Shown: in pieces, positions 1-64,000 of the stretch
Layout: the number at the start of each line of letters is the position of its first letter
Position numbering within the stretch: position 1 is the first letter of the stretch
DNA from: Diphasiastrum complanatum
Taxonomy: Eukaryota; Streptophyta; Lycopodiopsida; Lycopodiales; Lycopodiaceae
Length of the DNA stretch: 64,000 nucleotides
Reading direction: 5' to 3'
Assembly: GCA_029204225.1 (NCBI GenBank)
Contig: CM055104.1
Location: 52,568,294-52,632,293 of the forward strand
Notes under the pieces: generated by a model
What the model was told of the DNA's origin: nothing
What the model saw: the letters and a program-made list of their open reading frames with translations, nothing else
Database searches by the model: none
Translations under genes and position numbers: made by a program

Positions 1-697
1 TTTTCATTGATACTTTACATCTGTTATTTTCTCAAGTCATTTAGCCTGTAAAATTGTGAGCTTCTTTGATGTAAAATATTACTGTTTGGAACTTGATACA
101 TAGCTTGTATTGCCTCTTGGTGTGCTATCTGCATTTGTCTGCAGAAAAACTGTTGTCTGGTCTTGTACTGATTTGATTGCCCTGTGTAGAAAGAATTGAT
201 CAGTTGACCATTTACTGTTTTTTAAAAAAAGTTTGCTTCATTGAACATAATCTAATAGTAACTTGGTCAGAATGATTTCTCTGAAGCGCAAATTCAATGT
301 TCTGCTTGTGTTTTACAAATTTCAGGCTTAAGTAATTGATGCTATACTTTATGTCAAACCCTTCTGCTGCTTAATACCTACTACTTTTTCCTATGAATAA
401 ATGCACCAGGGTGTTTCCTTCTGCTGCTTAATACATACGAGCACATTAAAGGTGGGTCAGCATGGGGATATGCTTGCAGTAACAAAGTCTTAGAACTAAT
501 GCACATGAGTATTACAGTGCATTTTGAAGCATTCTCTAGTGGCTGTTTTATTAACTAAGCTTGTAAGTGCTATATCCTTAGCCACCTCAGTGCACAATAT
601 GCAAAACAGCTTCGTTGTCATCTTAGATGCTTGGAAGATATCGATCATCCATCTAGTTTTTTGTTGCTTACAGGGTTTGCATATTGGAGTTGTTGCA

Positions 698-753
<56 letters not shown>

Positions 754-2430
754 GGATTTTGAAAGAAGAAATAGGAGCAAAGAGTTGTCAAGATGTACAC
801 CTTAGGCAGAGTTCATTTATGCAAACATATCTAGCATCAAAGCTTGAAACTGAATCATTTTTATTTTCATAATTCATTTTCAAGGTAATCTTTATGATAT
901 TTAAAGAATCGTGATAAAATGACTGTCACAGCTCATTTGTGTTTTTTAGCTAACATTTTCTTCATATTTCATCTATCATAGGTGCCATCATTGTTGCTTT
1001 ATCAATGTAATCTCTCTTTTGATCATATTAGTTGATGTTTCATGAGACTCTTATTAAACATATTAATGTGTTAAATAGTGTTCTAGTGTTGGACCAAGCA
1101 ATTCCTAATTTTGGGTATGCTTATTGGTGACTTTTTTTTAATTGGCTGTGTAGTATGCCCATTTCCTAGTATAGATCAAACCATCTATTGCTCAATGTAC
1201 TTGTATTAGTTCTCTACCCAATATCAATTTCTTTTTGTCACCTTTTGATAGACTAGGGTATATCTTTTTTTCTAAATTTGGAGCCAAGTTTGTGATGTTA
1301 ATCTTTCAATTAGAATAAGTTGAATGATTCCTTCCTTGAGAAATTATGTATGTGGTATGATTAAAATACTATCCCAAAACATGAATGTTGGGGTATACTC
1401 AAATGCCTTGCTATAAGGATGGTAACTTGTAAAAAATGTATTATGATAATATTTATGTTCATAAATTCTCATATTTCATTGTTTGGCCTCATGCCTCTCT
1501 TTGCATGAATTGTTATTTGCAAATACAATTAAGACATATAGGACCTATTTATCTACTATGGCCAACCTTCAAAATTCCAAGCACCTCCTTTAAAGTTGAC
1601 TTTTTTGACAAACAACATTGACCAACTTGAATATATAGTATTGCCTTTCAAGGCAAGACAAAAAACCTCTATAAGCATCAAGGGGTATGCATATTATACT
1701 ACCTGAATACGTGCTAAAGATTCTTCTTGAGAGGTAGTCATGATTAGCTTTCTAATGCTACTATATGTTTAATAAAGCATATTATTTGAGTCTGATACGT
1801 TGTGTAAGAAGTGTTGATATCTAAAATTGTTCAAAAATAGTTTAGTTTCAAAATAGACCACAATCATAGAAGAGGTTAGAATGGAGACTCTTGAACAACA
1901 CTTCAAGATGATGGCCATTGAAATAGATAAAGTATCCAAAATGATGGCCAATAGAGTAACTAACTCCTCGATTTGTAACAACATGAATTAATGTTTATCA
2001 ATGATGAAACACATCTTAATATCAAAACAATTGGATCACCATTGTTATCGCAATTAACTTGAGGTGTTGTCATCTAGATCTGATCAACCTTTTTAACGTA
2101 AGCATAGATATTCATGTTGTAAAATAACCAATAAGATATGCACATTTTTTCTTGCAAAATTGTTGAAAACATTAGAAGAAACTAATGTTTATTGACTTTC
2201 AATGCAAAAAAAATAAGGTGAGCAATATGCTTTGAGATACATATTTTCTTGAACTATGTTGAAATTGAAAGTATGAGTTTGTAAAAAATTTATCTAGACT
2301 ATTCACCGACATAGTCATTTCAACACATTATTTGAAAGATCCCCTTATTGAAGTATCCAAGTCTAATTTGATGTGCTAACTTAAGACTTACACAACTAGC
2401 TCATCATGCATGGAGGCCAATGTAATGCAA
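1..2430. other. AT-rich intergenic DNA, no gene seen
   Basis: I see no ORF with recognisable protein similarity on either strand here. The sequence is AT-rich with scattered short homopolymer runs. The only structured element is the microsatellite at 697-756. A degraded retroelement begins at the right edge. Confidence 0.6.
697..756. repeat. Compound microsatellite (GT)n(GA)n(G)n
   Basis: A run of GT dinucleotides passes directly into GA dinucleotides and then a run of about a dozen G. It produces spurious low-complexity ORFs on both strands. It is a typical length-variable simple repeat. Confidence 0.95.
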
Positions 2431-2484
2431 ATTGTGGCTTTTGCGAAGTAGTAAGTATTATGATCATCCATGTGGTTCCAATAG

Positions 2485-2893
2485 ACCAACGAGATTGAAT
2501 TATGACCTACTGCACCCGATCTTAGCCCACGCACCATTCGAAAAGTGGGGATTGGATTATATTGGTCCAATTCACCCTGCAGCAAGGAGTTCTCAGGCTC
2601 GATACATAATTGTAGCCACAGACTATCTCACCAAGTGGGTCGAAGCCAAGGCAGTAAGAGTAGCTGATGCTAGGAACACTGCCACGTTCCTTTATGAAAA
2701 TATCATTGTGCGCTTCGGATGTCTGGTGGAACTAGTCAGCGATCGCGGAAGTCATTTCATCAATGAGACCATCAAGGTCCTGTTGGAGGAATTCTTCGTA
2801 ATCCATAGAACCAGTACGCCTTATTATCCACGTGGTAATGGGCAAGCAGAATCATCCAATAAGATCTTGTGTAGCGTGCTCACGAAAACATGA
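2485..2893 (+). pseudogene. Ty3/Gypsy integrase core fragment
   Basis: The reading frame carries the integrase catalytic core of a Ty3-type retrotransposon. The three acidic residues are visible in context: Asp in GLDYIGPI, Asp in LVSDRGSHF and Glu in GNGQAESSNK. This enzyme inserts the cDNA copy into the genome. Upstream, the zinc-binding region is barely recognisable; downstream, the frame stops within a few codons of the Glu. No protease or RT of this element is adjacent, so it is a fragment of roughly 130 codons from a polyprotein usually well over 1000. The catalytic triad is intact although the element is dead. The LTR at 3816 may belong to it, but that is not proven. Confidence 0.85.
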
Positions 2894-3800
2894 GCCTCGC
2901 CCTCCATGCTTATGCCACCTGGGACGTGCCGAAGACACGCCTGTTGATACCACTTCCATTTATGTTCCATTATCCCTACTTCGTCCATCACCATCGCATC
3001 CTCCATCACTCATGCCGCCACCGTTGCTCCCCTCACGTTTAATCCCTCTAATTCTCAGTTGTCTCCTGACACTCTGACGTGGATGCAAGTCATCAATTTT
3101 TCACCCCCACGCCAGCCCATTTCTACTCCATCCTCACCTTCCATACTCCACACCACACTTCAGTTTCCCTCTGTTCCTCCCATCATGTCGTTTGGACAAA
3201 CCGTCCTCACCCCCGTTTCCACTGTTGCTTCTCGCACCCCACATGTTTTTCCACCAAAGGTTGCCGAGGGCAACCAACCGTTGCCTGATGATGCATTTGT
3301 TCAAACCATTTTTCATACCATCGCCAGATCGGACTGATCCCACCGCCCCAGATGACATCAAGTCCAACGAGAACCTCATTGAAGACAATGACAATAGAGC
3401 TCCACAAGTCGTCGGGGCCAATACCACACAAGCCCCCATCAGTGCCAGTGTACCGGCTTCTCCCACAGACTTAACGATGGCGTACCAGACTCTGGGCAAA
3501 TACATCTTGGAGGCGTGCCAACAGTTCATGGAGAAGAAGGCAAAGTCGAAGATCAGCTGTCAGTCGCTCGTGTGTATTATCGAGCTGCCCTTCTTGGCGA
3601 TCCATGGACATGCAGATTCCAAGCGTGAGTTGACCAAGACTGGTTGACAGGAGTCCACAAGTCCCTTCACACGCCCAAGGACTTGAAGAAACTAGACTGC
3701 CTCAACTTTATGGAAGACGTCACGACCTACCTGATCCAACAAAGGCGGGCCAAGAAGACTCTTTACTGAACCGGCAGAGTGATGAGGGACCGGCACTACT
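2894..3800 (+). other. GC-richer, coding-like stretch of unknown origin
   Basis: Base composition rises here and several overlapping open frames occur, rich in Pro and Ser at first. Around 3475-3770 a helical, charged stretch appears (for example LGKYILEACQQFMEKKAKSK, then in another frame HTPKDLKKLDCLNFMEDVTT), which suggests a frameshifted protein. I do not recognise a family. It could be a gag or accessory domain of the neighbouring Ty3 relic, or captured host sequence. Confidence 0.35.
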
Positions 3801-3815
3801 TCAGGCTGTGGGTCA

Positions 3816-4631
3816 TGTTGGGGGTATTCCCAACGAATTGTAAATAAATAAAATTGACCAATAAAATGTGTTGCAAGGGCATGGCATCCTGCGCGTATAA
3901 GCCTATGGCCCAATGAGCACGCAAGCTTAAGTGTAAATAAAATAAAATAGACTTGGGCCTTTGAATTAAAATAAAACTAGAGGCCCAAAGTCATTTTTAA
4001 ACTTAGAGATCACTTTTTAGAGTTGGGTCCAAATTGGGACTCACATGAATCTTGTGAATTTCAATGTACTTTTTGTGGACCCTTGGATCAAATTGGGTCC
4101 AAGATGAATGGATAGGATCAATGTAAATATTAGCCAATAGGATTTTGGGGCAAGGGCCTTCCCCATTTTATAAAAAGGCACCATTTGTACAATATTTTCA
4201 TGCTTAATAGAGAGGAGGAGACTCTATCATTTTGAGAGCTCAAGCATCCTCATTTGCTAATCACTCTTGCTTATGCCATTGTTGTGCTTGCTGGTTATTT
4301 CCATTTCCCATGCTTTTTGTTTATGCTAGTTAAGGTTTTTCCATAAGCAATGAAATTGAGCATTTGAGCTAACATCCATCTCATCTCTCTCTCTCTTTCT
4401 CTCTTCTCCTTCTCCTTCCTCTTCTATTCTATCCTTTCTCTTCACCCACAATCATGATGAAGGTAGTTAGGGGAGTAGAGTTAGTGTGAGTAGTGTTAGG
4501 GGAGGTAGAGTTAGACAACAAGTAGGAAACTAACTAAAAGTAGCATTTATGCATAGTTAGGTACCTATCCAGTGAACTAACCCTTGTTGATAGGCGGGAG
4601 GGCTATACTATGCAAGATCTTCAACCCTACA
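3816..4631 (+). repeat. Isolated LTR, probably Ty3-type (816 bp)
   Basis: The segment begins TGTTGGGGGTATTCCCAAC and ends CCCTACA, so it has the TG...CA ends of an LTR. A good TATA box lies at 4169-4178, followed by a transcribed-looking leader and a pyrimidine-rich stretch. The five bases on either side (GGTCA and GACTC) differ, so a clean solo LTR is not shown. It could be the 3' LTR of the element represented by the integrase fragment at 2485-2893. Confidence 0.55.
4169..4178 (+). promoter_or_regulatory. TATA box inside the LTR
   Basis: TATAAAAAGG matches the plant TATA consensus. It lies about 350 bp into the LTR, as expected for the U3 promoter of a retrotransposon. It supports reading this segment as an LTR in plus orientation. 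Confidence 0.55.
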
Positions 4632-4634
4632 GAC

Positions 4635-5036
4635 TCAAATTGTCGTGTCGATGGTAGGCGTCGAAGGTTCGCATAGAACTATGTCTTTTCCTTTGAAGTC
4701 GATGAACTGATCTTCGATAAAGATTGTATTCCTGCTGAATAAAATCTGATGGGCATCAAGGTTGTACAGCTTGTAAGTATTGTCAGAGAAAGTGTATCCA
4801 ATTAGGATGGTCTTGAGACCTTGGAAGTCGAATTTCTTCCTTGTCTCCTTCGAAATCTGCGCATAGGCAATGCATCCGAACACTTGTAGGTTTTTCAATG
4901 AAGGCTTAGATAATGTCCAAACCTCATGGGGTGTTTTGCTTGAGAGGGCCTTGGTCGAACATTTGTTCTGGATGTAAGTTGTAGTGGAAACAGCTTCAGC
5001 CCAAAAGCTCTTTGGCAATGATGCATGTGCCAGCAT
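4635..5036 (-). pseudogene. Copia polyprotein fragment (integrase C-terminal part), family G
   Basis: The 133-codon frame reads from the end of the integrase core (FWAEAVSTTTYIQNKCST, then TPHEVW) through the conserved FGCIAYAQI segment and the GYTFSDNTYKLYN / ILFSRNTIF region that links integrase to RT in Copia elements. It has no internal stop. The upstream side is cut at about 5040, where the LTR of another Copia element begins at 5071. The downstream side ends at the LTR at 3816-4631. The rest of this element is not found in the window. Confidence 0.85.
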
Positions 5037-5070
5037 GCATTTGGTTGACTCGACCAGGGTACGATTTTTT

Positions 5071-5772
5071 TGCGAACAGGTTTGTTTTGTATCGCGAATG
5101 TATTTATTTCTTTTAAATTTGCTTGTGCAGAAGCTTACAGGATCCCAGACACGCGACTACAGATCACAGAATAGATTTCATTCTAGCAATCAAAACAGCG
5201 GAAGACAAGGAGATGCACGAGATGGAGCAACTATATTATCGGTTTAATTTTTAGAGCGAGATGGTCAGTGTCTCGCTCATTGGCAGTCTGACGCTCTACT
5301 CTTTCGTTGTGTTCTGTTCGTTGGCAGACTTTCATGCACAACTTTTCATTTCTATTCATTTCTTTTCTGCTCTACTCACGCACATTCTCTGTGTATATTT
5401 TGATCGAAAAAAATAGTTTATATCTCCACTATGTGGAGTTTACAAGATAGCTAAACAGAGAATTACAAGAGTAGTTAATGCTAAACAACTAATCAGTTAC
5501 TCTCCGTTATTGCTAGCCATTTCAGCTGGGTGTGAAGTTTAAGACTCCATGCCCGTTGAGCTGCCAGCTGGCAGCGCGAAAGATTTTCTTTTGTTTCGTG
5601 TCGTTTCGTGTGTCCTGGAGGCATGTTTGACTTTCGTGAATTGTTTGACTTTCGAGATTCGCTTTGCTTCGTGTCTCAGGGTTTTTGAGATACGTTGACT
5701 TTCGCGAATTGTTTGCCATTCGACCTTCGCTTCGCGTCGTAGCAAAGTTGCAGGAGTTTACCATTTTTTACA
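5071..5772 (-). repeat. 3' LTR of Copia family C (702 bp)
   Basis: Read on the minus strand it starts TGTAAAAAATGG, directly after a purine-rich tract (GAGGGAG), and ends near a TTCGCA. It aligns by eye along its whole length with the plus-strand LTR at 38304-39048. It contains three copies of TTGACTTTCG (5627-5636, 5645-5654, 5695-5704), whose core matches the W-box bound by WRKY factors. Confidence 0.85.
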
Positions 5773-7165
5773 CTCCCTCTTGAACTTTGCAGCTTTGCAC
5801 GTTCATTCCAATTGCCTTTCTTTGCTTTGCGAAGAGTGGCTTGTCGGGCAGCTTTGTGAGTAGATCTGCAATGATGTCTTCAGATTTTATGTACTGGACC
5901 TGGAGCTCTCCTTTCGAGATCAAATCTCGAATGTGATGGTACTTTAGAGGTATTTGTTTTGTCTTTGAATGAAAGACAGGATCCTGGAACAGATAAATGG
6001 CACTCTGAGAGTCCATCATCATCGTGCATGGTCCTCCTTGTGGTATCCCAATTGCCTCCAGCATCATCTGCAACCACACTATCTCGTTCGCCACCTTTGA
6101 AACTGCGACGTACTCAGTTTTGCAAGAAGATTGAGCTCCCAAGGTTTGCTTTTTGCATATCCAGCTGATTGCTGCTCTGCGCTATTGTACATCCTCTAGT
6201 TATGGACTTGTTGTCATCTTTGTGGCTCGCCCAGCTTGCATCACTGTAGTGGTGCAGTTCGAATCCTTTTCTTTCGTTTTCTGCTCTGTAGGTTAATCCC
6301 ATATTTTGGGTACCCTTCAGATATTGATGGATTCGTTTTGTCATTTGCCAATGTGCCATGCCAAGATGGGAAGAGAATTATACCTGCCATCTTTTGTTCT
6401 TCCTCTTCTATTTTTGGGCAATCATGCTTCGTCAGCTTGGCACCAGCTATCATTGGTGTGGCCTTTTCTTTGCAGTCCATCATGTGATACTGCTTGAGCA
6501 CCTTTCTGGCATATTCAAACTGACTCAAGTGCATTTTGCCTTTTATTCGATCTCTTCTGATCTCCAGCCCGAGGCATTTTGTTGCTTCTCCTAGATCTTT
6601 GATTTCATAATTTTCAGAAATCTGACTTTTCGTGTCTTTGATTAACATCAAGGAATTTCCTATCATCAGGGAATCATCCACGAAAATAGTCAGTATCACA
6701 AAATCTTTTCCTACTCTTTTTATGTAGACATTACAGTCCGGTTGTGTAGGATTGCAATTGAGCTTGTGCCATCATGCATCTGCCTCCTTCGAGTAGCATC
6801 ATGTTTCTTCTTTTCGCGACACCATTATATTCTGGTGTGTACGTTGGAGTGAACTAATGCTCAATCCCTTGTTCTTGGAAAATTTTTGAAAACTCTTTGC
6901 TCTTGTACTCACCTCCATTGTCAGATCTGATGATGTGAATCTTCTTTGAGGTGTGTCGCTTTGCAAATGCCACGAACTTCTTCAAGGAATCAAACACTTT
7001 GGATTTTTTCTTTAGGCAATAGATCGTAGTCATCCGACTGTAGTCATCTATGAACGTCAAGAAATACCTCGATCCTAAGAGCGAATCCATTTTCATCGAT
7101 CCACAGACATCTGAGTGGACGAGCTCAAGAACTTCTTTGGCTCTTCTTCTCCTGCATGCTTACCA
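5773..7165 (-). pseudogene. Copia family C, 5'-truncated and internally deleted pol
   Basis: On the minus strand this holds part of the integrase core (7096-6854: FLTFIDDYSRM, then DNGGEYKSKEFS). It is followed almost at once by the second half of the RT (from about 6745, with TIFVDDSLM at 6699-6650) and the RNase H end (6142-5768, EYVAVSKVANEIVWLQ, and the ADLLTK motif). In the related copy at 34386-38303 about 1.07 kb of integrase C-terminus and RT N-terminus lies between these parts. Gag and protease are absent: homology begins at about 7165. The purine tract and LTR follow at 5772. It cannot encode working enzymes. Confidence 0.88.
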
Positions 7166-8042
7166 AGTATTACTAAATTGTGCCAAAAACACAAACTCCT
7201 ACCATGTCACCTCCTTGATAGTGTAATATGATTTGGTATGGCACACTAGGATCACAAGTTATCCAAACCAATCTCTCTTCGTCTATACATGCATTGATCA
7301 ATTTAATGGAGAATATTTTTACATGTGGACTTAAAAAATGGTGCTACTAGAGAAGGATCTCTGAGAGCTTGAATGAGCACGATAGCCACAAACCTGAGTA
7401 GTACATACACACAAAAAATGTGTCATGCCTTTTAATTCATTTGAAGGAAGTGTGTCAATATAACTTCATAAAAATAAAATTTGATATTGTTTCCTATTGC
7501 TCGCAATTCTTAAGGCGTCAAGTATGATCACTATAACGAACTACCTTGGTATTTGCCTTTTACAGTGTCATTAATATTGTCCTTGTCAAGCCAATTCTTC
7601 ATTCTCCATTATTTTAATTCGATGGGTTGTGTCAACAAAGGTCTTTATGTTCCCTAGTACATTAAAACCATTAAAAAACTCATTGAACTCTTCAAAAAAT
7701 TTGTAAATCAACTTATGCTTCGTAACTAAATTATTGCTCTAAACAATATTGCACCTTGTGACATTGAAATGATAGAGACCATTTTTCTGATTTACCCTTC
7801 CTATTACAGATTCCCTTCATATCTTCTTGGATAATTCCCTAGCAATGGCACATCATTTCAATCTGGTACTACCAAGGACTATCAATTTGAATTCTCATAT
7901 CCTCGATAAACCTTTCTTGTTTTTCCTTCATTATTGCTTGAAACATCACCACCTTTGTTGCCTTCATCGTTACTCTAAGATTTTTTGGGGCAATATGGCA
8001 AAATTTCATTTATAATTTTATGAGGATGGCCAAAACTAAAAA

Positions 8043-8107
8043 TAGATGTATATTGTTTGCAAATATTTTTAACTACTCCAAAATTATTTGCAAACAATAT
8101 ACATCTA
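8043..8107. repeat. Perfect 23-bp inverted repeat with 19-nt loop
   Basis: The left arm 8043-8065 and right arm 8085-8107 are exact reverse complements (left arm begins TAGATGTATATTG). The loop is 8066-8084. Flanks continue as imperfect A/T pairing. It could be a small MITE relic or a transcribed hairpin. No coding context is present. Confidence 0.85.
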
Positions 8108-8679
8108 ATTTTAATTTTTTCTTTTGAAGTACAACAAACTCTAAAGAAAAAATTGGATGATACTCATATCGCAAAAATAATCAATGTCCATTTTTAAGTA
8201 TGCAATTTAAACATTTCGAAATTTTTTAAGAATTTCAAATGCAACATTCATTTATGGAGTGTCAAAAAAATTGTATGCTTGCAGTAAACATTTCTAGAGT
8301 AAGTATTGCAAAGCTAAAAGAAAATAGGCATTATAAAGAATCTCTAAAGTCAATTATATAATTTGCGCTCCATACCATGGTTGTAACTTAATGTACAATT
8401 TCGATTCTAATCCCTAAAATGGTACAAAGTAGACTATATGATGTAGTGCAAAGCGGGCAACACTAGGGCCTAAACACTAAACCATGAAGAGTCTACACAA
8501 CACTCACACACTCACTCAAGTCTTGACTTTCAATGTCTCATTCCTCACACTCAATGCTCATTCATCCACCCACAGTTCAATCCCTCTCAAGTTCAATCCC
8601 TCTCAAGAGTTGCACTACAATCTCAAGACTCACACTTGTCATTCTCAAACACATGTCTCTCTCACACACGCGCAAGCAT

Positions 8680-8706
8680 GCACACACACACACACACACA
8701 CAATGC

Positions 8707-8751
<45 letters not shown>
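8680..8751. repeat. Compound microsatellite (CA)n...(TC)n
   Basis: A CA run and a TC run separated by a few bases. They generate overlapping low-complexity ORFs on both strands that I do not consider genes. Confidence 0.95.
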
Positions 8752-8753
<2 letters not shown>

Positions 8754-11700
8754 AGAAACATGCATGCTTCAAACCTTAAAAAAATTAAAGCGAAGAGATA
8801 TACATCACAAATTGGACACAATATCCCATATTGTCTATCTTAGCATGCTAAAGCTCCCAGGATATGTGATCCTAGACAAATTCCAACCATGAAAGAAAGT
8901 TCCATATGTAAAGGCCAAACACCAATGATAGCTTCAGATGATACACTACCTAGAATTCAAAGATGTGCAAGAGCAAGACCAAGATGATGGTGTTACTATG
9001 AATAGTTCATTTAAGAATTAAACACTAATCTATGGAAGTATAAAAATCAAGTGGAAGTTGTGCTTTTCTACAAATTCTTTTGAGCAGATTGTAATTTTTT
9101 ACTTCATTTTGCACCAAGATTCAAAGTTGTCCCTTATCATTGAAAGAGTTTTATTTGATATACTTTAACTGTAGTCACTTTTTGTTAGGAGGACCTTAAA
9201 ACCCATTGTAAAATGAAGGCTCAGATGTTTCCACACCCATTTCAAGGTTTTAAACATTTAACCACTACAATACTACAAAACAAAAGCATTGCAACTTTAG
9301 CCTCCATATTCTTGAATGTTTGCCGCAATAAACAAATCAAAAGTTTACAGAAGACTATTGGCCATTTATATGAAACCTAACCAATAAGGTTCACATAGTA
9401 ATGATCAAGATTAACATGGTTCCATAAAGAAATACATTAGTTAGCATAAAGTATCAAAAAGTCCGCAAATCTTAAATCAACAATATGACTATTTCGCTCA
9501 AAGGACTTGATTGGACAAAATCATACTAACAATTTAAGACACTTAAACATTAGCTAGAAACATATTCATATGGCAATTGTTGTCATATGGCAGCTTTCAT
9601 TAGAGGAATTCTGAATCCAAAAAAAAACTCTATAAAGGAATGCCAACTAGATTGACAAATTTTTTTGATGTAAATTACCTTCTGCCCAATGCTTTGTCAT
9701 TCTTGCCCCCACTATTTTCTATGGTTGACCATACTATGTAATTATAGTTTATAATTCATTAAATATAGTATACCTTTTAAACCGTCTCTCTAATTGAGCC
9801 AAAAATAAAACCATTACAGAGTGCTCGACAAAGAGCTTTCCAATGACCCCCTACATGACCTAGTTTCAAGCTACTATTCAAAAGTTGTAGTCAATCAAAG
9901 TTTTCAAAAGACCCAACAAGATGCAAATTAATCCCTTTTGGAAGGTTCACCCAAGCACAACATTGAAATTAATCACATACATCATCTTATGCATGCGCAA
10001 AGGCTCTTTAACTTTTGTTGCTATGGAAATGTCCTCCCAAACACCCTCAAACAACTTCACAAGGTCTATGAAATGCCAAAAAGTATGCAAATCCATAACT
10101 TTCTTACTAAGCATGAGTGTCAAAACTGCCACTTCTACATAGAAAGCATGTAAATTGAAGTAGAAGAAGCACTAAGCATGTACCAAATTCAAGTCTTCTC
10201 ATCAAGTTTTTGTGAGATGACAACAGTTTGCTCCATTTGCCATATAATTGAAAAGATATTTGATAGTATTATTACAGAGATTTATTGGACTAACATATAA
10301 CACCAAGCTAAATACTAAACAACAATTCTAAATCTCTTTTAACTTGCATCTTTCTCAAACGAATGAGACTTTTCAAAAGCTTACCCAGCCATCACACTTT
10401 CCAAAAGAGTCAAATTGGTCAACCCAGGACCAAAAAAACAACATGATTTTGAGATGCAATACCAGTGAAATTTATTGAACAATTCTACCATTTAATCTGG
10501 ATAGATTTATTACTAGTTTGATATAAAAATGCTTCAAGATTTTTACCGAAACAGCTGAAACCTTTTCAGAAGCTTACACATCTAAAAGGTTTCACCGAAA
10601 GTGCTCTTAAAAACTTTGCCAAACCGAAACCACAGAATATATTTGATTGGGTTATATCACTGTTAATTGAAGATGCATGACCAAAGATCAAAATTAGTTA
10701 CAACCAGGACAAACAAGAATATGCTTTCATCTTCCCAGAAGAACTTGCTCAAGGCACCTCGGAGTCAACTATAATGGTATCAACTCATAATGGTAATACA
10801 ACTCTAGTTAGAGTAAAGCTTGGCTATCTTCGTACATAGAAGATTAGTTTGGATATCTTTTCTTGAAGAAGAAACTTTCCCTTGAGAAAATGATAACAAC
10901 AAAACACTCCATCGAAACACCTAAGAAAAAATAATGATGACTAGGGCTGAAACTCATGACTCCATCTTCTGGTCTTTGCTTCTCTGTGCGCTTTCGAATT
11001 CTTATCCCAGTAAAACAACTGTCATTTGAGATAAAGCCCAAATGTTATTCTATGGCACCACTATACCTGCTATAATTTGTGCTGATATCTAGCTAAAACT
11101 GAATTAGAGCAGGGGAAGTGCAAAAGGATCTAAAATTTCATCTTGCATTGCCATGGATTCCAGAATAACTACCGAACACATTCATTTGAACATCCTATTA
11201 AGCATGCCCAGGACGTGGAACAATGCTCTAATGCAAAACAGCTGTAATCAAAAACAGACTCAGTAACGTACTTTTCACTTAGGTTTTCCCTGATACGAAG
11301 AAAATAACAAAAACATTACTGATTTAGGCACCCCCTATTCACACAAATATTATGCAACACAAGCTTCATATATTTTGGAAGGCTTAGCAAGCAAACACAC
11401 AACACTCTGACAACAGAAAAACTGATGCTTCAGCTTGTCTCCAAATCTATACATAACCGATTGTGTAACCTTTTCAGCATGATTGGCCCAAAATACTTGA
11501 ATGATTTAAATTTCTCCAAAGTTGGACAGCATATTACTATTTGAGTGGAATTAATGGCAGTAATCCATATATAGCAACAAAATATGCACACTACAGCAGG
11601 AAAGCTTCAAAGCTATCTTGAAGTGCACAAATTCAGCTCACTTAAAATACAAATGTCAGGAACCTGCTTCAAGGGACTGATATTTTTGAATGCTTAAAGC

Positions 11701-11764
11701 TGGACTGCAGCCCAGTTAGGCTGCTTAAGAAGATACTGCTACTGAATTATCAAAAGTAACTCTT

Positions 11765-11767
11765 ACC
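11765..11767 (-). other. Possible 3' UTR splice donor just after the stop codon
   Basis: On the minus strand the sequence GCAG/GTAAGAG matches the donor consensus very well, with the junction about 50 nt past the TAA of the host gene (11819-11817). If used, it defines an intron in the 3' UTR, at about the distance where nonsense-mediated decay begins to act in plants. No matching acceptor was assigned. Confidence 0.35.
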
Positions 11768-11816
11768 TGCCTACTTCGGTACCAATCCTCCATCATTTAT
11801 GAACTTGAATCATGAA

Positions 11817-12891
11817 TTACTCTCTGCTGCTCAGTTCTGGATGCCTATACGAACAATGTTGAAGAAAGATAAGATGCTCAAAAACTCAAAACTCAAGTAG
11901 TCCATCTTCCAGGGCACAAGATACTAAATTACATAAGAAATACAGTATCTGCAATGCTCATAAGAATGACCTTTGAAACAACCTTTTAATGTGGTCCAGA
12001 ATAAGCAGTCTTGGTCCTGGGGGAATATTGACATCTCTCAGAGCACTGCACAAGCCATCAATTTCCTTAAACCTCTATACAAATTAGAAGAGCACATAAT
12101 CACCAGCTAATAAGTTGCGTCTATTCATTGTAGAAACTTCATCATGATAGAGAACCATTATTTAGTCAAGAGGTCTATGAACCATTAAACATGTTGAAAC
12201 TGAATATTGAAACAGATAAACAGCCTCCTCAGAAAACACGAGAGGTGAAATTTTAGGAATTGGTAAATCATAATGTGCAACATATTCATGCTAGATATCC
12301 TATATAGGACAAAACATTATTACTTAGACAAACTTCAAGGTGACAGGACCAAGTTTTGTCCAAACCTTTCATTGAGAAGTGGAAGAGTGGCATCTGTCAA
12401 TAAGCCCTTTTTAAAATTTTTCTCATATCTTTGAAGACCAAGATTGTGTAACAAGCTCCTGGATAGAAGATAGTTGACATCGTTCTCAGGGGGCTTGGAA
12501 AATCTTTGGCCAAGCTGCAATCACAACCAAATACCAAGAATGTTATGAGCAGAAAAATATCAATGCTTTTTAACAAAGGCCAATTAATTACTATGGAGGC
12601 GTTCCTTTGTAGGATGACCTGCTCTCTAGTGTCAGCCCTGATCTGGTAGCTTCCTGTACCACTGGTCACTAAAAGTATGATCTCCACTAGTCAGTTTATG
12701 ATCATTATAAGTGTCTTTGCAGCAGATGATTAGGAGCATGCCTTTGTAGGAGGACCTGCCCTTTAGTGTCATGTTGGTTCCAGGACATTTCTATTTGAGC
12801 AGTATGATATTGTCTATCAGTCTTCATGTAATACCTTATCTGTGATGTGATTTCTAAGAATTCATCAGAGCACTTTAGTGAGATGACCTAA

Positions 12892-12938
<47 letters not shown>

Positions 12939-15900
12939 CGCTCTCCTGGCACCCTCCTTTCACGCAGCTATGGCGCCCTCTTCCTGTCCGCCGCTGCCTG
13001 CCCATCTCTATCTCCATAGGGCACCCTCCTCCTGTCCACCGCTGCCTGCCTATCTCCATCTCCATCTCCCTCCCTCCTGTCCCGCTCCTGCCCTCGCTAC
13101 CCTGTCCCGCTGCCTGCCTATCTCCATCTCCACCTCCCTCCGTCCTGTCCCACTCCTGCCCTCGCTACCTGTCCCTCTGCCTCCTCGCGCCCTGCTGCTG
13201 CTGCTGCTGATCGCTGCCTTGCTGCTGTTGCTCGCTGTTCTACTGCTGCTGGCTCGCTGTTCCCCTCTCTCTGACCCTCCATCACTGTCCCTCCCTCTTT
13301 CTTGTCCCCCCATCGCTGTCCCTCCCTCCTTCTTCTTGCCATTATGGCTGATTGGCAATCAGTGAATTGGAAAGGGAAGAAGAAAACCCCTCCCCCTTCT
13401 CCCTTTGTTTTCTCAGCCATCCCTACTACGGCTCCAAATCCCTTTAGCTTGCCCCCTCCCTCTCCTGCTTTCTCTCCCTCGCCCATACCCTCCACTCCCG
13501 CAACCTCTACCTCTTCTCCTACTGCCACTACCCCCTCTACTCTTTCTTCCTCCTCTCCCTCTTTCACCCCTTCATCTTCATCCTCTTTGTCTCCGTCTCT
13601 TTCAGCTGAATTTTTGTCTGGTTTCCCCCACATTATTGAGTCTCTTCAAGAGACCAATGTATCCTTGCTTGCGTTAATCAAGCAACAAGCATTCCAAATC
13701 TCCACTCTGGAAAATACAGTTTTGGTCCTCCACGGCAAAGTTGGCATTCTTGAGGTTGATGTTACTTACCTCAAGAATGGATTGGAATTTGATGAAGAGG
13801 AAGAAGACGGAAGCAGCAATGCAGATTCAAAAGACATGGCAAAGGAGCTTCAAGAGCGGGTTCACTCATTGGAGCAGCAATTTCAGCAATCGAAGAGTTC
13901 TTGGGCCGACGTGCTCAAGGGATCTAAGCAAACTATTTCTGAATCTATTCAAGAACATCAAAAAAGAGATCTCAAGGCCCTCAACGTCAAGGTTAGGGGA
14001 GCTTCTTTTGCGGGTAAGGACCTCATGGCTGAGGCAAATGCTTTCATTCATTCCACCTTTGGTCTCAAAGAGGATGTCATATCTGCTACTTGGGTGGATA
14101 AGTTCCAGTCCACCACAGTGTTTCTGCGTTTCAAGGATGCTTTGCTTCGTCAAAAGGTTCTACATAAAAGAGGTTGCCTGAAGGGATCTACTATTTTTAT
14201 GGATGAAGACTTGACGCCCATTCAATGGACTGAGAGAAAAAAAAATATCGCAGATGCTAAGGCCAACAGTTTCCGGGCTCTCTTTCGAGACGGACGTCCG
14301 GTCTTAGTTAAAATTTAAAATTTCAGATTCTTCTCCCTCTCCTGCGTGAGAGATGTTTGAGCTACGGTCATTTATTTCCTCTCCTGCATGAGAGATGAGC
14401 TTTTTTACATAGCAATTTACATTTTAGTTTAGTTTTCTGTTGACGGCATTGTCCCGTCCGAGTTCCATTTTACTCTGTTGTATTCCTTTTCATCTTGTAC
14501 GCCTTTTGGCATGGAAAAGACGTTAATAAAGCTTTCTTCTCCTCTCTCAGGTTCGGAACAGTTACGGTCTCGTAACAAGAGACAACACAAAGCTGGTGGC
14601 GGGAAGTTGAAATGGATAATTTGGTTCCAAATACTTGGCTGGCTTTCAAACAAATTCATAGAAAACTAGGTAATGGACAAGTTTAAAGCAAGGCAACATG
14701 TTTGTATAAGACTATGCGGACTAGTACAAAGAGGCTTGGTGTCATGCCCACAAAGCTTTGACCCTAGATGGTAGAGGTTGGCCTTGGAGGGTGCAAGTAT
14801 ACCCATTGGCTTCGCTATGGAGAGGGCTTGGCTACATGTTGGTAGCTACATGCTGTCGGACTGACATCTCGTGTCTTGAAGCCATTGCTAGTGTTCCATA
14901 GCTTGGGGGCTAGATTTGATCGATAAAGATTTGGTTGGGTTGGATTGATCCATCATTCATTCACATTGTTCTCTTGGCTTTTGCATCCTAGTATTAATCT
15001 TGGATTAGGTCATGGAACTTGGATACGGAGACCTAAGGACGTGCCAATGTTTCTATAGGTATTCCATTTTGTGGAGGGGTTGCATGAGAGTTTTAGCCTT
15101 TCGTAAAAAAGGAGCAGACTCACAACCTCCGAGGGGCATTACAGATGGCCCTTTATTATGAGCATGGAAAAAAGGCCAAGGAGCCTGAGGCACCTTCTAT
15201 AGGGAACTTTCAACCTTGGGGAAAAAGACAGTTTAAGAAATGGAAAGGTCAATCCAGCCAAGAGTAGATTCCTAGTGGCAAAAAGGGCAAAGGTGGTAGT
15301 GCCTCAAAAGGTAAAGGGCGATACGAGATGTCAGATACCCAAGGGGCCATGCTCTTCTTTGTTGTCGCCACAAGACTTAGTGCAGACCAAGAAAGAGAAT
15401 ATGTATTTTGGATGTCTAGGGCAACAGGTTCGCGAAACCCGATGCAAACCACCTACGATCTATAGGTTGAACAAGCAACACTAATGCAGATTGAAGAGCT
15501 GGAGCAAGAGGAACCACAAGGTGCTCGACAATAGATGAATGTGTCAATGGTCAGATAGGTGGATTCAATCCCTGTACCACAGTTACAGAGGGCAGCGCAG
15601 CACAAGTATCAACTTCCTTGTTATTGTTATGCGCGAATAGCTGTGTGGTAGAATTGTGCTACTTCTTATTTTGATTAAACGGTTGAGAGTGAGCACACAA
15701 CCATTCCCAAACCAGTACACAGTCGAGATTGTGAAAATATGGCATATCTAACTTTGTTATTTTGCAATTCTTGTTTGTGAGAAAATCTCACACGTGTGGA
15801 GCATGTTCCCACGTGTGGAAAATAGACAAAAATATTTTAGTCATGTTGGTTTAGGTGTACTTAAAGTTTTATAGACACCTATCTATGTGTAAGTAGGTGA

Positions 15901-18900
15901 TAGGGCCATGTTTGGCATTAGAGGCAAAATAGGCTTTTACACATGTCAAGTCATGACTAGGTCAAAAGTAGAAAGTAATGTAGCTCGAGACAAGTTAGGC
16001 TTATGACATTTGTCATGTTGAGATTTGGTGTGTGACATGTCCCTATGTGTTGGCATGAGAGTTCGGGTCCAATCAAAAGAGAGAGATTCATCAATTTGGC
16101 CCAATCAAGTTTGAGGGCTCATAAGTCACTCAACCAATCATGTTTAGAGGAGGAAAAAAAGGTGTCCAATCATGTTTCACTCCCCTTCACATTAGATTAC
16201 TACTTATATGTGGTTTACATCCATTCTATGTAAGTTTTTGGAATTATGAGATTTCTACACTATTTTGGTCAATCTTGAGTTTCTCTCTCTAGCCTAGTTT
16301 TCTCACTTGGATTCTCTGTCTACCCAAGAGGAGGGCATTTCCACACTTAGTTTTCAGTTGTACAAGTATCCACACGTGTGAATGTACTTGTGTTGATGAT
16401 TTATGCATGGTAGAAAGTGCTCTTGCCTTGGATTTCAATCTATGTGTGATCTATGTGCAATCACAAAGTCTTAGGAGATCAATAACACATTTATAAGCTC
16501 AATTGTGTGCCTATGACCTACAAATACAATAAACGATGAATGTGGCATTTGAGTTGACAAATTCATTTTACCTTGAATAAACCGCCTTGAAACAAGGCAA
16601 AAAAGACGCCAGTTGTAACTGCATTTGTTGCAACATCTGGACCACCCATTCCACTTACAATGGAAAACATTGCACCTGATCCAAAGGCTGCTATCATACT
16701 GCAAACATCATCAAGGAAGCTTTACGCAGGTCTTAGGACGAACCATGTTATCCAGCCACAATTGATTTGCAATAAGCTACCCAATAGGAGCATTTGAAGA
16801 AAATTGGAATCCTGATTAAAAGCTTAAGCAATGCAGACACATAACATATAGGAATAAAAAAGAAAAATAAATTACAAAGATTTCAGTTAATTTAAACGAT
16901 TCATATCCATAAATTTATCATTTGAGTCCCTATGGATTTGAAGCCCTACAAGTCGTCTACCAATCTTATTAGAAATTTTCCTACTTGCAAGTATTCCTTT
17001 GTATCCAAATAGCAATTATGGATAAGCATGCCATAAACTTGAAACAATCAACATATCTATTTGTGAGACTAGAATACATACAAATTCACTAATTTAATCT
17101 GAAAAGTCAGTGATGTCATAAAGTAAATCTTAGGAAGTAGACGTGCAACAAAAAAAGTCAAAGGATCCGAATCAAAACAATAATTTGGAATTCAGAAAAC
17201 AAACAAACTTAGCCAACCAGCACTACTTATGTCTCATTAGTATGCATAGATGTGTTACGTTCCAGACCATTCTGGAATTTTAGGTCTTTCCGAAGCAGAA
17301 CATTTTTTTTTGGTGTGTAAATTCTTTCAGGTGTCTTAGGGAGAGAAAAAACCTAGAAAGTTCAAAAAAATAGTGATACATATTAGGTATTATGAATCAT
17401 AGATGCACAGAAACGCGTTTCTCCTCCCAGAATTGCACTTAAAAAATAACAGTATATTAAAAAAATTTTGCACCTCTTCACGGCCAGAATCGCGTCAGCC
17501 GTGGAGGAGGTAAATTTTTTGTTTTGAGCTACGAGTGTCCGATCGAGGCGTGTGCATAGTCGGCAGGCATCTACTCGGCGATACGGAGGTGGTGCGCACG
17601 GTGCCAGGGGGATCTGAGCTTCGTGGAGAGCGAAACGATCAGTTTTAGATATTTGGTAAGTATAGGCTTGATATTTTGCAAGTGTTGACATTGAGCTGTA
17701 GGCAACCAAATCGAGCGTAGTTTGGCTCTAGACCACCTTTCTTCATATCCACGGTGATTCTTACGGGGTCAGTTTCAACCATTACGGCACGCCTTGCGAT
17801 ATTTGAACACCGCAATCCAAATGCTTGTTTTTTTTTGCCATTTTCAGAAAATGACTTGTGGGCAACCGATTCACGTGATGTCTGAGCCTAGAATGCATTT
17901 CCACATGCCTGCAGAGACTCCTGTGAACTCCGTTTTGCCTGTCTACGTCCGTACCACAAATTTCAATTTTCATGCCCTAATTCCATGTTTTCTAGGGTTT
18001 CGGCATAGAGCATCATGCAAGCATCCGCCAGTAGCATGGTTTAGGCCTGCACTGGACTCCTTTACGCCTGCAAGGACTCCCACGCTAGCGTCAGTCGCCC
18101 GTTTTCGCTCACACTGGAATTATTCTATCCCTCGCCCTGTCTCGTGTGTTTTTTGGCACTTGCTATGATCTTACTAGAATCAATATGACGTGTGCTCAGA
18201 TGTGTTCAGCTCTGTTTTAGGCTGGAAATGTTTTTCAATGCAGTGTGTTTTCTTCTACTGAATGGTTGTCTGCTTGTTTTTGTTTGCAGGTTTGATCTCG
18301 TGTTGACACGAAGCCGATGCAGGGCCGAGGCCTTTGGGGCGAGGTTGAGCTTACTGAGGGGGACGTGGCTACACACCATGGCACGGGAGTCCGTAGATGG
18401 AGATGCTTGCATTGTGGTGGTCTCTTCACAGGATCACTTACCAGGGTTAGGGCTCACTTACTGAGGGTCAGAGGGCCGGGTGGGCGGGCATTGGGCATAT
18501 CTGATTGCCCCAGGATTTTTGATGAGGAGAGAGAGAGAGGTTGTCTATTATGTATGGGCACGATGCTGCATCACAGGTTTCCGGGCAGGGACAGGGACAA
18601 GGAGCAGGAGCAGCTGCAGGTTCACAGGCAGGGCTCACAGGTAGGCAGGCACGGCCTACTACGGGTGCAGAGCCTAGTACAGCACGTTCTGGGCAGGGTT
18701 TAGGTGCAGTGCATGGTCCAGGCGGGGCCACTCCAGTTCCACCCGCAGCAGCAGGGCTTAGTTCAGAGGGGAGAGCGTCACATGAGTAGGTTGGATCAGC
18801 GGTAGCGGGTCCTTCTCGTCCCTCCTCTTCTTCGGCGGCAGATGCAGTACATGGTTCGACAGGTCCTCCCAGAGAGAGTGATACACCCACAAATCAGCCA

Positions 18901-21900
18901 TCCGGTTCGCATGTTAGACCACGAGCGCCATGTGCACAGCAGTAGAGAGAGGTTAGGCCCAGACAGCAGACCCTTGATCGATGCGGGTGGCAGAGAGAGC
19001 AGCAGGCCCGGTGCACTCGACTTGCTGGCCAGTTCTTTTACGAGTGCGGCATTCCTTTTGCTGTTGCTAACACTTGGGTGTTCAGGGAGTAATTTGTCTG
19101 CTGCAGGAGGCGCGAGATCTCACGTATCTGGGAGGCCAGATGGGACTACTTCCACCGACCCATCCACGCCGTAGCCCACATATTGCACCCCTTGTGGCGT
19201 GAGACTCGGGATCGGGAGCTGCACCGGGGATGGGTGGAGTACACGGAGCGCGTATGGCCTGGACCAGGTACGTGTGATAAATTGCTTGGAGGGCTAAGTA
19301 CTGCAGTAGTGACTGTAGTGTGAACAGGTTGTCCATCGAGTAGTGTAGGCGGTTGGTGTTTGTGAACACCAACAGCCGTATGTTGAGGCGCACACGAGGA
19401 GGGGGACAAATGCTCGAGGTGAGTCACATCATCACCCCCTGTTTCTTGCTATGCTTTGACGAACTGAATTGCTTTCGAATTATGCAATGAATTGCTGACA
19501 ACAATGTATTGTTTTTGGTTGCAGGTGAACCCTGACACTTGCTTGGTGGATTCGGCAGCTGCTGCTCCTCGGGCACCACCCACGCAGGAGGAGATGGATG
19601 ATGAGATCTATAGAGAGTTCTATAGACAGGCGCAGGCTGACGCACGGGCTCTACGGCGTTCGAGGAGGGCAGACAGGCAGAGAGATAGGGCTGAGGAGGG
19701 GGATGATGAGGGCTTGGAGGGCGGAGAGGAGCTCGGGGCTGACTATCAGGAGGAGGAGTGGGTTGAGGGGGATACGGAGGACGATGAGGAGATGGGGGCG
19801 GAGGCACAGGGGGATGACCTGGCTGACCTGTTAGTGGACCCTGATGCGGAGACAGAGGAGGAGCCAGCCATTCCTGCACGTAGGCCTAGGGGGAGACCTA
19901 GAGGTTCTGGGAGGGGAGGGCTGAGTTCGCTTTTTGTAGACAGGAGTGGAGCATCACATGCAGCCGTCGGCCAGACATCATCACAGTGGGTAGGGCCATC
20001 TCAGGGCGTAGGATCACAGCCACCTGACACACAGACACGCAGGGGTAGACACAGGGGTGGGGGCAGGCAGAGAGGGGGCCAGAGGAGGGGAGAGAGGCAG
20101 AGGCAGAGGTAGAGGCAGGGGGAGGATCCAGAGCCAGAGCACGCAGCAGAGAGCCAGGGCCACACCACGACATATGGCTCCCTCTAGTTCCGATTCATCT
20201 ATAGACCCTTGGGATCTGCAGTCAGGCATAGATTCATCTAGATCTGCAGTCGGCACAAATTCAGATGAATCTGTGCCTGATCTATAGACCCTTGGGATCT
20301 GCAGTCAGGCATAGATTCATCTGGATCTGCAGTCGGCACAAATTCAGATGAATCTGTGCCTGACTGCAGATCCCAAGGGTCTGTAGATGAATCGGAACTG
20401 GAGGGAGCCATATGTCGTGGTGTGGCCCTGGCTCTCTACTGCGTGCTCTGGCTCTGGATCCTCCCCCTGCCTCTACCTCTGCGTCTGCCTCTCTCCCCTC
20501 CTCTGGCCCCCCTCTACCTGCCCCCACCCCTGTGTCTACCCCTGTGTGTCTGTGTGTCAGGTGGCTGTGATCCTACGCCCTGGGATGGCCCTACCCACTG
20601 TGATGATGTCTGGCCGACGACTGCCTGTGATGCTCCACTCCTGTCTACAAAAAGCGAACTTAGCCCCCCCCTCCCAGAACCTCTAGGTCTCCCCCTAGGC
20701 CTACGTGCAGGAATGGCTGGCTCCTCCTCTGTCTCTGCATCAGGGTCCACCAGCAGGTCATCCCCCTGTGCCTCCGCCCCCATCTCCTCATCGTCCTCCG
20801 TATCCCCCTCAACCCACTCCTCCTCCTCCTGATAGTCAGCCCCGAGCTCCTCTCCACCCTCCAAGCCCTCATCATCCCCCTCCTCAGCCCTATCCCTCTA
20901 CCTGTCTGCCCTCCTCGAACGCCGTAGAGCCCATGCGTCAGCCTGCGCCTGTGTATAGAACTCTCTATAGATCTCATCATTCATCTCCTCCTGCGTGGGT
21001 GGTGCCCGAGGAGTAGCAGCTGCCCAATCCGCCAAGCAAGTGTCAGGGTTCACCTGCAACCAAAAACAATACATTGTTGTCAACAATTCATTGCATAATT
21101 CGAAAGCAATTCAATTCGTCAAAGCATAGCAAGAAACAGGGGGTGATGATGTGACTCACCTCGAGCATCTCTCCCCCTCCTCGTGTGCGCCTCAACATAC
21201 GGCTGTTGGTGTTCACAAACACCAACCGCCTACACTGCTCGATGGACAACCTGTTCCTCTTCTGCATGTGATACAAGGCCCAGGTGCTCCAATTCTGCTC
21301 GCAAGCTCCTGCTGAAGAGTCCTGTGCAAGGACTCGTCGCAGGTCACCTGTGCCGCGCCCATGGTAGCCCCACCATGTAACAGGCCTCAGCATATCCTCC
21401 CTCCGCCGACTTCGCTCTCCATCGAAAGGAAACTGGTAGCGCTCAAAGATCAGCAGCTGGTATGCAATGTTAGTGAGCATCAGATCTGTTGGCAAAAGAA
21501 AAAACATGGCTCGTGTAAGTCCTCTTGAATTCACACACTAGCAATGAGCACACTACAGCCACTACTGCAGTACTTAGCCTACCAAGCAATTTATCACACG
21601 TACCTGGTCCAGGCCATACGCGCTCCGTGTACTCCACCCATCCCCGGTGCAGCTCCCGATCCCGAGTCTCACGCCACAAGGGGTGCAATATGTGGGCTAC
21701 GACGTGGATGGGTCGGTGGAAGTGGTCCCATCTGGCCTCCCAGATACGTGAGATCTCGCGCCTCCTGCAGCAAACAAATTACAACAATCATGTAACCATA
21801 GCTGCCATAGCATAAAAGAAACAAATCAGACTTGAGTGAGAAACAACAAACTAGACAATGAAGAGTCATATCTGTGCTCATCCAAGGCTGACGTCAGAAT

Positions 21901-24900
21901 CCCCTTGTCGAGTCAGGTACTGTGTCTCAAAACAGTTTTGAAGAGCTCTTCAATCTTCTTAGGCTAGACAAGCCAGACTTTTTGAAAGTGATTCCTAGTT
22001 ATGCGGCTAGTCTTAGTAGTGAAATTGACTTGATCGGTAAAGTTTAGATACAAGCTCCTTTGCAGTGTAAACATTTGAGGACGATACAGATTGGATTTCT
22101 GAAAGTCAAGAACACTTTAATATCTCAAGTGGAGATGAATCATCCGACGATAAAGCTCGCACAAAAGTTTGTTCTCGTCTGGAAACTAGTTCACACGTGA
22201 AAGCAAGAAAGCATATCACGGATATATGCCTGACATAGATGCTTGCTCTTCTGGCTAGAGAGAGAGAGATAGCGAGAGCACAAGAGAGAGTTTTCCGGTC
22301 AAAATTACATATTGTTTGCTCTTTCAGGCCCGATTATGTGGTATCTCAGTCGTGGGAGGCATGGGCAGTGGTTAGGTTTGTTGCAAATTTTTTTAGGTAC
22401 CTTTTTCGTTTTTTTTAACATGAGGGGGTAGGTATGTGCCTGACACTCTCTAATAATTAATTCCGGGGGGGGTAGGGGGAGGAAAAATGTTTTTATTTCA
22501 TTCTAGGGATGGGGCCTGTATTTTTTATTTATTTATTTTTAAAAAAAAATTGAAAAATGGTGGACGCGTCGGGACGCGGACGCGGACACGTGTCCACCAT
22601 CCGCTTCCTTAGGTATATATACATATTTCCAACGAATTCAAAAAATATATAAATAAATAAAGTAAAATAAACATCAAAAGTTTAAATATGTACAAATAGT
22701 ATTTTGTACTTTGAGATATAAATACATATGCTCATCTCCTTTTTATCTGTACACAAGAATCAACATCCTAAGTTTCTATCATTGCCCAAAGAGGAAAAAG
22801 TTAAACTCATTGATGATTGAAACAAACACAAAAAAAAGTGAAGACAAGTTACAACTGACCAGAGTCCTTGCAATTAAATAGTAGCAATATTTCAAGAGGT
22901 AGTAATCATGTTGTTAAGAGGTAGTAAAACCTTTATATTCACTACCCAAAATGACAAAAATTGATTGGTTACCCACTTTATTGAGACGAGCATTACCTTG
23001 TGTGTGTGTTCAATTTTAAAATAGAAATGACCAACACGAACCTTGTTTGTGTATCCTCTACTCCACCTCGTAACCTTTTCATGGCACAAGTCAATCCTGC
23101 ATTGACACCTGTCATAACAGCAAAGTTTCGTGCTTGCAGAAGTGGGCCTCCAGCAAAAGCCTGCAATGAATGCTCAATAGTTCAAAACAATGTATATAGC
23201 ATAGCCTGTATGAAATACAATCACAGTATTAACACTACATACAAGTCATTTGATAAATTAGGACAAAAGTTCGCTTGCTCAACTATCCCTTGAGGCAAAA
23301 TTGAATGCCTCACATGTTGCAATTAGTCTCAAGTGACAATTGTTACACAAAAAGATGCAGGGAAAATCTACTTACTGTTTCAACACCGATGATCAACAAT
23401 TGAAAGTGTTCTCGATAGGGATTCCCAAAGATATCTAAATTATGTTAAAGAAGCAAATGTCATGATTATGCGTTCAAATGAAAATCCACTACATACAATG
23501 GTTCTTTTTCAAAACTTTCCCACTTTATCCAATAATTGGTAGTTTTGCTTCTTCATACTAGATGTAACAATTCAAAAAAAAAAACTTCATGCACGACAAT
23601 TTTATCAAGGACAAACATGTGGATTGCTAGACACAAAAATAAAAGCATGGGTGTATTCACAGACCAATACAAAAGATGTCTACAAGGTAATGCACCGTGA
23701 AATAGTATTCATTGCAATTCACATCTAACTCTATTGAAATAATTTAGGTAGCAAGTCCTATCATACTTGAGAGGCTCAAACTATCGAGCTTACACATTCT
23801 CCTTCTTAGAAGTTCGTGAGTCTTGCTTTCATGAACAAGACCAATGCAAGCTACTAATTGAATACTTTCTCCAAAGCTAACAAGTCCGTCACTCAAGGTT
23901 TACTATCAAGTGACCAAATAAAACTCTTGCCACATCTTACAACAAAACAATCGAACCATCGAGTTTCACATTACTCGAGTACAACAACACTTGAGTTTTC
24001 AAGGTTTGCAATTAAGTATATAATTTACATATTGTGGCTAAAAAACTCCTCTTTTCACATGAAAGGAGCCAACAACAATATTAGCCGCATTTTATGCTAC
24101 ATAAAGGATGGCCAAAATAAGCTCCTATAGGTCTTGAAGGGAAATTGAACAAGAATCTGTCAAAAGCATTTGAAGCAACTTGTAATATGTACTTGTCGCT
24201 TATATGCAATATTGAGTCCCCCAATTTCGACAGCTTACAAACCAAATTAATGAGATAGAGACTTCAAAATATTTACCCAACTAGTTTTGAAACTACAACA
24301 CCTTAGTTCAATGGCTTGTAAGGCAAACGAGAAGTTGTTGACAAGAAGTAAGATATGAAAGAGCTCGTGTTTTCTCACACATCAATAATGTTGATGAGAA
24401 AGTTCTATTAGCAAGTGGCCAAGTCCAATGATGGAACTCTTATTGGCTCAAGCAAGTAGCCCAAGAATGAAAAAAACATGGAGGTTTGGACAAGTACATT
24501 TAAGAACGTAACTAGTTGTAAAGTGAGAAAGCTTAAATGGTTTGGTCATAGATTCTTGACTACGGAACTGTCTATCCACAAGCAATCAACAAAAACAATT
24601 CGATGTCCCCAATTTGTAGAATGATGATCAAATCCATTCAGCATCATCTATTTTGATGCCATTGGTTTGATACATACAAGGCCTTTAGGGGAATCTTTTG
24701 AGAAGACTTAAGCAAGAGCGCATGTTGGCATATAGATTCTACATTTCTTGTTAGGTAAAGAGTTACTATATTTAAAGGCTTTTGATTCTATGTCATACTT
24801 GTAAGCAAAGATCCTGAAATTGTTAGAAGGTCACTATAAAATAATGTCGTTTATGAGATGCCATAAATGTGGAACTTTCAATAACTTGGTAGAGAGCACT

Positions 24901-26639
24901 TTCCTGAGTAATTGCCAAGGCAAAAATTTGCTCTACTTGTGCTAATTTCTCTCTAGGTGCTTTCTCTCTAGATATGATGTCTCTCTAAAAAATCTTCATT
25001 TTTTTGTCTCTACTTGTTTTCTCCCTTAGGCACTTATATGTTTACTTTTCACATCGTTTGCAATAGCTTTTTTTGTTTGTGATCAACATTGAGTTCTATT
25101 AGTTATGTTGGTTTTCTAATAACTGGGTGTTCCTGCCCTAGCAAAGGTTTTACCTTTGTGGTGCAAAGATTCCGATTGCAACCATACTTACATGCCGATT
25201 CGAATCGGCCGATTCGTCCCGATTGCAAAGGAGCAATCTAGGAAAAGCCTAAACCCACCAGGTTAATGCCTTCTCAAACCAGAGTCATCTATGACTACCA
25301 ATTTCAAGTTTGGTATCTAGAGAATTGTTGAAATGCGAGGGTTTTAATGCAATATCTCATCTACAATCCTTAACTCAAAGATAGCCCTGGTACCTAAACT
25401 ATCTGAGACGAACCAATCATACAATCCATGGACATAAATGCCAAAGAACATATATGCTAATGACTTGTATACATAGAAAAGAAGCGGCTAAGAAACAAAA
25501 TTAGCATTGAAGAAGAAGCACCCATGCTTGGTACACGATGTACATACAAGGAAAAGTTTTGGAATGCCAATTTTCTTGCCATCCTTTCTAGAACTTATGT
25601 AATTGTAAAAATTAAACAACTAAAACTGAAGGAAATTGGATTCATGGTTGAATTTTTTCTTTTTCAGCACCTTTATGAGGTTTTGCTCACTAGTTTAGTA
25701 GTCATCCTATGAGAAAAATAAATTCAGCAGAGCTTTTGAATAGCAAATTGCACGCGAGCTTCTGCAAGGCAGCGACTAGGCTGCCTGTTCTACTGAATAT
25801 GTATGGATTTCGCCTGCTGCCTCTCTTTTTTTCATGAATTTCAATGCTTCCCATTTGAATATCCAAGGGCAGATTATGGTTTTGAAAGCAACTTCACCAT
25901 TTTAGCTGACATATAAAAAATATTCACATCCATAAAGAAATTCCTATAGCAGATTATACTTCATAAAAAGGCCGTAAAAATAATATTTTAGCCAAAAGGG
26001 ATCTGGTCTACCCTACACACTTGGGAAAGATTTTCTAGTGACCAGTGACCTTTTCATTAGACTCAATGTCCGCACATTAACAGCTCAGCCTAACAGCCAC
26101 GACATCAATCTACAGCCACTGTACCTAGTGGAAAGGTCACTCGAAAATCCACTCCCAAATAAATAAACACCTAAACTTCTAACTATTACTGAAGAAACAG
26201 AAGAATAAAAATGGCGGAATAAGGTGGATATAGCCAATTAGTATGTTGCTTTCTTTTCCTAAGCATATATAAACCCTACAATTAAGCTGTAAAACCGTGG
26301 TTTGTAATGGAAAAATGAATATTGTAACCAGACCTGGGCCTTCTGGAGAGAGGCAGCAGCCTGGGGATTCAGGCCCTGAGCCTGTTGCGGCAAAGAAGCA
26401 GCCACATCCGCTGTGAAGGTGCCCATGAGCGCTCCAATGACGCCCCCTTGCAACGCACTGGTGGCTGTGACCAGCGCCACCTCCACAGGCATGGATTGCT
26501 GTCGCATCCATTGCTTCAGGTCTGCATCAAACCGCCTCAAACTCTCTTGCACCTGTTGTATGGGTCCTCCTGCTGCCTTGAACATTCCCGCGGGCACTAG
26601 CTGCTGCTTCTGCTGTTCCTGCTCCTGCGTCGTCGCCAT
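11817..26639 (-). CDS. HP30: HP30/TRIC-type Tim17-SAM organelle import protein, six coding exons
   Basis: I joined six minus-strand exons in phase: 26639-26334, 23160-23042, 16698-16572, 12514-12366, 12045-11983 and 11844-11817. All introns are GT...AG, and the 792-nt CDS gives 263 residues, close to the roughly 260 of Arabidopsis HP30 proteins. Exon 1 (residues 1-102) carries a Gln-rich start, an amphipathic segment and the first membrane helix (VTATSALQGGVIGALMGTF). Exon 2 has the Tim17/22/23 signature (GGPLLQARNFAVMTGVNAG). Exon 3 has two more helices (MIAAFGSGAMFSIVSG and TTGVFFALFQGGLF). Exons 4-6 encode a SAM domain (GLQRYEKNFKKGLLTDATLP, then IPPGPRLLILDHIKR). Known family members are inner-membrane proteins implicated in chloroplast preprotein import (HP30) and mitochondrial tRNA import (TRIC1/2); the SAM domain is linked to RNA binding. 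Which organelle applies here cannot be told. The start ATG sits in a good context (CTATGGCG). Introns of 3.2, 6.3 and 4.1 kb carry transposons; the last two are 320 and 138 bp. Confidence 0.93.
12895..12936. repeat. (CT)n microsatellite
   Basis: About twenty CT units at the upstream edge of the LINE-like ORF1 region. It may be part of that element's pyrimidine-rich 5' leader. Confidence 0.95.
13344..14318 (+). CDS. LINE-type ORF1 protein (RNA-binding), no ORF2 follows
   Basis: An uninterrupted frame of 324 codons from MADWQSVNWKGKKK; an upstream in-frame ATG at 13302 would add 14 residues, but the second ATG gives the more plausible N-terminus. Order of parts: a Pro/Ser/Thr-rich low-complexity segment (residues about 15-90), a predicted coiled coil (about 95-135 and 160-180), the SWADVLKG motif (near 185), then an RRM-like and C-terminal region (LNVKVRGASFAGKDLMAEA, then TIFMDEDLTPIQWTERKKN and FRDGRPVLVKI). 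This layout matches ORF1 nucleic-acid-binding proteins of L1-clade LINEs. No endonuclease or RT frame follows, and a 3' tail starts at once. It lies in intron 3 of the host gene, antisense to it. Being open over its full length is unusual here, where nearly every other transposon frame is broken. Confidence 0.7.
   Translation: MADWQSVNWKGKKKTPPPSPFVFSAIPTTAPNPFSLPPPSPAFSPSPIPSTPATSTSSPTATTPSTLSSSSPSFTPSSSSSLSPSLSAEFLSGFPHIIESLQETNVSLLALIKQQAFQISTLENTVLVLHGKVGILEVDVTYLKNGLEFDEEEEDGSSNADSKDMAKELQERVHSLEQQFQQSKSSWADVLKGSKQTISESIQEHQKRDLKALNVKVRGASFAGKDLMAEANAFIHSTFGLKEDVISATWVDKFQSTTVFLRFKDALLRQKVLHKRGCLKGSTIFMDEDLTPIQWTERKKNIADAKANSFRALFRDGRPVLVKI
14319..14540 (+). other. Putative 3' tail of the LINE-derived element
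   Basis: After the ORF1 stop come two copies of a short motif (CTCTCCTGCGTGAGAGATG at about 14338 and CTCTCCTGCATGAGAGATG at about 14379). Further on are the TTGTACGCC and AATAAAGCT signatures often seen near plant LINE 3' ends. No poly(A) tail or target duplication was recognised, so the end is approximate. Confidence 0.4.
15060..15540 (+). pseudogene. Degraded retroelement gag-like remnant
   Basis: Several frames together read like the C-terminal part of a gag protein: a basic, Lys-rich stretch (EHGKKAKEPEAPSIGNFQPW, KRQFKKWKGQSSQ) followed by a Cys-containing piece (YFGCLGQQVRETRCKPP) resembling a decayed zinc knuckle. Stops interrupt every frame. It lies in intron 3 of the host gene. The assignment is tentative. 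Confidence 0.35.
15730..16474 (+). repeat. Solo-LTR-like relic related to Copia family A
   Basis: It starts TGTGAAAATATGGC, resembling the family A LTR start at 60247, and shares the characteristic pair of CACACGTGTGG / CCCACGTGTGGAAA boxes near its 5' end. The pentamer GAGAT occurs just before (15725-15729) and after (16475-16479), which would fit a target duplication of a solo LTR. The 3' end does not finish in CA, so that end is uncertain. Confidence 0.5.
18317..20112 (+). pseudogene. hAT transposase, left copy (BED finger, DUF659 start, C-terminal exons)
   Basis: In intron 2 of the host gene and antisense to it. An acceptor-like site (TTGTTTGCAG, ending 18290) precedes a BED zinc finger at about 18395-18510 (WRCLHCGGLFTGSLTRVRAH and a later Cys). 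After a Gly/Gln/Ala-rich linker with stops and a frameshift in a GA run near 18530, the frame resumes with the hAT N-terminal block (GQFFYECGIPFAVANTWVF, about 19035-19085). This jumps into an intron 3' end and the exon 19107-19267 (ARWDYFHRPIHAVAHILHPL). About 290 bp carrying the first part of the dimerisation exon is missing. The last exon, 19525-20112, is fully open and encodes an acidic tail then an Arg/Gly/Gln-rich end. The protein would be a DNA transposase, but the central catalytic region is absent. Confidence 0.82.
20195..20395. repeat. Tandem duplication and hairpin at the palindrome centre
   Basis: A unit of about 80 bp containing TAGACCCTTGGGATCTGCAG and ending at GATGAATCTGTGCCTGA occurs twice in tandem (from about 20201 and from about 20280). 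Its second copy then turns back on itself: 20308-20325 pairs with 20343-20360. Smaller palindromes (AGATTCATCT with AGATGAATCT) lie inside each unit. This nested structure marks the inversion point. Confidence 0.85.
20514..21764 (-). pseudogene. hAT transposase, right (inverted) copy of the 3' half
   Basis: Read on the minus strand, three exons can be recognised. 21764-21604 encodes ARWDHFHRPIHVVAHILHPL. 21485-21160 encodes the hAT C-terminal dimerisation domain (PVTWWGYHGRGTGDLRRVLA, then SSAGACEQNWSTWALYHMQK and NRLSIEQCRRLVFVNTN). The last exon from 21053 encodes the acidic tail. Junctions are GT...AG (acceptors end TTGCTGCAG, TTGCCAACAG and GGTTGCAG). The SACE-NWS-KRNRL pattern is the hallmark of the family. 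The last exon has an in-frame stop after RRSRRADR that the left copy lacks. BED finger and catalytic core are absent. The copy ends in an intron at about 21779. Confidence 0.85.
22559..22598. repeat. GC-rich palindrome GGTGGAC...GTCCACC
   Basis: A 40-bp GC-rich island in AT-rich intron DNA. The 7-bp ends are reverse complements and the interior repeats GGACGCG. It resembles subterminal motifs of plant DNA transposons and could mark an end of the hAT block, but no matching partner was found on the left side. Confidence 0.4.
23200..26333. other. Intron 1 of the host gene, no inserted gene seen
   Basis: AT-rich intron sequence with no protein similarity I can recognise. The splice donor CAG/GTCTGG is at 26334/26333 and the acceptor CATTGCAG ends at 23161. 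A palindromic patch GATTCGAATCGGCCGATTCG lies near 25196. Confidence 0.6.
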
Positions 26640-26890
26640 AGCTGGTAGGAGGAGGCAGACAGAGAAAGAGAACGAGAAAGATGGAGAAAGAGCAAATGAG
26701 CTCTGGAAGGGCCATTTGTGAAGGGTGGTGAAGCCACGTATGCGCTTTTTAGGGTTTTAGGTCCATGTTTAAGGGTTTTGCAAAACCCTTGAAATTAGAT
26801 CCATTTTGTGAAGGGTTGGTGAAGCCATGTATGTCCCTTTTTAGGGTTTTAGGTCCATGTTAAGGGTTTTGCAAAACCCTTAAATTAGGG
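26640..26890 (-). promoter_or_regulatory. Host-gene 5' leader and promoter with two telo-box motifs
   Basis: Upstream of the ATG (minus orientation) is a CT-rich leader of about 100 nt. Beyond it the telo-box AAACCCTAA appears twice (plus coordinates 26749-26757 and 26841-26849), each followed by a palindrome AAGGGTTTTGCAAAACCCTT. Telo-boxes, often with site II (TGGGCY) elements, are known in plant promoters of housekeeping, ribosomal and organelle-biogenesis genes; a TGGGCT lies near 26928. No TATA box was recognised. This fits a broadly expressed organelle-import gene. Confidence 0.6.
26717..26888. repeat. Local tandem duplication in the promoter
   Basis: Two copies of a segment of about 75-80 bp (TGTGAAGGGT...GGTGAAGCCA, TTTTTAGGGTTTTAGGTCCA, then AAGGGTTTTGCAAAACCCTT) start at about 26717 and 26807, with a few indels. 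Each copy brings one telo-box. Confidence 0.88.
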
Positions 26891-27544
26891 CTAATGTCCA
26901 TTATCCATTGATGTGCCCATTGGGCTTTGCATTTGGCCCCATAAGCAAATCTCTTTTTTGGCCTTGCCTAAAGGCAAGACTAAAGCAATACTTTATGTTT
27001 AGGTAGGTCCATGAAGTTTGTGAAGGAAGGAAAAAGTGTGATGAAATTACAATAATATGAAAAAACGTATCAAGAATATTGATGATAATATCTATAAATT
27101 TGAGAGGAAGTTTAAACAAGCGCATTGTGGCAAGCCACTAGGCCCTGCCTTTGCAACATGCAATAAATTGTACGTTGGTAAAGTTTTTTTCATGGTTTTT
27201 TTTATTCACACATGTAGTATATTGGTGAATGATCTGACCAATAAGCATACGTACTTCCAGATAAATTTTTGGGGTTTTCTATGTTGTCCAAACAGGATCT
27301 AATTGTGTGCCATAAATAGTTGTTACTATTCCACAATTGAAGTAAATTGTAGGTCATCTTTGGAGTTTTTTTTAGGAGAAAAGTGTTGTTTCGCATGATT
27401 ATGTATGTTGTTGGCACGCATTGTGCGTCCCCTACTCAAATAGGATATGATGCTTATTGATACATTGTGACAAGAGTTGCACTTTATTAACTTGTACAAG
27501 TCTATTCACTACTTAATATGTCCTTGCAAGGAATCGTAGAAAGC

Positions 27545-27582
<38 letters not shown>

Positions 27583-29841
27583 TTGTTGTGTAACTAACAT
27601 ATTCATGAATGATGGAGATGAGAAATGCGTTTACATATATAGCATAATAGTAAAAGGCAATGTAAATACGAGATGTATATGTATTGACGTGTTGTTTTGA
27701 TCAGTAACTAGTTAGACATCTCATATACAATCAAATCTACATATATGGTAAATTGTATAAACAAATAAGTTAATGTTACTTTTGACACCCGCACCATGAT
27801 CAAGCATCTACAATTTATCTAATGTGCTTCAGGCCTCTAATTTAGGGAGGTCTTGAATTTCTAGATCTTTATATATTTCCTTCTTGTATGTCTTATATTC
27901 TATGCATCTTGGTGTACTGAATTTTAGAACAACATATGGTTGTTGTTCTACTTTGTGGCATCTTCAAGAACTTATGGTTCAGATCAGTATCCACATCCTG
28001 CGGCCTCTTCACCAGCAGATTCTTGTTTCTTCAACTTGTACTGACAGGTACAGACTTGCCATTGCTAAGAAACATCCAAACCTCAGGTTTGTACGCTGGT
28101 CAATATTGGGCTTCAATCCACCATGGTTTGCTTTTATATGCCTTCAGAATCATGAAGCACAAATGGACAAAAGCTCTTGCTCAGTTTGCATTGCGAATTG
28201 CGAGTTCATGAAGTAATCAACTTAGTTAGAAACTGGGCCCTTACTAACAGGTTGCTCCTTCTAAAATGCGGCAGGTTATTCATGAGTGCAACTAGTGGAG
28301 CTTGTTGCGAAGTGTTGTTCCATGGCGCGTGGGATGGTCGTTTGAATCGCACCAGAAGCAATCTTTTGCATTTGGAACTACCTTAAAACAAAGTCATCCT
28401 ATCCCTATTGCGCAGTCACCATTGCGTCAACCTGTTCCACAATACCAATTGCAACAGCGTAACAAACCAATCGTCTCACAGAGATCCTCTACACCTTGGG
28501 AGCAATATCCCTAGAAATAACATTGAAGGTTACCCGCATGCCGATGGAGAGGTTGACAGATGTGTTTTCACTGCACTGTTTCTAAAGATTGGTTTTGATT
28601 TGCAGAGGCGACAAAGCTTTTTGCAGTGTGGAGTGTCGTCACCAGCAAATTGTGGTCGATGATCGTTTAGAACACATGGAAAAGTGCTCATCGGTAGCCC
28701 TGAAGACAGGGAAAGTAGTCCAATCACCAAAGCAGAGTTCGACAGCAGGCACAGTTGCTACTGCCTAGCTTCATATAAGTCTTCAATGTCATTGAAAAAA
28801 TCATGTCTATTCTGTACAGGAATGAAAGCATCAGAAAGTTTTGCTATGCGCTCGAAGGATTCTTTTCTGATGATATAAACATAAAAAGAGACTTTTAGAC
28901 CGCAGTTGAAGCTATGGATTAATAATTGACACTCATTATGTAAATCTATGAAGTTTGTTATTTAGATCTCCTACACACTGAGCTTTCCAAGTATCAAATG
29001 TATCAACAGAAACATGGGACGGCGTTAGTAGGAAGAGTGGTAATGGTATTCTATAAGTTGAGCATCATATCTTGCACTGTTTTGTGATATTATGCTGGAT
29101 CCATGAGCGAGTAACGGTCTTGCTGAAAAGAAGATGCAAGTATTTCCGGGGCGAGGGTCCAGAGGCTAGTGGACCTCGTGCATGAGAATAAATTTCAATA
29201 ATTTCAAGGAATTCTGTTGTCCGCCTATAAATCTGCATAAAGGACGATGCCGCAAGGAGGATTTAATGTATGTTTGATGAAGCGCTTCAGCTTTTTATGT
29301 TGGAAGCATTTCGCTATTGTACCTCTGCAGCTTTCTGATTTCGAAGAACAAGAGCAGAACCAGGCGATTGTCAAAAGATCCTTAAAAAACCAAAAACCCT
29401 TCCAAAAAACCAAACCAAAAACCCTTCCAAAAAACCATGCATGCACTGACAACGGCCACCTTCATAATGGCAAGTCACGAGAAAATGGAATACGCAAATC
29501 CGGAATCAGCATCAGAACAAATCCGAATCCAAGTGTCAACCTCTCCTTTTTTGTTCTGAATGGAGGTGTCACTCTCTCAATATTGAAGCAGCCCCAACTT
29601 TGGAAGGAAAATATTTTAATAACATAAATTGAATAAAAATAAAAATAATAAAAAGCAATAGGTGACTCAAAACCCTAGAAAAATAGGCACTATATTTTTA
29701 AATCCCACATGTCGCACTCACAAAAATCAAGGCATTAAAAAAAACCACATTTACATATGCCATTTGAATTAAAACCAAAACACAAGCATGTCAATGTTTC
29801 AAATGAATGCTAAGTCCTCCTTGCTAAAGAAACAAAACATT
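26891..29841. other. Intergenic DNA upstream of the host gene, no gene recognised
   Basis: Contains a (GA)n run at about 27550-27580 and a doubled 24-bp unit (AACCAAAAACCCTTCCAAAA) near 29390-29440. An open stretch at 27936-28211 reads LTGTDLPLLRNIQTSGLYAG and onwards in a plausible hydrophobic/basic pattern, but I do not recognise it and would not call it a gene. Confidence 0.45.
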
Positions 29842-30447
29842 TGTTTACAAAGCCTTGCTAGCTTTCAGCCCTCTTCCTGACGAAGATGTTCGCAAACACG
29901 AAAGTCAAGAGACACGAAGCACAAAAGTTCCACGAACACCTGACGGGAAGACACGGACATGAAAGATTCACGAACGAGAATTTTTTTCGGTCCAACACGA
30001 GAAAGTCAGACGACGGAAATGAAACCAACGACGTGACACGAAAAACGTCGCGAAACTTTTTCTGCCCTCATGCTCCAAAGAGTACCAGCAAGATCATACA
30101 AGTACCCAGAAGTACAGATGTTTGATCTGATGGCATGACGTCAACAGATACACTCTAGGTCGTGGCTAATCTGCCACTCTTGTAATTTCTTGATTAGTTG
30201 TAGATGCTTAATCACTCTAATCTGAAAGGTTACACAAAGCGACTATGTACTTATTGGATGATACTTGACACACAAACAAATACAGAACATACACACAGAT
30301 GTATGAAGCAGTTTGATGCTAGTAAGCAATCAAGACAAAATACAGACAAGAAGTCCGCCTGCGTGCGAGACAAGTTCTGTGAGCAGGATCCATAGTGATC
30401 CATAGGTCCGCTAGTAAGCGAGACATCCACTTGTGAGAGAACTTATA
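29842..30447 (+). repeat. Copia family B LTR fragment (5' part)
   Basis: It starts TGTTTACAAAGCCTTGC and aligns with the family B 5' LTR at 57225-58231, through GACGAAGATGTTCGCAAACA and GGTCGTGGCTAATCTGCCAC to CCGCTAGTAAGCGAGACATC. It stops at about 30447, where the family A RT begins in opposite orientation. About 400 bp of the LTR 3' part is missing. Confidence 0.85.
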
Positions 30448-33116
30448 GAAACTAGCTTAGCAACAGGAGCAAAAGTTTCATCAAAATCTACTCCCTTGGT
30501 TTGCAAGAACTCCTTTGCCACTAGCTTTGCCTTGTGTTTGTTGATGCTCCCATCTTGATTGTACTTCAATCTATAGATCCATTTGCACTCAAGTGGTTTT
30601 CTTCCATGAGGAAGATCCACAAGCTTCCATGTATGATTCTCCATAAGAGCATCATACTCCTTTTGCATGGTCCCTCCATTCTTGTGACTCCATATCTTCT
30701 TCAAAGCAACTTGGCTCATCAAACATAGAAGTTAGAAAAGTGTAAGAGGTAAGTGAATGTAGGTCTTCCCTTTGTTCACCTTTGTCAACATAGGTGAGCC
30801 TTGAGGGCGCGGCCTTCCTTCTTGTAGATCTCCTTGGAGTCCTCGGATCTTGAGATGGATCTTCAAGATCTTGATCACATGTAGGCTCCTCCTCAAACCT
30901 TACAAGATCCTTGACATAAGATGGATTAGAAGCTTTCTCATTCAACTTGTAGTAGTTACCTTCATCAAAAGTAACATCTCTACTCACTAAAATCTTTTTA
31001 GTGATTGGATTATAGATTCTATATCCTTTGCTATTTTCAGCATAACCAACAAAGATCCCCTTTATAAAAGTAGGATCATCCTTTTTTCTTGTATCTAATG
31101 CTTGAAAAACATAGCAAGTAGATCTGAAAATTCTTAGATCTTTAAGATTCGGCTTCTTACAAAATAGAGCCTCATAAGATGTTATGCCTCCAATGGGCCT
31201 ACATGGCAATCTATTACACAAATAAGTTGCACAAATAATAGCCTCTCCCCAAAGGACTTAGGTAGAGATGCATCTAACCTCAAAGCCTTAGCACACTCAC
31301 AAAGTGTTCTATTTATCCTCTTGGCTATACCATTTTGTTAAGGACTATAAGTACATGTAAGTTCTCTCTTAATGCCATTGGATTTACAAAACTCTATCAT
31401 CTTGGTGGAGATATACTCTCCACCATTATCACTCCTCAATACTTTAATTCTAGCATCAAGTTGATTTTCAACTAGAGTTTTGAACTTAACAAAGGCTTCA
31501 AACACTTAACTTTTGGAATCCAAAAGTTCAATCCAAGTGTATCTAGAGTAATTATCAATAAAAGATACATACCTAGATGCACCTCCATTAGATTCTTGAG
31601 AAAAAGAGTGCACATCACTATGAATAAGATCTAATGCTTTTGTAGATCTAGTGGAAGAGATATCAAAAGGTAGCTTGTGTGCCTTTGAGAGGCTACAAGC
31701 TTCACAACTTTTTCCACACTTTGAGAGTGTCTTTGGAAGGCCGAGAGCAAGATCCTTGGTGCATAGCATCTCCATAGATTTGAAGTTGGGGTGGCCCAAC
31801 CTCTTATGCCAAAGCTCCACTTGATTGAGCTCCTCCTTCACCATGTTCACACTTCCAAGAAAAACATTAGCATCTAGCTTAAAAATGCTTGAATCCCTTT
31901 ACAATGCAAGTATTATTCATCATTATGGAGCAAACACCTTCTTAAAATGGACATCTAAGCCATCATCCATCAATTGTCCTACACTTAACAAATTCTTAGT
32001 GAGTGTAGAAACATAGAGTACATTATCAAGATCTACTCTTTTAGAGGATCTAAGACTTAAGGGAATAGTTCCCACTCCATCTATTCTACATTCTTGATCA
32101 CTTGCTATTAGAATAGACTTTTTACAACCTACAAAAGGTACAAGAGTTGAGAAAAAATCCTTTTGGAATGTCATGTGGGAACTAGCCCCACTATCAATCC
32201 ACCATGTGTCATTGGAGTAGCTCTTGGATGTTGATGTAGAAGCCATTAAGGATGAATCCACTTTATCCTCATCTTCGTCAAGAGTGAGGTTGCCTTGTTT
32301 GCTCTCTCCTTGTGCATTCTTTTTCTTGTAACACTCGGCTGTAAAGTGCCCCTTTTTTTCGACAAAAGAAGCACTTGAGTTTGGCTTTGTTCTTCTTTCC
32401 ACCTTTGGAGCTTGATGATTGATCATCACTTTTGGTCTCCTTTTGTTGGATCTTCTTCTTTGACTTTGTCTTTCCTTTGCTTGAGAAGTTGGCCTTCTCA
32501 TCACCATCATGCAACTTCAAGGATCCAATCCTTCGCTTGACATGAAGGATCCTACTCTCCTCGGCCACAAGCACACTATGGAGCTTGTCAATGGAAGGTA
32601 GTGTATCTTGAATAGCAAAGCTTTGTACAAGATTGGAGAACTCATCTCCAAGACCATTCAAAATGATTTGAACAAGTTCATCATCATGAATACCCTCACT
32701 AATGATGGAAAGTTCTTTGTTGAGAGATTTTATTCTCAAGACATACTCTTGAGCACTCTCATCACTCCCTCTAATGCTTTGAAGAACTTTATTTCTAATC
32801 ATAGCACTCTAGAGGTATTTTTGGATTCATAAATCCCTTTAAGGTAGTCTCATGCCTCCTTGGTCGAGGTACAAGATGCCGCTTTCTTTAGAAGTTCATT
32901 ACTAACATTCATCTTTAGGCAATGTAATGCTAGTCTAGCTCTCCTTTTGTACCTCACTAGATCTTGCCCTCCTTGAGCTTATTCTTCCTCTCCTATGACA
33001 AGATCATACATATCTTGGAGCACAAGTAGAGACTCCATTCTTACTTTCCAAGTTGAATAATAATTAGAATTTAGCCTTTCACTAGCCTCAAGAAGATAGG
33101 CTCCAATTGAACCCAT
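30445..33116 (-). pseudogene. Copia family A: gag, protease, integrase and start of RT
   Basis: On the minus strand gag begins at ATG 33116 (MGSIGAYLLEASERLN, WKVRMESLL) and is broken by a stop near 32975 and another near 32840. It continues at 32802-32278 (SAQEYVLRIKSLNKEL). The CCHC knuckle is split by a frameshift near 32355 in a run of T: one frame gives CFFCRKKG, the other gives GHFTAECYKKK. The protease has an intact DSGASSHMT (about 32200). The pre-integrase zinc region (LWHKRLGHPNFKS, then CEACSLSKAH) and the integrase start (YVSFIDNYSRYTW) follow at 31850-31506, then the integrase end at 31221-30652 (FVGYAENSKGYRIYN). The RT start (WIYRLKYNQDGSINKHKAKL) stops after FDETFAPVAKLVSIS at 30445. 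RT palm, RNase H and 3' LTR are missing. Confidence 0.88.
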
Positions 33117-33724
33117 TCTATCTAGTAACAAGTACAACAAATGTACTATTCAAAGGCTCTCCCTTCACTCTTTCTCAGAATTTAGCTACAATGCTACTAT
33201 CTTGAATCTCACAAGACTCAAGAAGCAAGATCTATAATGATCTTGAACTCAAAAAGATTTGAGAAAGTGTATTCTACACAATCTATTCACTTAGAAACTT
33301 GGATTTGATTCTTGGAAGTGCCAATGCCTTCCTATGGTGTTTAGAATGGTTTCACTCTTGAACCAAAAAAAAAACATAAGCCTCAAACTCTCTCTCAAGG
33401 ATTTGTAGGTTTGATAAGCTTCTAACACCATTTACTCATCAAATCTATAATGGAAACAATGGATTTTCATAAGCACATCACTAGTTTCACTCTTCACAAC
33501 TTGTTTGAAGCTCAAATATTGAAAAAAAACAAAGTTTTGGTGAAAGTACAACTCCAGCAGCCTCTCACACGTGTGAGAAGTACATCTGAACTTTACACAC
33601 TAATCTGAACCTCAACATTACAAGTAAACTATTAGAAAAGGTCGCCCTCTTTCAAAATAAATCTAGCACCAATGGTTTCACCAAAATGAAGATTTTTGGA
33701 TCATCAACTAAGCTCTTTGAGTTG

Positions 33725-33736
33725 GCTCTGATACCA
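33725..33736 (-). other. Primer-binding site of Copia family A
   Basis: The minus strand reads TGGTATCAGAGC, complementary to the 3' end of plant initiator Met-tRNA, directly after an LTR ending TTTGACA. This fixes the 3' edge of the 5' LTR at 33737. Confidence 0.9.
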
Positions 33737-34385
33737 TGTCAAATTTCAGAGTAAAGGACTAAATTTGATCTAGAAATGATCACAAAGAGTGATTGGTAGC
33801 TTAAGATCTTGATCTATATCAAGACTAGCTTCCAAATCTAGCTTCTACTTGACAATCTTTGTGTTTCCAAGCAAGAACAATAAAAAATGATGACCCACGG
33901 CTTCACAAGTGTGAAGTATAGCTATTGTACAGCCTGATAACAGAGAAATAGTTTACTAAACATTTACTTAGCATTCATCCACAAAGAAAGTGCTTAAGAG
34001 AGTGTAAACACCAAGATTGCTTTACAGACCAATGTTTCTCATCATTAGCTCAATGATGGATCCATGGATCAAGTACAAAATCATCATAATCTCTCTCTAA
34101 GCTGCATCCAGCACGTGTGGGACAGCTCATTGTACTCATCCATATCCACTTTGGATAAGATCTATCAAGTTTGCCACATCATCCATTGGTGGTTTCTGTT
34201 GACCTTCTAGATTCCTACAAACTAGGACCTAACTCCTATAATTTAGGAGATGTCATATTAGACTCAAATGAAAGCTAATCAAAATGGATTTGAATATTAC
34301 AAGTGTCATTTCACACGTGTGGACAGGTCCTCACACATGTGGATCCATATAGATGTCAAATACATCAAAAAACCATGTGAAAATA
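33737..34385 (-). repeat. 5' LTR of Copia family A (start truncated)
   Basis: Ends in CA next to the primer-binding site. It contains paired CACACGTGTG-type boxes and a GTACTTGATC segment also present in the plus-strand LTR at 60247. The upstream end runs into family C gag at about 34385-34405, so its first bases are missing or not separable. Confidence 0.75.
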
Positions 34386-37300
34386 TCAAAATTCGAAATC
34401 AAAACACTGCTGAAGGGCGAAGGCATCTGGTCGGTGACCGAACTCTCAGAGGTGCAGCCTCCAGAGGGAGACCCAAGGAGAGCTGAATGGATAAAAAAGG
34501 ATGAGCGTGCAATGGCGATCATCATTTCGTCCATCAACGAAGATCTACTCATGCATATTGAAGACGGCGAAAGTAGCCATACAGCATGGGAAAGATTAAA
34601 ACAGAAATACGAAGTGAGGACTACAGCTTCAGTGATGCAAGCTGCAATCCATACGATGGGATGGCAACCAGCTGGACCAGCATGTTGAGAAGATCAGAAT
34701 GATCTCTGCTCAACTTGCTGCATCAGGGCAAGAGCACCAGCAGGTCCCAGCACCACAACAGCTAATGTACTTCATGAAGTCTCTACCTACGTCCTATCAA
34801 CCGTTGAGAATGCTTATCCTGAGTCTACCAGATATGACATTCGACAAAGCAATCAGTCTTGTCATTAATGAGAGACTGATGAGGGATGAAGGAGAAGGAA
34901 GCAGTGATCAAGATAAAGCTCTCTTCACCAAAGAAAAGAAGAAGAACAAGAACAAACCCAAATTCGACAAGACAAAGTTCTCAAATCAACAATTTTTTTT
35001 CTTGTGATCACTATCACAAACCAGGCCATACAGCCAACAAATGCTGGTTCAATCCAGCAATACCTAGCATGCATTACAAGAAGAAGGGCACTCTGCATAC
35101 GATTGCAGATTCAACCCAAAAAAAAAGAACAAAACTGAGAAAGCAAATGTTGCAGAGTCATCAAAAGATGCAGATAGAGGTGATGAAGCCTTCAGAATAT
35201 TTGATGAAGCTTCAACAAGCTACACTGAACAAGACTATGATGTAGTCATTGATTCAAGAGCAACATCACACATCACGTGCAATAAGAAAATCTTGATCGA
35301 CTTCAGAGAACTCAAAAATAACAGAGTAGTGATTCTAGGTGATGGGAGCAGACACGATGTCAAAGGCATCGGGACTCTATAGCTGTGAACATTGTCAGGT
35401 CAAGCAGAGATGCCAGGAGCACTCTACGTGCCATCATTGAGAAAAGATCTGCTATCAGTCTCCAAAATGGCAGATCTTGGAGTTCAAGTTTTATTCGATG
35501 GCAATACATGCCACATGATCGAAAAAACAACAAGCAAATTGTTGACGGTTGGATGCAGAAAAGGAAATCTCTACCAAGCCAAGATAATCAGCAATTCTGA
35601 TAGCATATTAAATGCATCAGAAAATGAAGATCAGCTCTAGCATAGGAGAATGTATAATCTGAATAGGAGGAGCTTGTATGACATGTGCAACAAAGACATA
35701 GTCACAAGTTTGAAGATATCAAGACCCGATATTGAATTATGCGAAGCCTGTTAGAAAGGCAAACAACATCGGAATCCATTCACACATGAGGGAAGAAGAG
35801 CCAAAGAAGTTCTTGAGCTTGTCCACTCAGATGTCTGTGGACCGATGAAAATGGATTCGCTCTCAAGATTGAGGTATTTCTTGACGTTCATAGATGATTA
35901 CAGCAGGATGACTATTCTACTACCTAAATTTTTTTTTTGAAGTGTTTGACTCTTTCAAGAAGTTCGTGGCATTTGCAAAGCGACACACCTCAAAGAAGAT
36001 TCAGATCATCAGATATGACAATGGAGGTGACTATATGAGCAAAGATTTTTCGAAATTCTGCCAAGAATAGGGGATAGAGCATCAGTTCACTCTTGCGTAC
36101 ACACCAGAATATAATGGTGTCGCGGAAAGAAGAAACAAGACACTAGTCGAAGGAGCCAGATGCTTGATGGCATAGGCTCGATTGCCAAGTCAAATTTGGA
36201 TTGAGGCAATAGTTGCAGCAGTACACCTGCAGAACAGATCAACAATGACATCGTTGGAAAATAAGGCACCGTATGAAATGTGGACAGGTAGAAAGCCTGA
36301 TCTATCATACGTACGTGTGTTTGGATGTGCAGCATACAAGCACATTCCAAAAGATAAAAGAAGCAAGCTCGATGATAAATCAAAGAAAATAATCATGGTC
36401 GGGTACTCGAATGGATCACAAGTGTACAGACTCTACAATCCAACCACGAATAAGGTTGTTTCGAGTAGAGATGTGAAGTTCGATGAGTCCACATTCCCTG
36501 GACTAAAGGATGAGAATGGCCATGAGATCTTCACACTACTACCAATTCAAGAGGGAGATCGAGGACATACGTCAAATCAGACTCCAAACCAGCAGGAAGC
36601 AGAATCCCACGAACAAGACGTTCGAGCAGTGACGAAACGAACCCAAAAGGTCAACAAGACAAAGAAGACCTCCAGATCGATACGCTGACAATCTTCAGTG
36701 GAGCGAAGACATGCAATCTGATTACTACAGCTTCATTGAAGAGCCGACAACATATCAAGAAGCTGTCCAGAGTTCAGAGGGAGAATTCTGGAAGTAGACA
36801 ATGTCAGAGGAGATCAAGTCGATGAGGTGAAATGAGGCATGGACACTAGAGCCACTGTTAGAAAACAGAAAGATTGTCGACTGCAAGTGGGTGTACAAAA
36901 AGAAAATGAAATCAGGTGACACTGTTGGCCATTATAAAACAAGGCTTGTCGCGAAGGGCTACACACAAAGGTATGGTGTTGATTATTTCGACACATATTC
37001 GTCGATGGTCAAGATGACAAGCATACAACTGCTCCTTGCATATGCTACACAACACAATCTGAAAATTCACCAAATTGATGTAAAGACAGCCTTTCTCCAC
37101 GAAGATCTAGAGGATGAAATCTTCATGAAGCAGCCTAAAGGATTTGAAGACCCCGACAATAGACAATATGTTTGTCAGTTGCAGAGATGCATTTATGGTC
37201 TAAAACAAGAATCACAAGCTTGGTACAAGAAGCTCGACAGTCTTCTGAAGTCTCTAGACTTCAATCCTACACAACCAGACTGTAATGTCTACATAAAAAG

Positions 37301-38303
37301 AGTAGGAAAAGATTTTGTGATACAGACTATTTTCGTGGATGATTATCGTATGATAGAGAACTCCTTGATGCTAATCAAGGACATGAAGAGTCAGATTTTT
37401 GAAAATTATGAAATCACAGATCTAGGGGAAGCAACAAAATGCCTCGGACTGGAGATCAGAAGAGATCGAATAAAGGGCGAAATGCACTTGAGTCAGTCTG
37501 AATATGCCAGAAAAGTGCCGAAGTAGTATCACATGATGGATTGCAAAGAAAAGGTCACACCAATTATAGCTAAAGCCAAGCTGACGAAGCAGGATTGTCC
37601 GAAAACAGAGGAAGAAAAACAGAAGATGGAAGGTATATCCTACCAAAACCTAATCAGTAGTCTGACTTACAATTTGTACCAGACCCGATATAGCTTTCTC
37701 TGTTTATGCTTTAAGCCAATTCTCTTCCAATCCTGGCATGGCACATTGGCAAATGAAAAAATGAATCCTACGATATCTGAAGGGTACCCAAAATATGGGA
37801 TTAATGTACAAAGCAGAAAACGAAAGAAAAGGATTCGAGCTGCACCACTATAGTGATGCAAGCTGGGCGAGTTGCAAAGATGACATCAAGTCCATAATTG
37901 GAGGATGTTCAATAGCGTGTGGAGCAGCAATCAGCTGGATATGCAAAAAGCAAACTTGGTAGCTCAATCCTCATGCAAAATTGAATATGTCGCAGCTTTA
38001 AAAGTGGCGAACAAAGTAGTTTGGTTGCAGATGATGCTGGAGGCAATTGGGATATCACAAGGAGGACCATGCACAATGATTATCTGTCCCAGGATCCTGT
38101 CTTCCATTCAAAGACAAAACACATACCTCTGAAGTATCATCACATTTGAGATTTGATCTCGAAAGGAGAGCTCCAAGTCCAGTACATAAAATCTGAAGAC
38201 ATGATTGCAGATCTGCTCACAAAGCCGCTCGACAAGCTACTCTTTGCAAAGCAAAGAAAGACAATTGGATTAAATGTGCAAAGCTGCAAGGTTCAAGAGG
38301 GAG
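34386..38303 (+). pseudogene. Copia family C polyprotein, nearly full length but broken
   Basis: Gag starts without its first codons (KTLLKGEGIWSVTELSEV, 34353-35007 over two frames). A decayed CCHC (CDHYHKPGHTANKC) is followed by a protease with Asp-Ser-Arg in place of Asp-Ser-Gly (VIDSRATSHITC, about 35247). Integrase lies at 35690-36688 with stops and frameshifts (YNGVAERRNKTLVEGARC). RT lies at 36891-37526 (DVKTAFLHEDLEDEIFMKQP, and FVDD at 37339), and RNase H at 37850-38290 (EYVAALKVANKVVWLQ, ADLLTKPLDK). The usual order gag-PR-IN-RT-RH is kept. The 5' LTR and primer-binding site are absent; the 5' end meets the family A LTR. A purine tract GAGGGAG leads into the 3' LTR at 38304. Confidence 0.9.
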
Positions 38304-39048
38304 TGTTAGAAATTGTAAACTCCTGCAACTTTGTCACGACGCGAAGCGAAGCAACACGAAGCAAAGGTTGAATGGCGAACAATTCATGAAAGTCAACGTA
38401 CCTCAAAAATCCTAAGACACGAAACGAAGCGAAACGAAGGTCATATGATTCACGAAAGTCAGACATGCCTCCATGACCAAAAGACACGACACGACACAAA
38501 ATGAAAAGAAAACAAAAGAAAATCTTTCGTGCTGCCAACTGGCAGCTCAACAGGCATGGAGCTTTGAACTTCACGCTCAGCTGAAACAATCAACAATTAT
38601 AGAGAGTAAATAACTAGTTGACTAGCATTAACTACTCTTGTAATTCTCTGTTTAGCTATCTTGTAAACTCCACACAATGGAGATATAAACAATTTTCTGG
38701 ATCAACAGAATACATTGAGAAGTCCGCGAGAGTAGAGCAGAAAAAGAAAAGAATTAAAAATATAGAGAAAAGAAATAGTTGTGCATGAAAGTCTGCCAAC
38801 GACCAGAACATAGCGAAATAGCAGAGTGTCAGGTCGCCAACGAGCGAGACACTGATCATCTCACTCTAAAAATAAAACTGATAATACAGTTACTCTCTCT
38901 TGTGCATCTCCTTGTTTTTCGTTGTCTTGATTGCTAGAATGATATCTATTCTGTGATCTGTAGTCGCGTGTCTAGGATCTTGCAAGCTTCTGCATAAGAA
39001 AATTCAAAAGAAACAAATCCGTTCGCGACACAAAACCCATTCGCGACA
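38304..39048 (+). repeat. 3' LTR of Copia family C (745 bp)
   Basis: Starts TGTTAGAAATTG and ends TTCGCGACA. Its first 250 bp are full of CGAAG and CGAAAGTCA motifs, whose complement TGACTTTCG overlaps the W-box core. It aligns with the minus-strand LTR at 5071-5772. Confidence 0.85.
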
Positions 39049-39058
39049 ATTTGGGCTT

Positions 39059-40020
39059 TAAGCCAGAACCTTATTTGGGGGAGAAGAAAGAGAAGAAACT
39101 AGAGGTGGTGGGACGACTGGTTAACCAAGTGGAATAATTACTTCAATCTACATGCAATTCTAGAAGAGAAAAAATTGAGAGCATTCTTCCGTTCTTCCAA
39201 GGAAAGGCTTCATCATGATGGCGTGATTTGCAACCCAAACCCACCACATGGGAAGAATTCACGGAAGTATTCAAAAATCGTTTGTGGTCGGGGATGATTT
39301 GGATTTTGACCAAAGATTTGTCAGTTGCAAAATGGATACGCGGAGCTTAAACTCTTGCCTGCAAGAAGTTATGGATTTGTGGATCAAAGTTCTGTAATTC
39401 GATGCAAAATTGGCACTTTGGCAGTTTATCCTTGATTTGTCAGCTGGCTATTAGAATAAATGTAAGCGAAACGTGCTTCAGACTTTCGATGACCTTGCCG
39501 AATGTTGTTGTTGTTGTTAATCCCACTCATGTTGATCTCTTGTCTTGCTCATCCATCACACTTGAAGAAGTAGCAGGAGTGGCATCTCAAGAAAGAAATA
39601 GGCTTCCTATCTATGAATTGATTTCTCTAGCAATTGAGACATATGGCCCCCTTCATCGATGTTTTGACGAATTCCTTCACAGGTGTGCTCATTTGGTAAG
39701 GGTGTTCACGCTTTAACGCTTATGGCCTTCTTCAGACAACAAATTTATATCCCTTGCAATGAGCTCAGACTTTGTCAATCTTGCAAAGGGCGATGGTGGC
39801 CGAGTTGGTGTCTTCTCACTCCCCTTTACTAGCCGATTCACCATCGACCCACTTTTATGATATGTTATAGTCAATCCACGAAGCTCCAATGGCAACAATG
39901 TGATTTTTTCCTTTTGCTAACAATAAAATCATGTTGTCATCTTAGTCATAGTACAAACTCCACTCTTATTAACCTTAGATTTTTTGGCCCTGCCTTGCTT
40001 GCAAGTGATGAGAATTCGCG
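39059..40020 (+). pseudogene. Ty3-like gag remnant followed by an unknown degraded ORF
   Basis: From about 39120 several frames together resemble Ty3 gag (TTWEEFTEVFKNRF, then DQRFVSCKMDTRSLNSCLQE). From 39570 a second remnant reads RLPIYELISLAIETYGPLHR and CFDEFLHRCAHLV, continuing with frameshifts as AQTLSILQRAMVAELVSSHS. I have the impression that this second pattern recurs in plant repeat proteins, but I cannot name its family. Confidence 0.4.
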
Positions 40021-40640
40021 GTCTCGAAAAACAGTTGCGATACAGTCATGAAAGCGAAGCAACCACAATTCAATGCGATTCAGATGGAGTTCAGATGCGG
40101 TCGCTGGACACTGCCAGCTGAATCACTCCTACAGTCCTCCAGAATGTAGTCAGGCACTGCTAATCTACGTTTGTAAATTAATGTAGCACTCAACAAATTC
40201 AACCAATGTGTGAAATTGAAATGAATGGGAGAATCAGACACATGAATAACAGCAGACACATTGGCATTCAAGATCATACATCATATATTGACATGTGCAC
40301 AATTGCTACAAGATTATCTATTAAATTTTCTTTGATTCTTCAAGCACTGCATGCAGATCCACGCAGTGCGTTGGCATGAGAGAAATACAGTTCTCTCACG
40401 AGTGGATGTCTCGCTTACTAGCGGACCTGTGGATCACTATGGATCCTGCTCATAGAACTTTCCTCGCACGCAGGCATACTTCTTGTCTATGTTTTGTCTT
40501 GATTGCTTACTAGCATCAAACTGCTTCATACATGTGTGTGTATGTTCTGTATCTGTCTATGTGTCAAGTATCATCTTGTAGGTATATAGTCGCTCTGAGT
40601 AACCTTTTTAATTAGAGTGATTAAGCATCTATGACGTCCT
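40020..40640 (-). repeat. Copia family B LTR fragment (3' part), inverted
   Basis: The reverse complement matches the family B LTR from AGATGCTTAATCACTCTAAT through CCGCTAGTAAGCGAGACATC and AACGCACTGCGTGGATCTGC to the GTGCCTGACTACATTCTGGA and CAGTGTCCAGCGACCGCATC region. About 250 bp (40380-40635) is the inverted counterpart of 30190-30440. The LTR start is absent. Confidence 0.85.
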
Positions 40641-40647
40641 TCAAATG

Positions 40648-40927
40648 CGTTGGAATCCGACGTCCATGTTGGTTTAGGCCCAAACACCTAATGCAAGATG
40701 TCGTGAACATGCTTTTGGATTGCTGACGTGGACGTCGGAATCCGATGTCCGTGTCGGATGACACGTAAATATTTTTTAAGAAAAAAAATGCCTCGCCATG
40801 TCCACATCGAGATGTCGGATTCCAACATGTCGGATTCCGACGTGCACTTTAAAAATTGGTTGCCGCCACAATTTCCCAATCACTGGACAATGATTTTGGG
40901 ATTTTTTGCCTGGACGTCGGATTCTGA
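40648..40927. repeat. Cluster of palindromic GGAATCCGACGTCC-type repeats, MITE-like
   Basis: The motif TCGGATTCCGACGT and its complement occur at least six times (40650, 40730, 40745, 40815, 40830, 40913). The outermost copies, TGGAATCCGACGTCCA and TGGACGTCGGATTCT, are inverted, so the 280-bp block has imperfect terminal inverted repeats. No protein is encoded. A small non-autonomous DNA transposon is the simplest reading. Confidence 0.5.
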
Positions 40928-41086
40928 CGTGTCAAATTATGACAAATTATAAAATTTTCAAAAATATGTTGGACGCTCACGTCGAAATCCACGCGATATA
41001 TTATTGTATTCTTTTGAAAACATTTGTTGTTGTTCAAAGGCGTGCTTTGTCAAATAGGTTGAAAGAGAAGATCAAGTCATTGCTAC

Positions 41087-41525
41087 ATGGCAACCTCAAG
41101 TGAAGTCATGTTGGAAGCCAATGATAGGCTTACCTCAAGTAGCTATCCATTGTGGAAAGTGAGGATGGAATTACTTCTTGAGATGAATGATGTTTTGGAT
41201 ATTGTTGTAGGTTTGGAGGAGAGACCAGCAACACAAGAAGGTCAAATGAGGTATGATAAGAGGGCCAAAAAAATTCTACACATTATCAAGATGAATGATA
41301 TCAATGAGATTATCAAGGAAGTTGGTAAGTGTACTTCATTTAAGGATGCTTGGGATTCATTGAAGTAGCTTTATGAATCCAAGTCTAATTCTAGAGTGTT
41401 GACTCTAAGAAGGCAAATATTTTCTTGTTTGCAAAATAAGGAAGAAAGACCAAGTACTTTTGTTTTGAGGATGAAAGCATTGAATGATGAATTGGCTTGC
41501 ATTGATGGGAGCATTAAGGAGTCTT
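41087..41525 (+). pseudogene. Copia family D gag, N-terminal part
   Basis: Begins MATSSEVMLEANDRLTSSSY then WKVRMELLLEMNDVLDIVVG, the usual start of a Copia gag. A stop interrupts it near 41366. It continues as YESKSNSRVLTLRRQIFSCL and FVLRMKALNDELA, up to about 41525. There the sequence switches to RT coding on the opposite strand. The zinc knuckle and protease are missing. No 5' LTR is recognised upstream. Confidence 0.85.
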
Positions 41526-42435
41526 GCTTTATACTTATTGATAGATCCATCATGATTATACTTGATTCTGAATACCCAATTACATCCAATCACATGCATG
41601 TTGTTTGGTGGCTCCACAAGCTCCCATGTGTTTTTGACATCAAGGCTTCAAACTCTTGGGTCATTGCTTCAACCCGCATCTTGGATCGAAGAGCTTCTTG
41701 GACATCTTTAGGCTCTTCATCTGATATAAAGAGAGCATGATAGGAAGATTCACCTCCACTTGCCTTCCTTCCTTCTTCATCGTATGTGAGCCTCCTTGGC
41801 TCAGATCTTGCTCGTGTAGATCTTCTTGGTGTGGTAGCTTGAATTTGCTCCTCCTCAAGCCTCGGCCTCACCACCTCTTGAGCCGCATCAAGATTGATGA
41901 TTGATCTTGCACGAGACTCCTTGATCTATGCATCATCCAAGTTAAACTTCTTATCTTCATGGAAGATCACATCTCTACTAACAATAGTAGAAGGAATATA
42001 TACTTTGTATGCTTTTTTTAATGGATGCATATCCTACCGTAAATTCCTTTAACTGCACTAGGATCTTCCTTCTTCCTAGTTTCTAGAGGCACATGCACAA
42101 AGCCTGCACAGCCAAAAATCCTAAGATGATCTACCTTAGGCTTTTTCTTATACAACATCTCAAATGGTGGTTTTCGTCCAATTGCAAGATTAGGAAGCCT
42201 ATTACAAAGATAGTTTGCACATGCAATTGCCTCTCCCCAAAATTCTTTACGCAGAGAGCTTCTAGCCTAATGGCTTTTGCACATTCACACAAAGTTCTAT
42301 ATTTTCTCTCAGCAACTCCATTTTGCTGAGGAGTATATGAACAAGAAAACTCTCTTTGAATGCCCTCTCTCTCATAAAAGTCTTTAAACTTATTGGAAGT
42401 ATATTCTCCTCTACTATCACTTCTCAAAGCTTTCA
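41525..42435 (-). pseudogene. Copia family D integrase C-terminal half to RT start, inverted
   Basis: Minus-strand coding for the second half of the integrase (42435-42131: KALRSDSRGEYTSNKFKDFY, TPQQNGVAERKYRT, with the catalytic Glu), the linker with TPRRSTRARSEPRRLTYDEE (41874-41590) and the RT start (NWVFRIKYNHDGSINKYKAR), ending at about 41525. It is inverted relative to the gag before it and the RNase H at 49743. The integrase continues, after the Ty3 insertion, at 49199-49742. Confidence 0.85.
42431..42435. repeat. Target-site duplication TTTCA (left)
   Basis: TTTCA directly precedes the Ty3 element and recurs at 49199-49203 directly after it. Removing the element and one copy restores the Copia integrase frame across the site (SFKL joined to KALRSD). 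Confidence 0.9.
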
Positions 42436-43450
42436 TTTTACAAGTAGAGGTGATGAAGTCCTCCAAATCCAAGGTAGAGCCTCCAAATGTCCTCCAAGCA
42501 ACCTGCAAGCTTCAAGATGCTCCCCAACTCCAAGCTAGGATGCCTCCACCTGCAAGTAAGGATCTGCAAGCCTCCAAGGATCTCTCCTCCACCTGTGTCC
42601 CTACTCTTTAAACACAAAGATAGATAACAAGCTGGCCTCAAGTATTCACCACCCAACCAAAGCTAGATCCAAGCTCCAAGCAAGACCTATCCAGCACCCC
42701 CCTTGCTAACCATAAACAAATCACAAGCATACCACAACACTCCATAGCATTCTCAAGATCCAAACCCTACTTATGTCCCATACCATAAGCAAGATCCAAA
42801 CCTCAAGCATACTACCACAAGAAAGCACTCTACACATTAGTAACAACACTAGAGCATAAGCAAAGCAAACAAGAGAGATCCCCCCCTCCCAATGGGCGCC
42901 CTATTACCCTCATATAGATGGCCCATGGACCCCTCCAATGCACTATGGAGTTCCATGCACATCCAATGAGAGAGAGAGAAGACTAGGGGAGTTAAAGAAT
43001 CTCCAAGAGCCTCCATAGGCTTATGGAAGGTCAAGAGACTCCTTCCGTAACCTATGACTCTTTGAATGCCTAGTTGGCAACTCAATGGACACTTTAAAAG
43101 GGTGCCCTCCTACTAGGTCCCATTGCCCAAGTTGTGCATGTATGAAAAATAGTCATCCAATGACTTTCTACAACTTCACTAGGTTCCATACCTCCATCCA
43201 AGGCATAGACACCTACTTGCCCTTAACCAAGGACACTAGTACCTTAATCTAAGGTACCTACTCTTAATACTAAGGGTACCCCTTATCCAAAGGTCACGTG
43301 ACTCCATACCTCCAACTAAGGTATAGTCACATGCTTGTCCTTATCCAAGGGCACATACTCTTAATCCTAAGGGTACCTTGCCATTTAGCCCCCAACACTA
43401 AATGGTCTATTACGGGTCTGAAGTACTGCTAGTTACATAGGTATGTAACA
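42436..43450 (-). repeat. 3' LTR of the Ty3 element (1015 bp)
   Basis: Minus-strand start TGTTACATACCTATG at 43450, following the purine tract AGGGGGAAGGAA, and end CTTGTAAAA at 42436. The start has the canonical TG, but the end is not the usual CA. It lacks about 60 bp present in the other LTR around 48835-48900. Confidence 0.92.
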
Positions 43451-43465
43451 TTCCTTCCCCCTAAA
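43451..43465 (-). other. Polypurine tract of the Ty3 element
   Basis: The minus strand reads TTAGGGGGAAGGAA immediately before the 3' LTR, as needed to prime plus-strand DNA synthesis. Confidence 0.85.
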
Positions 43466-43587
43466 CTTAAATTTTTCCTTGTAGGGAAAAATTTGAAAAA
43501 TTCTTCTGGAGATCAGCCTCCTTTTCCCAGGTATCCTCCTCTTCTGATTTGCCCCTCCGGTGGTCTACCAGCTATTATCAAGGTTCT

Positions 43588-44780
43588 TTACAGGCTATTA
43601 ACAATTGCCTTGAGTTCAGGTGGTCCACTCACGGACTCATCACGAAGAAGTTCCACTAGATCTTCCACAGGGACCAGGGTCTCCCCAACCCCCAATGAGG
43701 GTTTCAACTTACTAACGTGGAAAATATGATGAATTCCCACATTAGCTGGAAGGTCTAGTTTGTATGCGACCTTGTTTATCACTTGGATAACCTTAAAAGG
43801 ACCGCAATACCTAGGTGCCAACTGTGCACACTTAATAGTTTTCAAGTTTCTAGAGTGACTAGGGACTCTCAAAAACACCCAGTCGTTGACCATGAATACC
43901 TTGTGTTTCCGAGATAGATCGGCATAGTGCCTTGCCATGTCCTGGGCACTTCTTATGCTATCTTTAGCCAGCTGTAACATTTCTTGCATATCCACAAGGA
44001 AATCAACTGCGGCTTGCACCCGTAGGTTTTTCATGCCAACACTAATTGGTGATCGAGGTTGAAAACCATACATAAGCATGAAAGGGCTGAATTCGGTCGC
44101 TGAATGTTTTGCATAGTTATATGCAAATTTCACCAGTGGAAGGTACTGTTCCCAATCAGACTGCCGATGGCCCACATATGCTCGAAGCATATCCTCCATC
44201 GTCTGATTGGTCCTTTCCGTTTGACCGTCTGATTCCAGATGATCTGTAGAACTCAAACTTAAAGTTGCTTCCAACTTTTCAAATACTGCTTGCCAAAAAT
44301 TCCCAGTGAATTTTGGGTCACAGTCATTGACAATATCGCAAGACAGCCCGTATAGTCGAAAAAGCTTCTCAACAAACAGTTGAGCTAGTTCTGAAGCTTT
44401 AACAGTAGTTTTCGTTGGGATAAATTGAGCAAACTTCGTAAGTCTGTCAACAATGACCCAAACCAAATCATGGCCCTTCCTTGTACGTGGAAGCCCGACC
44501 ACAAAATCCATAGATATATTTTCCCACTTTTCGGTAGGAATATCTAAAGGATGTAATAGGCCACTAGCTTTTAGCCTCTCTGCTTTATTTAATTGGCACT
44601 TAGTACATTTAAGTATGTAGGCCTCTACCTGACTTTTCATCTTAGGCCACCAAAATTGCCTTCGAACTAAGTCAAGTGTTCTTTGTATACCCGGATGTCC
44701 TGCGAACTGTCATGACACTCGTGCAAGATTTGGGCCCTTACAATGTCATTCTTTGGTACACACACCTTTCCTTTACAAAA
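43588..44780 (-). pseudogene. Ty3 integrase (one frameshift from the upstream polyprotein)
   Basis: A 350-codon open frame (44640-43588) begins inside the HHCC zinc domain (YILKCTKCQLNKAE) and contains the core triad: Asp in ISMDFVVGLPR, Asp in IVNDCDPKFTG and Glu in ESDGQTERTNQ. It ends with the C-terminal domain (IHHIFHVSKLKPS). The His part of the zinc domain (ILHECHD) lies upstream in another frame near 44720, so a frameshift separates them, and a stop at about 44791 cuts the link to RNase H. After the stop at 43588 the expected chromodomain is not recognisable. Confidence 0.9.
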
Positions 44781-44792
44781 CAAAATCTTGTT

Positions 44793-46514
44793 TCAAATCA
44801 AGAAATCCATTTCAGTCTTTCCCTTATTCAAGGAATCTTGCAAACCTGAATCGACTCCCAAAAGCTCTTGTTGCCAATACTTTCCAAAAAAAGGATCGGA
44901 CTCATATAGTCCTTGAAGAGATTGAAACAACTCCGGTTTTATAACAGTAAAGCACAACTGATTAATAACCGGTAACCGACTCAAAGCATCCGCTAGAGTA
45001 TTTTGACTTCCTTTACAATAACGTATAGAAAAGTCAAAGATTTGCATCAGCTCAGCCCATCTAGCTTGCCTCCCCTTTAGATCTGTAGCATCACAGAAAT
45101 ATTGAAGAGTCTGATGGTCTGTCAAAACTTCAAATATGACTCCATACAAATAATGTTTCCAAATTTTCAAGGAATGAACAATTGCAAACAGTCCCTTCTC
45201 ATAGGTACAATACTTAGACTGAGCAGGATTGAGTTTCTTGCTTTCATAAGCTACATGATGTCCATCCTGCATCAAAATAGCTCCAATAGCATAATCACTG
45301 GCATCGGTCCTAACCACAAAAGTCTTATTAGGATTGCCAATGATTAATATTGGTGCTGAAGTGACACTTTTCTTAAGCAACTCAAAACAATTATTCATAT
45401 CCTCCGTCCACACCACTAGTGGACTCTTAGCCCTCCGGCTTAGCTTCTTATAGCCTTTCAAGGCCTGGGTAAGAGGAAATGCCAATCGAGCAAATTGGGG
45501 AATATGCCGACGGAAAAATCCCACAAATCCCAAGAAAGACTTGATTTCCCGAACTGTGGTGGGAATAGGCCAATCAATAACCCTCTGGATATGATCAGCC
45601 TCAATCTCCACCCCCCATTCGAAAATCTTATGCCCCAAGTAGGACAATTTCTTAGCAAAAAAATCACACTTAGACTCCTTGGCAAAGAGCTTTTCCCTTC
45701 TTAGAATGTCCAAGACAATCCTAAGATGCTCTTTATGTTCCGCCAAAGTCTTACTAAACACTAGGATATTATCTAAGAATACCACTACGAATCTTCCCAA
45801 ATATGGTCTGAACAAATCGTTCATCATTTGTTGGAAAGTTGTCGGTGCATTGGTCAAACTAAAAGGCAACACCAAAAATTTGTAGTGACCAAAGCGAGTT
45901 TGAAATGCACTCATCCTATAAGGACGCTGTGTGATTGGAATTGCTCCAGGTATTAGGTCAATTTTATGACCAACTGTCCTTTCTGGTGGTAAACCTACAG
46001 GAAGGTCTAAAAAAACATCATTGAATTCCTGCCTAAGTTCATTATAGGCTTCAAATTCTGTAGTGTTCTCACTGGGTATATTCATGACATTTATGTTAAG
46101 TTCTTCATCATCGCAGCAAATGATATCATTATGAAAATATAAATAAACTTTAAAATCAGAATTCTTCATAACATAATTAAGTTCTTGTTTAGAATAAGGG
46201 TTAACATTTTTACTGTCAACAGTTAAACTAGCCTTGATCTTAATTAAAGAATTCTCATGCAGAAAAGATAAAGATTTCTCAACAAAATCAATTCTCAATG
46301 ATTTGTTCTTATCAAAATGCCATTGTTGCCCAAGAACAATATCTACATTAGCTAATTGAACAGCATGGAATTTTAGTTTTTCAGAATAATTCTGAATGTG
46401 CAATTCTACATCAGGAACGATAAAATCCATCAAATTGGAATTACTTCCCAATGCCATTGTCACACGATATTTTTTCTCACTTTTTCTGGTAGGAAGGTTT
46501 AGTGTCTGTCCCAA
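44793..46514 (-). pseudogene. Ty3 protease remnant, reverse transcriptase and RNase H with inactivating lesions
   Basis: A 573-codon frame. Residues 1-110 are the second half of a retropepsin-like domain (IVPDVELHIQ, IVLGQQWH). RT follows, but PYRMS is joined directly to AFQTRFGHYKFLVLPFSLTN. This omits the roughly 85 residues that normally hold the first catalytic Asp and the YPLP segment. The second catalytic motif reads VVFLDNILVFSK instead of Y-L-D-D-I. RNase H is well kept (RTDASDYAIGAILMQD, LTDHQTLQYF, NTLADALSRL). The deletion is in frame, so the ORF looks intact although the polymerase must be inactive. A small frameshift near 46505 separates it from the start of the protease. Confidence 0.92.
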
Positions 46515-47191
46515 TTTACATTAATAAAGTTATGAGTGGATCTCATGTCAAAAAGAACATTAACAACTTGATCATTAACTTTACCTTTAATGCAAATAAG
46601 GTCATTAGGACCAAAAACTAAAGAAGTAAGGAAACAAACATCCATCTCATTACTTCGAGATAGATTACTTGAGGTTGAAGCTTGTTTTTTGATGCAATCA
46701 CGTGCAAGGTGGCCCTCGCCATTGCACTTGAAGCACATGTTCTCTATGAGCTTCAGCTTTATCATTGCCACCATGATGGTTTTTAAAGTTTTTCTTAATT
46801 TTCTTAGGATTGTTGGAATTGGGATGTGTTTCATCAACAACTTCCCTATCCTTCCTCTTAAATTAAAAACCTTTTTTCATCTCATGAAGTTGTTGACCCC
46901 TAGGTGGCTTAGGTGTGTCATCAAGTATTTTGCAGTCCTAATAGCATCTTCGAAGGTTTTTGGATGGTTCCTACAAACATCCACTTGATAATCTTTTGGT
47001 AATCCATCAATGAACATTAACATTTGTACCTTAGGCAGAATATCACTATAAAGTGGATTCAGGTACTCATGAAAATCTTGAATAAATTGTTCCAAACCTT
47101 TATTCATGGTTAGATGACTCAACTTTTGGAAGTGTTCATAGTCATCTATTGTTACATCCAATGCAAATAAAAAACATTTACTTCTATTCAT
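46499..47191 (-). pseudogene. Ty3 gag, truncated and frameshifted, with start of protease
   Basis: Minus strand 47191-46877 encodes gag capsid-like sequence (GLEQFIQDFHEYLNPLYSDI, FIDGLPKDYQVDV, TFEDAIRTAKYLM). After a frameshift, 46840-46499 encodes a CCHC knuckle (CFKCNGEGHLARDC) and the beginning of the protease. There the active-site motif reads FDMRSTHNFI, where DSGATHNFI would be expected. The capsid part is shorter than usual. Confidence 0.85.
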
Positions 47192-48101
47192 TCAATCTTA
47201 TTGTTTGTAAGCTCAATCCAAGCCTACTATTTGCAAGCTTAATCCAAGCTTAAGAGAAAAACAACAACATGCTACATTTGCCTTAATCAAAAGCAAAAAT
47301 GAAAACCAAATTCTTATGTAAACTTCAATTAACTAGTCCAAGCTAATGTTTACATAAACTTTCCATTCCCATTCCAATTCCATTTGTCATTTCAAAAGCA
47401 ACCAAAGTTTTCACGTTTCTCACTATTCTAGATTTCCAAATCTAAGAAATTAGTGTCTAAAAATGGATAACTAATGAAGCTTTAGCAAAACTTCAATTAA
47501 CAGATCTGATTTTCAGATTTACAGGTATGAAAATTAGAACTTCAAAATGACAAAAAATAGAATTTCAAAACTTGTTTTATGCACAAAGATACACTACCAT
47601 TCCCTTCCTACATTGCCATCTTCATGAAACTAGGAGATAGAAAGGTGTAACTAATGAAGTTTGAATGAAAAATTCACTTCTTAGATCTGATTTTCAGATT
47701 TACAGGTTTGAAAACAGAATTTCAAAATGAAAATCAGAACTTCAAACACTTCATTTATGCAAAAAAAACACTAGTTTTGATCAAAACACAAAGCTAGAAT
47801 CAATCTTTTTGCCAAAAAAAAGTTTGTGTATGTAGAGGAAGACTTCCTCTACCCATCCCACAAATAATTTTTCAGAACTTTTAAAAACCCAAAGCCCCCT
47901 TTAAAACTTCTCTAACATGATAAAAAATCAGCCCCTAAACATTTCTATAAGCATCACTACTCTCTTCGAAAGAGAACTAGATTCACTGGGTACTTTAACT
48001 ACAAGCTTCCTACAACTAGAGAAGCCTATAATCTTCCCCAAAAAAATTTAGTTGGTGATCTTAATAGAACTTGAAGAAGGTTAAAAAGGTTACCATCCTT
48101 T
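47192..48101 (-). other. Untranslated leader of the Ty3 element with a doubled segment
   Basis: About 900 bp without coding sequence between the primer-binding site and gag. A segment of about 130 bp containing ACTAATGAAG and AGATCTGATTTTCAGATTTA occurs twice (about 47462-47590 and 47645-47775) with moderate divergence. It is likely the packaging/leader region plus gag 5' sequence lost by decay. Confidence 0.6.
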
Positions 48102-48106
48102 GTCTA

Positions 48107-48118
48107 GCTCTGATACCA
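48107..48118 (-). other. Primer-binding site of the Ty3 element
   Basis: The minus strand reads TGGTATCAGAGC one base after the LTR end, complementary to initiator Met-tRNA. Confidence 0.92.
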
Positions 48119-48119
48119 C

Positions 48120-49198
48120 TTTTACAAGTAGAGGTGAGGAAGTCCTCCAAATCCAAGGTAGAGCCTCCAAATGTCCTCCAAGCAACCTGCAAGCTTCAAG
48201 ATGCTCCCCAACTCCAAGCTAGGATGCCTCCACCTGCAAGTAAGGATCTGCAAGCCTCCAAGGATCTCTCCTCCACCTGTGTCCCTACTCTTTAGACACA
48301 AAGATAGATAACAAGCTGGCCTCAAGTATTCACCACCCAACCATAACTAGATCCAAGCTCCAAGCAAGACCTATCTAGCACCCCCTTGCTAACCATAAAC
48401 AAATCACAAGCATACCACAACACTCCATAGCATTCTCAAGATTCAGACCCTACTTATGTCCCATACCATAAGCAAGATCCAAACCTCAAGCATACTACCA
48501 CAAGAAAGCACTTTACACAGTTGTAACAACACTAGAGCATAAGTAAAGCAAACAAGAGAGATCTCCCCCTCCCAATGGGCGCCCTACTACCCTCATATAG
48601 ATGGCCCATGGACCCCTTCAATGCACTATGGATTTTCATGCACATCCAATGAGAGAGAGAGAGCCTAGGGGAGTTAAAGAATCTCCAAGAGCCTCCATAG
48701 GCTTATGGAAGGTCAAAAGACTCCTTCCATAACTTATGACTCTTTGAATGTCTTTCTTGTGGGAGTTGGCAACTCAATGGACACTTTAGAAGGGTGCCCT
48801 CCTACTAGGTCCCATTGCCCAAGTTGTGCATGTATACTTTGGTCCTAGACCAATAAAGTGATATGGTTCAAGGTTGAGGCCCAAGGTTTTAGAAAAATAG
48901 TCATCCAATGACTTTCTACAACCTCACTAGGTTCGATACCTCCATCTAAGGCATAGACACCTACCTGCCCTTAACCAAAGACACTAGTACCTTAGTCTAA
49001 GGTACCTACCCTTAATATTAAGGGTACTCCTTATCCAAAGGTCACGTGACTCCATACCTCCAACTAAGGTATAGTCACATGCCTGCCCTTATCCAAGGAA
49101 ACATACCCTTAATCCTAAGGGTACCTTGCCATTTAGCCCCCAACACTAAATGGACTAGTAGCGGTCTGAAGTACTGCTAGTTACATAGGTATATAACA
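48120..49198 (-). repeat. 5' LTR of the Ty3 element (1079 bp)
   Basis: Minus-strand start TGTTATATACCTATG at 49198 and end CTTGTAAAA at 48120. It is followed by the target duplication TTTCA at 49199-49203. It carries an extra segment (GGTCCTAGACCAATAAAGTG region) absent from the 3' LTR. Confidence 0.92.
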
Positions 49199-49742
49199 TT
49201 TCAACTTGAAAGAAAACTGCTTTTCTACATAAGCTTTGAAAGTAAGAAAAACATCATAGACCATGGCTTTTGAAGACAACATATAGATCCAAGAATATCT
49301 TGTATAATCATCTACAAAGGAAACAAAGCAATTTGCCCTCCTTTGCTCTTAGTTGATGAGAAATGAACATCAGAGTGCACTAGTTCAAATGGTTGCTTTG
49401 TTTTGATGCTTGATCTAGGAAAAGGCCTTCTGTGTGATTTTGCCAGCACACAAGCTTCACAATGTAGAAGCTCCTTTGATAGTATCTTTGGTAGTCCAAC
49501 AACTTTTCCTTTCTTGACCATAGATTGCATGGCTTTGAAATTGGGATGACCCATTCTCTTGTGCCACAGATCCTCCTGAAGAACCTTGGTCTCATAAGCA
49601 ATATCTGAAATGTTAGCACTCTCCCTGGAATCTAGTTTGTACAACTTACCAGTTCTAGATCCTCTAGTAATAACTTCATTTTCTCTTGAGATTATGCACT
49701 TGTCAACTTGAAACTTGACATCCAATCCACTATCAAACAACT
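49199..49742 (-). pseudogene. Copia family D pre-integrase and integrase N-terminal half, inverted
   Basis: On the minus strand: GLDVKFQVDKCIISRENEVI, LWHKRMGHPNFKAM and CEACVLAKSHRR (zinc-binding HHCC) then FELVHSDVH, followed after a frameshift by RYSWIYMLSSKAMVYDVFLT and FKAYVEKQFSFKL up to the TTTCA site. It joins in frame with 42430-42131 once the Ty3 element is removed. The inversion breakpoint is at about 49742, where RNase H coding begins on the plus strand. Confidence 0.88.
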
Positions 49743-50115
49743 GTTCTTTGTGAAGTTGAGTACAAATCTCTTACAACCACAACAAAGGAGATTTTATGGA
49801 TCAGTAGGCTACTTTTAGAGCTAAAGTGTTATGCAGATGAAGATCTTCCAATTATCAAGAATGACAACATTTCTGCTCAGGCTCTTGCAAATAATCCAGT
49901 TTCCATGCAAGGAGCAAACACATCGAGGTAGCTTATCATTTTTTAAGAGAAAAAGTCATTGGGAGAGAGATCTCACTGGAGCATGTTGATTCTACAAATT
50001 GTGTTACAGATCTTCTCACCAAGCCACTACTCAAGAATGTCTTTATCAAGATGAGATCTAACCTTGGCCTAATTTCGAAGTCTATATTGATAGGAACATA
50101 AATTTTAAGGAGGAG
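49743..50115 (+). pseudogene. Copia family D RNase H end
   Basis: Plus-strand CEVEYKSLTTTTKEILWISR, LKCYADEDLPIIKNDNISAQ and ALANNPVSMQGANT, then in another frame the HIEVAYHF-like and VTDLLTKPLLKNVFIKM parts. A purine tract AAGGAGGAG leads to the LTR at 50116. The two RT palm-containing domains that should precede it are absent. Confidence 0.85.
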
Positions 50116-50852
50116 TGTGAAGATTATTACAATATTTTCTTCCTGTCTCGAGTTTGGGTGCATGCCCATGGTTATTTCCACTATATTTCATGTTGTATTG
50201 GCATTAAATGTATGTGAATTGAGCACATAACCTTCTAGTATAGGTCGTATTTGAGTTAGGTAGATTCAATTTTGATGACATGAAGAAGTTTAGATAGCAT
50301 GCAACCTCATACTATATGCATGCAAGCCACATGCAATCAGTGCGTGCAACATGCAAAATGGTTTTTGTGATCTACACATGTCTAGGCAATTTTATGAGTT
50401 GACATGCAGTACATGCAACATCCATGCATGCTGTTACACATGTGGATCTCTGGTAGGTGAATTAGTTTAGTTAAGTGGACTTCCCATGCAACTCCACTGT
50501 AGGAATGCGAGTCTCTCTCATGTAGAGAAAGCTTGGCATGTTTTGCCATATTGTGAATAATGAGATTTTGGTGTTTTGGACTCATTCTCTCTCTACCCGA
50601 GTTCTCTTTCATTGATTTTCTCTCTACACCCGAGAGCAGCCTGTTTTTCCCATACTGAACACTTAGAAGAATTATTTCTGACATTCAATTCTCATAGTAA
50701 TAAGTTAGATTTTTCAATCAGATGTATGCCATTGTGCTCTTGTCATAGATTTTTCAAGTATACTATTCTCTGATCAATCTTGTGCAATCACAACACCTCG
50801 GTAAGATCCTGTAGGGTGTGTGGTGAAGTTCACACATGCTAAAAACTTCACA
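50116..50852 (+). repeat. 3' LTR of Copia family D (about 737 bp)
   Basis: Starts TGTGAAGATTATTAC after the purine tract. CTTCACA at 50846-50852 would form a perfect 7-bp terminal inverted repeat with TGTGAAG, so I place the end there. No second copy is present in the window to confirm it. Confidence 0.6.
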
Positions 50853-51300
50853 AAAAAATGTCTATTATCAAAAATAAGTTTTACAACAAAACTTTGAGAG
50901 CTGTCTGTTTCCCAGATCAACGCGTCGGCGCAAGAGAGATGCTCTCTCTTAAGACTAACTAGTATTATTATTCTAGTTCTGTTTGTGCATGCTACACACA
51001 TGTATCTCTATCTCGAGTAACTAGCTACTGCTTGCTACTTCTGCGTTTGTATGTGCACGCTACTTTCTCTCTCACGTTGATCCTATATGTAAGAGAACGG
51101 AGAGATGATTAAGCTAATCTATAGTAATAAAAATAAGTGTTATGTTAATCATAACAACTTCATGTTAGTTGTCTCTATCTTCTGTGCTTTAGCTACATTC
51201 AGCTTGTTAAACTATTTTTTCATGCATCGGTTTAATTTTGTGAAACGCGAAAAAGGTTGATTTTGCATTTTTCAAAAAGTGCGAACTACACGTGGAACAA
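50853..51300. other. Non-coding flank between retroelement fragments
   Basis: I see no coding sequence or recognisable repeat boundary here, only short GAGA/CTCT runs. Confidence 0.4.
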
Positions 51301-51597
51301 CTATGGAGACATGTGCACAAAAAAATTGACTTTTTTGAAAAACCCAAAGAATGCAAAAAGTCGGCGGAAACATTTTCTGAGTTCTCGTCCATCTATGAAC
51401 TGTTTGAGCCATGTCAACTTGTTAGCCATCTTGGCCGCATTAACATATTCTACCTCACAAGATGATTGGGCAGTTATTGTCTGCTTCTTACTAACCCAAA
51501 GAACAGCTGCATCTACTGCTATGGTGCATCTTCTTGAAATGATTTTGCAGTCGTCTTTCATGGATGCCCACCTTGCATCGCTGTAGGACTTGACCTG
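51301..51597 (-). pseudogene. Copia RNase H fragment
   Basis: Minus-strand YSDARWASMKDDCKIISRR, then WVSKKQTITAQSSCEVEYVN and AAKMANKLTWLKQFID: the first half of a Copia RNase H with its Asp and Glu-containing motifs. It degenerates after DGREL. No LTR is linked to it. Confidence 0.85.
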
Positions 51598-51998
51598 AAA
51601 TCTTGCATCTCAAGAATAACAAAGGCCATAGTCCTTTGTATGCTGTGGTATTGTATGATCCTCTTGGCGATTTTCCAGTGCATGGGTCATGGATTAATAT
51701 TAAATTGGCTCAGTTTGTGTAAGCAATGTTTGGCCTCATATTATATGCCAGGTACATTAGAGAACCAATCAGCCTTCTGGAAGGCTTATCGAGCATCGCT
51801 TGCTATTCTTCTTTGCTTCTGGGACAGTCTTCATTGGTCAGAACTGTACCATGTGTTAGAAATTCACAATTCTAGCTTGACTAGTTTTGGTCATATGACT
51901 TGTATATGGTTAGATAGTCATGATTTGGCTTGTCACACATGCCAAATAGCATAGGATTCCATTCATAAGGATGTTCTTAAGTTGACCTAAGTGATAGA

Positions 51999-53077
51999 TG
52001 TTGGAAGGAGGTGTGAAAAGATAGGCCAAATAGAATCGAATAAAAAGAATTCGAACAACAAGAAAGAAAACTTATCATGCGCAGCGGAATAAATTATCTT
52101 CCTCTTTCTCTATGCGTGACTACGCCTATCTTCTCTTTCTCTATGCAGGACTACACCTATCAATTTCGAACAAAACAATAGTGATAAAAATCACGTTCGA
52201 CCTTGTAATAACTAGCTTTGAAATCATTAGTACTACAATGATTACGTAGCCAAACATTAAGCATTGAATTATCAGACAAATAATCAGTCGCAAAGAACTA
52301 CAGAAACACATACATTCTGAGATGAACTTGAATGCAATAAGAAGATAATATTGATTCAGTATGAAAATGAAACAGATGTAAATGAATACAACAAGTTGCG
52401 GATCAAAGCCACGTACTCTAAGCTATCTCTGAACGACTAAAATAAATCTGAATTAAGCACAATGCTAATAAGCAGTAAGCTCAATAGCAATCTCTAAACA
52501 ACTCTAAAGAAGTGAGCTAGAATGCTCAAGAGTGTCCAAGCTCGCAGGCTTGAAAGAGAGAACGCTAACTATTTAATACTTGATGATTGATCTTCATGCT
52601 TCAATGCTTGAGATGTAAGAATACAGACAACGATTTATACTAAACAATTAGGTCATCAAATGCATCATTGAGTTGGCTGTGATGTGCTGGCATCCATCCA
52701 GTTAGGACTTTTCAGAAATTACTTGTCTGATGAATGAATGCAAGTTGGTGGATTTGAAAGTAAACAATTTGTCGGTAGATTTAAACGTAAACTGCAACTC
52801 TGCAAAAATGAACGTAAACTATTATGCGAAAAATACGAAAACTGAGAAGGTCTTCACCAACGGTATTTCCTTAATATTTGAGGCATATGGCATTTTGCAA
52901 AAAAGCCTAAGTGAGAAAAAACCCGAAAGACGAAAATCCTAAAAATGCCGACATTGTGAGCCGTTTTTGAGTAGTTATGCAGACTGTGTAAAAACATGAA
53001 TAAATCTGTAGGTTTGGATAAAAGTTGGACGAAGATTAAAATGTCGATTAGTCGATTAGTAGGAGAATAATCCAACA
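51999..53077 (-). repeat. 3' LTR of Copia family H (1079 bp)
   Basis: The ends are perfect inverted repeats (TGTTGGA ... TCCAACA). On the minus strand it follows the purine tract AAGGGAGAG that ends the RNase H at 53085. It contains GACGAAAATCC and CGAAAAA motifs. The partner LTR is not in the window. Confidence 0.85.
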
Positions 53078-53084
53078 CTCTCCC

Positions 53085-53698
53085 TTAATCTGAATCCATG
53101 AATGTTTTGACCTTCAAACTTAGTTTTGCATAGAATTTTATGTGTGCATCCAAGCTTAATGCTTTCGTAAAAATATCTGCTGTCATATCTTGCGTTCGAC
53201 AGTACTGCAATCTGACCTCTTTGTCAAGAACTTTGCTTCTAACATAGTGATACTTGAGTTCAATGTGCTTACTCCTAGAATGAAACCTAGGGTTGGCTGA
53301 CAAGGCAATAGCACTTTGATTATTACACAAATATAATGCTAGAGCAAATTGATTCAGACCTATTTTTGAAAGTAAGTTTCTCAACCACTAAGTGACTTGT
53401 GAGGCTACGATATACTCTAATTCTGTAGAAGATAGAGCTATCGAAGTTTTCTTGTGACTATTCCAAGAAATAGGACCATTATTGAGGAAGAATGTAAACC
53501 CATAAGTGGATTTACAAGTGTCTACATCTCCTGTCCAACTTGCATATGTGTAACCACCGAGTAAATTGAGTTTGTCGTTGTCGACTATTCCATAACAAAT
53601 GCAAAAGTCCATAGTAGCTTGAAGATATCTCATGACTCTGATGAGAGCCTTCCAATGTGTTATACCAGGGTTAGTCATAAACTGACTTAGGGATGTGA
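53085..53698 (-). pseudogene. Copia family H RNase H and RT end
   Basis: The minus strand 53678-53388 encodes the RT-RNase H connection (MTNPGITHWKALIRVMRYLQ, YASWTGDVDTCKSTYGFTFF, WNSHKKTSIALSSTELEYIV). After a stop, 53384-53085 encodes the end (LYLCNNQSAIALSANPRFHS, HIELKYHYVRSKV, DMTADIFTKAL). Catalytic acidic residues are largely kept. Upstream domains are cut off at about 53698 by the LTR of family F. Confidence 0.9.
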
Positions 53699-53699
53699 G

Positions 53700-54414
53700 A
53701 TTTTAATGCTCAGCCTTAACAATTGTTCAAGTAATGAGCATCCTGAAGACAGCCGAAGGCCGACTACATGTTTTGGACCTTCGCATTTTTCGCACTCTTC
53801 ACTTTTGCCTTAAAGACATTTTTTATGTACCTTCGTCTTTTTTGCCTTCTTCTCATTTTTCGCACCTTCGGGAAATAAAAAAACGACACAGTGACCAAAA
53901 TCCATTCTAGGCCTACCTTAAGCATTCTAAGGCACTTTCGGATTTTTCGTTTTTCCAACAGAGGTGGATCGATGTCGCCAACTTATCATCAACCCTAAAA
54001 ATAGCTGGACAACAAAATATCCAAAGGACGGTTGCCTACTTTGTACATACATAAGAGTGGCGTAAAGAGCATTAAATGCTTGTAAGATATTTTTGAAGAC
54101 ACCTGTAAATATATACTACTGGCTAGATCAAGCTAAGTGTTAAGAAATTTTTGTTTTAACATTAACTAGAGCTCTTTTGTAGCCAATGTTATCATGCCCA
54201 ACAAGCTGAAGTTATTACTTCAAGTCATTGTACTCACTATTGATATTAATCAAAGTGCAAATTTCATGTCTCAGTATCGTATTGTTCATTTGCGCAATTT
54301 GTATGAATGATTCATCTTGAATATTCTTGCTGCTAACTGTAGTATTTCCGATCCTACACGCCTACGCCCAAAGCCTCGAGCTTCTGTTGCCGGTCATCCC
54401 CACATTTTACGACA
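53700..54414 (+). repeat. 5' LTR of Copia family F (left end approximate)
   Basis: Ends TTTTACGACA at 54414, immediately before a primer-binding site. The left edge lies where family H coding stops, near 53700, but I could not fix the TG. It contains several TTCGCA / CTTCG motifs in its first 260 bp. Confidence 0.65.
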
Positions 54415-54425
54415 TGGTATCAGAG
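54415..54425 (+). other. Primer-binding site of Copia family F
   Basis: TGGTATCAGAG follows directly on the LTR end CA. Confidence 0.9.
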
Positions 54426-54557
54426 TGGGCATTTCAGTAATCTACATTTCTACTCTAGATTATCAGTATTGTTTCTATCAAGACGTCTTTCGAACAAACG
54501 CGTAACCAACAGTATTTCAACATTCGTTGTTTCTACCAACGATCTCGTTCAATCAGA

Positions 54558-57224
54558 ATGGATCCATCATCTAGTTCATCTCTCATTGACAAACTCGATG
54601 GAGATAACTACCATCTCTGAAAATTCAAGATGAGGGTCATACTACTAGCCAAAAGACTATGGGACATCGTTGATGGCACAGAGCTCAAACCAGAAGGTGA
54701 TGCAGCCAGCATCACCAAGTGGAGACTGAGAGATGACAAAGCATTTGTCATGATCACCCTCAACATCAAGGATACTCAGATCAGCCACATACGTGTTGTT
54801 CAGACTGCTAAGGATGCATGGGACATCCTAGCAATGCTCTACAATATCAGGGATGTGATGTCCAAATTACACTTGAGAAATAAATTCTTCACCCTGAGAA
54901 TGTCTAACGCAGAGAGTGTTTCAAGTCACCTCAACATTTTCAAAAATCTTATGGAGCAAATGACTACAACTGGCTCAGTCATAGAAAATTCTGATGCTCT
55001 CATGACTCTATTAACGAGCCTACCTTAAGCCTACAAAAATTGGGTTATGGCAATTTTCAACCCAAGAGAACCTCACTCTGTCAAGAGTAATTTCGTTGCA
55101 CCTACAAGAGGAGATCAGAAGATCTGCATCCTCCTCAGGCTCAGGATAGGATTCTCAAGTTTTATATTAAAAAAATTCAGAAGTTTAAATCCAAGAGATC
55201 TACAAAGTCAAGTTATACTGACAAGAAGAGCAATATGCATACTAGACTAAATTCTGGTTCAGGATTGAATTTAGCCTCTTCATCATTCCAACCAGTGCAG
55301 AAACCATTCTGTACATACTATAAGAGGACTGGCCATGAAATCAAGAACTGTTGAACTTTGATATACAACAACAAAAAGAAAAAGCAGTTCCAACAACAAG
55401 CACACAGTGCAACAACTAGTCACTCAATCCAACCACAAGATGAAGATGAAGCAGCGTTCATGACCAAAGTTGAAAAACATCAAGATATCGACTCCTGGTA
55501 TCTAGATTCCGGAGCAACTCAACATATGACTCACCATTGTGATTGGTACAAAGACTACAAGTCATTTACCCACGCTAGAGTTGTGCAACTTGGAGACAAC
55601 TCATCACATTCAATCGAAGGTGAGGTGAAGTCAAGTTCTTGTCCAATGTTCTCCACGTTTTAAATCTAAAAAAAAATATGCACTCAGCTAGTAGAATCAC
55701 CGATTCTGGTCGGAAGGTCAAATTCAATATAGAAGGCTGCACAATTTTTGACAAATCTTGGAAGGTTCTAGCCTATGGAAGAAGAAGCAACTATCTTTAC
55801 AAACTTAGTCCCTGGTACTCTTCTAACAGTCAAACTCTTTACACAGCCACTTTTGAATCAACTGATATGCTACGACATTTCAACAATATTCAACAAATGT
55901 CTGTTCAGAGTCTAGTACAAGATGTGACTTTTGTCAACAAGCCAACTTTTCCATTTGAAAGCTATATTATCAGCAAGCTTGCTAGAAGTCCCTTCATTTC
56001 AGATTCAGTTCATACTTCCAAAGGCTTGCTTGACCTTGTACATAGCGACATTTGTGGCCCAATGCAAACTACTTCGACAAGGGGAGCTCTCTATTTTCTA
56101 ACCTTCATTGTTGACTTCTCACGAATGATTGCTACTTACTTTTTGAAGAACAAATCCAATGAGTTCAAGTTCTTCAAGCAATTGAAGACGTCTACACAAA
56201 ACTAGACCGAGAGGAAGATCACGTCTCTATGCACAGATGGAGGGGGAGAGTATATCTCCATGGAATTCAAGGCATTCACCAATAGAGATGTCATTTTTGT
56301 GGAAAACCAGTTCATCGACCACAAGGAAAAAGTTGCTGACAAATTCGACCCAAAGGATCGAACAACCAAATTCAGATCTAGTCATTCAACTATAGGAAAT
56401 TGACTCAGACAATGAATCAGAACCTCAACGAGTCAGCTCACATCAGAGGACCAAAGTTCAACCTAGAAGGTTGAACATGTCCAGACAGCCTCCATCCAGA
56501 TTTATGGATGATCTTGTCTGCTACTTTGTGCAGGAACCAACCATCGTTTCTGAGGCTATGTCTACTTCTGATGCTGACCACCGTTTTTTAGGCTATGTCT
56601 ACTCCTAAAAAGCAGCTATGGACACCAAATTCGATTCTCTAATAAAGAGTCAAACATGGACAGTCACAAAGCTGCCAAAGGATTGAAATCCGATCCCATA
56701 CAAATGGATATTCAAGGCAAAGTATGATGTTGAAGGAAGGCTCAATTGCTACAAGGCTAGGCTAGTTGCCAAAGGCTACTCCCAGATTCTAGATTTGGAC
56801 TATTTTGAAACCTTCAGTCCAGTTGTCAAACATGCTTCGATCCGCCTACGCCTCTCCTTTGCAGTTGTAGCAGACCTTGAAGTCCATCAAATGGATGTCC
56901 AAACAGCTTTTCAAATGAAATCTATATGACATAGCCAAAGGGATATGAACTCAACGGCAAGAAACAACATCTTGTATGTATAATCCACAAGGCACTCTAC
57001 AGGCTGAAACAGTCACCCAGAGCCTGGTTCCAAAAAATCAATGCATTTTTTTATCGAGATGGTTTTATTCCAAACTCAGCAGACTCGAATGTATACTTCA
57101 AGTCTATATTAGATTACTTCATCATCATCACTCTCTCTATGTAGATGATACACTCCTATTCAATAACGATCTGAATCTGATGAAGGAAACAAAATACATG
57201 CTGGCCCAGGATGAAGAAACGAAA
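54558..57224 (+). pseudogene. Copia family F polyprotein, broken and truncated in RT
   Basis: Gag starts MDPSSSSSLIDKLDGDNYHL with a TGA where Trp is expected, then runs 54630-55028 (LWDIVDGTELKPEGDAASIT). The protease (WYLDSGATQHMTHHCDWYK) lies at about 55490, pre-integrase and integrase start (LLDLVHSDICGPMQT, FIVDFSRMIATYF) at 55639-56205. The rest of the integrase is mostly deleted (CTDGGGEYISMEFKAF is joined to a distant segment near 56300). RT pieces (YKWIFKAKYDVEGRLNCYKA, DYFETFSPVVKHASIRL, and SLYVDDTLLFNN with intact YVDD at about 57133) carry several stops. The element ends at 57224, where the family B LTR starts. Confidence 0.88.
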
Positions 57225-58231
57225 TGTTTCTAACTACAAAGCCTTGCTAGTTTTCAACCCTCAGCCTGACGAAGATGTTCGTAAACACAAAAGTTGGGAG
57301 ACATGAAGCACAAAAAGTTCTGCGAACACGAAAGTCAAAGGAAATGAAGATGAACGGTTCGCAAACATGAAAGTCAAAGCAGACGAAGACAAACGGTTCG
57401 CAAACACGAAAGATTCACGAATGATAGTCTTTTGCGGTCCAGTACGAGAGAAGGCAAACGACCAAAATGAAACCAACGACGAAAAAGAAACCTTCTTCTG
57501 TCCTCTACACTCCAAAGAGTACCAGCGAGATTATGGAAGTACCCAGAAGTACAAATATCTGATCTGATGGCATGACGTCAGCTGATACATTTTAGGTCGT
57601 GGCTAATCTGCCACTCTTGTATTTCCTAGATTAGTTGTAGATGCTTAATTACTCTAATCTTAGATTTACATAGAGTGACTATACTTACTGGATAGTACTT
57701 TACATATAGATTAACAGAGTACACATATAGTGTAACATAGTAGTCTTATGTAAGTAAGCAATCAAGACGAAATACAGAATACATGTCCACCTGCATGCAA
57801 AGACAATTCTGTCTAGGATCTGTAGATCCAACTGTCCGCTAGTAAAGTGAGACGATTGCTCGTGAGAGAACTGTGTTTCTCCCATGCCAACGCACTGCAT
57901 GGATTTGCATGCAGTGCTTGAAGAAATCAGAGTAAACTCAATATAGATTTCTTGTTGTGTCTGATCTTGAATGCAAATGCGTCTGCTGTTTATTCATGTG
58001 TCTAAGTTTCCTTGTTCATTTGAATTTCGCACCTTGGTTGAAACTATGTTGAATGCTGCATTAATTTTATAAACGTAGATCAACAGTGCCTGACTACACT
58101 CTGGAGGATTACAGGAGTGATTCAGCTGGCAGTGTCCAGCGATCGCATCTAAACTCCATCCGAGGGCAAGAGAGTCGTGGTTCCTTTGTGAAAGCCTCGC
58201 GACTGCAATCCTCATTCATTCACACTCTTTG
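57225..58231 (+). repeat. 5' LTR of Copia family B (about 1 kb)
   Basis: Starts TGTTTCTAACTACAAAGCC and runs to the primer-binding region at 58233. The first 250 bp are rich in ACGAAG and GAAAGTCAAA motifs. Related fragments lie at 29842-30447 and, inverted, 40020-40640. The exact 3' end is unclear because the adjoining region is repeated. Confidence 0.82.
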
Positions 58232-58306
58232 GTGGTATCAGAGCATATCACACTCTTCAGTGGTATCAGAGCATATCACATTCTCTTCAGTGGTATCAAA
58301 GCTGAT
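58224..58306 (+). repeat. Triplicated primer-binding site region
   Basis: TGGTATCAGAGCATATCAC occurs at 58233 and again about 26 bp later, then TGGTATCAAAGCTGATC follows about 28 bp further. Each copy is preceded by CTCTTTGG or CTCTTCAG. Thus there are three tandem copies of the Met-tRNA primer-binding site with its flank. Confidence 0.92.
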
Positions 58307-58405
58307 CATCCTATCATATTCTAACATAGCCAAGAATCTAGCAAATCCAAAAGGCCAAGCATTCAAACAAACAACCATCAACAAGGGAACAGACTCCAAG
58401 AAACA

Positions 58406-59165
58406 ATGGCTTCAATCAACAGCATGCAGAGCAAGATCTGCACAATATTTGATTCTTCAGGATCTAGCTTTCTAGCCTGGAAAGTTAAGACATCACTGAT
58501 ACTCAAGGGCGAAGGACTATTTCCCTAGGTGGATGGAACAAAAGAAATGCCTACAACAATAGGCAAGGAGCTAAGCGAATGGAGGGGAAAAAATGACAAG
58601 GCAGTAGCCTTGCTATCATCTTCCATCGAAGATAGTCTCACACTTGAACTGGCTACACTCTCCAAAGCTAAGGAGATGTGGGATGCATTACTCACCAGAT
58701 TTCAGATGAAATCAAGAAGTCAAATCATGATGCTGGAAGATCAGCTGACGAATTTGCAGTGGGATGGAAAAGACCTCACTTCTTTTGTAAGAAAGATGAA
58801 GGATTTGTTTCTGTCACTACATAACTCTGGAGCAGAGAAGATTGTGTCAGCTGAGAAGCAGCTCACGTACCTGTTGAGAGCCTTACCCAGATCATTCCAG
58901 ACGACAAGAACCATGCCCACGAAAGATCTTGCCATGAACCTCAAAAAGGCGATTGTCGAGATTCGAGAGGAAATCGAGGCCAAAGAACATCAAAGATGGT
59001 TCTGACCAGGCCCTCTATGACAACAAAGAAAAATCCAAGAAGTAGTTTAAGACTAAGAGGGAGTCGAATCAGAGGCAGGATTGTGACTAGCAAGCAAAGA
59101 GGACCAGCAAGGGCAACTGGAAGAGCAAAGGGAGGTCGAAACAACAAGGTGCAGACAAGAAGACT
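58406..59165 (+). pseudogene. Copia family B gag
   Basis: ATG 58406 opens MASINSMQSKICTIFDSSGS and FLAWKVKTSLILKGEGLF, then a TAG at 58526-58528. The frame continues (VDGTKEMPTTIGKELSEW, SSIEDSLTLELATLSKAKEM) to a stop after KEHQRWF at about 59005. A frameshifted basic stretch leads into the zinc-knuckle ORF at 59169. Apart from these breaks, the length and order are normal for a Copia gag. Confidence 0.88.
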
Positions 59166-59168
59166 TGC

Positions 59169-60233
59169 GTGAGATGCAGAAGAGACGGGCATATAGTAGA
59201 TACATGCTGGCTCAATCCCAAGATTGAGTGTATCCATTGCCATAAGAAGGGTCACGTAGCCATGAAGTGCCACCAGAACCCGAGAAACAAATCAACACAG
59301 AACAGACAGGAGAACAACAATAGTTCATCATATGTCAAGGAGCCCGAGAGCTCAAAAATGGGCAAAGAAAGAACGAACAGAAACTGTTCGACCGCCTATA
59401 TCTATGAAGACGTGTGTGCAACATCAACATCTGACACACATGAGGTGATTCTAGACTCAGGAGCCACCTCACACTTCGTGACATCAAGACGAATAATGTC
59501 TGATTTTAGAAGTGCAGATCCCTCAAGATTCATAGTTCTTGGAGATGGATCTAGACATCAAGTGAATGGTATTGGTTCACTATGGCTCAACACCAACGGC
59601 AGAGACAGACAACTCAAAGATGTTCTGTTCGTGCCTACTCTGCAACAAGACTTGCTCTCTGTAGCAAGAATAGCAGATGCAGAGATGCGTGTGACATTTT
59701 TTGACAAAGCATGCAATGTGATTGATGCCAATACCAGTACTTTGATCACTCAAGACAGAAGGAAAGAAAACCTATATCATCTGAAGGGAAGATCTATAAG
59801 TGCATTTGCCACTTTTCTTTGTGGAGGAGTGATATCTTGGCTTTTCAAAAAGCAAGATACAATTTCTCTTTCCTCTTGTGAAGCCAAGTACAAGGCATTG
59901 ACTTCAACAACAAGAGAACTCCTATGGCTAAGAAGACTTTTGGTGGAGCTTCAAGTGCTAAAGTCTGAGGAGATCCCTTGCATCTATTGTGACAATCAAG
60001 CTTCTCAACAAATTGCTACCAATCCGATCTTCCATGCTAGAACAAAGCATATTGAGATAGCTCATCACTTTGTGAGGGATAAGGTGCAATCCAAGGAGGT
60101 TCAACTTCATCGTGCACCATCATCTGAGTGCATAGCTGATATCTTAACCAAAACTTTGGCTAAAAATCCATTTTTCAAGCTAAAAGATGCTCTTGGAGCT
60201 ATAGATAGATGTACATTAGATTTGCCAAGTTAG
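59169..60233 (+). CDS. Chimeric Copia ORF: zinc knuckles, protease and RNase H, without integrase or RT
   Basis: A 354-codon open frame with an unusual domain order. Residues 1-40 hold two CCHC knuckles (CRRDGHIVDTC with the preceding Cys, and CIHCHKKGHVAMKC). About 95-200 is the protease (VILDSGATSHFVTS, active-site DSG intact) and the pre-integrase start (RRKENLYHLKGRSISAF). At about residue 215 it passes directly into an RNase H domain (GGVISWLFKKQDTISLSSCE, ELLWLRRLL, CDNQASQQIATNPIFHARTK, ECIADILTKTL). The RNase H is followed by the family A LTR, whereas the upstream part belongs to family B, so it is a fusion of two families that stayed in frame. Whether it is translated is unknown; the true gag start lies at 58406. 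Confidence 0.85.
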   Translation: MRCRRDGHIVDTCWLNPKIECIHCHKKGHVAMKCHQNPRNKSTQNRQENNNSSSYVKEPESSKMGKERTNRNCSTAYIYEDVCATSTSDTHEVILDSGATSHFVTSRRIMSDFRSADPSRFIVLGDGSRHQVNGIGSLWLNTNGRDRQLKDVLFVPTLQQDLLSVARIADAEMRVTFFDKACNVIDANTSTLITQDRRKENLYHLKGRSISAFATFLCGGVISWLFKKQDTISLSSCEAKYKALTSTTRELLWLRRLLVELQVLKSEEIPCIYCDNQASQQIATNPIFHARTKHIEIAHHFVRDKVQSKEVQLHRAPSSECIADILTKTLAKNPFFKLKDALGAIDRCTLDLPS

Positions 60234-60246
60234 AAGTGAGGTGGAG

Positions 60247-60960
60247 TGTTAAAAATATCACTTCCAACTTGATGTACTTTGTAGATCTTAAGATATTTTG
60301 ATTTTGATAGGATCTCACAGGTGTGGAGTCAGTTCCCACATGTGAAAGAATGTACATAAGTCACTTTTATAAAGTTAGATTGATTTTAGACAGATCTACA
60401 CAAGTGTGAATTTGACCTTTGAATAGAATCTTGAAATTGGTCAAACTTTATGTAAATAGATTGGACTTCCATGTGAATGAGTTATTACTCATACATGTCA
60501 AGATACCATTCACATAGGGGATAAGCTTCTAGATGATAAGATAGGAAGATTCCATTAGATCCTATTTTATAGGAAATATTCCTATAAATGTGGAAGACTA
60601 GCTTTTTTGTTTCTACCTAAAGAGAATAGTCAACTTTGTGAAATGAGCATATATAGACTCCCTTTGGTGGATCTGGATGACTAGGCACTCTTCACACGTG
60701 TGAAGGCTTGCTGGACAATACACAGCTCGTGGATGTACTTGATCTATAAAGGGATCAAGCAAATCAATGAGAAGTTGATGTGACATTGGCAATTTCTAGT
60801 TTTGCTTGTATTTTCCACATTTGTCTTGTGTTTTGTGATTGGAATGCATTTCTAAGATTGAGTACTTTACTCTCTATTTACAGGCCGTACAGGTACTGTC
60901 CTCCACTCCTCTAAGATTTTAATCATTTGATCCATTGCTCTTGCTTAAATCATAGTGTAA
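60247..60960 (+). repeat. 3' LTR of Copia family A (3' end approximate)
   Basis: Starts TGTTAAAAATATCAC after a purine-rich GTGAGGTGGAG. It carries the paired CACAGGTGTGG / CCCACATGTGAAA boxes and GTACTTGATC found in the family A LTR at 33737-34385. The 3' end was not resolved. Confidence 0.75.
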
Positions 60961-60970
60961 TGCATGTAGA

Positions 60971-62626
60971 TCAAGATCTAGTTGTGGATTTCGCTCTCCT
61001 ATCATGTACAATAGTTGCAAGGTTGATAGGTGCGTCAACTTGTGGCTCTACTAGTCGGTATGGGCAATCTTTATAGCAATGTCCATGGCCACATTCCCTA
61101 CAGATATGTGTGTAGGTGCCTTTATATGGGCACTCGGAGATGCGGTGGTTTTCTCCACAACCATAACATTGGATAGGTGCTCTATTTCCATAGAAACGTT
61201 GTTGTGTGGTAAATAAAGGATAAATAGAAGCTTCAGTTCCATCTGAGTAAATACAGGGGAACCCTTGATCCTCAGGCATATAGACATTCTCAAGGCTGAA
61301 ATCTAGCTGAGGTTGAGGATCATGACTTGTGGTAGCAAGGTTTGCTGGGATGATTTGACGGTTCATCTGAGGCCCAGGCTGTCGCACTACTAAGGCTAGT
61401 GTTGCGTTATTCGTTCCAAGTAGTGCTAAGCATTGTTGGGGTGCTTGTTGGAATGTGGGCCTTTGGTAACTCGTAATTTGGGGACCCTGTTGTTGCATCC
61501 TCCATTGGTATTGTCGTGCAACGACTTGTATTCTTGGATTGTAGATACAAGTAGATGTATCATGATTGTTGGTGTTGCAAAAGATGCAAAACCTTTGGGC
61601 TATCTGTCTATTCTGTGGACATTCGTTCGTTGTGTTATTTTGTTGGCATGTGGGACACCAAACATTATCACGCTTGGGAAATTGATTGACAATAGGTCCT
61701 TGTGGTGTGGTTTTTCAATTTCTGTTCAACATCTTTGGATATCTTATCCAATTGTGCTCGGTGGGTTTTATTCATGGTTTCAAGTTGTTGTAACAACAAT
61801 TGTGTGGCAACATTGGCCAAGATCCTTCACCTTGAGATCTATGGCTTTGGTCAGAGACAATGGCTCACAAATGTTGGGGTTCATATTCTTCATCGGAGCC
61901 TTCATCCTCTTCGCAGATGGCATCATCCATAGCATCACGTAAGGTAGCATAGGATCTTGGAGGTCTAAGTTCACGCCGGATAGATTTCGGGAGGCCAGTC
62001 ATGAACCATATGAGGACGGCCTGATCAGTTGCTAAGTGGGCAGGGCATTCAATCTTAAGACGTTTGAGTCATTCGATGTAATTGCGTACCCTCTCATCCT
62101 TTCTCATTTTGATCTTACTAAGCAATAAAAATGGGCTTTCAAGAAATCTGGATGATTTGAACCTCTTAACAAAGGAGTCCTTGAGTGATTCCCACTCGTT
62201 TCGTTCGTGATGCTCAAGGTTGAAATACCACTCACGAGCGGCATCAGTGAGGGTCATACTAAAGAGTCGAAGTTTTTCTTCTGGAGCTGTCTCTCCATAG
62301 ACTTCACATGCTTCCACATAAATCTGAAGGTAGCGTGCTGGGTCGGTAGTACTATCGTATCGTGGCAGATCGAGTCTAGGAGCTCGTTGATTATCTAAAA
62401 TGGCTCTTGGTAATGGTACAAACGGGTTGGGGATCCTTTGGGCTCCTGGTGCCTCAGGTGGTACTGGATTCTCTTGAGGTTGGTTTGGAGAATTGGCAAC
62501 CATGTCGAACTGCTCTTGGAGATTCCAGGGTTGGGGATGGCTAGTTGATGGTTCTTGGTCTCCAAGTGAACTTTCTTCCTCTCTCGAGATCCTAGATTTA
62601 GTCCTTCGACCTGATCTTAGTTGCAT
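60971..62626 (-). pseudogene. Ty3-type gag with two zinc knuckles
   Basis: Minus strand. ATG 62626 opens MQLRSGRRTKSRISREEESS, a typical start. The capsid domain follows (LPRYDSTTDPARYLQIYVEA, LRLFSMTLTDAAREWYFNLE, WESLKDSFVKRFKSS) to about 62069. The middle is frameshifted around 61500-62050. The 61498-60971 frame carries Gln-rich sequence and two Cys/His knuckles (CYGCGENHRISECP and CRECGHGHCYKDCP). No protease or RT follows on the minus strand, because the family A LTR region begins at about 60960. Confidence 0.82.
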
Positions 62627-62639
62627 CCAAACAAAAGAA

Positions 62640-63230
62640 CTTGTCTAAGTTTGTAGCTTAGAAAAGTATCTTTTTTGGGGATCCAATAATTCAAACTCTG
62701 GGAATGTGAGATTGGGAATGTACGAATGTAAGCTTTGGAATATGAAATTGGGGAATGAGAACCGGAGAGGTGGAATTGGAGATTCCAGGATTTTTGGGAT
62801 CCCAGAATTTGGGTGCTGGAATTTGGGAAATGTAGATTTGGGATTTGTAACAAGTCTCAAGACATTGGATTTGGGGATTGTCGGAGAGTGAATGAGGGAA
62901 GCAAATTTGGGGATTTAAGATGGAAATCGGAAATGTGAATATGGGAATTTGGAGAATTGGGGATTGTAGATTTGGGATTGACAAAAGGTCTTGCAGATTT
63001 GGGATCCCAAAATGGGAAGGGAATTCTAGCAATGTAGTTGGGTGAAAACAAAAAGTGTGACGGTTGGAGATAGGATGAGGATTTTGGATCTCCTCTTTGG
63101 CCAGTGATAAAGGGTGGATGGATGTAGGTTATACCCAGGGAGGGAGTCAAGATATCAAATTTTGGAGTCCTGGGGTGATTTTGGGATTGTAGGAAGCTAG
63201 GAGTGAAAAAAGTCCAAATCTATGGATTCT
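62640..63230. repeat. Interspersed TTTGGGATCCC-like short repeats
   Basis: Upstream (in minus sense) of the gag. The words ATTTGGGATT, TTTGGGGATT and TTTGGGATCCCA recur about ten times between 62670 and 63720, spaced 20-150 bp apart, giving a G/T-rich strand. The fuller form TTGGGATCCCAA is itself palindromic. This looks like the leader or LTR region of the Ty3 element. Confidence 0.65.
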
Positions 63231-63235
63231 TTGGG

Positions 63236-64000
63236 AGGTATGGCTCGCCCTTCTAGGGATGTCAAGACATGTATTAGATCTCTCAGATCTGAAAGAGGCA
63301 AGTCAAAATATTCAAAATTGAAGCCTGTAGGCCAAAAATAGTAAATTTGGATTTTCTCCGGTTCTGGCCAATCCTGTGGGTATCAGGTTTGGGATCCCAA
63401 AAAGTGTAGAAATCGGGATTTTCACAATTTCCAATGCAACATGATGGGTAATTGGGCTCTTGGCTTGCCCTCTGGATAGTGTACTAAACTCAATGAGATG
63501 ATCTATCAATGGTGAAAGAGGCGAGTCAAAATATCCAAAATTGAAGCTTGTAGGCCAAAAATAATAAATTTTGGATTTTCCCTATTTTTGGCCAATCCTG
63601 TGGATATCTTGGTTCTCCTTACTCAAATTAGCTTCTTCACAAGTAGAGGATACCACCTGGAAATAGGCGAACCAAGACCTTGAGGGAACAATGAGATATG
63701 ATACTTTGGGATTTATCAAATCTTGAATCCCAGTTGGCAGGATGTTTTAGTGCCAAAATCAGGATTTTCACACTTTTCAATCTAGAATGATGAGTACTTA
63801 GGCTCTTGGCTCACCCTTTGGATAGTGTACTGGGCTTAATGAGATCTATCAATGGTGAAGGAGGCGAACCAAGATGAGCTTTCACTGAGGCTGTAGAGGC
63901 AAGTTTCTCAACAACTCTGAAGTCAGATATCTCGACAATGGTGCAAGCTCTTGGCTCGCCCTTTTGATACAGTCGTCAGCAAGTAATTGTCTCTCTAATT
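63236..64000. repeat. Direct repeats of 220-330 bp in the Ty3 upstream region
   Basis: Segments starting GGCTCGCCCTTCTAGGGAT (63242), GGCTTGCCCTCTGGATAGTG (about 63464), GGCTCACCCTTTGGATAGTG (about 63803) and GGCTCGCCCTTTTGATAC (about 63954) share a following AAAGAGGCGAGTCAAAATAT and GAAGCTTGTAGGCCAAAAAT pattern, best kept in the first two. The array continues past the window edge. No coding sequence is visible. Confidence 0.75.

Follow-up and report, generated by a model that had tools for sequence, protein, structure and literature searches.

Chance inverted copies are one proposed trigger by which plants recognize a multiplying transposon, and Mu killer is probably the best-known example. 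A locus in Diphasiastrum complanatum, where the 3' part of a hAT transposase gene is present twice within an intron, in opposite orientations, raises the question of how such a palindrome is born and whether it could silence its parent family. We address this question in a window of 64,000 nucleotides, the whole stretch of DNA analyzed (C13:52568294-52632293), with searches that cover the 1.745-Gb assembly of 5176 contigs.

The palindrome resides in a gene on the minus strand. Three exons of this gene were traced, the first from its ATG at 26334-26639, the second at 23042-23160, and the third at 16572-16698, and they join in frame across GT-AG introns, including the join between exons 2 and 3. 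The joined protein matches Pfam PF02466 (Tim17/Tim22/Tim23/Pmp24) with an E value of 1.2e-11 and a score of 45.3 bits, compared with a cut-off of 32.7. The preliminary description of this DNA had placed the palindrome in intron 2 of an apparently intact organelle-import gene. The in-frame joins and the Tim17 match uphold this for the three traced exons, to which the statement of intactness is limited. Intron 2, as defined by the exon join, measures 6343 nt (16699-23041, minus strand), and the hAT-derived stretch (17398-21911) lies wholly within it. Short repeats are also observed near the insertion, at 16300-16492 and 17053-17246, with copies elsewhere that are 80-89% identical.

Self-BLAST on the minus strand, the self-alignment proposed in the preliminary description, confirms that the palindrome exists. 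When compared with its reverse complement, the stretch 19322-21256 is 94.2% identical over 1952 columns, and 19089-19322 aligns with 21549-21782 at 97.4% identity. The span first given for the structure, 19090-21779, agrees with these arms to within 3 nt. The left arm (19089-20280, plus strand) carries the 3' exons and introns of a hAT gene in sense orientation, and the right arm (20339-21782, minus strand) carries the 3' exons and introns antisense to the left arm. In the left arm, a deletion of 292 bp at 19322/19323 (plus strand) has removed most of the C-terminal exon. The corresponding 292 nt (21257-21548, minus strand) are found in the right arm only and contain most of that exon; the last hAT exon of the right arm has three in-frame stops. 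The two arms differ at 41 of 1148 columns of a multiple alignment, and at 35 of 1138 (3.1%, or 3.08%) after removal of the axis columns.

Outside the palindrome, the two copies end in different ways. The left copy extends to a 5' TIR, CATAGATGCAC (17398-17408, plus strand), recognized by comparison with relatives and one mismatch away from the family form CATAGTTGCAC. The 8-mer next to it, TTATGAAT (17390-17397, plus strand), is the presumed left target-site duplication. The 5' part of this copy (17398-19089, plus strand), comprising the upstream region and the first coding exon, is 90-94% identical to 10 copies elsewhere. It stops at an internal deletion point (19089/19090, plus strand), where about 1.17 kb of core is absent relative to L014, L016, L017, L023, and L028. 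The claim that the locus consists of two copies of the 3' half of a hAT gene is therefore correct for the duplicated 3' part but falls short for the left copy, which reaches the 5' TIR and has an internal deletion. Maize Ds elements are hAT derivatives with internal deletions, as from interrupted gap repair, that keep both termini. The present locus shares the internal deletion with Ds but has a single terminus and, to our knowledge, palindromes like this one are not usual among Ds elements.

On the right side, hAT sequence continues past the palindrome (21783-21911, minus strand) up to a truncation within the element, and the last 0.5-0.9 kb of the hAT, the 3' TIR, and the right target-site duplication are missing. 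No 3' TIR was found across 16300-23200, and TTATGAAT with at most one mismatch is absent between 20281 and exon 2. The window copies are also devoid of the DUF659 transposase core. With only one element end left, mobility of the structure as a unit is not expected.

The truncated copy meets an unrelated repeat at 21905-21912. Bases 21905-21911 can be read either as filler or as hAT sequence; five of the seven fit L028, and the other two are C-to-T changes. The assignment of these bases as definite filler was dropped on account of this match, and filler may be absent altogether. From 21912 to 22626 (plus strand), comparison with copies elsewhere identifies a piece of another repeat family, the second at this locus and of high copy number, with 54 match rows (best 40 of 1553 candidates scored). 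This fragment is cut off at 21912, and its presence rules out a right flank made up of host intron alone. Five copies of this second repeat continue to share sequence, in pieces, for 1.0-1.2 kb beyond the 21912 join. The part absent at the join has no match of at least 40 nt elsewhere in the window; a weak 114-nt match at 45089-45202 corresponds to the other side of the second-repeat copy L033. Self-BLAST also reveals two further repeat pairs in the window. One is a direct pair (42436-43452 and 48120-49200) with 94-95% identity, which may represent the LTRs at either end of a retrotransposon about 6.8 kb long. The other is an inverted pair of another repeat (5084-7158 and 35785-39036), 84-90% identical in pieces and about 30 kb apart.

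The genome search for further hAT copies that the preliminary description envisaged gave 1435 candidate places in one search and 1859 in another, with the best 40 scored each time, and the family is large. We fetched 20 other copies, 16 of them distinct and 4 near-identical partners, and took the 5' end of the element from these. Relatives whose ends are reached carry the TIRs CATAGTTGCAC (5') and GTGCAACTATG (3') or close variants, as read from the 5' ends of 6 copies and the 3' ends of 14. Target-site duplications of 8 bp are clear at two copies, TGATGGTC at L023 and TGTACAAC at L028. The region L028:3221-3616 encodes DUF659 (Pfam, E 3.2e-38), which we take to be a mark of hAT transposases. 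By its 8-bp target-site duplications, short TIRs, and DUF659 core, the parent element is classified in the hAT superfamily. Neither the C-terminal exon nor the first exon gave a Pfam match to a C-terminal dimerization domain or a BED zinc finger; the likeness of the hAT exons to these domains is a tentative one, judged by eye. Among the fetched copies, the pairs L009/L010, L011/L012, and L014/L016 each join a chromosomal copy with an almost identical unplaced contig (0-2 differences over the arm region), and these contigs look like second haplotypes retained in the assembly. L019/L020 form a similar near-identical pair, within C21.

A comparable palindrome is present in none of the 20 other copies (16 distinct), within 9.5-10 kb of each. 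L018 shows a different inverted pair, of 137 columns and about 2.7 kb apart. A 301-nt query across the axis is matched throughout by the window alone, and other places match one half only (best 40 of 1005 candidates). The palindrome as a family-wide foldback element is ruled out by these two results. In a 126-nt query across the right junction, only the window spans the join, and the remaining 39 rows align with the half that comes from the second repeat (best 40 of 381 candidates). The anatomy and the breakpoints of the palindrome are defined, and among the scored places it is specific to this locus; the search scores the best candidates only, and a palindrome with a different axis could escape it.

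Among the scored places, only one matches the left flank over its full length and only one the right flank, so that no second allele came to light that might support or contradict the locus. With flanks, axis, and right junction each found at a single full-length place among those scored, and with no unplaced contig backing the structure, the palindrome could have been created in the assembly by a chimeric or fold-back read. A fold-back artefact would, however, yield near-identical arms, whereas those observed here differ by 3.1%, by the 292-bp indel, and by smaller gaps. In addition, the host exons flanking the palindrome on both sides join in frame. We consider an assembly artefact highly improbable.

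The origin of the palindrome is best approached from its center. The 18-nt spacer reported there in the preliminary description was not recovered. Instead, two registers compete, the first with a 9-nt loop at 20330-20338 and the second with a 2-nt axis, ATTCA-GA-TGAAT, within GGCACAAATTCAGATGAATCTGTGCC (20335-20360), identified by comparison with other copies. The ATTCA-GA-TGAAT sequence recurs at 20252, inside an 83-bp tandem duplication (20197-20363, plus strand) whose unit holds the axis and whose copies are 99% identical. This duplication disrupts the central symmetry, as may be expected of an unstable palindrome that became tolerated. Since the center was rearranged afterwards, the first junction is legible only indirectly. 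At the axis site, four of the seven distinct copies (L022, L025, L026, and L028) read ATTCAGATGAT, and the remaining three (L009, L014, and L023) are one base off. The window reads ATTCA-GA-TGAAT, and the sequence then turns backwards along the element. TGA is common to the forward and backward paths, and its partner is the TCA two bases earlier, the two forming a 3-bp micro-inverted repeat. In most of 10 compared copies, both arms start at one element position.

Our best reading of these features, to which we assign a probability of roughly 0.65, is a one-off fold-back during break repair. A hAT element would have landed in the second intron of the Tim17-family gene, with its 5' TIR at 17398, and a double-strand break would have followed in or near the 3' end of the element. 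After resection, the end would have folded onto itself at the micro-inverted repeat TCA-GA-TGA, or changed template at that site, and synthesis would have copied about 1.5 kb of the element in reverse. A broken neighboring repeat may then have captured this end at 21912, with loss of the intervening DNA, namely the last 0.5-0.9 kb of the element with its 3' TIR, the right target-site duplication, and part of the second repeat. The left-arm deletions, the drift between the arms, and the 83-bp duplication would have come afterwards. We infer the break, the fold-back priming, and the order of events. A common start, a micro-repeat axis, a far end on unrelated broken DNA, and a loss in between are what a double-strand break would be expected to leave if repaired by fold-back synthesis and then by end joining. 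The element's own excision may have caused the break, although the axis sits 0.5-0.9 kb inside the element. Against fold-back, the micro-repeat is no longer than 3 bp, around a loop of 2 nt, three of the seven copies differ by one base there, and the later rearrangement obscures the first junction.

A similar process is described in yeast, where PMC11724301 reports inverted templated tracts at double-strand breaks that start by microhomology fold-back and whose other end is captured by end joining. The microhomology start and the end-joined far side are common to these inversions and the present locus. In contrast, the tracts reported there are mostly 5-34 bp long, compared with about 1.5 kb here, and the yeast system is an assay, whereas the locus is a plant relic.

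The kinship of the arms was examined in an alignment of 22 rows (the 2 arms and the 20 copies), with the axis columns (from 1895) excluded from the distances, the private-change counts, and the tree. In a maximum-likelihood tree of 16 sequences, which leaves out the divergent L021 and L024 and the four near-identical partners, the arms are sisters with an ultrafast bootstrap of 83, a stem of 0.0027, and tips of 0.0135 and 0.0204. Distances were calculated for 19 rows (without L021, L024, and L026), and shared sites for 15, the four partners being left out as well. The arms have 10 derived sites in common (0.22), while either arm shares at most 7 (0.13) with any of the 13 other copies. Pairs among the other copies reach 0.24, and L014 and L028 share 11 sites. 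The distance between the arms, 3.1%, lies between the minimum of 2.6% (the four near-identical pairs apart) and the median of 4.5% over all pairs, and the arms are 4.0-14.2% distant from all 20 other copies. Independent copies can be equally close or closer, as three pairs of them stand at 2.6, 2.8, and 3.05%, against 3.08% for the arms.

These values bear on a second possible origin, in which two hAT elements inserted independently in opposite orientation and the center was trimmed later by deletion. The distance between the arms falls within the range of independent copies, from 2.6% upward, and the right copy retains sequence that is absent from the left copy, both of which fit two insertions. 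However, two insertions would both have to be trimmed to one element position with a 2-nt spacer, no 3' TIR was found at 16300-23200 and no right target-site duplication either, and the arms cluster both in the tree and by shared derived sites. We regard this origin as unlikely. More probably, the arms are twins whose separation came shortly after the copy arose. Fold-back during break repair remains the favored reading, and a further point against it is that the stem joining the arms is short; with a moderate support of 83, their sister relation is supported but not proven.

Turning to silencing, the preliminary description had expected a long foldback, and folding predictions agree with it, as either strand is predicted to form a duplex of about 1.1 kb. 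The predicted cross-axis pairs number 1124 on the plus strand and 1128 on the minus strand, and perfect helices no shorter than 21 bp number 18 and 17, respectively. The predicted minimum free energies are -2633 (plus) and -2658 (minus) kcal/mol, compared with -980 to -997 kcal/mol for three mononucleotide shuffles of the plus strand. What was put forward initially about the structure, its hAT identity, its place in the intron, and its predicted folding is supported.

The proposed role as a trans-silencer fares less well. Under this proposal, transcripts of the palindrome would form a long hairpin and be diced to siRNAs that silence the family, in the manner suggested for Mu killer. The transcripts would come from the retained hAT 5' region (plus strand) or from the unspliced host intron (minus strand), and the left copy does retain the 5' TIR and the upstream region. 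The arms share 527 identical 21-mers, 505 of which are present in at least one of the 16 distinct other copies, so that siRNAs could match the hAT family if the locus were transcribed and the transcripts diced. This evidence is permissive only, and two indirect tests are not in favor. Among private changes, those of the methylation type, C-to-T or G-to-A, account for 20 of 32 in the arms and 158 of 331 in the 13 other copies, a higher share that is not significant (Fisher p 0.14). Leaving aside one near-identical unplaced contig, the relatives closest to L028 show 98% identity with it over 930 bp, and the arms are 3.1% apart, suggesting, for a comparison based on one query copy and rounded identities, that hAT insertions were ongoing around or after palindrome formation. 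As some copies seem about as young as the palindrome or younger, the family would not have been silenced at once. Had the arms undergone gene conversion with each other, the palindrome would seem younger than it is, which would strengthen the age argument. On balance, we judge the trans-silencer proposal improbable.

In the small-RNA profiles covered by passages of PMC5569507, a 24-nt class is prominent in the clubmoss Lycopodium cernuum and obvious also in Isoetes sinensis, which suggests that a clubmoss may well possess the 24-nt pathway; in contrast, two Selaginella species have no prominent 24-nt peak there. No hAT hairpin silencer was found among the titles in the literature searched. Today the locus is most likely a passive intronic relic, able to give double-stranded RNA when intron 2 or the hAT 5' region is transcribed. 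Some siRNA output from it is possible, if somewhat doubtful, and a decisive role in silencing the hAT family is hardly to be expected. Should siRNAs occur, they could be assigned to the locus because arm-specific variants exist.

The analogy with Mu killer holds for the inverted duplication of a transposase gene but is looser than first claimed. According to passages of PMC3440606, silencing individuals carry short antisense transcripts that are incapable of forming large hairpins, and read-through sense transcripts occur in plants that fail to silence. As described in the same passages, Mu killer has in common with our locus an internally deleted transposon, a partial inverted duplication of the transposase gene with about 1.3 kb duplicated, and host transcription alongside. 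The two differ in superfamily (hAT here, Mutator for Mu killer, a MuDR derivative) and in the part duplicated (3' here, 5' in Mu killer). Moreover, our locus has one outer TIR, at 17398, with the right copy cut at about 21911, whereas those passages give Mu killer two TIRA ends. Mu killer silences, while the present locus is intronic and known from its sequence alone. Conversely, its center is sequenced here, whereas PMC3440606, in the passages concerned, could not sequence across the center of Mu killer.

In a further scenario, which we consider distinctly unlikely, a single fold-back step gave birth to a natural hairpin trans-silencer, active now or in the past against a large hAT family of a non-seed vascular plant and driven by the host intron or the hAT 5' region. 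If true, this would represent a Mu killer-like locus born independently, outside Mutator and outside flowering plants. The locus tells more about the birth of inverted transposon copies than about silencing. It provides a readable structural counterpart to Mu killer, with the axis, both ends, and the repair scars visible, and it suggests a mechanism of birth that can be searched for genome-wide, in the form of palindromes confined to one locus, with a micro-repeat at the axis and end joining at the far side.
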